Origin: Tranzscheliella williamsii | Taxonomy: Eukaryota; Basidiomycota; Ustilaginomycetes; Ustilaginales; Ustilaginaceae | Reading direction: 5' to 3' | DNA: 64,000 nucleotides | NCBI GenBank assembly: GCA_023212725.1 | Contig: JALBYF010000001.1 | Location: 62,001 to 126,000 of the forward strand | Shown: piece after piece, positions 1 to 64,000 of the stretch | How the letters are laid out: every line of letters begins with the position of its first letter | How positions within the stretch are numbered: position 1 is the first letter of the stretch | Made by a program: the position numbers and the translations under genes | Notes under the pieces: model-generated | What the model saw: the letters and a program-made list of their open reading frames with translations, nothing else | The model's database searches: none | What the model was told of the DNA's origin: nothing

Positions 1-2274
1 ATGCCCCTCATCTTCCTGCTTAGTGGCATGATGCGCCGGGTACGGTTGGCGTGAGTAGAGATGGTGCGGAGGGCCGGATCGGAGATCGCGATGCCGCTTC
101 GACGACCCGCTGGCATTGTGGCGGTCTCTGCTGAAGAGTTCCTTTTCTAGCTGCTCATCCTCGTCGCTCTCTTTGATCGCCCGATGAAGCTGCACCGCCC
201 TCTCGGCATCCAGGTAGTCGCATCCAGGCCCGGGACACTTTTTGTTCCAGCAGTCGACAAACTTCTCGTCGACTACGTCAAACAGACGGCTCTGCAGGTT
301 GGGGAAATCCTGCAGCTGGGCGACATCAAACTTGCGACGGATCGAGTCGGTCGCTTTGCGCGGATTGCCTCGGAAAGTGATCGACGAGCCGGACTGAATG
401 GCATAGGCTCGCTCGGTGATGGCCAGAAGCAGATAGGCGCGTAGTCGACGCTCCTGCTCGTCCTTGTCGAGATGCTCGTACGACGAGGTTTCGTGGATAC
501 GCAGCAGGTAGCCGAGCGTAACGGCCTCGCGGAGGCGGAACCAGGCTGCGTTCTCTTCGCCCAGGCCAAAGAGGGTGCCAAAGATGAAGAAGGAGCCCAT
601 GATGGCTTCCAGCGAAGGCCGGCTGCCGAAAAGCGCGCTGCATCGCATGCGGACCGACTCTTCCAAGAGACGACGGACGCGGCGCTTGCGGGACGAGCTG
701 TCGACAAAGTCGGCCGAGTCTACGGGCTGGGTCAGAGCGAAAGCAGACAGGGCGATGAGCATGGCGCCGAGCTGGGGGTCGGTCCGATGCTCGCCACGAT
801 CAATCTTGTCAAAGATCCAGGCGCGCGTAAATACCGGCATGATGGACTGGAGCCGCTCAAAGAAGAGCGCAATGTTGGGAATGAGCACCGAGTCGGCGAG
901 CGGATGCGGTTCCAGTGCGGCATAGGCATCGGCCTCGGAAGTAGCAACCGAGCTGGGCGTGGTGCCGCCAAGCATCTGGCTGGACTGGCCGAGTACATCG
1001 AGAAAGGTCTGGCGGTCATAGCGTCCGCCATGGTTGTTGATACTGTTAGCTGGGTCATCAGGGTGTAGAGGAGCATTGTCACTACTTAGGCCTGCAGCAG
1101 AAGTGATGGCTGGTTGACCTGCTGCTCCGAGTGCACCGGCCTGCATATCTAGCAAGACATTTCTGCGTCGCTCGCTACCGTCGTTTGGGTTGAGGTAGGA
1201 GTCAGCAAGTGAAGTGCCAAAGTCCGGTAGACGCAGACCGGCTGCGACGTCGGGGGCGAGTTCGGAGAGGGAGGCGCCAAGACCATCTGTGAAGGCTTGG
1301 GATGAGCTGAAGCCGAGAGCAGAACTGGTGGAAGTAACTGGACCGGACGAACTGTAGCGAGTGCCGATGCTGGACGGGCCGGCGGCGCCGGAATGGAGAG
1401 GCTGTGCCGAGGGATGCTGCAGCGGCAGCGGTGGTTGCTGTTGGGAGTAGTGTGATGATTGGGACCGCGGCTGAGAAGAGGCGTGGTGATGAGGTGGTGG
1501 ATGTGTAGAGTAGGCGTAGTGCGGAGGGGGTTGGGAGTAGGAGGAATGGGAGTCATAGTGATGAGAAGGGTAGTGACTAGAGGTAGAGGGATGGTCGAGC
1601 TGGGAAGAGGAGGAGGTGGAGGTGTGAGGATGATACCTGCTGCTTGGCGATCGAGCGGCGGAGCTGGGCCAGTGGGAGGAAGGAGAAGCATGGTGGAGGG
1701 AGGAGGAGGAGGAGGAAGAGGCGGCTGCTGGCGGATGAGAGGGGTCGAATCGGGTCAAGGATGGGTAGGAGGATCGAGTAGAGGAGGGATAGGAGCCATC
1801 TCTAGCGTAGAGGCTGGGAGGGGCCATGTGTCCGGGAGAGGTGAGGGTGCTGGACATGTGGCTGGGGCTGATGGCGGCGGAGATGGGCGGAGGCAGGTGG
1901 CGGGGAGAGTGGGCTAGTGTTGAATGGGAGTTGGTTCGTGAGCCGCCGGGACTGGGTGCTGAGAGAGGAGCGAGTTCGAGAGGAGGTGGGAGAGAGGATG
2001 TGGCAAGATCGTCGCTAGCGGCTGGATTGTGGCCCTTTCGGAGTAGGTCAATGCGACGGCCCGAGGCCTGCTTGCCCTTGGAAGCTTTGATCCATGTGCA
2101 GTTGATGTTGAGGCGGATACAGTTGTCGCAGGGATTGTCATGGTTACACCTTACCCTTCGATGATGACAGGCATCGCATGCACGAAGCACTTTTTTTGGC
2201 TTGTCTTTCGACTGGTCTTCTTGCTTTGGCTGGTGTATACCCAGTTTGTGGTGCTTGGTCTCATCCTTCGGCAT
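1..2274 (-). CDS. Zn2Cys6 transcription factor with fungal-specific regulatory domain, 3' end cut by window edge
   Basis: The minus-strand frame is open for 758 codons from an ATG at 2274 to base 1 with no stop, so the C-terminus lies outside the window. Residues about 33-60 carry the binuclear zinc cluster: ACDACHHRR, then CNHDNPCDNC and INCTW, giving six cysteines in the usual Cys2-x6-Cys spacing with a basic linker (KASKGKQASGRR). A long Ser/Pro/His/Tyr-rich segment follows (about residues 90-380). After it comes a helical region beginning LIPNIALFFERLQSIMPVFT that looks like the fungal-specific transcription factor domain (PF04082 type). Such proteins bind CGG-containing sites as nuclear regulators of metabolism. 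The target pathway cannot be told from the sequence. It is transcribed divergently from EMC1. The start is the first ATG upstream of the zinc cluster in frame; an upstream exon cannot be excluded. Confidence 0.85.
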   Translation of the reverse strand, partial: MPKDETKHHKLGIHQPKQEDQSKDKPKKVLRACDACHHRRVRCNHDNPCDNCIRLNINCTWIKASKGKQASGRRIDLLRKGHNPAASDDLATSSLPPPLELAPLSAPSPGGSRTNSHSTLAHSPRHLPPPISAAISPSHMSSTLTSPGHMAPPSLYARDGSYPSSTRSSYPSLTRFDPSHPPAAASSSSSSSLHHASPSSHWPSSAARSPSSRYHPHTSTSSSSQLDHPSTSSHYPSHHYDSHSSYSQPPPHYAYSTHPPPHHHASSQPRSQSSHYSQQQPPLPLQHPSAQPLHSGAAGPSSIGTRYSSSGPVTSTSSALGFSSSQAFTDGLGASLSELAPDVAAGLRLPDFGTSLADSYLNPNDGSERRRNVLLDMQAGALGAAGQPAITSAAGLSSDNAPLHPDDPANSINNHGGRYDRQTFLDVLGQSSQMLGGTTPSSVATSEADAYAALEPHPLADSVLIPNIALFFERLQSIMPVFTRAWIFDKIDRGEHRTDPQLGAMLIALSAFALTQPVDSADFVDSSSRKRRVRRLLEESVRMRCSALFGSRPSLEAIMGSFFIFGTLFGLGEENAAWFRLREAVTLGYLLRIHETSSYEHLDKDEQERRLRAYLLLAITERAYAIQSGSSITFRGNPRKATDSIRRKFDVAQLQDFPNLQSRLFDVVDEKFVDCWNKKCPGPGCDYLDAERAVQLHRAIKESDEDEQLEKELFSRDRHNASGSSKRHRDLRSGPPHHLYSRQPYPAHHATKQEDEGH

Positions 2275-3234
2275 GATGACAGCCCTGTGGATGCTAGGAT
2301 GGCTCGTGAATCGCTTGACCAAGCGGGGCCGTCAGCCAGCCACGTGTGGGCTGCTTCACCGTGCTACAGCAAGGAGCAGCAGCGGTGAGGGGAGCTGTGC
2401 TACAAGCAAAAGCCGGGCGATCAGCAAGGGCTGCGCCACAGCGCGTTGCTGCGAGCGGCGACAAAGGGAAAGGGAAAGGGGGGCAGGGCGTGAGAGTGTC
2501 TTGGTAGCACAGTCTGCAGCGGAGAGACGGAAGAGACCTCGGCAAGGCGAAGGGGGTGTGGGGGTCGGAGCGAAGAAGAGGCAACGTCGGTGGATGAGAT
2601 GCAGGCAGAAGCAAGTGCGGGGGCGAAGCAAGAGCGAGACAAGACCGAAACCGAAACCGAGCGACGAAGACGGCCGTCGTGAGCCATTCACAAGTTGGTG
2701 GCAGTGCTTCTAAGCAACTTAGCTCAGCACTTTGGTCTCTTTGTTTCTCTCTCTCTTTCTCTCTTCTCGTTCTTTCTCTCTTTGGCTTCCGTTTGGCCTT
2801 GCTTTCGAAATACGCTATGTACTCCTGTAGTTGCGGCTTCGCTCTTCTGCTGCCGCTCAGGACCGGCATAGAATTCTATATTCATACCGAGCAATCAACG
2901 GCAACCAAAGCTCAGTCTGAGCCGAATATTCCGTCGTGTCTGCCAATTCCCTACATTTCAAATTAGTATCGTGCGAATGGGATTCCGGCTGGCCTCAACC
3001 TTGAGAAAGTGTGAGATAGGAGAGGGCGCTTGTTAGACTCTACCTCGTGGCCGGCTTGTTAGACCCGCTACTCCCATTGGATAGTCTAACATCGCTTGGA
3101 AGAAGGAAGAAGCACAAGCCATGTAAGTGTGAGTCGATGGTCAATTGCTGCTATCCTCCCTTCCGATTACGCACTGCTCTTGTCACCACCACCTCGCATC
3201 TTCTTGGTCTCTCTCCGACGTTGGCAGTACTGCA
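2275..3234. promoter_or_regulatory. Divergent intergenic region between the Zn2Cys6 factor and EMC1
   Basis: No convincing gene is seen here. A perfect CACGTG E-box lies at 2341-2346, about 70 bases upstream of the transcription factor start. A long pyrimidine tract rich in TCTCTC occupies about 2738-2789 on the plus strand, a common feature of fungal promoters. The tract may serve EMC1, which starts 450 bases further on. Confidence 0.4.
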
Positions 3235-6200
3235 ATGCTGTCGCGTTCGATCAGCACGCGCATGGGCTCGTCAGGGTGGAGCTTCCTCGCTTTCCTCCTT
3301 CCGTGCGCCCTTGTGCTTTTCTCGCTGCCTCCCGTCTCGGCCATCTCCCAGTCCGAAGCTGGCAAGATTGACTGGCATGTGCCACATATCGGCGTGCCTC
3401 ACGTCTCCAATTCGTCTGCTACCAAGTATCTTGCGCCTCGCTTCCACCGCATCATCAAGCCTGATGCCGACATCCAATCCAAGGCCCAAACCGCCATCTT
3501 TGTAGCCACAGAAGCCAACGCTGTCGGTGCGCTCAACCCCCGCAACGGCGCTATCGTATGGAGGCAGATTTTCGATCCCATCTCCGACCCTCTCCTCCTC
3601 CATAAGCAGCTCGGCGATCTAGCTTTGGCCGTCTCGGGCCATGGTGGCGCCAACGTCCGTCTCTTTCATGCCTTCACAGGCCATCTCCTCTGGGAAACAA
3701 GGCAACACAGCCCCTCCGACGGCCTCCTACCCGAGCCAGGCGTGCCAGCCGTCGATGCTGCCTTCCTCCGAACCACTTTAGACGCCCCCGCCGATGTCCT
3801 CACCGTCGCCAATGCCAACACCGTCCGACGACTCGACGGCAAGTTCGGAAAACAGGTCTGGCAATGGCAGCCGCACGACGACATCTCCCGTCGTTCCATC
3901 ACCCATGTCGTCCCCCACAAGGACAAGGTCCATGTCATCTCCCTTCTTCGTAACACTGGATCCGGTCTTAACACCATCTCTGTCTCCACCCTCGCAGCCA
4001 GCTCCGGTGAGCTACTCACTACGCACGACATTTCCTCTGCAGTCAAGAGCGCTGCCGATCTCGTCGTTCTGCCGTGGAATCCGTTGCCCAACCTCCCTGT
4101 TACCGCTTCGCCCGGTTCTTGGATCGCCTGGCTCAACAAAGATGGCACCGTCCGCGTCGCCCCTTTGGATCCTCCCAACAAGCGCCTTGCCCAGCCTCAA
4201 GTCGTCTATCCGAAGCGTGCCGAGTCCACCTTCACAAGCCTCGTCGATCCTGGCCTCGGCGACAAGGGTCTCTTTATTGCACGCCGCTCCGATGGCCTTG
4301 CCGAAGTTCTCAAACTTTCCATCGATGCAAAGTTTACCAGTTTCTGGGAGTTTGAGGAAGACGCTCACGATGCTGTCTACAGTGGGACCTACGACCGTAA
4401 GGGCCAGGCCTATCTCCAGCGCGTCTTTTTCCAGCGTGCTCAACACCTACTTAACTTTCACTATCTTTGGGCGGACGCCAACAACGGCGGAGAGGGCCAA
4501 GTTAGCGGCTTCTCCTTCCAGTATGACCACGACCTCCATGGCAACGTTCTGGCCTCCACCTTTGAAGCCAGCCAGGTGGGCCAGTTTCAGCTGGCCACCC
4601 GCACCGTCCTGGTCACATCCAGCGGCTCGGTCCGCATGTTGCTCGAAGATCAACATCAGTGGATCCTCGAAGAAGGTATCACACAGACCACCCACGCCCT
4701 CTTTGTCGATCTGCCTGAAAAGAAGCTTACCGCTCTCCAGGGCGGCGCCGCCAGTCTCGACCACGAAGGCTTCGTCCACCGCCTCGTCCGCCACATTCTC
4801 TCCCTCCAAGACCTGCCAAGCTACATTGTTGCCTTTGCTACCCGCTTTGCTACGGGTTCCTATGGCAGTCTCGAGCAGTTTGGTCTCTCGTCCAAAGCCA
4901 CCAAGGAGCAACCGTCGAGCAGCTCGGCTGCAGCTACCGCCATCACCATGGTCAAGGATGGCAACAAGCCGGCCAAGCAAAAGCCCCAAGTGGAGAACAA
5001 ACCCACCTCGCTTGCGCCCCGGCTCGCCTCGGCCAACACCACCTCGCACCTGTTTAGAGACCCTTTCGGCTTCCGCAAGCTCGTCGTCGTAGCCACCAGT
5101 AAGGGCAAGCTGTATGCCCTCGACACCATCGCAAACGATGCCGTGGTCTGGGAAAAGTCCCTCGTAGGCTACGGCGACGGAGAAGGCGCCGTGGAACCCA
5201 AGGTCACCATCAAGTTCATGCAGACCGTGCGCGAACTGTCTACCGACGGAAAGAGCCCGCTGCTTGCTGTGGTAGCAGAGGTGGAGCTCACCCCGGGCCT
5301 CTTCAACACGAGGATCTTTGAGCTGAATCCTCTCACGGGAGAGTTCCTCCAAGACGCCAGCTCGGGACACTCGGTCTTCCTCGGCAAGTGCAGAGATGCC
5401 TTCCTTCTGCCAAGCGCGGTCATGGATGCGGGCGAGGCACAGCATGCTCTGGGCCTCATCGACGAGCAGAACAGCCTCCACCTCTATCCTGACACCCTCG
5501 CTGTGGCTGAGCAGTTCGAGCCTCTCTCGGACAAGTTCTTCTTCAGCCTCCGCGAGTCGAAGCCGTCCCAGGCGGGTACCAAGTTGACCGGCCACACGAT
5601 CGAGAAGGGCATCAGCAGCGTCCACAAGTCCAAGCTCGTCTGGAGCCTGCCGCTACCGGCGACCGAGACCGTTGTGCAGGTGCTGGCAGCGCCCTCCAGG
5701 GATGCCATTGCCTCGCTCGGGCGCGTGCTGGGCGACCGCTCGACGCTGTACAAGTACCTGAACCCGCATGCCCAGCTGATCACCACCATCGACGTCCAGC
5801 AGGACCAGGCACACGTCTACCTCGTCGATGGCGTCACCGGCGGGATCCTCTACGAGGCGCAGCTGCAAGACGTCGACACCGGCAAGCCGTTGCGCGCCAA
5901 CTATGTCGAGAACTGGATCGTCTACACGTACTCGGTGCGCACCGCTGACGAGGGTGTCTCGACACGTGTTGTCACCGTGGAGCTGTACGAGCCGGACGCG
6001 TCGGTGGCGGCGGAAAAGAAGCTTTCCTCGTCGTGGTCCGGGCTGCGCGGCAATTTCAGCAGCTATACGGGCGACTCTGCCAATGTGGCGGGCGGGGTGG
6101 TGCCGGTTGCCTACACGCAGAGCTTTGTGCTGCCGGGCGCGGGCGGGGTGACGGCGCTGGCGAGCACGACGACCAAGTTCGGCATTTCGCTCAAGAACCT

Positions 6201-6600
6201 CCTGGTGGCGACGGAGCGCGAGACGATTGTGTCTGTGCCGCGCAAGCTGCTGGATGCGCGGCGGCCGGTGGGCAAGCCGAGCAAGGCCGAGGCCGAGGAG
6301 GGCATGGTGCCGTACGCGCCGCTGCTGGCCGACGAGCCGCGCTGGGCGGTAAACCACGTCTTCCCCGCCGCCCGCATCGGCGCCATTGTTACCGCCCCCG
6401 CCCTGCTAGAGAGCACCTCGGTCGTGTACGCCTTCGGCCTCGACACCTTCGCCACCCGCCTCGCCCCCAGCGGCCAGTTCGACGTCCTACAGCACTCGTT
6501 CAACAAGCCCCAGCTCCTCCTCACCATTGCCCTCCTCTCCGCCGGCATCCTCGCCACCCGCCCCATGGTCCGCGCACGCGCCCTCGCCGCCCGCTGGTAG
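3235..6600 (+). CDS. EMC1: ER membrane protein complex subunit 1
   Basis: This single exon encodes 1121 residues. EMC1 is the large lumenal subunit of the ER membrane complex, which inserts transmembrane segments. A hydrophobic signal segment follows a short basic N-terminus (SFLAFLLPCALVLFSLPP, about residues 16-33). The lumenal part is a PQQ-like beta-propeller, with repeats such as ALNPRNGAIVWRQ and KLYALDTIANDAVVWEKS. The C-terminal DUF1620 domain is unmistakable: GISLKNLLVATE, LLDARRPVGKPS, GMVPYAPLL, IVTAPALLESTSVVYAFGLD and FDVLQHSFNKPQ. One transmembrane helix (LLLTIALLSAGILAT) and a short basic tail end the protein. I chose the ATG at 3235, the first in frame ahead of the signal segment; 3262 is an alternative. 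It converges on CBF1. Confidence 0.95.
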   Translation: MLSRSISTRMGSSGWSFLAFLLPCALVLFSLPPVSAISQSEAGKIDWHVPHIGVPHVSNSSATKYLAPRFHRIIKPDADIQSKAQTAIFVATEANAVGALNPRNGAIVWRQIFDPISDPLLLHKQLGDLALAVSGHGGANVRLFHAFTGHLLWETRQHSPSDGLLPEPGVPAVDAAFLRTTLDAPADVLTVANANTVRRLDGKFGKQVWQWQPHDDISRRSITHVVPHKDKVHVISLLRNTGSGLNTISVSTLAASSGELLTTHDISSAVKSAADLVVLPWNPLPNLPVTASPGSWIAWLNKDGTVRVAPLDPPNKRLAQPQVVYPKRAESTFTSLVDPGLGDKGLFIARRSDGLAEVLKLSIDAKFTSFWEFEEDAHDAVYSGTYDRKGQAYLQRVFFQRAQHLLNFHYLWADANNGGEGQVSGFSFQYDHDLHGNVLASTFEASQVGQFQLATRTVLVTSSGSVRMLLEDQHQWILEEGITQTTHALFVDLPEKKLTALQGGAASLDHEGFVHRLVRHILSLQDLPSYIVAFATRFATGSYGSLEQFGLSSKATKEQPSSSSAAATAITMVKDGNKPAKQKPQVENKPTSLAPRLASANTTSHLFRDPFGFRKLVVVATSKGKLYALDTIANDAVVWEKSLVGYGDGEGAVEPKVTIKFMQTVRELSTDGKSPLLAVVAEVELTPGLFNTRIFELNPLTGEFLQDASSGHSVFLGKCRDAFLLPSAVMDAGEAQHALGLIDEQNSLHLYPDTLAVAEQFEPLSDKFFFSLRESKPSQAGTKLTGHTIEKGISSVHKSKLVWSLPLPATETVVQVLAAPSRDAIASLGRVLGDRSTLYKYLNPHAQLITTIDVQQDQAHVYLVDGVTGGILYEAQLQDVDTGKPLRANYVENWIVYTYSVRTADEGVSTRVVTVELYEPDASVAAEKKLSSSWSGLRGNFSSYTGDSANVAGGVVPVAYTQSFVLPGAGGVTALASTTTKFGISLKNLLVATERETIVSVPRKLLDARRPVGKPSKAEAEEGMVPYAPLLADEPRWAVNHVFPAARIGAIVTAPALLESTSVVYAFGLDTFATRLAPSGQFDVLQHSFNKPQLLLTIALLSAGILATRPMVRARALAARW

Positions 6601-6640
6601 CCCACAATCCCCCTCTCCCTTCCTGTGTACATAGCAAAGC

Positions 6641-6698
6641 GCCATCTTACTTCCCGCGCCATCCTTACTTCCCGCGCCATCCTTACTTCCCGCACCAT
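6641..6698 (+). repeat. Three-copy 18-base direct repeat in the EMC1 3' region
   Basis: A unit reading roughly CATCCTTACTTCCCGCGC occurs three times head to tail, with one or two changes between copies. It lies about 40 bases after the EMC1 stop and before the convergent CBF1 stop. It probably falls in the EMC1 3' untranslated region. No function can be assigned. Confidence 0.75.
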
Positions 6699-6808
6699 CT
6701 GTCTGCAGACGGACTCAACAACACTAGTGGTACAGTGACAGGAAAGTAGATACAAGCAAGCGAGACAATAATGGCGAAGAGGGCGGAGGGGGAGGCGGGG
6801 CGGGGCAG

Positions 6809-7921
6809 CTATGGCTTTTCCTCGTGGGTGTCGGGGATGTCGGGCGGGGGAGGGTCGAGATCTGCGCGGAGCTGGTCTATCTCGCGGCGGGCGGCGTCGA
6901 GCTGTGCGCCGAGATCGCCCATGGCTTGGTCCATGAGGAGTTTTTCGAGGGTCCATTTTTCGATGTTACTTGCCTCGTTGTGTTTGAGGTCCTGGATGTA
7001 GCGGACGGCGGCGTGGATGATGGCGCCCTTGTTGGTGTTTTTTGCGTCGCAGCCGGGGACGATGTGGGAGAGCTGGGTGATGCCTTCGTTGATGGCGGAG
7101 CGGCGGCGGCGTTCGACTTCCTTGTGGTTGTCTTTGCGCTGGCGGTCGAGTTCGGGGGCTGCTGAGCCGGAGGAGGGGCGCTGGCGCTTGCGGTGGGGTG
7201 CGCCGGGGGAGTTGGGCGAGCCGGGCGAGTCGGGCGAGTCGGCATAGTGGGGTTCGGCGTGCGTGCCGGCACCGTTGTGCGGGTGTGACGCCGCGAGCGA
7301 GCCAAGGCTTGCGATCGCCGCCGCGGTCGCCGAATCCGTCGCTGACTGCGTCGCGGCCGCAATCGCGGCTGACGTGCTCGGATCGAGCTGCTTGCTTTCC
7401 CCCGCACCGTCCAGCACATGCCCCGCCTCGGCCGTCTGGTACTCGGTCCCCGGCACCGGCGGCGCATCGCCCTGCAGCTCCTTCAACCCTCCCGCCCCCA
7501 CCGCACCACTCGCCTCCGTCCCAGCAGTGCGCTTGAATCCGGAAGCAATGCTGGTCAGCGCGCTCGCCGCTTGCCCCAACCCCGGCGGCAGGTGCGATAA
7601 CGATCCACCACCCTCTCCCCCCTCCGCACCGGCATACGCATCGCCAGCCTGCCCGCGCGCCTCGGACGCGCGCGCAGCAGCGACAATCGATTCAAGCTGC
7701 TCCCGGTCCAGCCCAGCCAGGATGTTGGAAACATCCCGCTCAATGTGGTCCTTGTCGCCCGGCTCGCCAGCACGCGCCGCTGCCGCCGCCGCTATAGCTG
7801 CTGCTGACGGCAAAGAGGCAGACGCGTCGCCCGTCTGGATAGCCCCCTCCACTTGCTGGGCGTCGTCCGCATGGGGATGCTCCATTGCTGGAGGTGCAGT
7901 AGGCTCCGTTGCTGTCGACAT
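6809..7921 (-). CDS. CBF1: Cbf1-type bHLH transcription factor
   Basis: The gene encodes 370 residues in one exon, starting at an ATG at 7921. The N-terminal two thirds is Ala/Gly/Ser/Pro-rich and low in complexity. The basic region and helix-loop-helix start near residue 264 with KDNHKEVERRRRSAINEGI, which holds the His/Glu/Arg residues that read CACGTG. Helix 2 ends near AAVRYIQDLK. The segment after it, NIEKWTLEKLLMDQ, is the conserved Cbf1 extension, followed by a leucine-rich coiled coil. Cbf1 binds RTCACRTG at centromeres and at sulfur-metabolism, respiration or ribosomal-protein promoters, depending on the lineage. A matching site lies in this window at 63685. The acidic, Pro-rich tail is short. 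The gene converges on EMC1. Confidence 0.93.
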   Translation of the reverse strand: MSTATEPTAPPAMEHPHADDAQQVEGAIQTGDASASLPSAAAIAAAAAARAGEPGDKDHIERDVSNILAGLDREQLESIVAAARASEARGQAGDAYAGAEGGEGGGSLSHLPPGLGQAASALTSIASGFKRTAGTEASGAVGAGGLKELQGDAPPVPGTEYQTAEAGHVLDGAGESKQLDPSTSAAIAAATQSATDSATAAAIASLGSLAASHPHNGAGTHAEPHYADSPDSPGSPNSPGAPHRKRQRPSSGSAAPELDRQRKDNHKEVERRRRSAINEGITQLSHIVPGCDAKNTNKGAIIHAAVRYIQDLKHNEASNIEKWTLEKLLMDQAMGDLGAQLDAARREIDQLRADLDPPPPDIPDTHEEKP

Positions 7922-9117
7922 GGTTGTCTATACAACTAGCAGATTACACAGCCGGAAAGGGTAGCACAGCCTGAGAGAATGCTGGTAGAGCGGCTCGATT
8001 GTGGCCCGGCCCCTTCGTCGTCACCACCAGCTGGTCTAGACGCGGCTTCACTGACAATCACCGGCCTGCGATCGCGTCGAGCGTCCAGGGTAGGCCAAGA
8101 CGCGTCACGGCGAGACCGGTGATGGTGACGAAGACAATGATGAGGAGGTGGCAACACAAGGGAGCAAGTGTTGGTCTCGGGCAGCCTTTGCAAGGTCAAT
8201 TCCGGCTTCCTGTCGCGTTCGCGTTTGGGCAGTCGTGGATAGCAGAGGCGGCGTGATATTCTCCAAAGTGGTCACGGGATGATGGTTGCAAACGGCAGGA
8301 GGTCACGTTTTCCATCCGCCCATCCTATTCCTCGCTCTAACCCTAACCACTCTTCAGCTTTTGATTCTCTTTTTCGTGCGGGAAAGAACCAGTCATCCAA
8401 GCTTTGTTAAATTCGACAGTAGTGCTCGAGCATCTCGGCACAGCCGACATCGAGTTAGACCTTCACTTCAAGCACGCCAGCCTTGATCTGCCTGTTCGGG
8501 GCACGACAACACTGGCATACCTGGCGAGCTACAGAAACGGAGCTTCCTGGGAAGCGCCAGGCGGAACCTGTGCAATGCTGTCGGTGTGGGATCCGCTGAT
8601 CACTTGCCCGTGGCAGTATCGGGATGAAAAGGCAGTATCGACAATATTGGACCAGCTGAGCAGTTGAGTTTTCATCACTATTCGGTTTTGAATACTCGGT
8701 CGGAGAGATCGTGGTCGCGGTTGACTGGCCGTCAACTCGGATGCAGTCCGAATTCAAAGCGTGGTTTGAAATCAGGATTGCCTCGGTGCCTAAGCTGTTC
8801 CAATTTTGCCTCTTTTTCCTTCAAAAATTTTCCTTGCACGCGGCACAAGAGCAGAGGGCGGGGACGAGCGTCGAGGGGACGACTCATTTACGACGCTGAG
8901 CAACAAGTGGTAGTCGTTCGATAGAAGCAAGTTGGTAGTGTACAAGCTGCCAACTCATTCGCTCGACTTGGCCTCGCGAATGGCCAAGACGCAGCCCGCT
9001 GAGTGGTGCCGTTCAGCTTTCTTCTAACTTTTTCTTCCCTTCCGGCCTTTCCCTCCCTTCCGTGATACACCATCTCTAGACTTATCTCCCCCCTCTTCTG
9101 ATCAGTCTTCGCCCAAA
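7922..9117. promoter_or_regulatory. Divergent intergenic region between CBF1 and eIF5A
   Basis: No credible gene was found in these 1.2 kb; the open frames are short and lack family features. A telobox-like TAACCCTAACC lies at 8338-8348. A pyrimidine-rich tract (about 9015-9065: CTTTCTTCTAACTTTTTCTTCCC and on) precedes the eIF5A start and looks like the leader of a highly expressed translation gene. Confidence 0.45.
8338..8348 (-). promoter_or_regulatory. Telobox-like TTAGGGTTA element
   Basis: The plus strand reads TAACCCTAACC, nearly two telomere repeats, in the CBF1/eIF5A divergent promoter. It is about 415 bases from the CBF1 start and 780 from the eIF5A start. In several fungi such boxes are bound by Tbf1/Rap1-type Myb proteins near translation genes. 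Function here is inferred from the motif only. Confidence 0.4.
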
Positions 9118-10339
9118 ATGGTACGTCTTGACCACCTTTGCACCTCGCATACCTCGCAGCCGTATCAGGCACATGCATCATGCGACATGGTTCTCGGCAT
9201 GCGGATCTCTCCCGTTGGCGCGCTTTGCATGGCTTAGCATCGCATCTACAGGGGACGAGCCATGCTGGTCGTTTGGAGCCGTGCTTGTCGTTTCAGCCAT
9301 GCTAGTGGTGTGGATGGTCCTCCTAGCCCTTGCATAGTGACAGCCCGAACCTCGGATCACGGCTTGGTGGGCGGCTTATCTTTCAGCTCTCATGCTTGCA
9401 AAGTACTGACTTTTTCTTTCCGTTTCTATCTTTGTCCGTATCCTGCAGTCCGCCTCCGATGATGAGCAGCACAACGTCACCTTCGACACCGCCGATGCCG
9501 GTTCGTCGCTCACCTTCCCCATGCAGTGCTCTGCCCTCCGAAAGGGCGGACACGTTGTGATCAAGAGCCGACCCTGCAAGGTAAGCTCTTCTTCTCTCCT
9601 TGCTGCAGTAGTTCCTCCTTTTTGCCTCTTTGCCGCCCGTCAATCGCCTGGTCGTTGCGTTTTCTGCGGCAGCTGGCACGCTAGCCAGTCACCAAAAGAC
9701 TTCAGATTGTCGGAATTCTGGGTAGACAGCCTGAATTTCGCGCGCACTGGCCAGCCATGGAAAACAATCGAATCAGCCCTCTCATTGTTGCCGTCATTGG
9801 CATCGACAGAGATAGCGGCGGCGATGGTTACCGTTGCTATTTGCGACGCGGGGCCCAGCCGGCGGAGGTCGAGGGAGGAACGGGGCAAGACAATTAGACA
9901 AGATTCGTTTTCGAGCTTGATGCAGATTTGCTAACTATGCTATTCTTTGCGCTTTGTGCCCTTGTTTCGATCGCAATAACAGATCGTTGACATGTCCACC
10001 TCCAAGACCGGAAAGCACGGACACGCCAAGGTCCACCTTATCGCTGTCGACATTTTCACCGGCAAGAAGCTGGAAGATATCTCTCCCTCCACCCACAACA
10101 TGGACGTCCCCCACGTTCGACGAGAGGAGTACCAGCTGGTCAACATCGACGATGGTTTCCTCAACCTGATGACCACCGACGGTACCCCCAAGGACGACGT
10201 CAAGCTCCCCGAGGGTGAGCTCGGCGAGCAGATCCAGGCCGCCTTTGATGACGAGAAGGACCTCATGTGCACCGTTGTCTCTGCCATGGGCGAGGAGTAC
10301 TGCCTCTCCTTCAAGGACGCCCCCATGGGCAAGAACTAG
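9118..10339 (+). CDS. Translation factor eIF5A (hypusine-containing)
   Basis: Three exons were resolved: 9118-9120 (the ATG alone), 9449-9580 and 9983-10339, encoding 163 residues. eIF5A binds the ribosomal E-site region and promotes peptide bond formation at poor substrates and termination. Family blocks are intact: [13 protein letters not shown], then [26 protein letters not shown] with the hypusine lysine in the KTGKHG loop, and the OB-fold part [20 protein letters not shown]. Intron 1 (328 bases) begins immediately after the start codon with GTACGT and ends CTGCAG. Intron 2 (402 bases) begins GTAAGC, contains GCTAAC as a likely branch site and ends ACAG. Both introns keep the frame exactly. 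The protein is slightly longer than typical fungal eIF5A (about 157). Confidence 0.96.
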
Positions 10340-11115
10340 GTCTGATCTGGATGGCATGCCGCCCTGGGCATACACTACAGAAGTGCACGGAATCGCACAG
10401 TGGCAGTGAGGCCAAAAGCGCCCCTACATGGCCTATCTTGGCTGCGTCTGCTTGCAGCTACTAGCAGCCACGGTGCTGCCTCTGTTGCTGCCGACTACCG
10501 TGTGGAACTCTTTCCTCTCCCTCCTTGCCTGCTGCATGTTGTTTCACTTTTGCGTCAACTATCAATGGCATCAAAACCAAAACCTTTCTCTTTGCCGAGC
10601 CGTGCTGCCGCCGTGGTTGTCTGAGCTTGAACGTGTGACTGCGTGCAGAACAGGGCACGGCAAGTAGCATTCGCTGTGGGCCCGCAATGTAAAGCTGGAC
10701 AGCGAGTGTCGGCATGCTGGACTCCAAGTGCGGAACAGGCCGATGGATCGGGTCGGATCTGCCGTGCGAGGAGGCGGCTGGAGGCCATCACGCGCGGGCC
10801 GGGGCAACCAAGCGTGGGAAGCCGATCTTCGGATCCTGCCGCGTTCAGCAGGGCGCCGGTGCCGCAGGTGCCAGGGTTCCCAGCGCGGAGTGGCACGATG
10901 CTGAGCAGCAGCCTGCCCATCCGGACTGCGCTGGAGAGAGTCAAGCGCAGGTGCTGCCCAACCTATGAAGGGAGCCTCTCGCTGGCGGGCAAGCACTCGT
11001 TGTTAGGTCGGAGTGAAATCCTCGGGTTTGCGTTCGAACTGCGCAAACCGCCTCGACTTTCTTCCTGACAGCTACGCAAACGGACTGCCGGCGTAACCAA
11101 GGGACGAGCACCAGG
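10340..11115. other. Intergenic region after eIF5A and before DUS4
   Basis: These 776 bases hold the eIF5A 3' untranslated region and the DUS4 promoter. I see no gene, RNA gene or repeat here. Confidence 0.5.
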
Positions 11116-12465
11116 ATGGCGATAGACATCGGGCGAGTTGGTAGCGGAGGTGCGCGTGACGGATGCGCGGGGGATGGCGGGGATGTGGTGGAGCTGCCAC
11201 CGCATCTGCTGCTGGATGCGTTCGGGGGGCTGAATGTGTGCGCGCCGATGGTGCGCTACTCGAAGCTGGCCTTCCGGACGCTGGTCTCGCGCTACGACAC
11301 GCACATCACCACGACGCCCATGATCCTGGCGCGCGAGTTCAGCCGCACCGAGGCGGCGCGCAATTCAGAGTTCTCGACCAACGCGTACGAGCGCGGCACC
11401 TACTGGCTGCAGCCGGGTGTAGCAGAGTCGTCGGCTAGCGCGCAGCGGTTGATAGAGCGGGGGGAGGAGAGGGCCGAGAAAGCAAGCGGGGAGGAGGCGA
11501 GGGAGGCGGAGGCGAAGGAGGAGCGGCGGGCGCGCGAGCGGGTGCGGGTGCGCGGGGCGCTGGTGTGCCAGTTTGCAGCGAGCGAGGGGGGGGTATTTGC
11601 GGATGCGGCGGAGCTGGTGGGCGGGTTCGTGGACGGGGTGGACCTGAACTGCGGATGCCCGCAGACGTGGGCGTACGAGGAGGAGCTGGGGTCGTATCTG
11701 CTGCGGCAGCCCGAGACGGTGCGCGAGATGGTGCGCGCAGCCAAGGCGCGTCTCGGCGAAGCATTCTGCGTCTCGGTCAAGATCCGCGTCGACCCGGACC
11801 TGCGACTGACCGACACGCTGGTGCGCAATGCTCTGCACGCCGGCGCTTCTCTCCTCTCCATCCACGGCCGCACCCGCTGGCAAGCTTCCACCCATCCCGT
11901 CGACCTCGACGCCATCCGCTTCGCCGTCGACGCCGCCAACGCCTGCGGCTTCCGCACCGCTTGGGGCTCCCGAGGCGCTGCCGCTGCCCGCTTTGCAGAC
12001 GGCGGCAGCGGCGGCCCTGTCCCCTGCATCGCCAATGGTGACGTCTGGTCCCTCGCAGACGCAGTCCACCACCGCCAGCACACCGGCGCCCGCGCCGCCA
12101 TGAGCGCACGCGGCCTCCTCGCCAATCCCGCTCTCTTCGCCGGCTACGACACAACGCCCCCCGAAGCCATCGCCCTCTTCCACACCCTCGCCACCAGCTG
12201 GGGCCTTCACACCGCACTCCTCCAGCGCCATCTCGCATACATGCTCGAAGCCAGCTTTCAGACCCGCGCAGAGGCCATCCACTTCAACTCGCTCAGCGGC
12301 GCAGCCGCCACTACCGACTGGCTCGCCGAACAAGGTCTTCTCCCCTCGCCACGCCACGCAGACCCGCTCGCTGCCAGGTTCGGCTACACCACCCCCAGCA
12401 AGCTCTCCTCTCCCGCTTCTCCCTCCCTCTCCCAGATGCTCGCTGGCACTGGCCTCGTCATCTAG
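11116..12465 (+). CDS. DUS4: tRNA-dihydrouridine(20a/20b) synthase, Dus4 type
   Basis: This is a single exon of 449 residues. Dus4 is an FMN enzyme that reduces uridines 20a and 20b in the tRNA D-loop using NADPH. The TIM-barrel start NVCAPMVRYSKLAFRTLV and the PMILAREFSR block are specific to Dus4. The active-site segment is DLNCGCPQTW, residues 176-185, with C181 as the predicted acid cysteine after N178. FMN and substrate blocks follow: VKIRVDP, LLSIHGRTRWQ, PCIANGDVWS and AAMSARGLLANPALF. An unusual, very charged insertion (about residues 108-146, runs of Glu/Arg/Ala) sits between barrel elements and probably forms an external helix. The C-terminal helical tRNA-binding region is present. 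Codon use is strongly GC-rich in the first half. Confidence 0.92.
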   Translation: MAIDIGRVGSGGARDGCAGDGGDVVELPPHLLLDAFGGLNVCAPMVRYSKLAFRTLVSRYDTHITTTPMILAREFSRTEAARNSEFSTNAYERGTYWLQPGVAESSASAQRLIERGEERAEKASGEEAREAEAKEERRARERVRVRGALVCQFAASEGGVFADAAELVGGFVDGVDLNCGCPQTWAYEEELGSYLLRQPETVREMVRAAKARLGEAFCVSVKIRVDPDLRLTDTLVRNALHAGASLLSIHGRTRWQASTHPVDLDAIRFAVDAANACGFRTAWGSRGAAAARFADGGSGGPVPCIANGDVWSLADAVHHRQHTGARAAMSARGLLANPALFAGYDTTPPEAIALFHTLATSWGLHTALLQRHLAYMLEASFQTRAEAIHFNSLSGAAATTDWLAEQGLLPSPRHADPLAARFGYTTPSKLSSPASPSLSQMLAGTGLVI

Positions 12466-12706
12466 CCGCCGGGCTCCGCCGCCATCACCCTCGCCCTCAT
12501 CTTTGCATTTCCGGCTCTGCTTCCACTGCACCAGCACACATCGACTCGTCTTGTATTTGTACACGCAGCCAGTGAAGCACCTCCTTTCCTGCGCTTTTCC
12601 GTCTCGCTGCGCGCATGGTGGAGAGTGGAAGTATGTTGTTACGGGGGGGCCGGGTGCGGTCTGGTGGAGGGTATGTACAGGGCGGGGGTGGAGGCGGGGT
12701 GGTATG

Positions 12707-13219
12707 CTATGCGGCGATCTGGCTGGGTTCTGAGGGGGCGGGGGGCGGGGGTGCGTCGTCCCAGCGGATGTTGAAGCGGGTGACGCGGGGTTTGGAGACG
12801 AGGACTTCGCGGCGGACCTGGGTGAGGTCGACGCGCTCGGGCGGGTTCTCGCGGAGCTCGTCCGAGTGGTAGGCGTTGTTGACGTAGTAGCCGACGCGGA
12901 TGAACTCCTGGTTCTTGTACGACGCGGTGAGCAGGATCACGGTCACGCCGAGCAGATCCTCCGGCGGAATCTTGGCAGGCGACGGCGCAGCAGCCTCAAA
13001 CTCGAACGAGTTGACCCCCACCGGCACCGGCCCCACCATGCAGTTGTCCAGCTCCTGATCGTACTTTTCGTCCCCCGCCGAACCGACATAGACCAGCTTC
13101 CACTCGATGTCGTCCTCCAGCGGCGAAATGCATTCGAATGTGATCTTGAAGATATACGGATCCTCGAACTTGGCCTCGGCATTCAGAATCTCGACGCTCT
13201 GCAGATGGACGATCGACAT
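12707..13219 (-). CDS. ASF1: Histone H3-H4 chaperone Asf1
   Basis: One exon of 170 residues, starting MSIVHLQSVEILN at 13219. Asf1 binds the H3-H4 dimer and passes it to CAF-1 or HIR during replication and transcription. The immunoglobulin-like core is complete: FEDPYIFKITFECISPLEDDIEWKLVYVGSA, then YDQELDNCMVGPVPVG and GVTVILLTASYKNQEFIRVGYYVNN. The C-terminal H4-contact segment is recognisable in VTRFNIRWDDAPPP. The tail after the core is very short (about 14 residues), unlike the long acidic tail of budding yeast Asf1 and more like other fungi. The start has no competing upstream ATG. It converges on DUS4 with 241 bases between stops. Confidence 0.96.
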   Translation of the reverse strand: MSIVHLQSVEILNAEAKFEDPYIFKITFECISPLEDDIEWKLVYVGSAGDEKYDQELDNCMVGPVPVGVNSFEFEAAAPSPAKIPPEDLLGVTVILLTASYKNQEFIRVGYYVNNAYHSDELRENPPERVDLTQVRREVLVSKPRVTRFNIRWDDAPPPPAPSEPSQIAA

Positions 13220-14016
13220 GGTGTGCTCAGACCACCCGCCACGGGCGACACGGCGAACAAGCGGGAAAAGCGGCGGCAGCAGCCCTAGCGTAGAAGCGCA
13301 CGGTCAACGGTAGGCGGCAGTTGTTCGACGGTGCAGGGCTGATGTTCCAGTACTGACGATGCTGGTGGTGCTGGTGATGATGGTGCTGGTGTCCAGTATG
13401 GATGGTGCGGAAGAAAGCGCTTTCAGGAAAAGGCCCTCTTGCGCCCACTTTCGAGTGGCTCTGCAGGCGATGCGGTCTAATTTAGGCGCGACGCGCAAAG
13501 AGCGCAGCCAACCAACACTAAGGGCACGAACAACAACACTCTAACAAGACCTGAAAACATCTCTATGTTAGATCACTTTAGCCCGTGTGTTAGGGTTATC
13601 AGATGCTCGACTTTTATGCGATTGGCCACTCCGGATGACGTCAAAGGGGCAGCTTCCCTTTTGGGTTGCTTACAACGTCGACGCCGCCTGCACTGCTGAC
13701 GTTGGCATTCACAGTACTTGATTCACACATCGGCATCTGGAGAAAGGCCTTGTAACGGCGATCCACTTCAGGCAGCAGCGGCGCTAGGCTGTAGTGCGCA
13801 GAAACGACGGTGCAGCAGCTCAGCGGTGCGTCTGACGTAGTTGATGTGCTCAGCGCAGACACGAGCGTGGCTAGCGTCTGTCGGCGGCAGTTGTGCCTGA
13901 CATGAAGAGGAAAAGAGTATAAAGACTTGCGACTTGGGCAAAGGCCGACTTTTCGACCCGACTGCCTGTTCCAAGGACACTCGGGTTGCCTTTCGCACGC
14001 CAGCCAACCGACGCGT
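13220..14016. promoter_or_regulatory. Divergent promoter between ASF1 and the coiled-coil gene
   Basis: This 0.8 kb region holds no gene. It contains a telobox-like TTAGGGTTA at 13590-13598. A TATAAA at 13918-13923 lies about 95 bases upstream of the plus-strand gene at 14017, within an open frame that has no ATG of its own before 14017. Confidence 0.45.
13590..13598 (+). promoter_or_regulatory. Telobox-like TTAGGGTTA element
   Basis: This is the second telobox-like site in the window. It lies 371 bases upstream of the ASF1 start and 419 bases upstream of the coiled-coil gene. Binding by a Myb/Tbf1-type factor is inferred from the motif alone. Confidence 0.4.
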
Positions 14017-14586
14017 ATGGACAGCAAAGACATCAAGAAGGCGGAGAAGGCGATGGCCAAGGAGGCCAAGGGGGACGAGAAGCAGCTGAAGGCGGCGCGC
14101 AAGGCGTTTGAGGCGGGCAAGAAGAAGGAAGCCAAGCTGGGCAAGCAGCAGGCCAAGGCGGAGAAGGAGCATCAGAAGGCGATCCGGACCGAGCACAAGC
14201 TGCAGGCGAAGCTCGACAAGGCGCAGACCAAGCACAATGCGGCGGTGCGGACGCTGGAGGAGAAGCGGATGCAGATGGACCAGACGCAGAAGGCCATCGG
14301 CGCGCACCAGGCGCACGTTCAGCAGGCCGAGCAGCGCCTCGCCTCCGCCCAGCAGCACAAACAGCACGCCGAGCACGAGCGCCACCGACACAAGGAATCC
14401 CTCGTCGCTACCAAACCCAGCGACCCAAGCCCCCTCGATCACGTCACCCCTCACACCCACGACACCGCCGACACCGCCAACACCACCGCCCACCCTTCCG
14501 CCTCCAACAACCTCGAACCATCCACCCACCTACCCTCCGCCCACCCCACCGCGGCCCATCAGCCCCCCGCCGTCGGCGCATACTGA
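14017..14586 (+). CDS. Small Lys/Ala/Gln-rich coiled-coil protein of unknown function
   Basis: The ATG at 14017 gives 189 residues. Residues 1 to about 125 are a highly charged continuous helix (MDSKDIKKAEKAMAKEAKG and on), with repeated Lys/Glu/Ala/Gln heptads that predict a coiled coil. From about residue 128 the sequence becomes rich in His, Thr, Pro, Ser and Asn with no fold visible. There is no signal peptide, membrane segment or known domain. The frame remains open upstream to 13927 but without an ATG, and a TATAAA box sits in that upstream stretch, which supports 14017. Similar small coiled-coil proteins occur in other basidiomycetes, but I do not recognise a function. Codon use matches the neighbouring genes, so it is probably real. 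Confidence 0.7.
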   Translation: MDSKDIKKAEKAMAKEAKGDEKQLKAARKAFEAGKKKEAKLGKQQAKAEKEHQKAIRTEHKLQAKLDKAQTKHNAAVRTLEEKRMQMDQTQKAIGAHQAHVQQAEQRLASAQQHKQHAEHERHRHKESLVATKPSDPSPLDHVTPHTHDTADTANTTAHPSASNNLEPSTHLPSAHPTAAHQPPAVGAY

Positions 14587-15050
14587 TCTCCCCAGTCTCA
14601 GCACTCATCCTACCTGAAACATCCCCCTCGCTGCGCCTGTCGCATAGCGTAGCTAGCAGCATCATGTTCCCCCTTTGCCTCCATATACCACGCTTGACTC
14701 TGACCATTGTATATCCGTAACCCACTAGAGCCCCCGTGCCGATACCCATACAAGCAAATCTTCCGACACTTTGACATCCCTTGTGACTCGTTCTAGATAG
14801 CACTCTGCAGGCCAAAGGTGCGATTTCTCGTGGACTGAGAAAGAGAAAGGGTCGTGAAATTCGTACGTCATTAAATGGACAATTAATGGGGGTATGCTTA
14901 GCAGGTATGATAACGAGCGGAGAGAATAGGATACGATGCATGCGGGAACAGGGAGCAGGCGAGACGGGACTAGAATGGCGAAAACCAACGAGACGGATGG
15001 CGTCGGTTCGTCAAGGTGGTGGAGCGGATGCAAGGGCGCGGTGGATCGCT
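14587..15050. other. Convergent 3' region between the coiled-coil gene and the Don1-like GEF
   Basis: These 464 bases are AT-richer than their surroundings and hold the two facing 3' ends. I see no gene or repeat. Confidence 0.5.
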
Positions 15051-18000
15051 CTAGTTCTTTCTGTCCGCCGATGATGCAGAAAGGGAAGTGGAGCTGAGCA
15101 GTGGGCCGTAGAAGCTGCTCAGCCGTGCCGCCGCGCTCATAGGTCTTTTCTTTTGGGGACGTAGGTGCGGTGGGATGCTGCTGGCAGCTGCTCCTGCTGG
15201 TGACCGCGCATGAAGCATGGAAGGCTTGAAGGGTTCGGTCGTCTTGACGGGACTGCTCGTAGCTGAGGTCTGCCGAGTTGTCCGTGTACAGTCCGCTACA
15301 TGTGCTCCCTCCTCGGCTGCTTCGCGGATGGCGTCCGATCTGATGCCGCCAAAGTAGCCTGCATCCATGATGCTGGTAGCGCCGCCACCTCTTCTCCCCA
15401 CCCCACCCGGTGGTACTTCTGCCTCAGGCGTTGTAAGCCGCGGTGTCACCAGTCTGAATGTACCGGATCCAGAGGTGGCCGCCTGGATCTGTGGACTCAG
15501 ATGACTGGTGAAAAGGTGGTGAGCTTCCGTTGCAGAGGCACGCATTTGCATGCCTCCCGCGCTGGCGGATGGCACGCGTGCGCCCGGCGAAATGGATGAG
15601 CCGGCAAGCGACTTGGATCGGGCCGGCAGCGCGGGCGCCTTGAGTTGCTGTGGGGTCTTCACCAAAGTTGAGGCAGATGATGGTTCGAGCGGCACAAGTG
15701 GTGTCGCACCGCTCGTCTGTGTCTGCAGCGGCGTGTGTGAGGGTGCAAGCTCCTCGAAGCGCAGTGACTTGGGACGAACTGATCTGCTCGACTTCTTTGC
15801 CAGTGCTGATACGGCAGGGCGGACCGGTGACGAGTCGGACACCACTCGGATAGGCACGCTCGCCGATTCGGAATCCGACTCTGAGCACGGCGACTCGTGG
15901 CCCACCGGAGGAGTCAAGGGCGAGGGTCCACGGCTGCAGTCAACGTCTGTGTCGGCGTCATCCGAGGTTTGTCGGTACGAGGATTGACCTGTGTTGGTGC
16001 CTTCGTCTGTGCCATCACTCGGATTCGATGTCATCTCTGCGCTGGTAGGCTCCAGAGTCGCGTCGAGGTGCTGTCCCAATGCCTCGTCAGGCGAATCCGG
16101 AGGGAAGACGCTGTCGTAGCACCGGTCGCACGCACGTGCGGGCCTGTCGGCTTCTCCTTCCTCGTAGCTAGGGATAAGAAACGAACGCTGCGAGCACGTC
16201 CAGCAAACAACCTGTCCGCACAACCTGCAGTGGTGCTTGCGTCTCCACATGCCGAACAGCTCAGAGCAGTTGCAGCACTTATCGGCCCGGCTATCCGGTA
16301 CCCACACAGGTGCGTTGTAGTCCTCCAACACTCGGAGCGGCTTTGTGGGCATCGGTGTCGAATTTGGACCCAGTAGGTTAGCCAGCGATAGGTTGTTGCC
16401 CGAGGCAGAGAAGGAGGGAAACGAAGGTGGGCGGAGGATATTGGTCAAGGAATCGACACGTGAGCGTACGTGATCCCCCGCACTGGCCTTCGTTGTTGCC
16501 TCCCCCAACGCGTCTGCATCCATGCCTTCGGCTTCGGCTTCGTTAATGGCAGAGTCTTGACCAGCAAGGCTCGTACCGGAAAGATAGGCCCCTAGGCTTT
16601 GTGTGCTGAGCCGGCGGTTGTTGGTTTTGGTTGCGTCTAGCTTGTACAGTGATCTTCGCCTTTCCCTCTTGGCCTCGATGCTGTCTTCATCTGCCTTTAG
16701 CGTTCTTCTGGCAGACAAGAAGTCGGCTCTCGCTTCACGGATCGTCGTGAGCCAGGCATCCTTGCTGGCTGCGTTCTCAGCATAGATGGCAAAAGATTTG
16801 TCTGGCGTACGGATCTCAAGGCAGTGACGCAGGCCTTCATGGACGCTGTCCTCGACGCCGACCACGGTGCAATCGCGGAGTGGAAATTTAGCTCGGAACT
16901 GCAGCTGGTGGCCTGCCAGCGAGAATATGGCACCGGCAAGCGGCGTATAGGCCTCAGGCACCGAAAAGGTCCGCATACGGGGGTTGACCTGGTTGGCAGA
17001 AGGGCCAGGAGCCAAGACGGACTCGATCGGCGATGAGGTCTCCGAGGGTAAGAGAGGTTGTTCAAATAGAGGGCCGCCATAGAGGCCTCCCTTCTGTGCG
17101 AGCATGAGCCAAGCAGCAGAAGCCGACTCCATGCCTCCAGAGATAGGGCTGGCGTAAATCAGGCAGTCGGTAAAGAGGAAAAACTCTCGAGGTTGTATGT
17201 TTCTTCGACAAGTCTTCATCAGGGTACCCCTCTTGATCAAGTTGCGCCCCGGCACTACGAGCGGTTCGGTCAAGCCTTGAAGACTCTTTTGCAGGCTGAG
17301 CAAGGTCAGCACCATTTCGTGCTGCCGAACGTTCTCATTGATGTAGGATGCAACCTGTTCGATCATCTGCCCAGCTCGCAAGAGATCGCTCCGGTCAGCA
17401 TGGCCTTCAGGGGTACAGTTGATGAGATCATCGACAAGTAGCTTATACCTCGGGATCCGCTGAACTAGAGTGAGGAGATGGGCCTGAAGACCAAGGCCGA
17501 ATCCGAAGGCCTGCCGGCCAGTAGATGTCGAGGCCTCTTTCTCCTTGGCCCGACGCTTTTGCTCAGTCTCTTTAAGGAACTTGGCAAATAGTTCGTTCGA
17601 TTTCTGCTCCGACTCGATACGTTGCAATGCGCTGCTGAAGTTCTTGACATATAGGGAATACATCTTGAGAAACGGCGCTAATGTGACAAGGATGTCGCCG
17701 ACTGCGTGTTGAGCTGGATCCCACGAGAGGTCGGCGGAGGAGTGAGAACTGTCGTTTGCTACTGCGTTCAGCTTCATGCCAGGATCGCGTCCGAGCCTTG
17801 CTTCAAGCTGACTGAGAAGCTCTTTGCTGAGCTGAAAGATATCGGAGAAATTGGAGAAAATCTCTCCCATTGCCTTGCGGGAGAGGATTGCGGAGGGTGG
17901 AGCTGCCGCACTGCCGAGGGGCGGAGACAAAGAAGCGCCTTTGCCGCGGCCGAGGCTTGTCAGGAGGGGCTGATAGTACTCTTGCTCGATCAGAGTCAAG

Positions 18001-19094
18001 CTGGCTACAAAGGTTCGTTCTGTTTCAAGAAGTTCTTTGGCGCTTCTCTTCCGGCGCGCCATAACCAGAGATAGATCAGTAGCCTGGGAGGGTAATGTAG
18101 CCGACCTCCGGAGGAAGGTGCTGGGTCGTAGCGAGCCAGCCGAGAGCGTCGATGCTTGGCTCGGAGATCCTTGATGAGTAGCAGGCGTGGACGAGGAGAC
18201 AGAGCCAGTCTCGCCAGGAGCTTGGGAAAGCTTTTTCGGACTGGAAGGTACAGAGGCTGCTGTCGGCACATCAATAGACATGGCAGGAAAGTAGCCGACG
18301 TTGCTGCTGATGTTCCCGCCGCCAGTGTTGCTCGCGTTTGTGGTGTACGCTCGTTCATAGCTCCCCGTTTTCGGCCTGGGAAAAAGAGCAGTGGGTGCCA
18401 AGAAACCATGCACCATCTCGTCCTCGGGTAGACTCTCGAAGCTGGATATACTAGCGACGCTCATCCGGTGGCTCATGCTCGGGACGATGGGCATTGAAGG
18501 CCGCCGGTTGGAGACACCTGTACCATGAGTACTCTGAGCACGCACGCGGCGGCGTGTTTGTTCCCTGCTATTATTTCCATTGCCAGAGGTGGAGGGCCGG
18601 CTAGAGTTTAGCGAGGCTTGGTGGCTCTGCACGGAAACGAGACCAAGAGCAGAGGCCAGACCGGGACTGAGCAAGTCGGGACAGGCAGTCAACTGGCCTT
18701 GTACTTGGCTGCTTGCCGATGCGTTGGAGACAACGGAGGATGGACGGGAGGAGGCAAGCGTGGTATTGGATATGGGCCTGCTAAAGGCAGTATAAACTCC
18801 ATGAGACTCGGCTGAAGCGGAGGATGAGGCTGCCGATGAGTTGTCCGAGAAGACCGAGTTCCTCTGTCGTGGTTGATCTGGCGGAAGCTTGACGCTGGGG
18901 AAGGTTCTAGGGCCAGGAGGCGCCATCACGGTGCCATGGTCTCTGTGGTGGCCGCTGGCCGAGGTCGCTTCTGACCAATGCGATGGACCTGCGAAGGTGT
19001 TGGTAGATGCAAACTCAGCGTCGGCATGATTCAAGGGCGAAGACGGCAAAGTGGGAAAGGAAATGGATGAATCCTGCCTAGCCATTGTGGACAT
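15051..19094 (-). CDS. don1: Don1-like Cdc42 guanine nucleotide exchange factor (DH-PH-FYVE)
   Basis: One exon encodes 1347 residues. The N-terminal 340 residues are Ser/Thr-rich and probably disordered. The RhoGEF (DH) domain begins near residue 348 with RKRSAKELLETERTFVASL and includes LVQRIPRYKLLVDDLI. A PH domain runs from about 620 to 785 (LIKRGTLMKTCRRN, then AWLTTIREARADF). A FYVE finger near 925-1000 has all its hallmarks: WVPD, CCNCSELFG, RKHHCRLCG and VCWTCS, which bind PI3P on endosomes. This order matches the FGD family and Ustilago Don1, which activates Cdc42 on endosomes to form the secondary septum for cell separation. The 340-residue C-terminal tail is Ser/Pro-rich. Start MSTMARQ has a second Met at residue 4. 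Confidence 0.9.
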   Translation of the reverse strand: MSTMARQDSSISFPTLPSSPLNHADAEFASTNTFAGPSHWSEATSASGHHRDHGTVMAPPGPRTFPSVKLPPDQPRQRNSVFSDNSSAASSSASAESHGVYTAFSRPISNTTLASSRPSSVVSNASASSQVQGQLTACPDLLSPGLASALGLVSVQSHQASLNSSRPSTSGNGNNSREQTRRRVRAQSTHGTGVSNRRPSMPIVPSMSHRMSVASISSFESLPEDEMVHGFLAPTALFPRPKTGSYERAYTTNASNTGGGNISSNVGYFPAMSIDVPTAASVPSSPKKLSQAPGETGSVSSSTPATHQGSPSQASTLSAGSLRPSTFLRRSATLPSQATDLSLVMARRKRSAKELLETERTFVASLTLIEQEYYQPLLTSLGRGKGASLSPPLGSAAAPPSAILSRKAMGEIFSNFSDIFQLSKELLSQLEARLGRDPGMKLNAVANDSSHSSADLSWDPAQHAVGDILVTLAPFLKMYSLYVKNFSSALQRIESEQKSNELFAKFLKETEQKRRAKEKEASTSTGRQAFGFGLGLQAHLLTLVQRIPRYKLLVDDLINCTPEGHADRSDLLRAGQMIEQVASYINENVRQHEMVLTLLSLQKSLQGLTEPLVVPGRNLIKRGTLMKTCRRNIQPREFFLFTDCLIYASPISGGMESASAAWLMLAQKGGLYGGPLFEQPLLPSETSSPIESVLAPGPSANQVNPRMRTFSVPEAYTPLAGAIFSLAGHQLQFRAKFPLRDCTVVGVEDSVHEGLRHCLEIRTPDKSFAIYAENAASKDAWLTTIREARADFLSARRTLKADEDSIEAKRERRRSLYKLDATKTNNRRLSTQSLGAYLSGTSLAGQDSAINEAEAEGMDADALGEATTKASAGDHVRSRVDSLTNILRPPSFPSFSASGNNLSLANLLGPNSTPMPTKPLRVLEDYNAPVWVPDSRADKCCNCSELFGMWRRKHHCRLCGQVVCWTCSQRSFLIPSYEEGEADRPARACDRCYDSVFPPDSPDEALGQHLDATLEPTSAEMTSNPSDGTDEGTNTGQSSYRQTSDDADTDVDCSRGPSPLTPPVGHESPCSESDSESASVPIRVVSDSSPVRPAVSALAKKSSRSVRPKSLRFEELAPSHTPLQTQTSGATPLVPLEPSSASTLVKTPQQLKAPALPARSKSLAGSSISPGARVPSASAGGMQMRASATEAHHLFTSHLSPQIQAATSGSGTFRLVTPRLTTPEAEVPPGGVGRRGGGATSIMDAGYFGGIRSDAIREAAEEGAHVADCTRTTRQTSATSSPVKTTEPFKPSMLHARSPAGAAASSIPPHLRPQKKRPMSAAARLSSFYGPLLSSTSLSASSADRKN

Positions 19095-21166
19095 TGTACG
19101 GAAGGGCTCGCCCGCCGAGCGTCTTAGGCTAGCGAATGGTGCGAGACAAGCTCAAAGGTAAAGCAGCGAGGTGGTGGTGGTGTTGATAAGGATCGTTGCT
19201 GTGTTCGCTAATAACATCACGTTACGCAATCGTTGCTGACACATGCAGCTTTGACTGGTGCCAAACGTCGTCCGAAGCCGAGCGACACCTTATCTACTAG
19301 CCTGGAAGTTGTTTTGTGTCAGCAGCCGCAGCGAAGAGAACTGAAAAGACGAGGTTAGACGGGCTGCTGATGAACGAATGCTGGCGATGGCGGTAAGTCT
19401 ACTTGACATGCGTATACGCCCGTAATGAAGAGATTGGAGGAGGAGACCCTAGGGTGAGGATGCTGTCGACGGCGGAGGCGGTGGTGACGAAGAGTGAAGA
19501 CGGGGACAGCGAGCGCTAGAGGCAAGACGTCTTGGTAAGACCGAAGCAGTTAGTCACAAGTGCCAATCTGAAAGCACCCGCTTGGCCAAAACCAACACCT
19601 GCAAAATCACCTCGCGTATAACACATGCATCACGCCACTCTAAAAAGGACCGGCTGTTGGCTGACTCCTGAATTGCAGGTCAAATGGGAGAAAAAGGGAA
19701 AATTGCTGTCTCTCGCGCAAGATCCGACCATTAAACTGGTAAGATGAGAGACCCTTTAGACGCGAGCAAACTAAATTGCGACTAGGACGCAGGCCATGTC
19801 ACTGTAACGCCTCTCCTCTGACTCCCCTGTCGGCAAAGAAAAGGAGGCATACGAAAAGACTGCGCTTTCTGTCAGGCAGGGTGCAGACGCAGGGCAGTGG
19901 GTCTTCTACCAAGCCATCTGACCTGGCCACAGAGTATCACATCGGAAACAACGAGCCGAGTAGGGTAAGCCATGGAGTAGGGTTGGCGACGGAGCTTACG
20001 GATCTGGCGTCGAGAGGAGTTCTTTCCTGCGCTGCTGGCTTGAGGTTCAAACTAACTCTACATTTGTGGCTTGTTCCTTCACGGACGCTCCGATGTGATG
20101 GACGCTTGCTGGACCCTGATGGAAGGGCAAGCCACACAACCCGCGACCGCACCTCACCAGCGAAGAATCACAATGCGTCAGCACCCTCAATGCTGCGGGC
20201 CTGAAGCCGTCCGCCTCGCTCCGAATGGGGAAAGCATGCCATATATTGGCAACCGAGCTCAAGAAGCCACTTCAGAAGAGATCGAGCGAACCGAGTGGTT
20301 ACAGAGCCCGACTCAGCTTCGGCCGAGGTGAACCCCTGAGTGGCAGTGCGAGTAGCATTGCTTCGGAAGGCCGGAAGGCGTGGTCGGTTGATCCGGGAGC
20401 GATGGTCCAGCCATTGTTGAGTTGCTGGATAAGTTAGTTATGTCTGTATATGCGGCAGTTCTTGCCCGGACCCCTGTCTGAGAAGTTCATTCGACAGTGC
20501 ACATAATACAAATTCGGATTCGAAAAGTACAGCGGTAACCGCGGTGGCCGATGAATTCAACTTCTGCTGCACGTACGAAAGCTGTCCTGATAGTGGAATG
20601 ATACCGGGCCCCTATATATGCAACAGAAGGCTGACAGTTATGTCATCCCGCCTCGATTGCGCTTCCCACACTCGACTCGACCGCGTCGCCCTACGCTGAT
20701 ATCTTGGCGCTCTCTATCTGCACTTGACCGCAGCAGCCTTCCACTGGACAAAGTCGAAAAAGGACCCTTAGATTTGGCGGTTGCGACATTTGGCCGATGT
20801 TCTCAAATCGGGTGCACTTTTCCCGATGCGCCAACGTCGAGATCGGGCAGCGTCTAATGTGAAGTCATAATCAAAATGTCAAGGCAAGGTGTTCCTGCTA
20901 TATGCCGCATATGTGCTCAAATGTGGAGGCAACGATCCGTCCGTGCACTCGGTGTTCTCCCTCCTTCTGTAAGCAGACCCGACCAGCTATGCTGAGTAAA
21001 CGTTCAGGGATTGTGGCATATCTGGCGTGGCCAAGCATGCGTAGAAGGTCCGCATACAAGGAGATTTGGTCGACGCTGCGGTCGTGAGTGGCATGTGAGC
21101 TGCCCGGCTCTTTACCGTTCTCCACCACCCGCCAACGTCATCCACAGCGTCGAAAGCTTGAAAATC
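19095..21166. other. 2.1 kb intergenic region between the Don1-like gene and the HhH-GPD-like gene
   Basis: This is the divergent upstream region of both genes. Only short open frames with no coding character were found, and no tRNA or repeat was recognised. A mixed AT-rich patch lies around 20430-20620. An undetected small multi-exon gene or non-coding RNA cannot be ruled out. Confidence 0.4.
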
Positions 21167-22333
21167 ATGGTAGCGACTCGAAGATCTGCCTCTGGCGACC
21201 AGAGCAAGGCGGCGTCGGAGAAAAAGGAACAGCCCGCCTCCGCCGGGACCAAACGGTCCAATGGCAGCGCGAAAAAGGAGGAGAAGGCCGACGGAGCTAA
21301 TCACAAGCAGGACATGTCCGAAGATCAAGGGCAGGACGGCGCCGAACAGCCAGCGTCCAAGAAGCCGAAGACGGGTGGGGCAGAGACAGTGGAAAGCGAT
21401 GTAAACTCAATCCGCGAGGTGCAGCAGAGCAAGCTCGAGTCGTATTCGGATGCACTCAGCTGGCTGCACTCCGACACCGCCTGGAAGCTCGCCAACCCCG
21501 ACCCGCCGGCCGCCGGTAACAGCGAGAAGGACGTTGCTGATCAAGGCGGCGAGACTGCCCGGGACCCTCCCAAGCCGTTTGAGAACAAGCGTCCCGCAGC
21601 CGACACCAAAGGCCATCTCTCGTATCCGAACTCGGATCTCACTGCCTTTCAGTCGCTGCTCTGTGCGGTGCTGCTGAGCAAGCCTATCTCGCACCGCCTC
21701 GGCCTGAGGACCATTGACACCGTCCTCAACAAGCCGTTCTACCTGCGGTCCGTCAAGGACCTTCTGGAGGCAGGCAACGAGGGCAGGAGGGCGGCGCTCT
21801 GGGAGGCCCGAACCCAGCACAAGGAGAAGACGGCGGTCCAGCTGGGCAACCTGGCCGAAGGCGTGCAGAATCTCTGCGGGGAGAGCGATGAGGACACGGC
21901 CTCGCTAGCACCGGTGCTCAAGAAGGCGCAAGACGCGGCAACGGACAAGGACGACGCTTTTGCGGTGGCCGAGCAGGTGAAGGCGATCCTCACCCAAGAG
22001 ATCAACGGACTGGGGCCCGGAGGCGTCGAGATCTTCCTGCGCCGCGTCCAGTCGCAGTGGCCGGCGGTCTTTCCGTTTGCCGACCAGCGCGCGCTCGCCG
22101 CGGCGGTGCGGTTCGACCTTGTCTCGCAGGACGATCTGGACCAGGGCCGCGAGCATGCGACGCGCCAGCTTGCCGCCAAGGTCGCCGAGCACGTCGGCTT
22201 CCCGCTCGACGAGGCGCGCCACGACTCGGAGGAGGCCGAGTGCGGCCGCTGGTGGTTTGTCCGCACTCTCGACATCCTCATCGGCCTCGACGTTGAGGGC
22301 AAGCTTGACGAGGCGGTCCAGCACGTACAGTAG
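21167..22333 (+). CDS. Uncharacterised nuclear protein with an HhH-GPD (DNA glycosylase)-like core
   Basis: The ATG at 21167 gives 388 residues. The first 75 residues are Lys/Ser/Glu/Ala-rich with a likely nuclear signal (SKKPKTG). Segments that resemble the helix-hairpin-helix glycosylase superfamily follow. They are SDLTAFQSLLCAVLLSKPIS, which is like the first helices of endonuclease III-type folds, and INGLGPGGVEIFLRRVQ, which is like the HhH turn. The final helices are LAAAVRFDLVSQ and WWFVRTLDILIGLD. I do not see the catalytic Lys/Asp pair in its usual setting or an iron-sulfur cluster, so base-excision activity is doubtful. The resemblance is my reading and needs a profile search. The frame extends upstream to 21011, but that part lacks coding character. 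It converges on the Hrp1-type gene. Confidence 0.7.
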   Translation: MVATRRSASGDQSKAASEKKEQPASAGTKRSNGSAKKEEKADGANHKQDMSEDQGQDGAEQPASKKPKTGGAETVESDVNSIREVQQSKLESYSDALSWLHSDTAWKLANPDPPAAGNSEKDVADQGGETARDPPKPFENKRPAADTKGHLSYPNSDLTAFQSLLCAVLLSKPISHRLGLRTIDTVLNKPFYLRSVKDLLEAGNEGRRAALWEARTQHKEKTAVQLGNLAEGVQNLCGESDEDTASLAPVLKKAQDAATDKDDAFAVAEQVKAILTQEINGLGPGGVEIFLRRVQSQWPAVFPFADQRALAAAVRFDLVSQDDLDQGREHATRQLAAKVAEHVGFPLDEARHDSEEAECGRWWFVRTLDILIGLDVEGKLDEAVQHVQ

Positions 22334-22507
22334 CTCTCTGCCCGTTCACACGCTCGTAATCGTTATCCTCCTGCCTCGCTTGGGTCGGGCTGCTGGGCTG
22401 TGCGGTGGGCGAGGCTGTGGCGACGTCAGGTGTGAAGTGGATGACTTGGACGCAGGGCCTGTGGTGCGGTGGTGTAGGTACATGCGGCGGGTGTGCGGGT
22501 GCGGGGG

Positions 22508-25129
22508 TTAGTACCGGGAACGCGCGCCGTCGTAGCGCCGGTCGGAGCGGGAGGGGCTCCGTTCGCGGCGGTAGGAGCGGTCGGTGTTGCGCGGGGAGCG
22601 TTCGCGCTCGCGTGGCGTGCTTTCGCGGTAGTCGTCGACGGGGCGCGAGGGCAGGCCGGCGCGGGGCGGGGCGGTGGTCTGCGACGAGCCGCGCTGGGTG
22701 CGCGGCACTGCGCTGCCGGCGCGCTCGTCGGTGCGGCCTGGCGGGCTCATGCTCCCCATCGCCGCCGCGCCGCCCATCCCGATCCCCATCCCCATGCCAC
22801 CCATACCCATTCCTCCCATGCTGCCCATTCCCATGCTGCCCATGCCACCCATGCCGCCCATGCCCATCATGGCGCTCATGTCCATGGCGCCAGCCTGGCC
22901 GCCCATGTTGGCCATCATTTGCTGCCATGCCATCTGCGGGTTCCAGTTGGCGCTTCCCCACCCCATGCTCTGGTACATCTGTGCCATGGCCGCCGGGTCG
23001 AATCCGCCCGCGCCCGCCTGCGCCCCGGCGCCCATGCCCATTGGCACGGGACTCGCCGCGCCGCCGCCCCACGCATGGCTGTTGCCGCCGCTGTTGAAGT
23101 GGCTGCTGTTGGCGCCCGTCGCATAGCGCGGCGCCGGCGCCGAGTCCGGGTCCTCCTGCCGCTGCTGCCGCCGCAGCTGGAGCGACTGCGGGTCGTTCTT
23201 GGACTGTGCGCGCTTGACGTCGATCTCCTTGCCCTCGAAGATCAGCGGCCGCGTCCCCATCAGGTACTCCGCCGACGAGTCGTCCTGGAACGTCAGGAAA
23301 CCGAATCCGCGCGGCTTGCCCGTCTCCTTGTCCATCATGCACGTGCACTCCAGCAGCGCACCGTACGGCTCGAAGAAGCGCCGGAACGTCTCTTGCGTCG
23401 CCGTCACCGGCAGCCCGCCGACAAACAGCTTCTGGTTGCGCGCGCCCTGCCCGCCCCCCATGCCGCCCATGCCTCCCCCGCCGCCTCCGCCGCCGGGCGC
23501 TTCCTGCAGCGGTCGCGGAATGGCGCGCTTCGGGTCGATCTAGACAGTGCACAAGTCGGACGCCACCAGGACGTAGCACCACGGAAAGCCGGCCGGGAGC
23601 AGTGCGTGTCAGAGAGGTCCACTCGCTCGGCGAGAGAAACGCAGGCAGAGAGCGTGCGCGTACTTACGACTTTGCCATCCAGGTAGTGCTCGCGCACCAT
23701 CACAGTGTTGACTGCTTTGGGATCGACAAAGTTGAGGAAGGCGAATCCGCGCGATCGGCCGGTCAAGTTGTCGCGCATGATCGTGCAGTTCCCCACCTCA
23801 CCGAACTGGGAGAAGTACTTCCGCAGCGAATCTGTGCAATGCCAAAATTTGCAATGGGAGGCGACCGGGAGACAGTTGTCGTTCAGAAGAGGCGAAGAAC
23901 AAGGTCAGGACACCGTGCTACAGCTAAGCTCATTGGGCCGAGGGCGGACGTGGGCAGCACGTCACGGCACAAGGAGCGAGCGGTTCGCAGGGCAAGGCAG
24001 AGCCAAGGGGAGGGAGCGACAATGTACCTTCGGTAGTATCCCAGTTCAGTCCTCCGACGAACATTTTGCTATACACGGTGACAATGATCGTGCGGCGTTG
24101 ACAGTCATCAGGGCGTTGCATCGACGGGAGGGATTCACGTGTGGTGCGCGCGGCAATAGGACAAGGCGGACGTGCGTGGTTGGTGGTTCAACAGGTTGCA
24201 TTCCATGCGCAAGGATATGAGTGCGTTTGTCGATAATGAACCGAGTAACGTCCATGCGGATGACGATGGTGCAGGAACAAGTAGATCAAGCGAAAGAAAG
24301 CGAAAACAGATATCATGATGGTTAATTGCGAGCTGCTCGGTTGCTCTGGTAGCTATGAGCACTACGTGGTATGCGAGGGCGGGCGGAGGAGAACCTGATG
24401 CGGGACTACCTGGCCTATCCCAGTGCTGTGTGCTGCAGATAATCGGAGAGCTAGCTAAGGTGCGGCGAGGCGGAGTGAAGGCTCTGCAGACGTTGAGCCG
24501 CGCTCTAGCAAAGCTGCCATCCCAGCTTTCCGGTCTCGAAGGACCGGCTATCTTGGGCCTTGGCAGCCCTGACCGCAGCAGAGGCGGCTCCAGCTTCGAT
24601 GCAACGGTTGTGTAACTGTTACTTACCCTTCTTCAGGCATCTCGTGGGGCATGACAGGACGGTCGGACCTATTGTCTCCAGCGGCAGCCATGTTCTGGCC
24701 ATAGCCATGGTCTCGGGAAGCCTCACCCTGATGGGGGTGCTGCTGGCCGCTGTTGCCGCGCGCGAGCGCAGTCAGGTCCCGCACATCGGACCCGGCCGCC
24801 GACGATGCCGACGCGTTGCCAGCAGCGGCTGGAATGAAGCTGCTGCCCTTCATCGGAGCCGGCTGCGACTCAGCGGCAGAAGGCGGAGGGATGAACGAAG
24901 ATCCGCCACCTGCAGTCCCGGCTACGTGGGAGGACTGGTCACCTCTGCCATTCGCAGTGTCGTGCGACGTCTTGTGCATGTTCTGCGGGTCTTCGTAGCC
25001 GATCAGGTCTGCCTCATCATCCTGGCCCGCCTTGCCGTTACCGCCGAGGCCAACAACGTCGCCGGTGCCGGAAGCGTCGCCGCCATACAGATCGGCGTAC
25101 AGGTCATCAGTATCATCGTGGCTCGCCAT
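22508..25129 (-). CDS. HRP1: Hrp1-type two-RRM RNA-binding protein
   Basis: Four exons were resolved on the minus strand: 25129-24627, 24068-24028, 23831-23668 and 23539-22508, encoding 579 residues. All junctions are GT-AG and in frame. Exon 1 gives an acidic N-terminus (MASHDDTDDLYADLYGG). Exon 2 is only 41 bases and encodes GKMFVGGLNWDTTE, which includes RNP2 of RRM1. RRM1 continues with GRSRGFAFLNFV and ends DGKVIDPKRAIPRP, the signature of yeast Hrp1/Nab4. RRM2 (KLFVGGLPVTATQETFRRFF, then GKPRGFGFLTF) follows a glycine run. The C-terminus has Met-Gly-rich repeats and an Arg/Ser-rich end. Hrp1 binds the polyadenylation enhancer in cleavage factor I and shuttles to the cytoplasm. Intron 1 is unusually long (558 bases). 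Confidence 0.9.
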
Positions 25130-25505
25130 GTTTGCTGCGTAGATCGATGTAATCAGGAAAGGGTGCAGATGGTAGGGAAGAGGAAGCTGATCATCGCTCC
25201 GAGCTTCTTCCTACCGCTAGCGCGATCACAATAAGCACTACGATCTAACATCTTACTTGCTTTTCTAATCGTGTTAAATTCAACGCTCGCCACTCACCCT
25301 CAGCATGTAGTTGCTCGCCAACTCCTCAGCTTTTATACCGAACCCCTACACACTTCAATCAGATGGTCTGCACAAGGTACCGTAGAAGACAGAGCTCCTC
25401 TGGGATTTTCTATGATGGTTGCAGCTTCAGAGTGGTTGAACGTCGCGATCGCGGGCAGCGAAGCGTACCTGCCGTAGCATTGACGACGGTTGGTGCTGAG
25501 ATACT
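25130..25505. other. Intergenic region between PEX6 3' end and the Hrp1-type gene
   Basis: These 376 bases contain the Hrp1-type promoter and the PEX6 terminator region. Nothing else is recognised. Confidence 0.5.
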
Positions 25506-28500
25506 TTAATCAAGGGCCCGACCTTTGCCTTTGCCTTTGCCTTTGCCTTTGCCCTTACCCTTGCCTTTGGCGTTTGCTCCGCCGAACTCCGCTTCTTCGT
25601 CCGCGTCAGGCTCTTTGATTTGGAGATTTCCTTGCTGCGGCGCGCCTCCGTTGACAGGGCTCGGGCTGGGTGGGTCACCCCGCGGCTCGCCAAGATGCAA
25701 GGATGTCTGGCTTGGGCTTTTCCGAATCGGCTGTGGCAACCGGCTCGGGCTGAGGGAGGGGCCTTGTCGCGAGCTGGCTGTTTCCCCGGCAGGCTGAAGG
25801 GAGTATCCCAGCTCCTCGATCGCCTTTCTCGCCTTTTCCGGAGCACGCTCGCTGGTGGGGTTCGGCGGCTGGAGTTGCGGCACAGCTGGCTTGTCTTGAT
25901 CCTTTTTGGGAGAAGAAAACTTCGCCTGGACCTCGCGGTAATGCTGCATCTCCTGCTCGCTGACGGAAGGGGTGAGCTCCTTGAGCGCCAGCTCAAAGTC
26001 TGTGCGGTTGACCTTCACCTCGATCTCGTCCGGCTTGGCGAGCTCGGCGAGATAGTACTGTGCTGTCAGCGGATGAGGATGCTCCTTGGGGCCGGGAGTC
26101 TGGTTGATCTGGGAGATGCGCTCATCCACCTCGGAGGCCTTCCTGGTCATCGCTTTGAGCATCGCGTCCGAGCATAGCGCGTAGAAATCGGCGCCTGTCA
26201 GATTGAAGGGGCATTGATCGGCAATGCAGCTCAGGTCGCCTACGTCCTCGTCCAGCTTGAACTTGCGCGTCAGCGCCTGGAGGATATTCAGCTGAGCTGC
26301 GTGCGTCTCTGACACGGAGAGATAGAGCATGCGGTCGAAGCGGCCTGGCCGGAGCAGGGCCGGGTCCAGCAAATCCGGTCGGTTTGTGGCTCCGATGACA
26401 AACACGTCGCCGCCCTCCGATGAGCCCGCCATGCCGTCGAGCTCCGCTAACAGCTGGGAGACGATTCTATCCATGACGCCGCCGCTGTCGCCCTGGTTAC
26501 CTCGCTTCGGCGCAACAGAGTCCAGTTCGTCGAAAAAGATTACGCAGGGTTTGGCATCCCTTGCCCTTTGGAAGACCCGGCGGACATTGGCCTCCGACTC
26601 GCCGATATACATATTGAGCAGTTCGGGGCCCTTTACTGAGAAGAAATTGAGCGAGCACGACGTGGCCACTGCTTTGGCAAGCAGCGTCTTGCCCGTACCG
26701 GGAGGCCCGTAGAGCAAGATGCCGGACCGCTTTTTCAAGCCGTCACTGAAGAGCTCCGGATGTTCGAGGGGCAGTTGGATGGTGTCGAGGATATCCGCTT
26801 TGACGGATGCAAGACCACCCACATCGTCCCAGGTGACGTTTGGAATCTTGGGTGCACCGATCGATTCGGAGTAGCTCGACCGCGCCTTGGCCAAGGCCTC
26901 TTCGAAATCACCGCCGGTCAGCACCATTCCAGCCAGCAGGAGATCCAGATCCGGCACACTAGCTGCAGAGGCCGACATCGCTTTGCGAACTCTGGCGACA
27001 GAGGCGAATCGCGCTCGAGCCACAAGATCGACGAGATCGGCGGCCACCAGTGCTGCTGTTTGAGTCGCGAGATTCTTCACATCTACATCCGGGCTCAGGG
27101 CGGATCCTTTCAGCGCGATCTCCAGAATCTCTCTCCTCTCTGCCTCGTTAGGAGCGCCAATATCAACCTCGTGCTTAAAGCAGCCCAACACGCCGGTTGG
27201 GCACTTGTCTGGATCGCTCGTAGTTCCAAACACCGCGACTGGCATCGGCGCGTTGCTTGGCATGTTGTCCCTACTGGTGTCGGGCGTGATTTTCCACAGC
27301 TCGTCGAAACAGCTCTGAAGGGCTGTTGCGAGGGGCGGCTCTTGCCCGGTTTCCAGCGCCTGGCTCTTGCGTGCCAAGGCTTCAATGTTACGTAGCAGCA
27401 ATATGCAGGGTGCGCACTCGGACGCCTTTTGGAAGCGAGCACGAAGCACGCCTTCCGTTCGTGCATCGGTATCTGAAATAAGGTCGAAACAGTCGATCTC
27501 GACGAGCTGCACACCAGATGCTTTGGCCACCCATCGGACGATGGTCTTCTTGCCAGAGCCACGGGCACCCTTCAGCAGCACACTGAGATGTAGGCCAAAT
27601 CGACCGGCGTTCTCCTGCAGAGTTGCGTTGACCAGCGATCGAATGGTCGCATAAGGGCTCGTTTCGGATGTCAATGGCGATGAGTGCAAACTGTGTGGGA
27701 CAGCCGCGGTGCTAGAAGCAAAAGCAGAAGGTAGTTGTGGTGTGTCTGAGATGACTTCCAGCCAATGATCGCAGTCTACCACTCTGCATTGCTCCACTCC
27801 GGTCTGTACCATCTTGGTGACGTCGGGATCCACGACACAGCCAAGCTCGCCTGTCTGGGCCTGCAGAGCTAATATCCTTAGGACCTCATCTTTGTACTGA
27901 GGGGCCGCACGTACATCAGGTGCTATGAGCTCCGACTTGAGCTCTGTAATCTTAAAGTAGACTGTAGCGCTCTTTACGCTCGCCTGCATTGATGGCAGCT
28001 TTAGGTCATGGATATCTTCGAGGGTCGCCTCTGTGCTGGCTTCCTGGTCGAGCTCCTTCTTGACAAAACGTGCTTTATTCGCCTCGATGGCAACAGCGAT
28101 GATATCGCCCGGGCGACAGATGCGCCGCCGGTCCTCGAAGTAGGTCCGCAGTGCCTCTAGGAAGAGGCCCTGGTAGGCGCGGTCGATGCTCAAGGGCCCT
28201 GCGATGCGCGCGATGGACAAGCTGTCGGCGAACGGCAGTGGTACAGGACAGCTTCGTGCGATAGCCGAGACGTCTTGCTGGCTATCGGGTGCTCGCGCGC
28301 CGAGTATGCGAGCGTACACCTTGGGGTGGCCATACAGGAAGATCTGGTCGCCCAGGATGTTCTGAGCAAGGACCGGTGACATCCATAACGCAGCAAGACC
28401 GGTTTCGGAGGCGGGAAGGCGGGCGGATGACAATATTCGGACTACTCTCACAGCAGACCGCTCGGGAGCAGATACTGCAAGCCAGTCGCCGTAGAAGGCA

Positions 28501-29555
28501 CCAATCGCCGCCATGTCCTTCTCGCTAGCCAAAACCACATTGGCTTCATCCAGACCCTCTGGTGTGGCTGGGCCTGGCAACGTCGAGCTGGCGATACCGG
28601 TCTTTATCTGCCCTCGCCAAGCAACAAGGGCGTCTTGAAAAAGGCCAGGATCGTGAAGCTGACAGAGTGCACACGTCTTGATCTTGCTGAGGCTGCTGCT
28701 GGAGCGGCTGTTGCGCAAAGAGTGCGTAGGCGGGCCGGTGGCATCGATGGAGATGTCTAGTTCGGAAAAGTCTTCGAGGACTGACTGAGCAAGAAAACGC
28801 TCATCTATTGACAGATCATTCTCATCCTGGTCCTCGCCGGCGCTGTCGAAGTCGGAATCATGCTCAACACCATCGGCGGCAGATGCAGAAGAGTCGGATA
28901 GGAAGGATGAACTGGACAGGTTCGCGCTCGGCACTTCATCCTCGCCATCGTCCTCCACTGTCATCAATACTTGCGACGCGTCGGCATGGAAAACGCCTTG
29001 GAGCAAGGGCTCGATCATGATAACACGGAATGGTAGCTGTACATCTTCCAACTTAAGTCGCAGCAGATCCCCTTGACGCAGGATGCGCCCTTGCAGGTGC
29101 TGGACAATGGAACCCTGCTGCGTTTGAGCAGCCTCAAAGACATGTGTCGATGTTGCGGCGAGGTAAACAGTGGATATGATCAGCGGTTCCACCGCCTGGA
29201 TCGTAGCTTGCGTCGCCTTGCTACTTCGGGCAGAGGAGCCAGGTGCTTGCAGTTTTCTAGCGACCTCCGTTGACACCTTCACCATCAGGCCTGGTGAGTC
29301 TTTGGGATCTCTCTGCGCGTGGACAACCAGGGTGGGCAGTATTGAATTCCTAAGACCGTGCCCAACAGCCGAGGACAGGCTGACCGTCAGACCGGCGGAG
29401 CCATGCGCTGTGGAGCCCGAGGGGGCTTGGACCGGCCCGCAAAGCTGGTCATAGAGCGCCGGCGACAGGTAGACCAGCTGGTCCGAGAGCGAGTCGTCCT
29501 GGGCGATTTGAAGCTCGACCACCAACGGTCGGGCTGGTGGCAGCTTGACCGTCAT
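25506..29555 (-). CDS. PEX6: Peroxisomal AAA-ATPase Pex6
   Basis: One exon of 1349 residues starts at 29555. Pex6 and Pex1 form the hexameric motor that pulls ubiquitinated Pex5 from the peroxisome membrane. The D2 ATPase is canonical: Walker A GPPGTGKTLLAKAVA near residue 950, Walker B CVIFFDELDSVAP, the Pex6-specific GPELLNMYIGESEANVRRVF and ATNRPDLLDPALLRPGRFD. The D1 domain near 665 is degenerate, as is usual in Pex6: GARGSGKKT for Walker A and ILLLRNIEAL in place of Walker B, without the Asp-Glu pair. An acidic Ser/Asp/Glu-rich stretch occurs around residues 205-250. The C-terminus is odd: after a Pro/Ser-rich tail it ends in eight Gly-Lys pairs and RALD, encoded by a hexanucleotide repeat. 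The spans of D1 and D2 are complete. Confidence 0.96.
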   Translation of the reverse strand: MTVKLPPARPLVVELQIAQDDSLSDQLVYLSPALYDQLCGPVQAPSGSTAHGSAGLTVSLSSAVGHGLRNSILPTLVVHAQRDPKDSPGLMVKVSTEVARKLQAPGSSARSSKATQATIQAVEPLIISTVYLAATSTHVFEAAQTQQGSIVQHLQGRILRQGDLLRLKLEDVQLPFRVIMIEPLLQGVFHADASQVLMTVEDDGEDEVPSANLSSSSFLSDSSASAADGVEHDSDFDSAGEDQDENDLSIDERFLAQSVLEDFSELDISIDATGPPTHSLRNSRSSSSLSKIKTCALCQLHDPGLFQDALVAWRGQIKTGIASSTLPGPATPEGLDEANVVLASEKDMAAIGAFYGDWLAVSAPERSAVRVVRILSSARLPASETGLAALWMSPVLAQNILGDQIFLYGHPKVYARILGARAPDSQQDVSAIARSCPVPLPFADSLSIARIAGPLSIDRAYQGLFLEALRTYFEDRRRICRPGDIIAVAIEANKARFVKKELDQEASTEATLEDIHDLKLPSMQASVKSATVYFKITELKSELIAPDVRAAPQYKDEVLRILALQAQTGELGCVVDPDVTKMVQTGVEQCRVVDCDHWLEVISDTPQLPSAFASSTAAVPHSLHSSPLTSETSPYATIRSLVNATLQENAGRFGLHLSVLLKGARGSGKKTIVRWVAKASGVQLVEIDCFDLISDTDARTEGVLRARFQKASECAPCILLLRNIEALARKSQALETGQEPPLATALQSCFDELWKITPDTSRDNMPSNAPMPVAVFGTTSDPDKCPTGVLGCFKHEVDIGAPNEAERREILEIALKGSALSPDVDVKNLATQTAALVAADLVDLVARARFASVARVRKAMSASAASVPDLDLLLAGMVLTGGDFEEALAKARSSYSESIGAPKIPNVTWDDVGGLASVKADILDTIQLPLEHPELFSDGLKKRSGILLYGPPGTGKTLLAKAVATSCSLNFFSVKGPELLNMYIGESEANVRRVFQRARDAKPCVIFFDELDSVAPKRGNQGDSGGVMDRIVSQLLAELDGMAGSSEGGDVFVIGATNRPDLLDPALLRPGRFDRMLYLSVSETHAAQLNILQALTRKFKLDEDVGDLSCIADQCPFNLTGADFYALCSDAMLKAMTRKASEVDERISQINQTPGPKEHPHPLTAQYYLAELAKPDEIEVKVNRTDFELALKELTPSVSEQEMQHYREVQAKFSSPKKDQDKPAVPQLQPPNPTSERAPEKARKAIEELGYSLQPAGETASSRQGPSLSPSRLPQPIRKSPSQTSLHLGEPRGDPPSPSPVNGGAPQQGNLQIKEPDADEEAEFGGANAKGKGKGKGKGKGKGKGRALD
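25520..25571 (-). repeat. GGCAAA-type hexanucleotide repeat coding the Gly-Lys tail of Pex6
   Basis: The plus strand reads CCTTTG repeated six times without change, then three imperfect copies (CCCTTA, CCCTTG, CCTTTG). On the coding strand this gives alternating Gly and Lys codons just before the Pex6 stop. Because the unit is six bases, length changes would not shift the frame. Confidence 0.9.
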
Positions 29556-32500
29556 TGTGTCGGTTCTCTGGTGGGTATGGCGAGGAGGGTTGGAATGCGG
29601 AGAAGATCCCCATTAATAATGTCGCTTTCAACGGTCATCTAGCCGAAGCCCCGAAGAAGCCGGTTGATTTTAAGCCTTGCGACAAGCCTTGGATACCCGG
29701 CCGAAAGTAGGATGACAACCACTCGGCCGTGACACTCGCGACTTTTACGCGATAAGCGCTGTTTTTATTGCTAGAATTGTGGATCCAATTTCCAACGGAG
29801 GGTTTCTGCGTGACAAAAATCCCTGAACGGACAAGTGTATGCAACCCATGCACATTTTTGGTCGAGGTGGCTGCAACGAGCGTGCGAACACCCATGCCCG
29901 CTGCCAATATGCGATGCCTACAAAGCCGCATGATAGATGGCCCGAAGGCGAGATGGCACGCTGGTTGCGACGACAAAGGGCTGATTTGCAGCGAATACAC
30001 AAATGCGCGAGGAATGGATGCAGACGAGAAACAGAGGATTGGCTCGGTGGAGTTGCAAAGGACGACCGATATGCCGTACGGTAGATAGCTACGGGACGCG
30101 GTCGCATTTCTGACTTGGGCGCTTGCATCCCTAATCGCGGTTAGCCGTGGCTCCGATGATTGAGAGGCGTGCGAGCCAGATAAAGGCGCGTGCTCTTGTT
30201 GAGCGAGTCGAAAGCTGCGAACTAGCTGGGCCAAGCGAGCTCGCTACGCAGAGCGGCTGGGTAGATCCGAGAAGTCGGATTTTCGGATGGGGTGCCATGA
30301 TCGAAGCCGTCGGAGCTGTCGAAAGAGTCAAAGTAGCGTCGCAGAAGCGCAAGGTCGGCCGACGAAACCGATGTCTGCGTAGGCCTTATCAAACGCCACT
30401 GCTAGCCAGACATTGTGCGCAGACCGCTCCGGCAGCGCAACACCGCAGAAAACGGGAAATTCGCCCACGATGATCTCCCTCAAGCGAGACAAAAGCACTA
30501 GCCACCCAGCTCCCCGTTCTTCGCTAATCTACTTATCGTACTCACACCATGTGTGTGAATCTCGTGCATGTGTTCTGTATGTACAGCACGGTGTCATTGA
30601 GACATGTGTCGATATTCTGCACTTGCGCTTTACACGACAAGGCAAAACAAACATGCAGAGCGAGATGGGTAGAGCGCTACACGGGCTAACGGAACGAACC
30701 GCGTGCCACCAACTTACCAGTGAGGCAAAAGTGAGGCCGGTCCCAGCGTGGAGTCAAAGGCGGTATGAGCTAGACGCGCGTCGAAGACGTACTCTGTTGA
30801 CACCATCCTGTGTCCGGCGTCGTTCTTTTGTTACTCGCACGGCACTTGCATGCGTCCACAGAATTCGACAGGTGAAGCGGTGCCTCGACATACCAGCTGC
30901 AGCAGCAGCCAAGCTCGGTCGACGGTGGGGTCAGCTCTGTTGAGGCTCTGCTGATCGCCGGCCAGACGTATCCATGGCGCGCTGCGGCTTGTGGCCACGG
31001 GGAGCCAGGCACAGCACGACGGCACGACGTCATATACACGCGGCTGAATCGCAGACAAGCTCCGAGACTAGCCATCCGATATAGCGCCCAGGGAATCTCC
31101 TGGATCTGCTAGCCGGTGGTTGCCAGGTCTACGTGCTGCCAAAAAGGGCCGGCGAGCTAGTTGGTGACGGCTGCCGTACGAAAATTTTCCGCAAAGCGTG
31201 CCGGTTGTTGCTGTCACGCTACGCGCGTTTCTAGAGACGCATGTGACTATAGAACGTAGCCTTCTTCCATGTGACGACAGCGTGAGTGCTTAGTGCGGGT
31301 GAGCTGCCGACGATCTGGCGGTGCGTCCAGCAGCGAAAGGCCATTTTATTCTGGGGAAGCCGTGAGAAAAAGAAAGAAAAGAAGGTCGGATAGCTGCAAC
31401 TTGCGCAAGGGGCTCAGCTTACTTGAAAAAGGGCAGGCGCGTCTGCCACTCTTATGCACGACCGCAGCCGCAGAGGCGCAGAAGAGGGGCGATCTCAATG
31501 AGCCATTGATGGCCCTCTCGTAAGCCCGCCAAAGGCTACGTTCGACTGCAGCTGTGACACCTCAACGGTAATGACAGAGTCACGGGCGACGGTCAACAGA
31601 AGCGCCTATGCCTCTGCTTTTGCATCTGCCTCTAGCACTGCCTGTGCCTCCGCGTCTGCGTCTGTGCCTCGGTTTGATCCGGTCTATGCTCTTACGGCCG
31701 CAACAGCGCGCAGCGGCGGAGCGGGAGACAGATGCCAAGCGCTGGGGCACCTTCACAGCCTAAAGTCCGAATGGAATGGCAGCCAAACGTGATGAAGGAC
31801 AGGACAACCGGAAGTCGACGCGAACCCCTTTCCTGTCACACCCTGCATTATAGTTGTTTCTAGTTTCAAGAGACAGAGAAAGGGGTGGGGGAGGCACACT
31901 AATTGAAATGAGGGCGCGCACGCACACTCACGCTGTGACTGCGACTGTGACTGCCTTTCGAAATCAAATTCCTTGCGTGGCTGCCGAAATGTGAAGGGCC
32001 GTCGCGTCGAGAAACATGCAGCACTAGCCACTGAGCGAGCTAAAACCAAGATTCAAAAAGAATCAACCCAAGCAAGCATACCTGTCACACTCACAACTCA
32101 CACTCACAACACTCGCACAGAAGCGTGCAGCGTCGCTCTTACCGGTCAGCCTTGCGTCTGCGTCTGCGTTGTGCGCCCATAGACTTGACTGTCTCCATTA
32201 GTCTAGCTTGTTGTTCTCACATTGTGCACCACACAACAACATCGTGGGGGGTGCCCTTGCCTTGTCGATGGCTTTTCTCTGCCTATAAGCGCGCAAGCAC
32301 ATAGTTCCAGAGTGTGTAACCGGAGTGTGTAGGCAACGACCGACTAGACCGACAAGATAGACGGGCCGAAGACCGATCAGTGCGGGCGCTGGCTGAAGCG
32401 GACTCGGAAGCCATCCATGCAGGAGAAGATAGAGTGCGACTTGATCGATTGCTTGCCATCCAATCAGTTCCAATTCACATTCATCCCCGCCCAGACATTC

Positions 32501-33313
32501 AATCGCCCTCTCACCCCGTATTTGCCGCACGATTGTGGAATTCCCCTCGGCTTGCTCACACGCCGCCCCAATTTCAGTCCAGCTAAACGACGCCTGCCAG
32601 CCGAACAAGGCCACTTTGCCTCACTTCACCTTACCTTGCGAGGCAATCCAATACTGGGCAGCTTTCCCTCGCCACACTATCACCGTCGCCATTGCCATTG
32701 CCATCGCCAACACCATCGCCATCGCCATCATCACCACCATCACCATCACCATCATCCTCCGCCACAGCGAAGCTTACCTTCCCGCTCCACCTTCCTTCCC
32801 TTCACCGGCTTCGTATCGACGACGAAGTACATCAACGCCTTGCTAGACCGCGCCGGCTTACCTCTCTGTCCTGCCTGTCTTCGCGATCGGCCAACCTCTA
32901 CTTGGCCTTAATCGATACTGCTACCGCCTTCTTGGACTGTCACGAGCTTGGCTGCGCTGAGACTCTCGACATATACGCTTCCTCCCTCTTGTTGCCATTT
33001 GGAACCGCCTCTGTTTTGCTTTTTCACCATTGCCTGTTCGTGTCACCTGTCTGGCGCTTTCGCCCTGTCTTCGCTGTCAAGCTTTGTCCTACCGCCTTCT
33101 TTGCACGTCAGTAGCATTCGCTTGCAAGCAGCTCCTACAAGTAGCTCCTCCAGCTTGCACAGGTCTACGCCCTACCGCCGCTCCCAGGATCGTCGTCCCC
33201 TTGTCGCGCATCTCCTTCGACCTCTCTGCTGCATGCTACCATAACCCTTGCGTAACCTTTGATTTGCCACCCTTGAGTGCTGCTTGGCAAAGCAATATAC
33301 ACGCATATACACC
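29556..33313. other. 3.8 kb gene-poor region between PEX6 and CDC24
   Basis: This is the longest non-coding stretch of the window. Open frames up to 199 codons exist, but they start at TTG or lack family features and coding character. Short repeats occur: an imperfect GCCTCT/GCATCT array at about 31608-31670, GTGACTGCGACTGTGACTG at about 31935-31954, CACACTCACAACTCACACTCACAAC at about 32086-32110, and the CAC/CAT array at 32680-32756. It probably holds the PEX6 promoter and a long CDC24 promoter and leader. No tRNA was recognised. Confidence 0.45.
32680..32756 (+). repeat. CCAT/CAC trinucleotide-like array upstream of CDC24
   Basis: Imperfect units GCCATT, GCCATC, ACCATC and CACCAT run for about 75 bases, roughly 560 bases before the CDC24 start. 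The stretch is likely transcribed as part of a long leader or lies in the promoter. Confidence 0.7.
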
Positions 33314-36300
33314 ATGGCAGCGTCCACCTCCTTAGCCTTTCGGTCGGTTCGGAAGCAATCCATATCCTCGGCCTCGTCGCCAGCGTTCGATCCTACTACT
33401 CTTTCGGCGGCTTCCATGCCGCTGTCTCCTTCACCACTACCCGGCCCGAATTCTTCCTCCTCCTCAGCCGCCGCCAGCTCGGCAGATGGCGGTATCGGCG
33501 CATCTCTCATCGGACCGGGAGGAGCGGCCTTGATGGCAGGTGCGCCACAGGCTGCGAATACGATCGCCAACAAGCAAGCTGTCGCCGGCTCCTCTCTATA
33601 CCAGGCATGTCTCACCCTCCGTGACAGGCTGTATTGCGTCCCTGGTTTCGGCGAAGCGTACCTCGATGATTTGGCCGCCAAATCCGCATCCTCTCCCACC
33701 ATCGGCTCCGATCCCATTTCGCCCGTCGCAGGCAGCCCACAATCTCCGCAGGGTCCAGTACGCAAGCCAAGCAGCGATCCCGTCACCCAACTTTGGCAAT
33801 GTTTTCGACTCGGTTCTCCGCTCTGCGCACTCTTCAACACCATGAATCCCGAAAAGGAGCTTCCTGTTAACCCAGACGCAAACCGCAGCAACGCCAATGC
33901 CTGCAAAGCCCAGGTCATGAAGTTCATTATCGCACTCAAGGAGAAGCTCGGCTGGGACCCAGATGATATCTTTACCGTGTCGCAACTCTACCTCAACGAC
34001 ACCAATGGCTTTGTCAAGGTGGTCAGGACAATCAACCGCCTGCTCGACGTCTTTGAGGAGCGAGGCCTGCTCATCGAGAACAACCGTCAAGCGGATAACG
34101 AAGATCTCGAACAGCCATCTGATGATCGCGCCAAGGTCATTCGTGAGCTTCTCACCACCGAGAGAAAATATGTCCAAGATCTCGAGGTGCTACAGAACTA
34201 CGCCAGGTCCCTTGCCCAGTACGACATTATTCCTCCGGACACCCTTCATAATCTCTTCGGAAATCTCAACAAGCTTGTCGATGTGCAACGGCGCTTCCTC
34301 ATCTGTGTTGAAGAGAACGTCAGGAGGACTCCCGACGAGCAGCATTTTGGCCATGTCTTCATGACCATGGAAGAGGATTTCACCGTATACGAGCCCTTTT
34401 GTGCCAACTATAATCAGGCCTTGGATCTGATCAATCAGGAAGCTCACAATCTAGTAAGGCTCAAGGGCATGCCTTCAGCGGAGGGCTGCTACCTCGACCC
34501 TGCCTATGAACTGCCAACGTTTATGATCAAACCGGTGCAACGGATCTGCAAATACCCGCTGCTGTTGGAGCAGCTGCTCAAAAAGACTCCAGAAGATGCT
34601 CCTCGGTACGAAGAGCTTGAAGAAGGGCTCGAAGTCATTCGCAGGATCACCGATAAGGTCAATGAGACCAGTCGCCTTCAGGAGAACGCACAATTGGTCA
34701 GGGAGCTCGAAAAACGGGTCGAAGACTGGAAGGGCCACAACATCAAGACCTTTGGGCCGCTCCTGCTTACCGACGTTTTCATGGTCGCCAAAAGCGATAC
34801 TGAGCGAGAATACCACGTCTACCTGTTTGAGAAAATCCTTCTCTGCTGCAAGGAGCTTGCACCGGCGACGCAGAAGAAGATGTCGAAGAACAGCGTCCTG
34901 AAGCAAAAGAATGGCGCCGCCCTCATGGCCAATGGCAAGAAAATCAAGTCTACGCTACAGCTCAAAGGCCGTATCTTCATCAACAATGTGACTGGCGCCT
35001 TTGCCAACTCTAAGATGAGCACCATTCTGGGCGCACCGAGCGGACATCATGCCCTGCAGGTGTGGTGGCGCGGTGACGTCGATCACGAATCCTTCGCGCT
35101 CAAGTGCAAGAACGAAGAGCAACTCAAGCAGTGGCAGAACGCCATTAACAAGCTCATAGACGAAGTCAGCCTGAGACGGCAGCAAGCCTCCCAGCTGCAC
35201 TTTTCCCAGCAGCAGAGCATGAATATGGCAGGTACTGGTGCACTCGGCCGTCGTATAACCCAAAACTTGTCGCACTTCCCACAGACTCCGCTCTCCGAGA
35301 TGGGCCCCGTCAACCCATTTTCTAATCTGTCGCAAACTGCCCTTTCGCGCACGGAAAGTCAGGCGAGCTCGTACCGCTACGACGATGAAGATTCCGAAGG
35401 ACAGAGCTACTATGAACCCAACCCGGGACGAGGCACGCCTGCCCATGGAAGATATTCGCAGCCTGGCACCGATGGTCGCGAACGGCAGAATTCGTTTGCC
35501 AGCAGCGATCTTCGTCCCAGGGCTCGCACCGAGGATCAGGATTCCAGCGTTATGGCGCAGTGGCGGTCACACTCTCCGGCCATCCCTCCCCCGCTTCCAC
35601 GTGGGCTGAGCTACTCGTCGGGAACCGACCAGCATCAGCACGCCCTTCGGAAAGCAAGCTCTTCGCGTCAACTTCGCCAGGCAAATGCCGGATATCCACG
35701 CGCACCTCGGGCCGCGGGCGTCGACGGAGGAGCTGTCGAGTACCTGGACGGTTCGTCTGACTCTGCTTCGGGCGACTTGAAGTACGGTCGACAGAGAGTG
35801 GACTCGACCGCCTCGAGCATGTCGCGCACGACGTCGGATTCCGGAACCGCGCATGCCAGGTCGCGGTCTGCTTCCAATCCGCAAATGTACATTCTGCCGC
35901 CACATATGCAGGCGGCCGCTCCACCCTTGCCGAGAGGGCCGTTTGGCAGCGGCCTGGTGGAGACCCTCAAGAGCGGCAACGTTAGCGCATCTTCGCTTTC
36001 CGGCAACCAGCACAGCACGCCACCTTCTGCCACCGCTGCAGGAGGCCCAGGCGACAAGCGATGCTCCAACTCATCCATCTCGACTTCCGAGTCCGGACAG
36101 TCTGGCCAATCCAGGCCGCAGTCTACAGCTGCCTCTTCGCCGGTTACCCACACCAATTCCACAGGCTCAGCTTCTTCCATGACCCTCCGGTCAACAGCAC
36201 AGCGACAGCAGCAGCCGCAGCAACAGTATCAGCCATCCTCACAGCCGACCACGCCGACACACAACTCGAGCGCGATCAAGCTGATCGTCCACTTCAGCGA

Positions 36301-36526
36301 GGACAAGTATGTCGTGGTAGTGCTCACCAGCATCTCGTTTGACGCATTGCTGGAAAAGGTCACCAAGAAGATCCGTGTCTGTTCCGGCAAGCAGATCGAC
36401 CGTGCCATCAGGATGCGCTATGTAGACGAGGATGGCGACAACATCATGTTGAACGACGACGACGATGTCCAGATGGCGTTCGAAGGCGCTCGGACCACCG
36501 GCGAGGTTGACATCCTGGTCAACTGA
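33314..36526 (+). CDS. CDC24: Cdc24 guanine nucleotide exchange factor for Cdc42
   Basis: One exon encodes 1070 residues from the ATG at 33314, which sits in a good context (CACCATGGC). Domains in order: a calponin-like CDC24 region near residues 155-260 (TQLWQCFRLGSPLCALFN, then SQLYLNDTNGFVKVVRTINR); a RhoGEF domain from about 272 (AKVIRELLTTERKYVQDLEV) with the core IKPVQRICKYPLLLEQLL; a PH domain at about 470-615; a long Ser/Pro/Gln-rich linker; and a C-terminal PB1 domain from about 984 (IKLIVHFSEDKYVVVVL, then DEDGDNIMLNDDDDVQMAF). This is the full architecture of fungal Cdc24, which activates Cdc42 (and often Rac1) for polarity and budding and binds scaffolds such as Bem1 through PB1. 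The acidic OPCA-like motif in PB1 is intact. Confidence 0.96.
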   Translation: MAASTSLAFRSVRKQSISSASSPAFDPTTLSAASMPLSPSPLPGPNSSSSSAAASSADGGIGASLIGPGGAALMAGAPQAANTIANKQAVAGSSLYQACLTLRDRLYCVPGFGEAYLDDLAAKSASSPTIGSDPISPVAGSPQSPQGPVRKPSSDPVTQLWQCFRLGSPLCALFNTMNPEKELPVNPDANRSNANACKAQVMKFIIALKEKLGWDPDDIFTVSQLYLNDTNGFVKVVRTINRLLDVFEERGLLIENNRQADNEDLEQPSDDRAKVIRELLTTERKYVQDLEVLQNYARSLAQYDIIPPDTLHNLFGNLNKLVDVQRRFLICVEENVRRTPDEQHFGHVFMTMEEDFTVYEPFCANYNQALDLINQEAHNLVRLKGMPSAEGCYLDPAYELPTFMIKPVQRICKYPLLLEQLLKKTPEDAPRYEELEEGLEVIRRITDKVNETSRLQENAQLVRELEKRVEDWKGHNIKTFGPLLLTDVFMVAKSDTEREYHVYLFEKILLCCKELAPATQKKMSKNSVLKQKNGAALMANGKKIKSTLQLKGRIFINNVTGAFANSKMSTILGAPSGHHALQVWWRGDVDHESFALKCKNEEQLKQWQNAINKLIDEVSLRRQQASQLHFSQQQSMNMAGTGALGRRITQNLSHFPQTPLSEMGPVNPFSNLSQTALSRTESQASSYRYDDEDSEGQSYYEPNPGRGTPAHGRYSQPGTDGRERQNSFASSDLRPRARTEDQDSSVMAQWRSHSPAIPPPLPRGLSYSSGTDQHQHALRKASSSRQLRQANAGYPRAPRAAGVDGGAVEYLDGSSDSASGDLKYGRQRVDSTASSMSRTTSDSGTAHARSRSASNPQMYILPPHMQAAAPPLPRGPFGSGLVETLKSGNVSASSLSGNQHSTPPSATAAGGPGDKRCSNSSISTSESGQSGQSRPQSTAASSPVTHTNSTGSASSMTLRSTAQRQQQPQQQYQPSSQPTTPTHNSSAIKLIVHFSEDKYVVVVLTSISFDALLEKVTKKIRVCSGKQIDRAIRMRYVDEDGDNIMLNDDDDVQMAFEGARTTGEVDILVN

Positions 36527-37239
36527 GCGCAGCTCTAGCTGTCTCGCGCTTGGGTATGTATCCAGCTGTCGGCGCCTACGGAATGGCAGGATGCGCGCCC
36601 TCCTCCGTTCGCACCTCGTCGACCGGTCTCGCATCTCTTCTGGACGAGTAAATCCCCGACGAGTAGCATGGCGCGCAGATAGCCACCGCTAGGCTATTCC
36701 CTCCGATGAGAGCGTCAGCGTAGCGCCAAGCCCTCCAGGCACCCATCTTCCCACTCTTTGCTGCCATCCACGCCTCGATTCGTTTTTCTTTCTTTTCAAC
36801 TGCCCTCACCCCAGCCACTATCCGTGTATTTGTATCCCCGCTGCCCGCACACCCTTGCTTGTCCTGTTACACTCTTTGGTTTGCTGCCCTCGACACGCTT
36901 GGTCCATTTGCTGCATTGTCTCGCCCGGCCGTCGTCACTGGCATATCCTGCGCTGAATTGTCCGATCCTGCAATGCTAACCGCACACCGCGACGCACGCG
37001 CACGCATGTCTGTGTGTGTCAACCAGTGCCAACAACTAGTAATTTCAGTGGGGCGCCACGCTGGGATTCTTGCGGCGCGGTGCAGCGCGCGCCAGGGAGG
37101 TGGCAGCGGCGACGAGCCGCGCGCTTCGCTTCCGTTTGGGTGGGTGTGGGCAGCGACGTGCTAGCCTGCGCCTGTACTGACGGTTCCGTATCCGTGAGAG
37201 TCCTGTGACGTGCCGAATCGCTATCCAACAAGTTCCGTC
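36527..37239. other. Convergent region between CDC24 and the RanBP2 zinc-finger gene
   Basis: These 713 bases contain the two facing 3' ends. Pyrimidine-rich stretches are present near 36780-36850. No gene is supported. Confidence 0.5.
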
Positions 37240-39581
37240 CTAGTCGAGAAGGGTGTGCGTCCAGTCGGGACCGGTGCCGAGCGGATCGCCGGGGGCGAGC
37301 GGGGCGCGCTCGGCAACATCGGCGCTCGCTTTGCGTGGTGCCGCCATGTACTTGCCCGTCGTACCCGGGTGCTTGGTCCCGATCGGCTCCAGCTGCGCCC
37401 TGCGCCCCTCAGCGACGTCCTCAGGATCCCTCGGAATGGGGACCGGTCGCTTGGGAGCAGGCGCCCAGATACTCCGCGACGGCTCCGAAGGCGGTGCCTG
37501 ACAGTCAGGCGGACTCCGCGTCAGCGCTTCGCTGAGGCCATGAGGGCTCGCCCTTCGCGTCTGTTGATACGCTGGACGGGGCGAAGGCAGGCTCAGCGAG
37601 CTAAAGCCATAGCTGTGGTAAGGGTCTACCCCGTTGCTCCGGAAATCGTACTTGGGCTGATAGGATGGATAGGGATCGAAAAATTCATGTCTTTCGTCAA
37701 GATGAATACCGAGCATATTCTTGGCATATGGCTGCGGGGCAGAGTCAGAGGTCGTCTGACAGGTTGTGCGAACAGCGCTGTTCGCAGACTCGTAGCCAGG
37801 GTGCGGCGGCAGTGGATGTCGGAATTGCTGCTGAGTACCCTTGTCCTCGATCGTCCGTTTTGGCCTTTCCGTGTAGAAGGACTGCAGAGACTGATGGTAT
37901 TCTTCTGTATTGGGATCAAGACCAGCGGCTAGTTTCTTGGCAAGCAGCTCGCCTCCATAGAGGCCATGGCTAATTTCGTTGCCCTCCGCGAACGGATAAC
38001 ATCGCATGCAAACTTGGCGACGCCTCCAATTCTTTCGCGGCTCAAGCGAAAATAGGAGCGAGCGATTATCAGCATAATGGGCGCAGCATGGTGAGTGGTT
38101 GCATTTCTAAGGATGAAGCCAACATGTTTCCTCCAAAGCCAGCAAAGAGCGGGTCGTCAACTCACCACGAAGCCACAGCTAGTGCAGATCCAATCGCCAG
38201 GCTGTACACACATGGGGCCGGAATTACCCGTATTCACAATGGGTGGATCTGTTGAGGTCGACTTGTCTCGTCCCTGCACTCCACCTCGACTTGAGACGAT
38301 TTTCGGATTGACTCCGGGACCAATGCTAACAGATGGAGCCGCAGAGCCAAACGGAGACTTTATCAGTTTCGATAACGCCTTGCTGTATCCCAGCTCGCGC
38401 CAGCCGTAAGCGGCTATCCTGGTCTCGCAGTGCACTTACCCGATGCCCCACTGACTCAACTTCCAGGCCGCGGCGACGGTCTCGGGGTTTTCGGACGCAG
38501 CTTTGGATCCTTTCGAGGCCAGGGTTTCGACGACAGATGTTAATGGTAGACCGGCGCCCGACGGCTGCATTGGGATCAGGACTGGCGCCGGATTCGAGGC
38601 ATCTGGCGATGCTGATGGGTAAAGGCGCGCGGCTGACGGCATTGCGCTAGGCCTGTCACATAATCCGAGGCTTCCGAACGCTTCAGTCAAGGACATGGCA
38701 TCTCGCATTGAGCAGCCACGGGTGGCGCTCTCGTCGCAGCTATTCTGATTACTGAGGCTTTCGCCGCTGAAGGACAGAGGGAGCGAGGGTGTCGTCATCG
38801 CCGTTGAATTGCCCATCACGGAAGGATCGCGTGAGGGGCTAGCACTTTCAAAGTAGGAGTAGTGCCAGGAAGGCGTAGCAGCGCAGCTGTCGATGCGAAA
38901 GCCAACGGCAACACCGCAATGCAAAGGGTTCAGGGAAGCCAAACTACCGTTCAATGCCAGACTCTGTGTGGGCGCAACAGGGAGAGAGTACTGCTGACCT
39001 GTGTGCTCCATTGTAAGAGAGGGGTGACACATCGTCCGAATCCGAAGTGTTTCTCTGGTGATACCCACAGCTTCCGGCCATGGGCCTATAGTGGGAGCTC
39101 AGATCATCACTTAGCTTAGGCGGAGCTACTTGCGGCTACAATGGGAAGAAACAACTACGCATAAGTGCATGGCTCTCGGTCGTCTCACAACGAGATCTAG
39201 ATGCCAGCAAGGATTGTACCTTGGCAGCAATCCATAGTGCCCTTACCTTGGGAGGCAATGAATGCTTGAGTGGCTGGGCTATAGGCACCATAATGCTGAG
39301 AACTTGCTTTTTTGGCCCTGCAGGATATATCCGATAGCAAAGATGGAGGGCAGAAGGTCAAATGAGGAATGATTGACGTCGATGGTGTTCGCAGTCGGCG
39401 AGGTAGGCAGATAGTTAACCGTCTGGAAAGAAGGTGGGGCAGGGTAAAGGACGCTAGTGGGTCTAGACTGCGCGGAGGGCTGGTGGGGATATGAAGCAAA
39501 GGCCCCTGCGGTGCAGTTGGGTGCGCAGTCACAGTAAGCAGGGCATGTGCGGTGGCGGTGATGCGGGTCATGTCGCTTCAT
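37240..39581 (-). CDS. RanBP2-type zinc-finger protein, multi-exon, 5' end unresolved
   Basis: The 3' part is clear. Exons 38998-38440, 38382-38166 and 38031-37240 join in frame through GT-AG introns. Across the last junction they create one RanBP2-type zinc finger: GDWICTSCGFV joined to NWRRRQVCMRCYPFAEGNE, with the four cysteines and the Trp and Asn expected. Fingers of this kind bind single-stranded GGU-containing RNA. Upstream of the finger and after it the protein is Ser/Pro/Gln/Tyr-rich and looks disordered (QQYSLPVAPTQSLALNGS, SASPDASNPAPVLIPMQP). An upstream exon ending at 39247 (YSPATQAFIASQ) joins in phase with 38998. Exons before about 39330, including an ATG at 39581 in another frame, could not be ordered. 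No RRM was seen. I do not recognise a specific orthologue. Confidence 0.6.
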
Positions 39582-40409
39582 TTAAAGGCTTCTTGGGTCT
39601 AGAGCACGCTCAACACGTTACTCGTCCCATGCCCGTGGTCAATAGCTTAATCGGAGGATACACTTTTCATCCACTAGTAGCCTTTGGCGGGGTACGAGCA
39701 CCGTAATGCCCAGCTGCAGCCGCGGCGTGCGGGAGCTACTTCTCGATGGTCACACATAGGACGTGTGACGACAAAAGTTGTAGCCAGCTCGCAATTGCGG
39801 CGGGAAGCGCGACGATGCTCGAGGCGGACCACCATTGGCACTGTGACGGTCGGCAGCAAGGTCATGCAAGCGGGATAAGGTTTCTAATCTCTCATTCACT
39901 GTTATCGGGCTGAAGCCGAAGAGCGGAAGGGAAGAGAGGTTGTGAGGGGTGGAAGGATAGGCTCTGCCTTTCTCACGCCCAACAACGGGGGAAAGTGTAT
40001 GAAGCTCGCCAGGTCTGCGAGTCTAAATCCGGGTGCAGACATAGCCAAGGGTACACCGTGATACCAAGATTGACATGACGCCCAGGCCTGATGCGGTCCA
40101 ACTCACCGGCTTGGAAAGACGGAACGGTGGCGTAACATCAAGGACTGCTGTCGGCATCGACACCGATACGGTCATCAGCATTGTCATTTCTGCCATTCGA
40201 AAGCTTTGTCTTGCCCCGTCTAGAGTCAGGGACAAAGGGGCGTTGTTGAGCCAGCGAGGCTCCGGAAATGCATGCGGTCCGTGCCTTTAGCTGGATCTAT
40301 ATCACACTAGGGGTTTAGAGCAGCACGAGCGCAAGAGCGGCGAGAATATAGAGAGATTGTGTTGATTGCAGAACAACCAGTGTACTATCACGCAGAGCCG
40401 CCATGGCCC
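39582..40409. other. Region upstream of the RanBP2 zinc-finger gene, possibly holding its first exons
   Basis: Two minus-strand stretches look coding but could not be joined with confidence: about 40235-40104, ending at a GTGAGT donor after LSKP, and about 39885-39775 (LETLSRLHDLAADRHSANGG, then RFPPQLRAGYNFC). They may be 5' exons of the zinc-finger gene, which would place its start near 40250. RPN10 ends at 40410. Confidence 0.35.
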
Positions 40410-41690
40410 TTACTTGCTTTCAGCGTCTTGGTTGTCGCCTTCTTGAAGGCTCATCTGGATCGCTCGAGCGATCGCTTCGTCTTCGTCCATCTCCTCGTCG
40501 TCATCGCCTTCCGAGTGGCCGGCAACAACCGCGCGGCGCGTATCCGAAGACTCTGCCGTGGCCATATCCACGTCTTCATCCTTGGTCTGTGAGCTTGCGC
40601 CCGCCTGCGAGAGCGCAAGGGCCCTTTGTAGCATGGCGTCCTCTGACTCGTCATCCGCATTTTGACCTTCACCTGTAATCGGTTCGGCGCCCTGAGGTAC
40701 CATGGATCCACTGCCGGCGAGACCAGAGCCGCCTGTGGCGGTGCCTGACGCAGTTCCTGTCTCGGAGCCTTCCGAGACCGTCGGAAGCGAAGGAGCCTGT
40801 GATCCCGAGTGGCCCTCGCTCGCATTCTGTCGGGCCTGTTCCTCCTCCAACGACAGTCGTAGCGCCTACGATGTTTGAACAATGCCAAGGTCAGAAAAGC
40901 GTCTATACAGACAAAGCAGGCTGGTCTAATGCACTTACCATAGCCAATTCGGGGTCCATGCTTGGGTCTACTCCAAATTCGAACTGGTTGCCGCCTCCAC
41001 CGCTGCTGCCCGATGGCCCAGCACCGGAGTCTCCGCCCTCTTCTTGAAGCACAGGAGAGCTGAGGATAATATCAGACAAAAGCTGCGGCCCTGCCGGGAT
41101 GCTGAGCAAGTGACTGCGATGTAGCGAGAGCCGTATAATCGTCATCAGTCATAACTCTAGTGGCTTACCAATGTGGCCGTATGTACTCACCTGTTCTCGC
41201 TACTGTTGACCGCCTCGATGAACTTGGAAAGCTTGTCTTCGTTCTCCGCATCCTCGCCAAAGCTGATGATATCTACCGCGATGTTGTTCTTTTTGAGCTT
41301 CTTGCCTAGCTTCACAAGCTCTTCCTCCGACTGAGCGACGGGCGAGCCGACAAAAACCACGACTCTTTGCCTCTGGTTTTTGTTCTGCCGGTGCTTAAGG
41401 GCCAGGGAGGCTACGTTGATTCCAGTGGCGATATCGGCATTCCCAGCAATCTTGGTTCGATGCAAAGCGCTCAGAACCTTGCCAATGTCTTGCGTCAGTG
41501 TTACCAGGACCTCCGGGCTCTTGGCAGCCATCGTCATAAGGCCAACCTCGCTCTCAGGATTTGAGTTAGTCTTGGCATCAAAGATCATGCTGACTGCGTC
41601 CGACTGGGCTTCCCATCTAGTCGGTGTATAGTCACCATTCCGCATCCACTCGGAATTGTCGAGCACTAGCATTGTCGCTTCTAACACCAT
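40410..41690 (-). CDS. RPN10: 26S proteasome ubiquitin receptor Rpn10
   Basis: Three exons, 41690-41191, 41113-40939 and 40865-40410, encode 376 residues; introns of 77 and 73 bases are GT-AG and keep the frame. The start MVLEATMLVLDNSEWMRNGD matches the family exactly. Residues 1-190 form the VWA domain that docks on the proteasome base and lid (MTMAAKSPEVLVTLTQDIGK, RVVVFVGSPV, VDIISFGEDAENEDKL, SHLLSIPAGPQLLSDIILSSP). Three ubiquitin-interacting motifs follow: ALRLSLEEEQAR (about 226-237), AMLQRALALSQAG (about 302-314) and EAIARAIQMSLQEG (about 355-368). Budding yeast Rpn10 has one such motif, so this longer form resembles animal and other basidiomycete proteins. Acidic Ser/Gly-rich linkers separate the motifs. 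It is divergent from CAF1. Confidence 0.96.
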
Positions 41691-42224
41691 CTTGTCGCCT
41701 AACGAGCAGGTCGCTGCCGTGTGAGATGTTTGAACAAACCGATGAGGATCGCAACGAGAAGAAGCGCGAGAGTATCCTGGCACGAAACGTTGGCCAAAGT
41801 GATGAGGTCCCTGCGGGATGCTCTGGAGAGATTTCAAATTGAAGACTGATGATGATGATGTTCGGGGTGTTAGCGGCCCAACAGCGCTTGCGTGTCTCTT
41901 TTGGCTCTGCCAACTGCGAAAGTGGAGTCGGAGACGCGATCTTGCTACTGCCCGACATATGACTGAAATGAGGCGTGAATTCGGGAAGCGGGAGTTGTCT
42001 ACAGAGGCTGGCGCGCCAATCGATCACCATTCGGCCGCTAGAATTGCAAGTTAAGGATCCAACCACCCCACACAAACACTTCGTCTAGTCTTGTCCCTTC
42101 ATCGTATACACTCCCGCTATCACACCGCAACACAGATTCTGTAGGACGGCAAGGCCTTTCAGCAGGATCAGCGCAGACCCGATCTCTGGCAGCCAGATCT
42201 CTCCACTACGAGGCGTGGCCCGAC
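41691..42224. promoter_or_regulatory. Shared divergent promoter of RPN10 and CAF1
   Basis: These 534 bases separate two opposite start codons, so both promoters must lie here or overlap the leaders. No clear proteasome-associated control element (GGTGGCAAA) is present; GGACGGCAAGG at about 42144 is only a loose match. Confidence 0.4.
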
Positions 42225-43476
42225 ATGGCTGGAAGAATACGAGAGGTATGGTCCGACAATGTCGAGATGGAGATGGCCTTACTCCGAGAAACGGTCGAGA
42301 AATACCCATATGTTGCAATGGTGAGTACACGGCATCATCCAGCATGTCTGCACTCCTTTGGAGCCTTGAGTGCTGAGACCGTGCCTAATCTCATTCGGCT
42401 TGGCTTTCCGACCTTCGACAGGACACCGAGTTTCCCGGCATTGTGGCTAGACCAATAGGTACATTCAAGGGCTCCTCGGACTACCATTATCAGACACTCA
42501 GATGCAACGTCGACCTGCTCAAGCTCATTCAACTCGGTATCACTCTCTGCGACGAGAATGGCAACCTTCCACCCGAGGTTTGTACATGGCAGTTCAACTT
42601 CAGGTTTAGCATCAAGTAAGTTGTATGCCACGGCAAGGCTTTGTGCAGGTAGTAACACCACAGCTGACACAGGTATTTGCCGGCATCTTGACACAGCGAC
42701 GACATGTGTGCTCCCGATTCTCTTGACTTGCTTACCAAAGCTGGTCTCGACTTTGATCGGCACGAAAAAATAGGCATTGATGTCGAACACTTTGGCGAAC
42801 TCTTAATCACGTCTGGACTTGCTCTCTTCGACGATGTGAAATGGGTTTCGTTCCATAGGTGAGTTTCTACAATGTCTTGATGGTCGCAAGGGTCTAGGCG
42901 ATGCCTCTCAAGGCGGGTTTTACTGACACTGCCTACTTGTGCTTAACTCATGTGCATCTCTTGGACGCGCCTTCTAGCGGCTACGATTTCGGATATCTGC
43001 TCAAAGTGGTAACGTGCAGTCCACTACCAGCTCAAGAGGCTGACTTTTTCGCACTGCTGCGAGTATGGTTCCCCTGCATTTATGATATCAAGTTCTTGAT
43101 GAGGAGCTGCAAGACTCTGAAGGGAGGTTTGCAGGATGTTGCCGACGATCTGCAAGTAAGCCGCATCGGCCAGCAGCATCAAGCAGGTAGCGACAGCTTG
43201 TTAACGGCAACGACATTCTTCAAGATGCGACAAAAATACTTTGATGGGGCGATTGACGACTCGAAATATCTAGGCTGCCTCTACGGATTTTCGTCCAGCT
43301 CGTCGCATGTCAACGGCATGGTGCATTACAATCAGGGCCGGCCCGCATCCATCCAGAATTTCCACGATGCGTCCTCTGTCCCACGTTCAGTGTCTGGAGG
43401 CTACTCAGCAGGAGGTTACGGCTCCAACTTTGGTAGCCCCTTCAAGTCCGCGCTCGGCGCAAGCGCAGATCGCTGA
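42225..43476 (+). CDS. CAF1: CCR4-NOT deadenylase subunit Caf1/Pop2
   Basis: Four exons, 42225-42320, 42422-42615, 42697-42858 and 42978-43476, encode 316 residues, with GT-AG introns of 101, 81 and 119 bases. The enzyme removes poly(A) tails from mRNA in the CCR4-NOT complex. The DEDDh nuclease is complete: D33 and E35 in DTEFPG, D154 in SGYDFGYL, and H218 and D223 in [16 protein letters not shown]. Other family blocks are [41 protein letters not shown] and [17 protein letters not shown]. The last 45 residues are a Ser/Gly/Asn-rich tail. The start ATG lies directly ahead of the conserved IREVW block. Exons 3 and 4 meet inside the HSGYDF motif, which fixes that splice site. Confidence 0.96.
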
Positions 43477-43736
43477 GCTATCTGACCGACGATGCGCATT
43501 TCTGCCGCCAACCTGTATTACTACTGTAAACTAGTCCTTCTTCGCAACCATGGCTCATGCAGCCCTCTGCTGCCATCTCAACTGCTACCGCACCTGAATG
43601 GATGGTGTGCACACGTCTGCCTGGTGAGACTTGTATGCCAAGAGGACTGTTTCCGACTACTGGTGGTACAAAGAGATGCGGCTGTGGAGATGCGCGGCCA
43701 TATGAACGGGCTAGGGCGGATCGAAAATCGTAAAGC

Positions 43737-44507
43737 TCAGTCGAAAGCCTCCTCGGCGGATTGTCGCACAAGCCTGCGGACCTGTGTGGACAAAGACGGA
43801 AACGAACCCGAGGGTGTGCAAAGACGCCGCAAGTGGTGTCAGTGTCCGTGTGCAGCGGGAAATGGCCGCTTGGGCTGGGCTCGGAAGCGTGACTGACCTT
43901 CTTCTTGTAGCCGGTAATATCTTCTCGTACTTGCTTGGCAGCATCGATGTTGGCGGGAGAGTCGGTGTTGGGGACATCGGCAGATAGAAGGCTGATCACA
44001 GAGATGAGCTGTGGCAGGAAGGAGCAAGCACATCAAACCGTGTCAGCGAGAAGAGACCATGCAAGCAGCCGGTGAGGTGGCGGTCGAAGCACGCCAAGAC
44101 AAGCATAGCCAGACGCAACTGGGAGCGGCTTGTCCACTTACAATTGATTCGACGGTATGAACAGGAAGCCATCTTTCACTGGCGTCCTCGTAGCCGTATT
44201 CGTCCTTGCCCGGCGCATGCAGGATGGAGATGCAGACAGTGCCATCGGCGTAAATGTTGGGATGCCACATGGGTGTGATAAACTTCATCTTGGGCGGGAG
44301 TAGCGGATACTCGGAAGGGAATATCAACTCGGCGCGAAGGAAGCCTCCTTCGTAAAGGGTGTCATTGGGCCCGATGATCATGATCTCCCATTCGAAGAGA
44401 TTGCTTTCATCCTTGAGACCCGCACTGAAGCCATCGACCGGCCTCTTTCGCAACTCTGTGAGCTGGCGCTTAAGCAGCAGGGTATTGCCGGAAGGAGAAG
44501 AAGTCAT
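43737..44507 (-). CDS. E2 ubiquitin-conjugating enzyme, UBE2G1 / fission yeast Ubc15 type
   Basis: Three exons, 44507-44142, 44008-43898 and 43781-43737, encode 173 residues; the last exon is only 45 bases and gives VRRLVRQSAEEAFD before the stop. Introns of 133 and 116 bases are GT-AG. The UBC fold is complete: LLKRQLTELRKRPVDGFSAG, the MWHPNIYADGTVCISILH block with catalytic C92, and the acidic-loop insertion APGKDEYGYEDASERW, which marks the Ubc7/UBE2G class. PANIDAAKQVRED fits UBE2G1 better than UBE2G2. Members act with ERAD or cullin ligases on Lys48 chains. The start is MTSSPSG at 44507; a longer open frame to 44534 has no earlier ATG. It converges on CAF1 and diverges from APC1. Confidence 0.94.
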
Positions 44508-45343
44508 TAGCACAGTTGTTGCGTGGCGTTGCAACGAGCTAGGGTGACGAATCTTCTATCGTCGAAGCGCCAAGGCTGCTGAAGAAAAAGAGCCGAAAGG
44601 AAGCGCAGACGCGGCCAAATTTGACTGAGACTTGCAGCAACGCCAAGGTTCGATGCAGACCAAGGAGCGCAGGTGTGAGCGTCGCAGAGAAGAAGAGCCA
44701 GTAAGTGAACGTGAATGGATAGGCAGTGAGGGCCGAGAGAAGCGAGTCAAGCGGGAAGGATGAGGGAGGCCAAAGTGGAGGAGGAAGAAGCTAACGTCAC
44801 AGTCACAGTCACAGTAAGTGAATGAGTGTGAGTGAGTTTAAGGGTGAGTGAAAGACCGCACAAGTTGTGATTCTGACACGCGCAAGCAAGACTGCGCTTG
44901 CTTTTCAACGTTTTGCGCAGTAAAGCCGTCCAGACGCCACAGTAGCCGTCCATCACCGCGGTTGTGCACTGCCGCTCCGAGGCCCGTTATTTGTACTGGT
45001 CTAGAGCGTAGCGTTGGTTCTGTTGCACCTTCGTGTGTCGCCATTAGCGCCGAAGCCTGGCCGTGCAGCTGACATGCATGAGTTGAAGTAGTGTGTTCGA
45101 TACATGGTGGGCAAACAAGATAGTGATACGAGAAGGCTGTTAAATCTCTCTCCTCATGTGTTGAACTGTGTTAGAGTTAAAAAGTCGCGTACCCGTCGCG
45201 GGGGAAGATGCAACCAACGCTCTTCCGATACACTCATAGCACACAGACCGCGATATCACGTAGCACATCGTATCAGATCGTATCACATCTACGCCGGCGG
45301 CCTCGATCCGCGCTCGTCGTGGTCTGATGCTTTCGTCTGCAGG
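44508..45343. promoter_or_regulatory. Divergent region between the E2 gene and APC1, with a GTGAGTGA/TCACAG repeat
   Basis: No gene is present. At 44795-44852 the plus strand reads a run of CACAGT units followed by GTGAGTGAGT-type units. Similar short motifs recur upstream of CDC24 and of the SHB17-thymidylate synthase gene. Confidence 0.45.
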
Positions 45344-48300
45344 ATGGCTGCACCACCCTCGACGGCTCAGCAGATATGTCAAAAACTAGAGCGCACTGCT
45401 CGCCCTACGCAGGCGGTCCTCGACCACACGCTCGATGCGGAGCCTTCCGCCATCTTACTCCGCTTGCGCAAGCTCCGTGCACGCTCTAGCAACGTCTCGT
45501 ATGGTACATTTAGATGTCAGGAGAATGCATATAAGCAGGCGCAACGAATCAATGCTGGCGACAGCGAGGAGGAGCTATGCTGGCAAGACCGATCCCTCAT
45601 ATGGACACGAGGAGTTACTCTTCTCCGTTCTTTCACCTTTCCCGACCCCATTCTCCAGGCATTCTGGACCTCCTTCGAGGTTACCCCCACAGACTACATA
45701 GAAGTTGCTCCGGGCAGGCTGCGTTCGCCCCGCGGCTCCAGCCGGATAGAGAAAGCCCTCTGCGTCTTCTTCGAGCAGGCTATCCATATTCATTTTCCTA
45801 GGCGAGGCGAGCAAATCGAAATGGATCTCCCATTCCGCTTCGCTCGCGCCTTTCCCGCCCCTGTCGGCTTCATGGTGCAGCGTCAGGTCGAGTCTGAAGA
45901 CGAGCGCATTGCCATCCGGCTACAGAAGCGTCACTCGTATGCATCCGACCACCATGAACAGGCGACCGACGGCTACCCCTTCCCAAACCTCGGTAGCCAA
46001 CCACAAGAGGCGACGCTCAATCAGGACCCGCTTGACTACCACCACGATCCCACATTCCAGGAGCCCTCGAACATCCTTCCTATGGTCTTCTATTTACGAA
46101 GGTCCTTTGATGATCTAGTTCCCGTAGATCGCTATCCTCAGCTGTCTAATACAATGGCATCTCTCGGCGAGCCTTCGTACATGACCCACGGACCTGCATC
46201 GCCCTTCAGCGAGATTGACGAATCCATTGTCTTTGTCTCCACTGGGTCTGATCATTCCTTTCCGCATATCGTTGTCACCGCAAACCGGAAAACGTCATCC
46301 ATCAACATATATACTTTCGCCGCATCCCCTAACCGATTTGAAGCGTCTAACACGCTGCTCTCTTCTCCTCGAACGTTAGCGTCGCGGCACAAGGCCGGCT
46401 ACACCAAACCAGCAACGTCCTATGCCAAAGCAGAAGAGACAGCAAAGGAGTCGACCGAACCGCGCGTAGATCTCGATTCCCCTGCCTTGGACACGTCCGT
46501 TGGCAGGAATGGGCATGCTGGTGGGCTGGGCAAGGGGTTTCCGCCCGCCACTCGGCGATCCAGTAGGCTGGAGCTGGAGAGACGCGCCAGTGGTCTGGCT
46601 TCTGCAGCCATGGGTCGTGATCCCAGCGGCCGCAGCAGGCGCATCAGTGCAATGCACTCTGGAAATACGGATCGTCGAGCGACGAGTCGAATCGAAGACG
46701 TCACAAATCAAGCGCGAGACAGGACAATTGGCAACATCTCGCATACCGTTGATGGCCTTCTTCTACAGGGCCAGCCCTATTCGCACGAGGCTCTGATGGA
46801 GGAGTTGGGCCCAGCTAGTACCAGCATCAGGATGAGTGCCTCGCAGAGTACCGCAGCAAGATTGCGGCGGAGTTCTCAGGCTGCGGCTCGCACACCCTAC
46901 AGCGCACCCCGGAATCCGAACAGGCAGGCCTCTTCCATAGTCAGGGGTCGGCCATCTGTTAACCTTTCGCGGTTGGAACTGGCCGAACTCGAAAAGAGCG
47001 GTCGTACCCCGTCGGGTATAACTGCCGGCAACAGCCGGCACGATCTTGGGCAAGCAGACCACCCAGACAAAACAGTATCCTTTGCACGAGACGAAGAGAT
47101 TGACTTGTCAGAAGTTGCGGAGCTTGAAGGGTTCGCACGCAGCTTTGCTTGCGTTTCGCTCTTGGAAAAGATCGAGTTGAACCTCCCCTTATCGCACAAG
47201 GAAATTGACGGCCTCACTGTAACTGCAACAACATTCACATCTATTGCAAACGATGCTCTTTTCATCTTCATCACGGTACCCGGCATAAACCAGACCTTTT
47301 GCCGTCGTCTTGGCTACGAGCATATTCCGTCGGCAGGTCTACCGCGGAAGTTGCCGGTTGCGCGACACTCCAGCAGGACCGTAGGCTCAGCCACCGTCCT
47401 TACATCGAAGCTAGCTCTAGTCAAGGCGCTGTCGCCCTCTTCACACGAGGTTGTGACAATGAACTCGGATGGAGATCTGTTCCTGCACTTCGGACCGCCT
47501 TCGTCAGCTACGGCAAGCCTAAATATCGGCAAATGGGCTTCTTATGTGAACACCACGGAGGATTCTGAGCCTATTACCAGCATGCATGTCGACCGTCTGG
47601 AGGCTCAAGCAGGTAGGCTTACCGTCTCTTCGAACGGTGGCAAGCAACGCTACCATTTGGACCTAGATTTCCAACCCAAGTGCGCGGATACAGATACTGT
47701 CTTATACACTTTTGCACATACCTTACCTCAAGCTCTTGCCGATCGTGTCAGACTAGCCTGGCTCAAGGAACGCTATTTTTCGGACGGTGGGAGCACAAAG
47801 GAGGGTGTGCCAGATCAGGACTGGAGCTCCCTACAAGCAGCACTTTTTGGACTGCGCCCAGAGGTTGGTAAATCAAGCGATTCCGCAATTTCAGAATTGG
47901 CATGTTCTGCAGCCCATATGATTCATGGCGGTGATAGCCTCCTTGCAGATCTCGCGCCGTTGACTCCCTTCCGTCGCCTTCCGCAACAAAGCACAGCAGC
48001 GCTACACACTGAGAGACAGGAAGCTGCCCAAATACTGCTCGTTCTTCACGGTTTGGCCGAAGAACAGCACTTGGACACCACCACGCATACTACTTTCCTC
48101 CCACGGCTGATAGAGCTGATTGTGGGCTTCGCACAAAGCAGATGCATGCCATCATGGGCTGACTCCTGGACCCGCAGATATCCAGTAGATGTCGAAAGGA
48201 TGCCGACAGGTCCAGCAGAGAAGGTGGAAACATATCTACAGGAACCTCAGTACCACCCTCCGCCGGATATCTATTCAGTACTCGGCAGTCTTGTCTCAGG

Positions 48301-51300
48301 TTATGGCTCCAGCGCGTCGACGCTCACTAGCTTGATCGGTCCAGACCTGCGCAATCTCTCTGCGACATTTCCGACCTTTAATGCCATCCTCTCCATCTAT
48401 TCGGCGTTCTGTGGCGACGATGGCCAGAAAGCAGTGATTCTTGTATCGAAGATGCTCGAAACAAGCCTGGATCTGGAGTGGTTGCAGAAGCTCCCCTTTG
48501 CTGTCGCACTGCCGCTCTTTGAGGCCTTGCGGATATGCCAAATGGATCCACCAGCTGGACAGAGCCCTGCATTCTACCATATGGTGCAGAGGGTCGACCT
48601 CGTGCTCAACCAGACTCTCATAAAGAGTCAGAACCGGCTCGAACTGACCCAAAAAATCCCGAGCTCCTTCACACGGACCCTGCCGGACTGGGCATCATTG
48701 GACCCGATCTGTGCACAACTATTCAATCGCGACTTCCGCTTGACAGACGTGGTCAATATGCTCAGGACCACAGAGGTCAATACCACATACATTCCCGAAG
48801 GAGATAACCAGACCGAGACTGCCATTTCCGAGCAGCACCAGGCGGCTGTTGCAGCTATAGGAGAGCGAACCACAGCTCTTCCGTTAGGCCGAGGGATGCT
48901 CTTTATGGCCTCACGCCCCTTTTCTCCGACATCAAAATGGCACATCCCTTCTCTCTGTCTGTCGGTCAAGGTACAACCGCGAGGTGTGACTATCGAACCT
49001 GACACAAAGTCTGACTCTGCAGGGCTCGAATGGGCTGATTTTCACAATGGCGTCGCTTCAATCCTAGAACTCAACGTCCCAGCGGATCAGAAGATGGATT
49101 CCAAGTGGATATTTGCGCATCTAGGAGAACAAGTCACGTCCAAGCACGCAGGCTTCCTGTTTGGCCTGGGGTTGTTGAAGCATCTACCTGCCTTGACGCC
49201 AGTGCACGTTTTTCGCTACCTCAAAATGCGGAACAATATTCTCACCATCGGGTTCTTACTCGGTATGGCGGCTTCTACTGTAGGCACGGCAGACCCAACA
49301 GCGAGACACCTGATTGGCATGCAGCTCGTAGCTTTTCTGCCGCCCAGCTCTGCACCGCTGAACCTCTCAATGATCACTCAAACTGCCGGTTTGCTAGCGA
49401 TGGGCCTTGTTTTCCTCGGCAGCTACCATCGCTGGACCGCCAAGCGCATGCTTGATCAGATCGGAGCTTCAGAATCACCTTCGCCATATATACAACCACA
49501 GCATCGAGAGGCCTACTCGCTTGCTGCAGGCCTCTCCCTCGGCTTGGTGTATCTTGGCAAAGGCCGCGTGGATGGCATGAAAAGCTTGCCAGATAAAAAA
49601 GTCATTGCACAGCTAGTCCAGCTTATTCAAGGCCGCTACGGCGGCAGCCAAGCGCGTGGAACAGGGCCCATGAACAACGAAAACTATGTGGATGTCGACC
49701 TGAATCTGACCTCAACGTCGGCTAGTCTAGCACTCGGCTTGATCTTTTTGCGGAGCAGTCGCCAGGATATTGCCGATGTTCTCGCGCCTGCTCGCACCTT
49801 CGCCGAGCTCGACACTATCAGGCCCGATGTGCTGTTTATGCATGTCCTTAGTCGGCATCTGATCCTCTGGGATCTGATTTCCCCTACGAGCGACTGGATG
49901 GCTAGTACTCTACCATCATGGATGCAGGAGAGCCTGCGATCGGGCGAGGCCCTACCTGAATCGGCTCAACTGGCTTATATCAACATGAGGGCAGCAGCTG
50001 GCTTTGTGATTGGCCTCAAGTATGCCGGATCCAATGATCAAAGCGCCCGCGATTGCCTTTGGCGTCAGCTTGAGAAGCTGGAGAAGGAATCCAACATCAA
50101 AACGATCTCCTTTTTTTCGAGGATCCGGAGGACAGCAGTGCAAGCAGCACTTGACCAAGTCACCATAGCACTTAGTATGGTCATGTCGGGAAGCGGAGAC
50201 GTCGACATTCTGCGTTTCCTCCGTAGAGCCCACGGTGACACGGATGCTAATATCTGTTATGGAACGCATATGGCGACGCACATGGCTTTAGGTTTGTTGT
50301 TCCTGGGCGGTGGTCGGTTCACGTTAGGCACGTCGGACGTTGCAGTGGCAGCTCTGATCATCTCCTTCCTTCCTCCATGGCCGAGGTCGAGCAGCGACAA
50401 CCGAGCGCATCTTCAGGCTTTCCGCCATCTGTGGACTCTCGCTGTTGAGCCCAGGCTGCTCATAGCGACCGACATTGACACAAACGAAGTAGCTTGCCTA
50501 CCGATCAAGATTCAAAGCGGTGATGGAGGGGAGGGCCACAAGGGAAGGAAGTTCACGCCATTGCTCCTGCCCAGGTTCCCGGAAGTCGGCACGATAAAAA
50601 CTGCTACTTCACGATACTGGCCGTCCTCTCTGGATCTGCCGAAACGCAAGGTCGGGGCAGAGCCGGTTACAACGTCACAGGTGCTCTATGTCAAGCGCAA
50701 AACCGGCCATCTGAACTACACTGCGGACCCTTATGGAAGTAGGAGTATCTTCTCACGCACGCATGGGATGGCTCCTGCGGATCTGGCAGGCATGGCAACA
50801 GGCTTGGTCGGACCTAGCGCTGAAGAACTGCGCGAACTGCTAAATGGTTTTGTGACACCTGGCAAATGGAACGAACTGGTCAGGATCCTTTCCAGTGGCA
50901 CCCAGGCCGCTCTGTCGGGCTCACAGGAGGACACAGGTCTTGCCCTTTTGCGACTGTTGACGATGGAGTGTATGATCATGGACAAGACCTATATGCTACC
51001 GTCCTATCTAGAGCTCGCCAGGCTCTACCACGCGGATCTCTCGGGTTCTGGGGAGTGCTTCCGACACTATCCGGCCATCAAATTCGCGGATGAATTTTAC
51101 AGCGCTCACTTCCATCGCCACTTTGTGAATCCGGAAGGTGCAGAGACGCCGGTGCCTCTTGTGCAGCTCGGCCTTCTCATCTCGCTCAAGGCTCGTTTGC
51201 AGGCTCGGGCTGAGCGCCTGTTCGGCGACAGCGTTGCACTGCGCCACGTAATTTGCCAGCATCTGACGAGCGAGGAGGCAGACGTGGGTTCGTTGGTCGA

Positions 51301-51589
51301 CCGGATCAGAGAGAAGCCAGGACCAAATCTTCACGACCTTTGCCTCATCCTAGCAGCCAGCGACGTGCCCGACGTCACGGTCATGCGTGACCTGGCCAGC
51401 TGCATGCGGACTACGATCGCTGCTGAGCTCAACCAGGCAGCCGAAGGCAGTCAGACCGGCGGTGGCAATAAGGACCGCAGAGCCGTCGTAGAGAGACTGC
51501 GGTCAATATCCAAGCTGGCCTTCAATGGCGCAAGTCATGGCCCCTGGACTCGATACATCTTAGATGAGATCGTCAGTAGCTTGACATAA
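45344..51589 (+). CDS. APC1: Anaphase-promoting complex subunit 1
   Basis: A single exon of 2081 residues if the ATG at 45344 is used; an in-frame ATG at 45104 would add 80 residues that look non-coding. Apc1 is the largest scaffold of the APC/C ubiquitin ligase that drives mitotic exit. The N-terminal half is the beta-propeller region with Ser/Arg-rich disordered inserts (about residues 340-570) that are likely phosphorylation segments. The proteasome/cyclosome repeats are plain from about residue 1280 to 1660: TIGFLLGMAAS, LAMGLVFLGSYHR, SLAAGLSLGLVYLGKGR, SASLALGLIFLRSS, AAGFVIGLKYAGS and HMALGLLFLGGGR. The conserved DTIRPDVLFMHVLSRHLILW block lies among them. The C-terminal lobe ends before a TAA at 51587. 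No internal stop or frameshift was found. Confidence 0.94.
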   Translation: MAAPPSTAQQICQKLERTARPTQAVLDHTLDAEPSAILLRLRKLRARSSNVSYGTFRCQENAYKQAQRINAGDSEEELCWQDRSLIWTRGVTLLRSFTFPDPILQAFWTSFEVTPTDYIEVAPGRLRSPRGSSRIEKALCVFFEQAIHIHFPRRGEQIEMDLPFRFARAFPAPVGFMVQRQVESEDERIAIRLQKRHSYASDHHEQATDGYPFPNLGSQPQEATLNQDPLDYHHDPTFQEPSNILPMVFYLRRSFDDLVPVDRYPQLSNTMASLGEPSYMTHGPASPFSEIDESIVFVSTGSDHSFPHIVVTANRKTSSINIYTFAASPNRFEASNTLLSSPRTLASRHKAGYTKPATSYAKAEETAKESTEPRVDLDSPALDTSVGRNGHAGGLGKGFPPATRRSSRLELERRASGLASAAMGRDPSGRSRRISAMHSGNTDRRATSRIEDVTNQARDRTIGNISHTVDGLLLQGQPYSHEALMEELGPASTSIRMSASQSTAARLRRSSQAAARTPYSAPRNPNRQASSIVRGRPSVNLSRLELAELEKSGRTPSGITAGNSRHDLGQADHPDKTVSFARDEEIDLSEVAELEGFARSFACVSLLEKIELNLPLSHKEIDGLTVTATTFTSIANDALFIFITVPGINQTFCRRLGYEHIPSAGLPRKLPVARHSSRTVGSATVLTSKLALVKALSPSSHEVVTMNSDGDLFLHFGPPSSATASLNIGKWASYVNTTEDSEPITSMHVDRLEAQAGRLTVSSNGGKQRYHLDLDFQPKCADTDTVLYTFAHTLPQALADRVRLAWLKERYFSDGGSTKEGVPDQDWSSLQAALFGLRPEVGKSSDSAISELACSAAHMIHGGDSLLADLAPLTPFRRLPQQSTAALHTERQEAAQILLVLHGLAEEQHLDTTTHTTFLPRLIELIVGFAQSRCMPSWADSWTRRYPVDVERMPTGPAEKVETYLQEPQYHPPPDIYSVLGSLVSGYGSSASTLTSLIGPDLRNLSATFPTFNAILSIYSAFCGDDGQKAVILVSKMLETSLDLEWLQKLPFAVALPLFEALRICQMDPPAGQSPAFYHMVQRVDLVLNQTLIKSQNRLELTQKIPSSFTRTLPDWASLDPICAQLFNRDFRLTDVVNMLRTTEVNTTYIPEGDNQTETAISEQHQAAVAAIGERTTALPLGRGMLFMASRPFSPTSKWHIPSLCLSVKVQPRGVTIEPDTKSDSAGLEWADFHNGVASILELNVPADQKMDSKWIFAHLGEQVTSKHAGFLFGLGLLKHLPALTPVHVFRYLKMRNNILTIGFLLGMAASTVGTADPTARHLIGMQLVAFLPPSSAPLNLSMITQTAGLLAMGLVFLGSYHRWTAKRMLDQIGASESPSPYIQPQHREAYSLAAGLSLGLVYLGKGRVDGMKSLPDKKVIAQLVQLIQGRYGGSQARGTGPMNNENYVDVDLNLTSTSASLALGLIFLRSSRQDIADVLAPARTFAELDTIRPDVLFMHVLSRHLILWDLISPTSDWMASTLPSWMQESLRSGEALPESAQLAYINMRAAAGFVIGLKYAGSNDQSARDCLWRQLEKLEKESNIKTISFFSRIRRTAVQAALDQVTIALSMVMSGSGDVDILRFLRRAHGDTDANICYGTHMATHMALGLLFLGGGRFTLGTSDVAVAALIISFLPPWPRSSSDNRAHLQAFRHLWTLAVEPRLLIATDIDTNEVACLPIKIQSGDGGEGHKGRKFTPLLLPRFPEVGTIKTATSRYWPSSLDLPKRKVGAEPVTTSQVLYVKRKTGHLNYTADPYGSRSIFSRTHGMAPADLAGMATGLVGPSAEELRELLNGFVTPGKWNELVRILSSGTQAALSGSQEDTGLALLRLLTMECMIMDKTYMLPSYLELARLYHADLSGSGECFRHYPAIKFADEFYSAHFHRHFVNPEGAETPVPLVQLGLLISLKARLQARAERLFGDSVALRHVICQHLTSEEADVGSLVDRIREKPGPNLHDLCLILAASDVPDVTVMRDLASCMRTTIAAELNQAAEGSQTGGGNKDRRAVVERLRSISKLAFNGASHGPWTRYILDEIVSSLT

Positions 51590-52778
51590 CTCGAATAAAA
51601 GCTTCACGTAACTGCCGATGATCGTGCTGATCTCACGCGCCTACTCTCCATATATGGTAGGGGAAATGTTGTTGCAGAGACATGGCACTTGTGTCGGGCG
51701 CCCTCGAGCAACAAGAGGCCATTTGCGGACCTAGTCTGGTTGAGGGCCGAGCGCCCGAATACGGAAGGAGCGGGAAGCTCATGCGACAACCGCGTCGGCG
51801 TTATGTGGGGTGGGCACGGGGCGTCTGCGGGCGGCGAGTCAGAAGGTGGCCGAAATGAGATCCACTCGACTTTCCTGTTTGTGGACGGTTGCCAACTACG
51901 GCCGGCATGGGGGGGCAGGTAACTGCAGACGAGTCAACGGCGGTGTGAACCCACAACGACCCACACAGACAAGATTCGCGGCACGGCATCATCTTACGCG
52001 CCAGGCCAGGTACAGTAAAATACGGCGACATATCTCGGCGCTAAGCAGTACGCATGCCATGGCTGCCGAGTCGGAATTCACCGCCGTGCAATCACAATGC
52101 ACGCCCAACAGCGCCACCCGCTGGACTAAGCCTGAGAACATTGTGCTACATTCATAGCCAGCATCTGTACAGAAACCGTGTTGTGAACAGACAGAACATG
52201 GACAGATGGACCGAGGATGTGTGCACCGAAGCTGTGGTAGTGTAGGATAGGTGATGGAGGCAGGGTGTGCGTATATTGATGTCAGATCGCACAACTGGGC
52301 GGTCTACCGTACGTGTCGGAATTTAGTCTTCTACTCCCGATTAGGGAGTGTTGTTTGTTGCCACTGGGGATGGAATTGCGAAGACCGAGCTTGGCTGCTG
52401 CGCGCTGCTGCGCGTTGATGCTGAGCTGTGCCAACGTGTATGTATTTGCAAAGCCGGGCACGAGCCTTGCTCAAAAAGATTAACAGTCTCACATTCACAT
52501 TCTGATTATATTAGAATTGGGATCTGCGTGCCGGTGCCACGTAGGCTCGCTCTCTCGCGGGCGGTAAACCCACGCTGGCCGCCGTCCAGCTTCCAAGTCC
52601 GCCCCGTGCCACAGTCGGCCTTGTGCATTCCATAAAAAGGACAGCAAGCGCAGCAGCTTGTCGGCGCCGACCTTCCTTCACCACCGCCTCGGCCTGCTCT
52701 CCCTTCCTTGTTCAGCAACCTCGTCCAAAGTTTTTTCCAGTCGAGGTCTCCTATCCGCTGCCTTGTCTATTTCTCAAG
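51590..52778. other. 1.2 kb intergenic region between APC1 and PDI1
   Basis: This region holds the APC1 3' end and the PDI1 promoter. A CCACGT core at 52537-52542, about 240 bases before the PDI1 start, resembles the CCACG half of ER-stress elements, but the match is weak. No gene or RNA gene is supported. Confidence 0.4.
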
Positions 52779-54389
52779 ATGCGATTCACTCGCTCCGCTC
52801 TCGCGGCTGGTCTGGCCACCGCCGCCACCCTTCTGTCGGTGGAAGCTTCCTCTTCCTCTTCCGAAGTTCTCGTCCTTGGAAAGGACAACTTCACCGCTAG
52901 CGTCCAGAACGAGGTAAGTCTGCCGTGCTCTCCTTTATGATCTGGCTAGTCTACATCGTTACTCATCCCAGTTCGCCATTTTGGCCGATACTCGTCTTCC
53001 TATCGACAGCCTTTGATGCTCGTCGAATTTTATGCTCCTTGGTGTGGACACTGCAAGGCGCTTGCTCCTGAGTACGACAAGGCCTCGTCCGAGCTCTCGA
53101 GCGAGAGTATCAAGCTCGCCAAGGTGGACTGTACCGAAGAGCAAGAGCTCTGCGCCGAACACGGCATCGAAGGCTTCCCCACCCTCAAGGTCTTCCGAGA
53201 AGGTTCCTCCTCCGATTATAACGGCAACCGAAAGGCCGATGGGATCGTATCGTACATGAAGAAGCAGTCCCTCCCAGCTCTTTCGGTTGTCACGCCGGAC
53301 AACTTCACTGACTTCAAGAGCAAGGACCGAGTCGTCGCCGTCGCTTACCTCGACAAGGCGGACGAAGCGCATTTCTCTACTATCAACACGATCGCCAACA
53401 AGCTTCGAGACAACTACCTCTTTGGTGTTTCACACGATGACTCGCTCGCCAAGCAGGCCGGCGTCCAAGCTCCCGCCCTGGTCCTCTACCGACAGTTTGA
53501 CGAGCCAGAGATCAAGTACCAAAAGGCGATCAACGAGGAGGACGTCACCGCCTTCCTCAAGGCCGAGTCCATCCCCCTCATCGACGAGCTCAGCGCCGAG
53601 AACTTTATGGCCTACGCTGAATCTGGCTTGCCCCTTGGCTATCTCTTTGTCGACCCTGAGTCCAAGGATCTCAAGGCCCAGGTAGAGTCTCTGAAGCCCC
53701 TGGCCAAGGCCAACAAGGGTAAGATCAACTTCTGCTGGATCGACTCAGTCAAGTACGCTGCCCACGCCAAGGCTCTCAACATTCAGACCGAGTCCTGGCC
53801 TGCATTTGCCATCCAAGACATTGAGCAGAACCTCAAGTACCCTCTCGAGGATATCTCATCTGACCTGGTCAACAAGGTCGCCGACTTTGTCTCCCAGTAC
53901 AGCTCTGGCGCCATCAAGCCCTCGATCAAGTCGGAGCCCGTTCCCAAAGATCAGGATGGCCCCGTGCACGTCCTTGTTGCTGACGAGTTCGATGCTATTG
54001 CGGGTGACGATTCCAAGGACAAGCTGATCGAGTTCTACGCGCCGTGGTGTGGTCACTGCAAGAAGCTGGCTCCCACCTACGACACGTTGGGCGAAAAGTA
54101 CCGCTCTCACAGGGACAAGGTCCTAATTGCCAAGATGGATGCCACCGCCAACGACATCCCGCCCTCGGCCGGTTTCCAGGTGCAGTCGTTCCCCACCATC
54201 AAGTTCCAGGCCGCTGGCAGCCCCGACTGGATCGAATTCACCGGCGACCGCTCGCTCGAAGGCTTTGCCGACTTCATCGCCCTCAACGGCAAGCACAAGG
54301 TCTCGGTCGAACTCGACCCTGTCAACATCACCGAGTCCGAGCATGCTTCCCCCGCCAAGGTCGAACATGGTCACCACGAGGAGCTGTAA
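52779..54389 (+). CDS. PDI1: Protein disulfide isomerase
   Basis: Two exons, 52779-52913 and 53010-54389, encode 504 residues. The 96-base intron begins GTAAGT and ends GACAG and keeps the frame. A signal peptide opens the protein (MRFTRSALAAGLATAATLLSVEA). The a domain follows, with active site APWCGHCK (C57 and C60), then b and b' thioredoxin folds without cysteines, and the a' domain with APWCGHCK (C392 and C395). The enzyme forms and reshuffles disulfides in the ER lumen. The C-terminus is HEEL rather than HDEL; this should still work as a retrieval signal. The acidic c-tail is short. The alternative acceptor at 52971 leads to a stop within 15 codons, which supports the chosen splice site. 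Confidence 0.97.
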
Positions 54390-55105
54390 GCGCACTTGCT
54401 CAACATGCCCAAAATCTAGCCTCTATACACACTCTCCCTTGCTGTCGCCCATGCAGCCAGGGCCTTTACTGTGCCCCTTTCACTCGGGGCATGTCTACAC
54501 ACACAATGTCATTCCGCATTGCTCGCATCAGCCGTCCATCGCTGTGTGTGGTAAAATAGACCCCGCCGGAAGCCGTTCGGCAAGCTTCGGCAAATTTGAG
54601 CGCATTTCAGAGCCGCGTTTTGAGTTGAATGGTGTTAGAGTGAGAGAGCAAGGGAGGAGGCTGCCTCTGTTAGATTGATTCGTGAGGAAGTGACGCGTGA
54701 AGACAAGTTTCGGAGCCGACAAAGCTGAGCTGGAAGGCGCACGGATGACCTGGCGTGGGCTTGTCTGTGCCACGTTCAGCCGTGCCTGGTCCAGTCAAGC
54801 TTCCGTTCAGACGGCATCAACCTAGACCCATCCGACATCTTACCGATCATCTGTCACGGTAGCCCTCGTCTCGCTCACCGGCCCCCCCCCATTTGCCTTG
54901 ACTGCACCGCACAGCAGTGTCGCTCGGCCTCAGCGACATACGCGCAAGAGACAGGTACCGGCTACTTGCATCTCAGCATCGAACATCCCGCTCGTGTAAC
55001 AGAATCACCGCTGTCGTTCGCTCGTCCCTTCTCAACACTTCTTGCGAAGAACACCGGTGTTGCTTTTTTGAAGGTCCACGGGCTGAGAACCAGTCATCTA
55101 CCGTA
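54390..55105. other. Intergenic region between PDI1 and SEC24
   Basis: These 716 bases contain the PDI1 3' end and the SEC24 promoter. The frame of SEC24 is open upstream to 54917, but without an ATG before 55106. No other feature is seen. Confidence 0.5.
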
Positions 55106-58100
55106 ATGAACCCACAGCAGGGCCAGCCCGCGCAGGGCTACCCGCAACAAGCGCCGTTTCAAGGCCAGATGCCTCCCCGACCTGGCCAGCCACCGATGTT
55201 GCCACAGCAGCATCTGCAACATCCGCAGCAGCAGCATCAACAGCAGCAGCAGCAAGGCGCTCGACCGCCGCCACCGGCAGGGACACAGCCGAGGCCCGCC
55301 CCAGGCATGCCGTTTGCGAGGCCCTCGGTCTCGCCAGCACCGCCAGGCGGGCCAACCGCTCCTCACCCTCATCACTCGTCTATGTATCCTCAAGGAGCAC
55401 GACCGCCGGCTCAGCGTCCCTTTGGTTCTGCACCACACGGCGCGCCAAGCCCTCAGAACGGACTCCATCCGAATCAGGCTCCTCAAGGTAGGATCAGCCC
55501 GCGGCCTCCCGCTCCGCAAGGCGGCATGCCCCAGCAGGTCCGGCAGCCGTCTCTCGACGCACAGATGGCAGGCATGAGCATGCAAGCTAGACAGCCCAGC
55601 CCCGCTCCGGCGGGCGGCATGCAGTCTCCGCCACCGGCCGACCTGGCGGACCAAGGACCTGCCAAGACCAAGAGGAGCGCGCGAGCCTACCATACGGATG
55701 CACAGGCTCAGCCCGCCGCCGGCTGGAATGACGCTCCCACCCAACCAAATCCGCCACAGGCTTCATGGCAGCAGGCCGCCGCCGCCAGAGTGGCTCAGCA
55801 CGAGAGTCAATATGACGCCAATGGTGCCGACTCTGCACTCGACCAGATGCCAGGACAGCGCAACGTGCTCTCGCCGGCTCAAGCCGCCCATAACCGCGCC
55901 ATGATGGGCCAAGCAGGTCCCGGCGGGGCGGGTGCTCGGCCCAACATGCCGCAGCAACAGCAGAGCACTGTGCCTGGCATGCAAGCCGCGCTCGGCCCGC
56001 AAGCCGGCGGAGCCATCAATCAGCCCCCGCATCAAGCCGGCCAGCGCTTCGCCGGGCCCCGGTCCAAGATCGACCCCGACCAGATCCCAAGCCCTGTAGA
56101 GATGCAAGATGCCGACCAAGAGTTTTTCGACAAGGAGTGGTTCGCGACATGCGGCCGAGGTGGCATGCCGCTCAGCACCACGAGCTTCGCTGCCGTCGAC
56201 CAGGGTAACTGCTCTCCGCGCCATCTGCGTCTGACGACGTACAGCATGCCAGCCACGGACGAGCTCGCCACGACTTCCCAGCTTCCGCTCGCACTGATGC
56301 TGCAGCCGTTTGCCCAGCTTCGTCCGGATGAGGCGCCGGTGCCTGTTGCTACCTTTGGCGAGAGCGGACCGCCGAGATGCAAGCGCTGTCGTGCCTACAT
56401 CAACGCCTGGTGCATATTTATCGAGGGCGGCCAGAAATGGTCCTGCAATCTGTGTGGAACGGCTACCGAGGTGGCCGCCGACTACTTTTGCAACCTCGAC
56501 ACCAGCGGGCGGCGTGTCGACTTTGACCAGCGACCAGAGCTGTCGCGAGGCTCAATCGACTTTGCAGTGCCCAAAGAGTACTGGGCTATCCAGTCCACGC
56601 CTCCCTCATCGGTGCTGTTGCCCGTGGCGCCCGCTAGCACCCGAACCGAAACTGCCAAGCTGTCCCCCAAGCCGGACCAGAACGCCAACGAATACGAAGG
56701 AACCACCTTGGGACTCAGCGGCCAAGGTGCCCAAGCCGCTAAGTCCGCCACGAAGGCCGCCAACGAGGCTTTCAACCAGCTGCAGATTGGCAAAGGTAGG
56801 ACAACGGTACGCGCGCCCCGACCCTTGACGTACCTCTTCGCTATCGACGTCAGCTACAGTTCTGTCCGCTCCGGGGCGCTCAAGAACTCTGTTGACTCGA
56901 TCCGCGAAAGCTTGTACGGCCCCAAGGCGGATGCAGAGGGCGGCGCCAACGGCGTGCCGGACGCCGATCCGAACGCGGGACCTGGCTTCGGTCTGCCTCA
57001 CGGCAGCAAGGTAGCCATTATTACCTTTGATCGTGCTCTTCACTTCTACAACCTCAGCGCCGAGCTCGATCAGGCTCAAATGCTCGTTGTCGGCGATATC
57101 GACGAGCCTTTTGTGCCCATCAGCGACGGCCTCTTGGCCGACCCGTGGGACTCGCGTCATCTGATCGAGGGCCTGCTCGACAATCTGCCCAATCTCTTCG
57201 CCGAGAGTATGGTGGGCGACGCTGCTCTGGGTGCAGCTATTCGCGGCGCCCAGGCGGCGCTCTCCACGATTGGCGGGCAGGTCAACATCTTCCTCTCCAC
57301 GATCCCCACCCTTGGACCCGGGGCTCTGAAGCACCGAGAAGACACCAAGCTGTACGGCACAGACAAGGAAAAGAACCTGTTTGTGCCGCAAGACGGTTTT
57401 TACCGCGGTGTGGCAGAGGAGTGCGTGGACGCCGGTATCGGTGTCAACGTGTTCTTCTTCCCTTCGCAGTACATCGACGTTGCTACGATCGGGATGCTGC
57501 CGGGCTTGACTGGCGGAGAGGTCTACTTCCATCCTCGGTTCGACTCGGTTCGTGATGGCGTCAAGCTGCAGAGCGAGATTCGACGTACGATCCTGCGAGA
57601 GACGGTGTACAACGTCACCATGCGGCTGCGCTGCTCCAACGGGCTGCGGGTCGCGGATCACTTTGGCAACTTTTTCCAGCGAAACGTCACCGACCTCGAG
57701 GTGGGCAACATGGACGCGGACAAGTGCATTGCTGCGCTGATCAAGCATGAGGGCAAACTGGACGAAAAGCACGAGGCGCATTTCCAGTGCGCGGTGCTGT
57801 ATACAACGGCCGAGGGCGAACGCAGGGTTCGGTGCCACAACATTGCGGTCCCCATTACGTCCCTGCTGGGCAACGTATTCCGGTACGCCGATATGGACAG
57901 CACGGTGGCGTACTGCACCAAGGAGGCGATCTCGTTGGCTCACACCAAGCCGCTCAAGGAGGTGCGGCACTATCTGACAGACAAGTGCGTCAAGATCTTG
58001 CTCGCCTACCGACGGAACTGTGCGTCGTCGACCAGTCCAGGCCAGCTGATCCTGCCGGAGAGTTTCAAGCTGTTCCCGCTGTATACGCTTGCGATCAACA

Positions 58101-58738
58101 AGACCAAATGCATCAAGGGCGGCAACGTGACGTCGGACGTGCGTGCATTCTACATGCGCTTTTTCCGGGCGCAGGGGGTGGGCGCGATCATGGCGATGCT
58201 GTATCCGCGGATGATTGCGCTGCACACCATGACGGATGCGGACGGCGCGCCGATCAAGCTGCAGCAGGACGATGGCAGCACGCTGGATGGGGTGCGGATC
58301 AAGACGCCACCGCTGATGCGGCCCTCGTATCTGCGCATGGAAGGGCACGGCGCGTATCTGCTCGAGAACGGCGAGATGTGCATCTTGTGGCTCGGTGCAG
58401 CTGCCAACCCGCGGCTGCTGGAAGACCTGTATGGCGTGAGCAGCCTCGAGGAGATCGATCCGCGCATGACGCGTCTGCCAAAGCTGCCCACGCGTCTCTC
58501 GCAGCAGGTCCGCGCCATCATCCAGTCGTTTGCCGCGCAGAGGAACAAGCCCGAGCTGCCCGTCCTGATCGCACGGCAGAACCGCGACGGCACCGAGGTC
58601 GAGCTCGCCAACAGCCTGGTCGAGGACCAGAACAACGACGCAATGAGCTACGTCGACTACCTCTGCCACGTCCACCGCATCATCAGCTCCGACATGACCT
58701 CCGGCAAGGACGAGTCGTCTTCCTGGTTCTCCTCCTGA
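55106..58738 (+). CDS. SEC24: COPII coat cargo adaptor Sec24
   Basis: One exon of 1210 residues begins MNPQQGQPAQGYPQQ at 55106. Sec24 pairs with Sec23 in the inner COPII coat and selects cargo for export from the ER. The first 310 residues are Pro/Gln/Gly-rich and disordered, including a Gln run coded by CAG repeats near 55240. The Sec23/Sec24 zinc finger lies near residue 424 (CKRCRAYINAW, then WSCNLCG). The trunk domain follows (RPLTYLFAIDVSYSSVRSG, GSKVAIITFDRALHFYNL, FFFPSQYIDVATIGMLPGLTGG). After it come the beta-barrel (RETVYNVTMRLRCSNGLRV), the helical domain (VRHYLTDKCVKILLAYRRNC) and the gelsolin-like domain (LENGEMCILWLGAAANPRLL). The protein ends after VHRIISSDMTSGKDE and a short Ser tail. 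The trunk acidic cargo pocket was not checked residue by residue. Confidence 0.97.
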   Translation: MNPQQGQPAQGYPQQAPFQGQMPPRPGQPPMLPQQHLQHPQQQHQQQQQQGARPPPPAGTQPRPAPGMPFARPSVSPAPPGGPTAPHPHHSSMYPQGARPPAQRPFGSAPHGAPSPQNGLHPNQAPQGRISPRPPAPQGGMPQQVRQPSLDAQMAGMSMQARQPSPAPAGGMQSPPPADLADQGPAKTKRSARAYHTDAQAQPAAGWNDAPTQPNPPQASWQQAAAARVAQHESQYDANGADSALDQMPGQRNVLSPAQAAHNRAMMGQAGPGGAGARPNMPQQQQSTVPGMQAALGPQAGGAINQPPHQAGQRFAGPRSKIDPDQIPSPVEMQDADQEFFDKEWFATCGRGGMPLSTTSFAAVDQGNCSPRHLRLTTYSMPATDELATTSQLPLALMLQPFAQLRPDEAPVPVATFGESGPPRCKRCRAYINAWCIFIEGGQKWSCNLCGTATEVAADYFCNLDTSGRRVDFDQRPELSRGSIDFAVPKEYWAIQSTPPSSVLLPVAPASTRTETAKLSPKPDQNANEYEGTTLGLSGQGAQAAKSATKAANEAFNQLQIGKGRTTVRAPRPLTYLFAIDVSYSSVRSGALKNSVDSIRESLYGPKADAEGGANGVPDADPNAGPGFGLPHGSKVAIITFDRALHFYNLSAELDQAQMLVVGDIDEPFVPISDGLLADPWDSRHLIEGLLDNLPNLFAESMVGDAALGAAIRGAQAALSTIGGQVNIFLSTIPTLGPGALKHREDTKLYGTDKEKNLFVPQDGFYRGVAEECVDAGIGVNVFFFPSQYIDVATIGMLPGLTGGEVYFHPRFDSVRDGVKLQSEIRRTILRETVYNVTMRLRCSNGLRVADHFGNFFQRNVTDLEVGNMDADKCIAALIKHEGKLDEKHEAHFQCAVLYTTAEGERRVRCHNIAVPITSLLGNVFRYADMDSTVAYCTKEAISLAHTKPLKEVRHYLTDKCVKILLAYRRNCASSTSPGQLILPESFKLFPLYTLAINKTKCIKGGNVTSDVRAFYMRFFRAQGVGAIMAMLYPRMIALHTMTDADGAPIKLQQDDGSTLDGVRIKTPPLMRPSYLRMEGHGAYLLENGEMCILWLGAAANPRLLEDLYGVSSLEEIDPRMTRLPKLPTRLSQQVRAIIQSFAAQRNKPELPVLIARQNRDGTEVELANSLVEDQNNDAMSYVDYLCHVHRIISSDMTSGKDESSSWFSS

Positions 58739-59497
58739 TCTCGCACGCCGCACCCATCTTCTCCCCCCGCCACGGTCCCATGTACACGCTGCCATGCCTC
58801 TGCCAAGTCTCCCTCTTGTATGTCCGCCCTTGCTCCCCTCGCTTCTCGCCCTTCGAAACATGCCCCAGATCGCTTCTCCCTCCAAAGCGGCATTGCTCAA
58901 GTCTGGTTGCGCTAGTTGCCCTTCCGCGCGCTCTTTCTCTCGCTGTGACAACCGCAGTTGCGGGCGCTTGTGAACGGGTTAAAGCGCATGTTCTGGTTTA
59001 AAACGGCAAACAGATGCTAAGCAGAAGACACACAGAGGGTAAGCAGCGCAACAGCGAGTCCAACACTCAACAAATCACCCATCAACGCGCTTCACTGGCG
59101 AAACCCGGACTGGAACATGTTAGAACCGTAAAGCAAATTATGTGCTTGAACCTCTGGCTTGAATCAGCAGCAGCTGAGGATCCACGTTATGAGCCCGTGT
59201 CCAGCCACGGCGCGTCACGTTTCGCGTTGATTACGAGTCGACTTCTGTGACTTTGGAACGATGCGACTGCGAGCGGTCAAGCCATATGTCAGGGCACAGT
59301 CACGATAATCCCAAGTATTGCTGAGTGATAGTGTGAGTGACAGTGGTGAGTGACAGTGTGAGTGACGGTGTCGGTCTTGTCGTGCGAGAGTGTGAGTATT
59401 TGACAGCCCGCCGAAGCGATCTGCTGCTTGGCTGCTCACCACCTCTACCTCGCAAGACAGCTGCAGATACTGTTGCGACACGCTTGCTCTGTTCACT
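58739..59497. other. Intergenic region between SEC24 and the SHB17-thymidylate synthase gene
   Basis: These 759 bases hold no gene. The TGAGTGACAGTG repeat at 59321-59371 is close to the downstream start codon and probably lies in its promoter or leader. Confidence 0.5.
59321..59371 (+). repeat. TGAGTGACAGTG imperfect tandem repeat
   Basis: Units of TGAGTGATAGTG, TGAGTGACAGTGG, TGAGTGACAGTG and TGAGTGACGGTG follow one another about 130-175 bases before the fusion gene start. Related motifs occur at 44795-44852 and, in the other orientation, near 31935 and 32086. Confidence 0.75.
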
Positions 59498-61332
59498 ATG
59501 GCGATGCCCCGAGTCTTCCTGGCGCGGCACGGCGAGACCGAGTGGTCGATCTCCGGCCAGCATACGGGGCGCTCCGACATCCCGCTGACGCCGCACGGCG
59601 AGGAGGTGATGCGGCAGCTGGCGCCCAGCATTGTCGGCGTCGGCAACGGCAAGCTGATCGACCCGACCAGGCTCAACCACATCTTTGTCAGTCCGCGCAA
59701 GCGGTCGCAGCGCACGCTCGAGATCATGTTTGAGCACTTGGCTCCCTCTGACCGCGCCGATATTCCGGACACCGAGATCGTCCAGGACTGCCGCGAGTGG
59801 GACTATGGCGCGTACGAAGGGCTCAAGACAGACGACATCCGCAAGTCGCATCCCGGCTGGGACATCTGGACCGAAGGCACCCCGGACCATCCCGAGCGGC
59901 CCGCCGACCTGCCGGGAGAATCGGCACAGCACATGTCCGACCGCGTCGACGCGCTCATCGCCCGAATTCGCCAGCTCCAGTCCGGCCACGTAGACAAGCG
60001 CAACCGCGGCGACGATGTGCGCGGCAAATCTTGCGACGTTCTGCTCGTCTGCCACGGCCACTTTAACCGCGTCTTCATCGCCCGCTGGCTCGGCCTGCCG
60101 CTCCCCAACGGCAAACTCTTCGAGATGGATCCCGGCGGAATGGTGGTCCTAGGCTACGCCCACCACTCGTTCAGCGAACCCACCGTCGCAGGCATCTTCT
60201 CCTCCAAGACCGGGCCCCGCGCCGACAACAACGGCTCAGCCACCGGCCCCGGCAGCGTGGCCCAACACCAAGAGTCGCAGTACCTTGAGCTGGTCTCCCG
60301 TGTCATCGCCTCTGGTGAACACCGGCCCGACCGCACAGGCACGGGCACCCTGGCCCTCTTTGCACCGCAGCCGTGCCTGCGCTTCGACCTCTCGGACAAC
60401 ACGCTGCCGCTGCTCACCACCAAGCGTGTCTTCTTTCGCGGCGTCCTGGAGGAGCTGCTCTGGTTCGTCGCCGGCAAGACCGACTCCCAGCTTTTGACGC
60501 AAAAGGAGGTCCATATCTGGGACGGCAACGGTTCCAGAGAGTTTCTCGACGCCCGCGGGCTGCAGCATCGCCGCCAGGGCGACCTCGGTCCGGTCTACGG
60601 CTTCCAGTGGCGCCACTTTGGCGCCGAGTACAAGGACTGCGACACCGACTATACGGGCCAGGGCGTCGACCAGCTCAAGCAAGTGATCGACAAGATCAAG
60701 CACGACCCCACCGACCGCAGGATCATCATGAGCGCCTGGAATCCCAAGGGTAAGTGCGGCGGTATGTCTCGCGGGGGCTGTGCGGGGTGCCTGACTGACG
60801 CGTCTTGCGCTGTGGCCGTGGTGCAGATCTGGGGCTGATGGCGCTGCCGCCGTGCCACATGTTCTGCCAGTTCTATGTCTCGAATCTGGACGCGCATGCC
60901 CGCGGCGAGGGGCGCAAGCAGCTGTCGTGCCAGATGTACCAGCGCTCGTGCGATCTGGGGCTGGGCGTGCCGTTCAACATTGGCAGCTATGCGCTGCTGA
61001 CGCGCATGGTCGCCGCGGTGACCGACTGCGACGCCAAGGAGCTGGTCCTGGCCATGGGCGACGCGCACGTCTACGCCGACCACGTCGCGCCACTGCAGAG
61101 TAAGTCCGTCTGCCGCCCCCCGCGCTGCCCCAGCGCCACCAGTCTAACCCTTTACCCCCCCACCCCACCCCCTCCGCGCCCCCGTACAGCCCAGCTCGAG
61201 CGCGACCCGCTCCCCTTCCCCAAACTCCACCTCAAGCGCGCCGTCACCGACATCGACGACTTCCGCTTCGACGACTTCGAGCTGCTCGGCTACCGCTGCC
61301 ACGCCAAGATCGACATGAAGATGAGCGTCTAG
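59498..61332 (+). CDS. Fusion: Shb17-type sugar bisphosphatase (histidine phosphatase) joined to thymidylate synthase
   Basis: Three exons, 59498-60749, 60827-61099 and 61190-61332, encode 555 residues; introns of 77 and 90 bases are GT-AG. Residues 1 to about 235 are a histidine phosphatase closest to yeast Shb17, which dephosphorylates sedoheptulose 1,7-bisphosphate. The blocks are [16 protein letters not shown] (H11), [11 protein letters not shown] (E100), VCHGHFNR (H186) and [13 protein letters not shown] Gly/Ser/Asn linker (about 236-256) follows. Residues about 257-555 are a complete thymidylate synthase: [55 protein letters not shown] with catalytic C427, [12 protein letters not shown] and [10 protein letters not shown]. 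Both domains lie in one uninterrupted exon up to residue 417, with no stop or splice signal between them. No Met suited to a separate synthase start lies in the linker. Both active sites look intact. Confidence 0.93.
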
Positions 61333-61636
61333 CCGCGCGCCCGCTACAGCCCACGCGCGCACCACACGGACAGGCAGAGATAGGAGAAGAATACATTGTA
61401 GAGCATAAGAGACAGCCGAGCGCGAGGAGCGAGGCCCCTGGGCCACAAGGTGCAGTCGTGGTACCGGATGCAGATACGGACCACGACTGCCCGTTTTGAT
61501 GCTCAGCCTCAATCAAGACATTGAGGTCGAGAAGGAGCGGGGGAATGCATGGAGGAGGATGCGAGGAGGATCGGTCAAGCGCGAGGCGGCCGCGAGCGCG
61601 CCGATGAATTGCGGAATGTGACGAGGCGACACTGCT
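61333..61636. other. Convergent 3' region between the fusion gene and RACK1
   Basis: These 304 bases contain both 3' ends and no other recognisable feature. Confidence 0.5.
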
Positions 61637-63387
61637 TTACAAGACGGTGAAGACGCGGACAATCTTGTCAGAGTAGCCGGCAAAGAGGGTCTGGCCATCG
61701 GCGGACCAGGCGAGCGAGAGGCACTCGGGGTCGGCCGAGTTCTTGCCGACGCCGGTGAACTCGGGCTTGAGCTCGTCGACAATGCTCTTGGACTCGAGAT
61801 CAAAGATCTTGATGCAAGAGGCAGTGGCAGCGCAGAGCCAGTAGCGGTTGGGCGAGAAGACGAGCGCGTTGACAGTGTCACCAGCCTCGAGCGAGTAGAG
61901 GTGCTTGCCCTCGGACAGCTCCCAGAGCATAGTGATGCCGTCCTTTCCGCCGGAAGCGCAGAGCGAACCATCGGGGGAGACGGTGACAGTGTTGATGTAG
62001 CCAGTGTGGCCAGTGTGGTTGGTCTTCAACTTGCACTTGTTCAGATCCCAGACCTATCGATTTGTTCAGCAGCCGGGGAGGAGCGCGCAGCGTGTCAGTA
62101 TGCAAATCCCTTTCAAGGGGCACCAAGAACTTTGGGCCTGCTGGCTGCGTGGAGGTAGAAAGAACTCCTCCTGACGGGTCTCCTTGTCCCGCCGTATCCA
62201 ACAGGGAAAGCTCAGTGATCTTGGTGACTTAAAGATATTCTCATCGAGCTATGCTCTCTATAGTAGCAAATATATAAAGCACTCTTCATCGCAATCCCTT
62301 TCTTCCGGCCATTGCCGGCAGCAAGCCCAGCCTCTTTTTCATCCTGAATTGCAGCAGCAGCAGCAGCAGCAGCAGCAGGCCAGGAGCCAGTGGTAGAACT
62401 TACCTTGACAACCTTGTCCCAACCAGCAGAGACAATGACGGGGTTCTCGGGGTTAGGGCTGAATCGGACGCAGCTGACCCACTCAGAGTGGCCGTCGTCG
62501 GTGATGTTGAACTTGCACTCGCCGAGGGTGTTCCAGAGCTTGATGGTGCGGTCTCGGGAGCCGGAGACGATCTGTCGGTTGTCGGCGGAGAAGGAGACGG
62601 AGAGGACATCGGCAGTGTGGCCGACGAATCGTCGGGTGGTGGTGCCCGTGTTCAGGTCCCAAAGTCGGAGGGTCTTGTCCCACGAGGCAGAGAGAGCGAA
62701 CTGGCCGTCCGAGGAGATGACAATGTCGGAAACAAAGTGGTTGTGGCCGTGGAGGATTCGCTTGGGGTATCCGTAGTTGGAGTCGTCTCGCGACAGCTGC
62801 CAGACGATAATGGTGCGGTCTCGCGAGGCCGTCAGCAGAAGGTCGGGGTTCTCCTGAGACGTGGCGATGGCGGTGATCCAGCCCTTGTGGCCGGCGAGGG
62901 AGCCCTTGTAGACGAGAGACTCAGACCTGTGCATCGGACAAGAATAAGGTCAGGATACGGCTTTCAATGGGGATCATCGGAAACGAGACCATGCAGCATG
63001 CCCTTCCAACTCCCGCGCCCCCAACAACGTAAGGACAATGCCGCTGCTCGACGTCCGGCTCCAGAGGACAGCAACGTCGACGTCAACGTCGACGAACCAA
63101 GCAGAGACTGCTGAGAAAGCGGCCGTTCGGCACTGCCGAGTAATTGACCGGCTGCGGTCCTTTGGCAGCATGACGCGCATCTCCCAGCGGCCCTGTCGAG
63201 TCGCGTGCGACGAGCTGACTGCCCTCCAAAACCATCGTGATGTGTGTCTCCCATGCCCGTTCCGGTAGAGCTGTTGTATATCAACAGCCAGTCCCAATTC
63301 GCTTCTGCTTCGCCGCTCCTTTGCTACGATAGGCAGACCCCGTTGGCAGCATGCTGAGGCCTCGACACGGAGGGCGACGACTTACAT
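61637..63387 (-). CDS. ASC1: RACK1/Asc1 ribosome-associated WD-repeat protein
   Basis: The model has a start codon split by an intron: A and T at 63387-63386, then G at 62926. Exons are up to 63386, then 62926-62404 and 62053-61637, encoding 313 residues, the usual RACK1 length. The N-terminus then reads [17 protein letters not shown], as in the family. Seven WD repeats are present, for example [52 protein letters not shown] and [13 protein letters not shown]. The protein sits on the 40S head near the mRNA exit and links signalling to translation; the Ustilago orthologue is Rak1. Intron 1 is 459 bases (GTAAGT to CACAG) and intron 2 is 350 bases (GTAAGT to GATAG) and carries a U24 snoRNA. Without the split-codon model no ATG precedes the conserved N-terminus in a suitable frame. 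Confidence 0.94.
62206..62297 (-). ncRNA. snR24: U24 (snR24) C/D box snoRNA inside RACK1 intron 2
   Basis: On the minus strand the intron contains box C GCGATGA (62292-62286), the guide ATATTTGCTACT, an internal C' box TCGATGA, the second guide TCACCAAGATC and box D CTGA (62215-62212). Short complementary flanks (GGGA and TCCC) can form the terminal stem. The two guide stretches are, from memory, those of yeast snR24 and vertebrate U24, which direct 2'-O-methylation of large-subunit rRNA. Yeast SNR24 also lies in the ASC1 intron, so host and guest are conserved. Box C has C instead of U at its second position. Ends are approximate. Confidence 0.85.
62351..62378 (+). repeat. Nine-copy GCA repeat near the 5' end of RACK1 intron 2
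   Basis: The plus strand reads GCA nine times, which is TGC/CTG on the transcribed strand. It begins 25 bases inside the intron from the donor site and lies outside the snoRNA. Confidence 0.9.
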
Positions 63388-63924
63388 CCTGACGATAATA
63401 TGCACGTATAGGTGGTGATGGAGGCGGAAAGATGATATTAGCCAGAGCTGGAATCGTCGAAGGGCGACGTCTCGACTGGGAATCGCTTGCTTGTGGGTGC
63501 AGATGTGCCTGTCTGCCGTTACAGGCTACTTTGATGCTTGCCTTTTGCTCGTTGAGTACGATAGGGCCTGGCCTCGACTCTAATCTGAATTCAACATTTA
63601 CTCTTGCGCTTGCGGGCAACTCTGCCACAGCCGTAAGCTTCTCCGCTCAGATCTTCTTACCGAAGAGCGGGAGGATAAGGGCGGCACGTGATTTGCGTGT
63701 AACACTTCCGTTCCTCGGCCGAGGTCGACCCCATGCCTTTGTATTTCGACGTCAAATTCCCCACTCGACAATTTCGCGCAATAGGTTTGGCTCGGGGTCT
63801 CGATGCCCGCCCGCCCAGTGAGCCAGCCCAGCTGGGCCAGGCCGGACGGACGAGATTCGAGATTGGCCAAGGCCATCCTTCCTCACTTCACCGTCAAGAT
63901 CACCATCACACATACATAGTCACA
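63388..63924. promoter_or_regulatory. Divergent promoter of RACK1 and RPL12
   Basis: This region of about 540 bases separates two translation genes transcribed in opposite directions and includes the RACK1 leader. It contains the Cbf1-type octamer at 63685-63692. No further gene is supported. Confidence 0.5.
63685..63692 (-). promoter_or_regulatory. Cbf1-type ATCACGTG site
   Basis: The minus strand reads ATCACGTG, a full match to the Cbf1 consensus RTCACRTG. It is about 235 bases upstream of RPL12 and 300 bases upstream of RACK1. CBF1 itself is encoded in this window at 6809-7921. Binding is inferred from the motif and from the known role of Cbf1 at ribosomal protein genes in some fungi. Confidence 0.45.
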
Positions 63925-64000
63925 ATGGCGCCCAAGATCGACCCCAACGAGATTAAGGTGATTATCCAGCAGCCGACACAGCCGTCTCGGACACAGATAC
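63925..64000 (+). CDS. RPL12: Ribosomal protein uL11 (Rpl12), first exon, cut by window edge
   Basis: The ATG at 63925 opens MAPKIDPNEIK, which matches the N-terminus of eukaryotic Rpl12. The following GTGATT at 63958 is a plausible intron donor, and the continuing translation (VIIQQPTQ) does not match the family. I therefore read exon 1 as 63925-63957 with intron sequence to the window end. uL11 forms the base of the ribosomal P-stalk. The assignment rests on only 11 residues plus the divergent RACK1 neighbour. Confidence 0.6.
   Translation, partial: MAPKIDPNEIKVIIQQPTQPSRTQI

Follow-up and report, generated by a model that had tools for sequence, protein, structure and literature searches.

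A predicted Shb17-type bisphosphatase–thymidylate synthase fusion in Tranzscheliella williamsii and other Ustilaginomycotina

Does one gene of a smut fungus encode a sugar bisphosphatase and thymidylate synthase (TS) as a single protein and, if so, how old is the join and is it useful or merely kept? The question is raised by a locus on the forward strand of the window, the 64,000-nucleotide stretch of Tranzscheliella williamsii contig JALBYF010000001.1 analyzed here. TS is essential and a drug target, and the partner with which it is well known to be fused is dihydrofolate reductase (DHFR); another partner, unrelated to DHFR and widely conserved, would give TS a new architecture. We consider it highly probable that the locus encodes a real two-enzyme protein in which both enzymes work; that the link is useful and that it is merely kept appear about equally likely.

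Gene structure and the join

The gene comprises three exons with a predicted spliced product of 555 residues (table 1). An earlier note made from the sequence alone had given these coordinates, this length and the catalytic residues H11, E100, H186 and C427, all of which are correct on re-examination. Its description of one open frame holds for exon 1 (59498–60749), which spans the phosphatase, the linker and the first half of TS without a stop; the remainder of TS requires two GT..AG introns. Alternative splice choices that stay open within the short ranges scanned give 556, 559 or 560 residues and differ near the introns only. The matches to Pfam His_Phos_1 (PF00300, 123.5 bits) and Thymidylat_synt (PF00303, residues 261–555, 355.4 bits against a curated cut-off of 24.3, a full-length TS domain), together with the two-domain homologues described below, bear out the domain calls and the fusion that the note proposed.

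Table 1. Features of the fused gene in window coordinates.
Feature	Position	Strand	Basis or comment
Shb17-type histidine phosphatase domain, residues 1–236	59498..60205	+	Pfam His_Phos_1 at residues 6–225
Linker, approximately residues 237–257	60206..60268	+	Without ATG, stop, GTRNGT donor or polyA signal
TS first part, remainder of exon 1	60269..60749	+	Pfam
Intron 1, GTAAGT...CAG	60750..60826	+	Splice-site reading
TS exon 2, catalytic Cys427 in LPPCH	60827..61099	+	Motif, splicing
Intron 2, GTAAGT...CAG	61100..61189	+	Splice-site reading
TS exon 3, C-terminus ...KIDMKMSV, stop	61190..61332	+	Sequence matches, alignment

The exon 1 frame contains no stops over 1252 bases (8 and 5 in the other two frames), and third-position G+C is similarly high in the phosphatase (0.86), the linker (0.95 over 19 codons) and the first TS part (0.85). 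Across the join we found no GTRNGT splice donor (60100–60320) and no AATAAA-like signal (60100–60340), and the only ATGs in 60100–60320, at 60125 and 60140, are both in frame within the phosphatase. In the predicted structure of the Sporisorium reilianum homologue (P0001), residues 238–253 have a pLDDT below 50. Linker sequence is not conserved across 33 fusions (the window protein plus the 32 of 48 relatives with at least 480 residues), and its length varies from 39 to 67 residues between anchors in the 27 of the 33 rows where both anchors were found. A check for a separate TS start found no alignment column with methionine in all 33 rows; 12 of the 33 have a methionine where the phosphatase domain ends, in the place of Ile233 of the window protein (60194–60196), which may provide a possible second start for TS in those species.

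The gene is flanked by a Sec23/Sec24-family protein upstream (54917–58738, +) and a WD40 protein downstream (62212–62934, −; RACK1-like by eye). No RNA family reaches its gathering threshold within the window. The cell-cycle promoter motif ACGCGT is absent between 58739 and the gene start, and the single matches of words related to it carry no weight here.

Distribution and origin of the fusion

A whole-protein homologue search returned 7987 matches, and both Pfam domains are present in 44 of the best 120, a recurrence that makes the fusion more than chance. An assembly error, which the earlier note had named as a way for its reading to fail, or a merged gene model would explain the join as an artifact, and one probably merged model (P0036, 959 residues) does occur in the set; none was found in this window, and the independent fusions together with the open exon across the join rule such an artifact out, leaving it a negligible probability.

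The best match, from S. reilianum, is 84% identical, which supports a smut-like origin. All 19 of the 44 two-domain matches that carry an organism name belong to Ustilaginomycotina: Ustilaginomycetes (Sporisorium, Testicularia, Melanopsichium, Kalmanozyma, Pseudozyma flocculosa, Violaceomyces and Thecaphora), Exobasidiomycetes (Exobasidium, Tilletiopsis, Parajaminaea, Tilletiaria, Sympodiomycopsis and Tilletia) and six Malassezia (class placement was looked up for Parajaminaea, Tilletiaria, Violaceomyces and Malassezia and is assumed by us for the remaining genera). The fusion is thus not limited to smuts, being present also in Exobasidiomycetes and Malassezia. Among the matches listed, TS occurs alone (approximately 305–350 residues) in named Agaricomycotina, one Pucciniomycotina (Cystobasidiomycetes sp.) and several early-branching fungi. 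A phosphatase-only search (6405 matches, best 120 examined) listed separate Shb17-like proteins from Tremellomycetes, Agaricomycetes, Pucciniomycotina, Wallemia and ascomycetes. Neither search listed a named member of Ustilaginomycotina in which an intact TS or an intact phosphatase stands by itself; the sole named phosphatase-alone entry from the subphylum among the matches listed, from Ceraceosorus bombacis (P0124), is a 192-residue model that stops before the second catalytic histidine. Moniliellomycetes are absent from the matches listed in either search.

Named entries of the fusion go under thymidylate synthase or are labeled hypothetical, unnamed or uncharacterized protein, so that the phosphatases of smuts and Malassezia stand in databases as "thymidylate synthase". 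Searches of the open-access full-text literature listed no paper on this fusion, which joins two known enzymes in a new combination; its sequences were already deposited, but we found no description of them.

Several individual entries deserve comment. The P0036 model (Malassezia cuniculi) runs beyond TS into a stretch that is membrane-like by eye and lacks the TS end (profile positions 2–252 of 266), and P0019 (Tilletia controversa, 622 residues) has an extra C-terminal tail and is missing the stretch around PTDRR; both overlong models are probably gene-model errors. P0056, on a 1.9 kb contig of Golovinomyces magnicellulatus, is 84% identical to the phosphatase domain of the window protein and continues into what appears by eye to be the wrong frame of a TS; it is probably a smut-like contaminant or hyperparasite within a powdery-mildew assembly.

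In a careful phosphatase tree of 67 rows (without P0019, P0037, P0211, the yeast part, P0121–P0124, P0164, P0209 and P0235), the 31 fused rows lie on one side of a single branch (bootstrap 100, SH-aLRT 96) that was recovered in 200 of 200 bootstrap trees. A quick TS tree of 57 rows, which retains the long row P0037 (a poor model), likewise places 33 fused rows on one side of a branch (SH-aLRT 98). The unfused side holds ascomycetes in the phosphatase tree and relatives from Mucoromycota, Glomeromycota and Kickxellales in the TS tree, and by known fungal relations the root belongs on this side. Two genes fused once, in the ancestor of Ustilaginomycotina, is thus the most likely history, and the joined gene looks old and, judging by these sequences, conserved across smut fungi and their relatives, including the Malassezia skin yeasts.

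A quick 78-row phosphatase tree in which fragments were kept has five unfused rows among the fused ones and, at face value, six label changes, at least four of them forced by starred branches. Three of the five (P0122, P0123 and P0164, which group with Exobasidiomycetes) have the same last residue, the arginine of HGHxxR, where the TS piece P0049 starts, a coincidence that fits an exon boundary and points to an intron within the phosphatase domain, one absent from the species of the window. Of the other two, P0121 seems to shift into another frame and P0124 is short. We infer that the five are incomplete predictions.

Profile searches of the 18.18 Mb genome found no separate SHB17 or TS gene, a check that the earlier note had proposed; these searches score the best candidates only, exon by exon, and absence means not found. 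The TS profile matches this locus only, in three exon pieces. PF00300 matches ten places (L004–L013, translated in six frames for comparison), against which the yeast Shb17 part scores 117 bits at this locus and 39.6 and 30.8 bits at the next two; the second place was rejected as another Shb17, resembling by eye an ordinary phosphoglycerate mutase. The DHFR, classical fructose-bisphosphatase (FBPase) and transaldolase families all have matches elsewhere in the genome. No Shb17-like enzyme was thus found besides the fused domain, but a further FBPase-type gene is present.

Identity and state of the two domains

By its motifs the TS domain is an ordinary thymidylate synthase, and both catalytic sets of the protein read as intact. 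The TS motifs (DRTGTGT at 278, PTDRR at 404, C427 in PPCH, QRSCDLGLG at 456, GDAHVY at 495 and the end KMSV) are those that we take to serve folate and dUMP binding and to form the hydrophobic C-terminus. Among the fold matches listed for a predicted full-length model there are only TS entries, or TS with DHFR, and the phosphatase was hence folded alone.

The phosphatase domain carries the RHG motif (R10-H11-G12), E100 and H186, presumably the catalytic motif, acid/base glutamate and second catalytic histidine, and structure comparison of its predicted model found the histidine phosphatase fold. Its closest solved relative in a PDB search is yeast Shb17, and in trees it groups with fungal Shb17-like proteins (yeast Shb17 itself is only in the quick 78-row tree, as a partial long row). 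The residues aligned with yeast R12, H13, T25, R69, E99, H176, R181 and H244, which we assume to be those of substrate binding, are all present in the window protein. Invariant in all 33 fusions are R10, H11, W16, H22, T23, S65, P66, R67, R69, E100, W101, Y103, H186, G187, H188 and H222; among 116 stand-alone proteins H22 is present in 105 and every other of these residues in at least 115.

The exception is R191 (60068–60070; yeast R181, HGxxxR motif), replaced by S, I, N or K in four of the 33 fusions (P0024, P0026, P0030 and P0034) and in the partial sequences P0038, P0041 (M. pachydermatis), P0043 and P0048. The four sit inside the clade of named Malassezia and keep the other tested catalytic residues; an altered substrate or weakened activity is possible in this subgroup. 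As a measure of rate we used the ratio of −ln(identity) of the phosphatase to that of TS (without P0019, P0035, P0036, P0037 and P0039); pairs are not independent, and the ratios are hence description only. Within groups, 16 non-Malassezia fusions give a ratio of 1.44 (120 pairs), 15 species in which the genes are separate give 1.85 (105 pairs) and 12 Malassezia-clade rows give 2.22 (66 pairs). Between groups, the ratio is 2.33 when Malassezia are compared with the other fusions (192 pairs) and 2.17 when non-Malassezia fusions are compared with unfused species (240 pairs). A decaying phosphatase is unsupported among the non-Malassezia fusions, but the ratio is raised in Malassezia and between fused and unfused species, and the values leave room for a period of faster phosphatase change on the branch leading to the fused clade.

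Against NF009993 (Rv3214-type acid phosphatase) the domain scores 124.8 bits, below the cut-off of 226, as do two stand-alone fungal relatives (139.8 and 122.9 bits). Yeast Shb17 dephosphorylates sedoheptulose 1,7-bisphosphate formed by aldolase and feeds the pentose phosphate pathway (PMC8151747, in the part available), and in Kluyveromyces lactis the slow growth of an fba1 deletion is worsened by deletion of shb17 (PMC11817168, in the part available). The accessible portion of PMC4535450 reports FBPase and sedoheptulose-bisphosphatase activity without a metal cofactor for YK23 and FBPase activity for Rv3214, whereas a table in PMC8151747 lists Mg2+ as the metal of Shb17. The relatives thus include fructose-bisphosphatase and broad sugar-phosphatase activities (PMC4535450, same portion), and the substrate is therefore not fixed by sequence; that the domain works on a different phosphate ester, such as a nucleotide- or vitamin-pathway phosphate, is nevertheless unlikely. 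We hypothesize that the phosphatase most likely acts on sedoheptulose 1,7-bisphosphate and/or fructose 1,6-bisphosphate via a phospho-His11 intermediate.

Proposed roles of the link and known systems compared

Both activities would be present in the fused protein, in which a flexible linker would tether the phosphatase to the N-terminus of TS; placed at the C-terminal end, as in DHFR-TS, TS would have its C-terminus, which closes over its active site, left free. The earlier note proposed that the protein couples pentose supply to DNA precursor synthesis, and such coupling may exist. Transketolase, PRPP synthesis, the UMP pathway and ribonucleotide reduction lie between sedoheptulose 7-phosphate and dUMP, and with so many reactions intervening, direct channeling is implausible. 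The fusion would instead put both enzymes under one promoter at a 1:1 ratio, and the data leave room for coupling in this form, as fixed-ratio co-expression. Given the implausibility of channeling and the variable length of the linker, we therefore prefer a role in fixed co-expression, with neutral retention about as likely.

Under neutral retention the fused protein would be genuine and its two domains active, yet a chance fusion would have been kept, with no coupling function, because TS is essential and the join harmless. This reading has nearly even prospects; its first half is held in common with our preferred explanation, and the probabilities of the readings do not sum to unity. The unconserved length and sequence of the linker are in keeping with it, as are the want of a metabolite shared by phosphatase and TS and the report, in the available part of PMC8151747, that yeast lacking shb17 shows no distinct growth phenotype, such that tight coupling is not needed in yeast. 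It is countered by the lack of any intact separate TS or phosphatase in named Ustilaginomycotina among the matches listed, across three classes with different lives, although long retention is weak evidence for benefit because fission is rare anyway.

The phosphatase might also be a regulatory or structural module of TS (for dimer stability or sugar-bisphosphate sensing) and not mainly an enzyme of pentose metabolism. The table of PMC8151747 gives 2 x 31 kDa for yeast Shb17 and TS is a dimer, so that one dimer could be built from both domains; the Malassezia-clade phosphatase also changes faster and has lost Arg191 in the four fusions noted above. Yet the tested catalytic residues, unneeded for a scaffold, are kept in 33 of 33, and no other Shb17-like locus was found in this genome, making a mere module improbable. 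A bolder version of coupling is rather doubtful: the whole subphylum would run an Shb17-type bisphosphatase and TS as one enzyme, and the enzyme producing dTMP for DNA replication would determine how much ribose the non-oxidative route supplies. Real cross-talk would take place, through a dimer common to both domains, through control of TS by sugar bisphosphates or through control in the opposite direction. Beyond these readings, the fusion would be a candidate molecular marker of Ustilaginomycotina and would offer a natural test of the link between pentose supply and DNA-precursor synthesis.

Among known systems, yeast Shb17 (YKR043C, YK23; PDB 3f3k, 3ll4 and 3oi7) is the top sequence and fold match to the phosphatase and has the aligned catalytic residues in common, but is a stand-alone chain with approximately 32 extra residues in the 193–226 stretch and has Tyr24 in the place of His22. 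The second-best match, Rv3214 (GPM2; a Mycobacterium tuberculosis sugar phosphatase and FBPase, PDB 2a6p), resembles the fusion in HTG (YTG in yeast), the HGHFxR motif and LPLxxGxxF, but is bacterial, stand-alone and of broad specificity (PMC4535450, in the part available). The stand-alone TS of Cryptococcus neoformans (PDB 2aaz), the best PDB sequence match of the window TS, shares 71% identity with the TS part of P0001 when aligned to its predicted structure, has the same fold and is without an N-terminal phosphatase. In the DHFR-TS of protists and plants, the well-known TS fusion, TS is joined to DHFR, whose substrate is the folate that TS releases; here, the DHFR matches lie on another contig, its domain (PF00186) is absent from the fusion protein by Pfam, and the partner is a sugar phosphatase.
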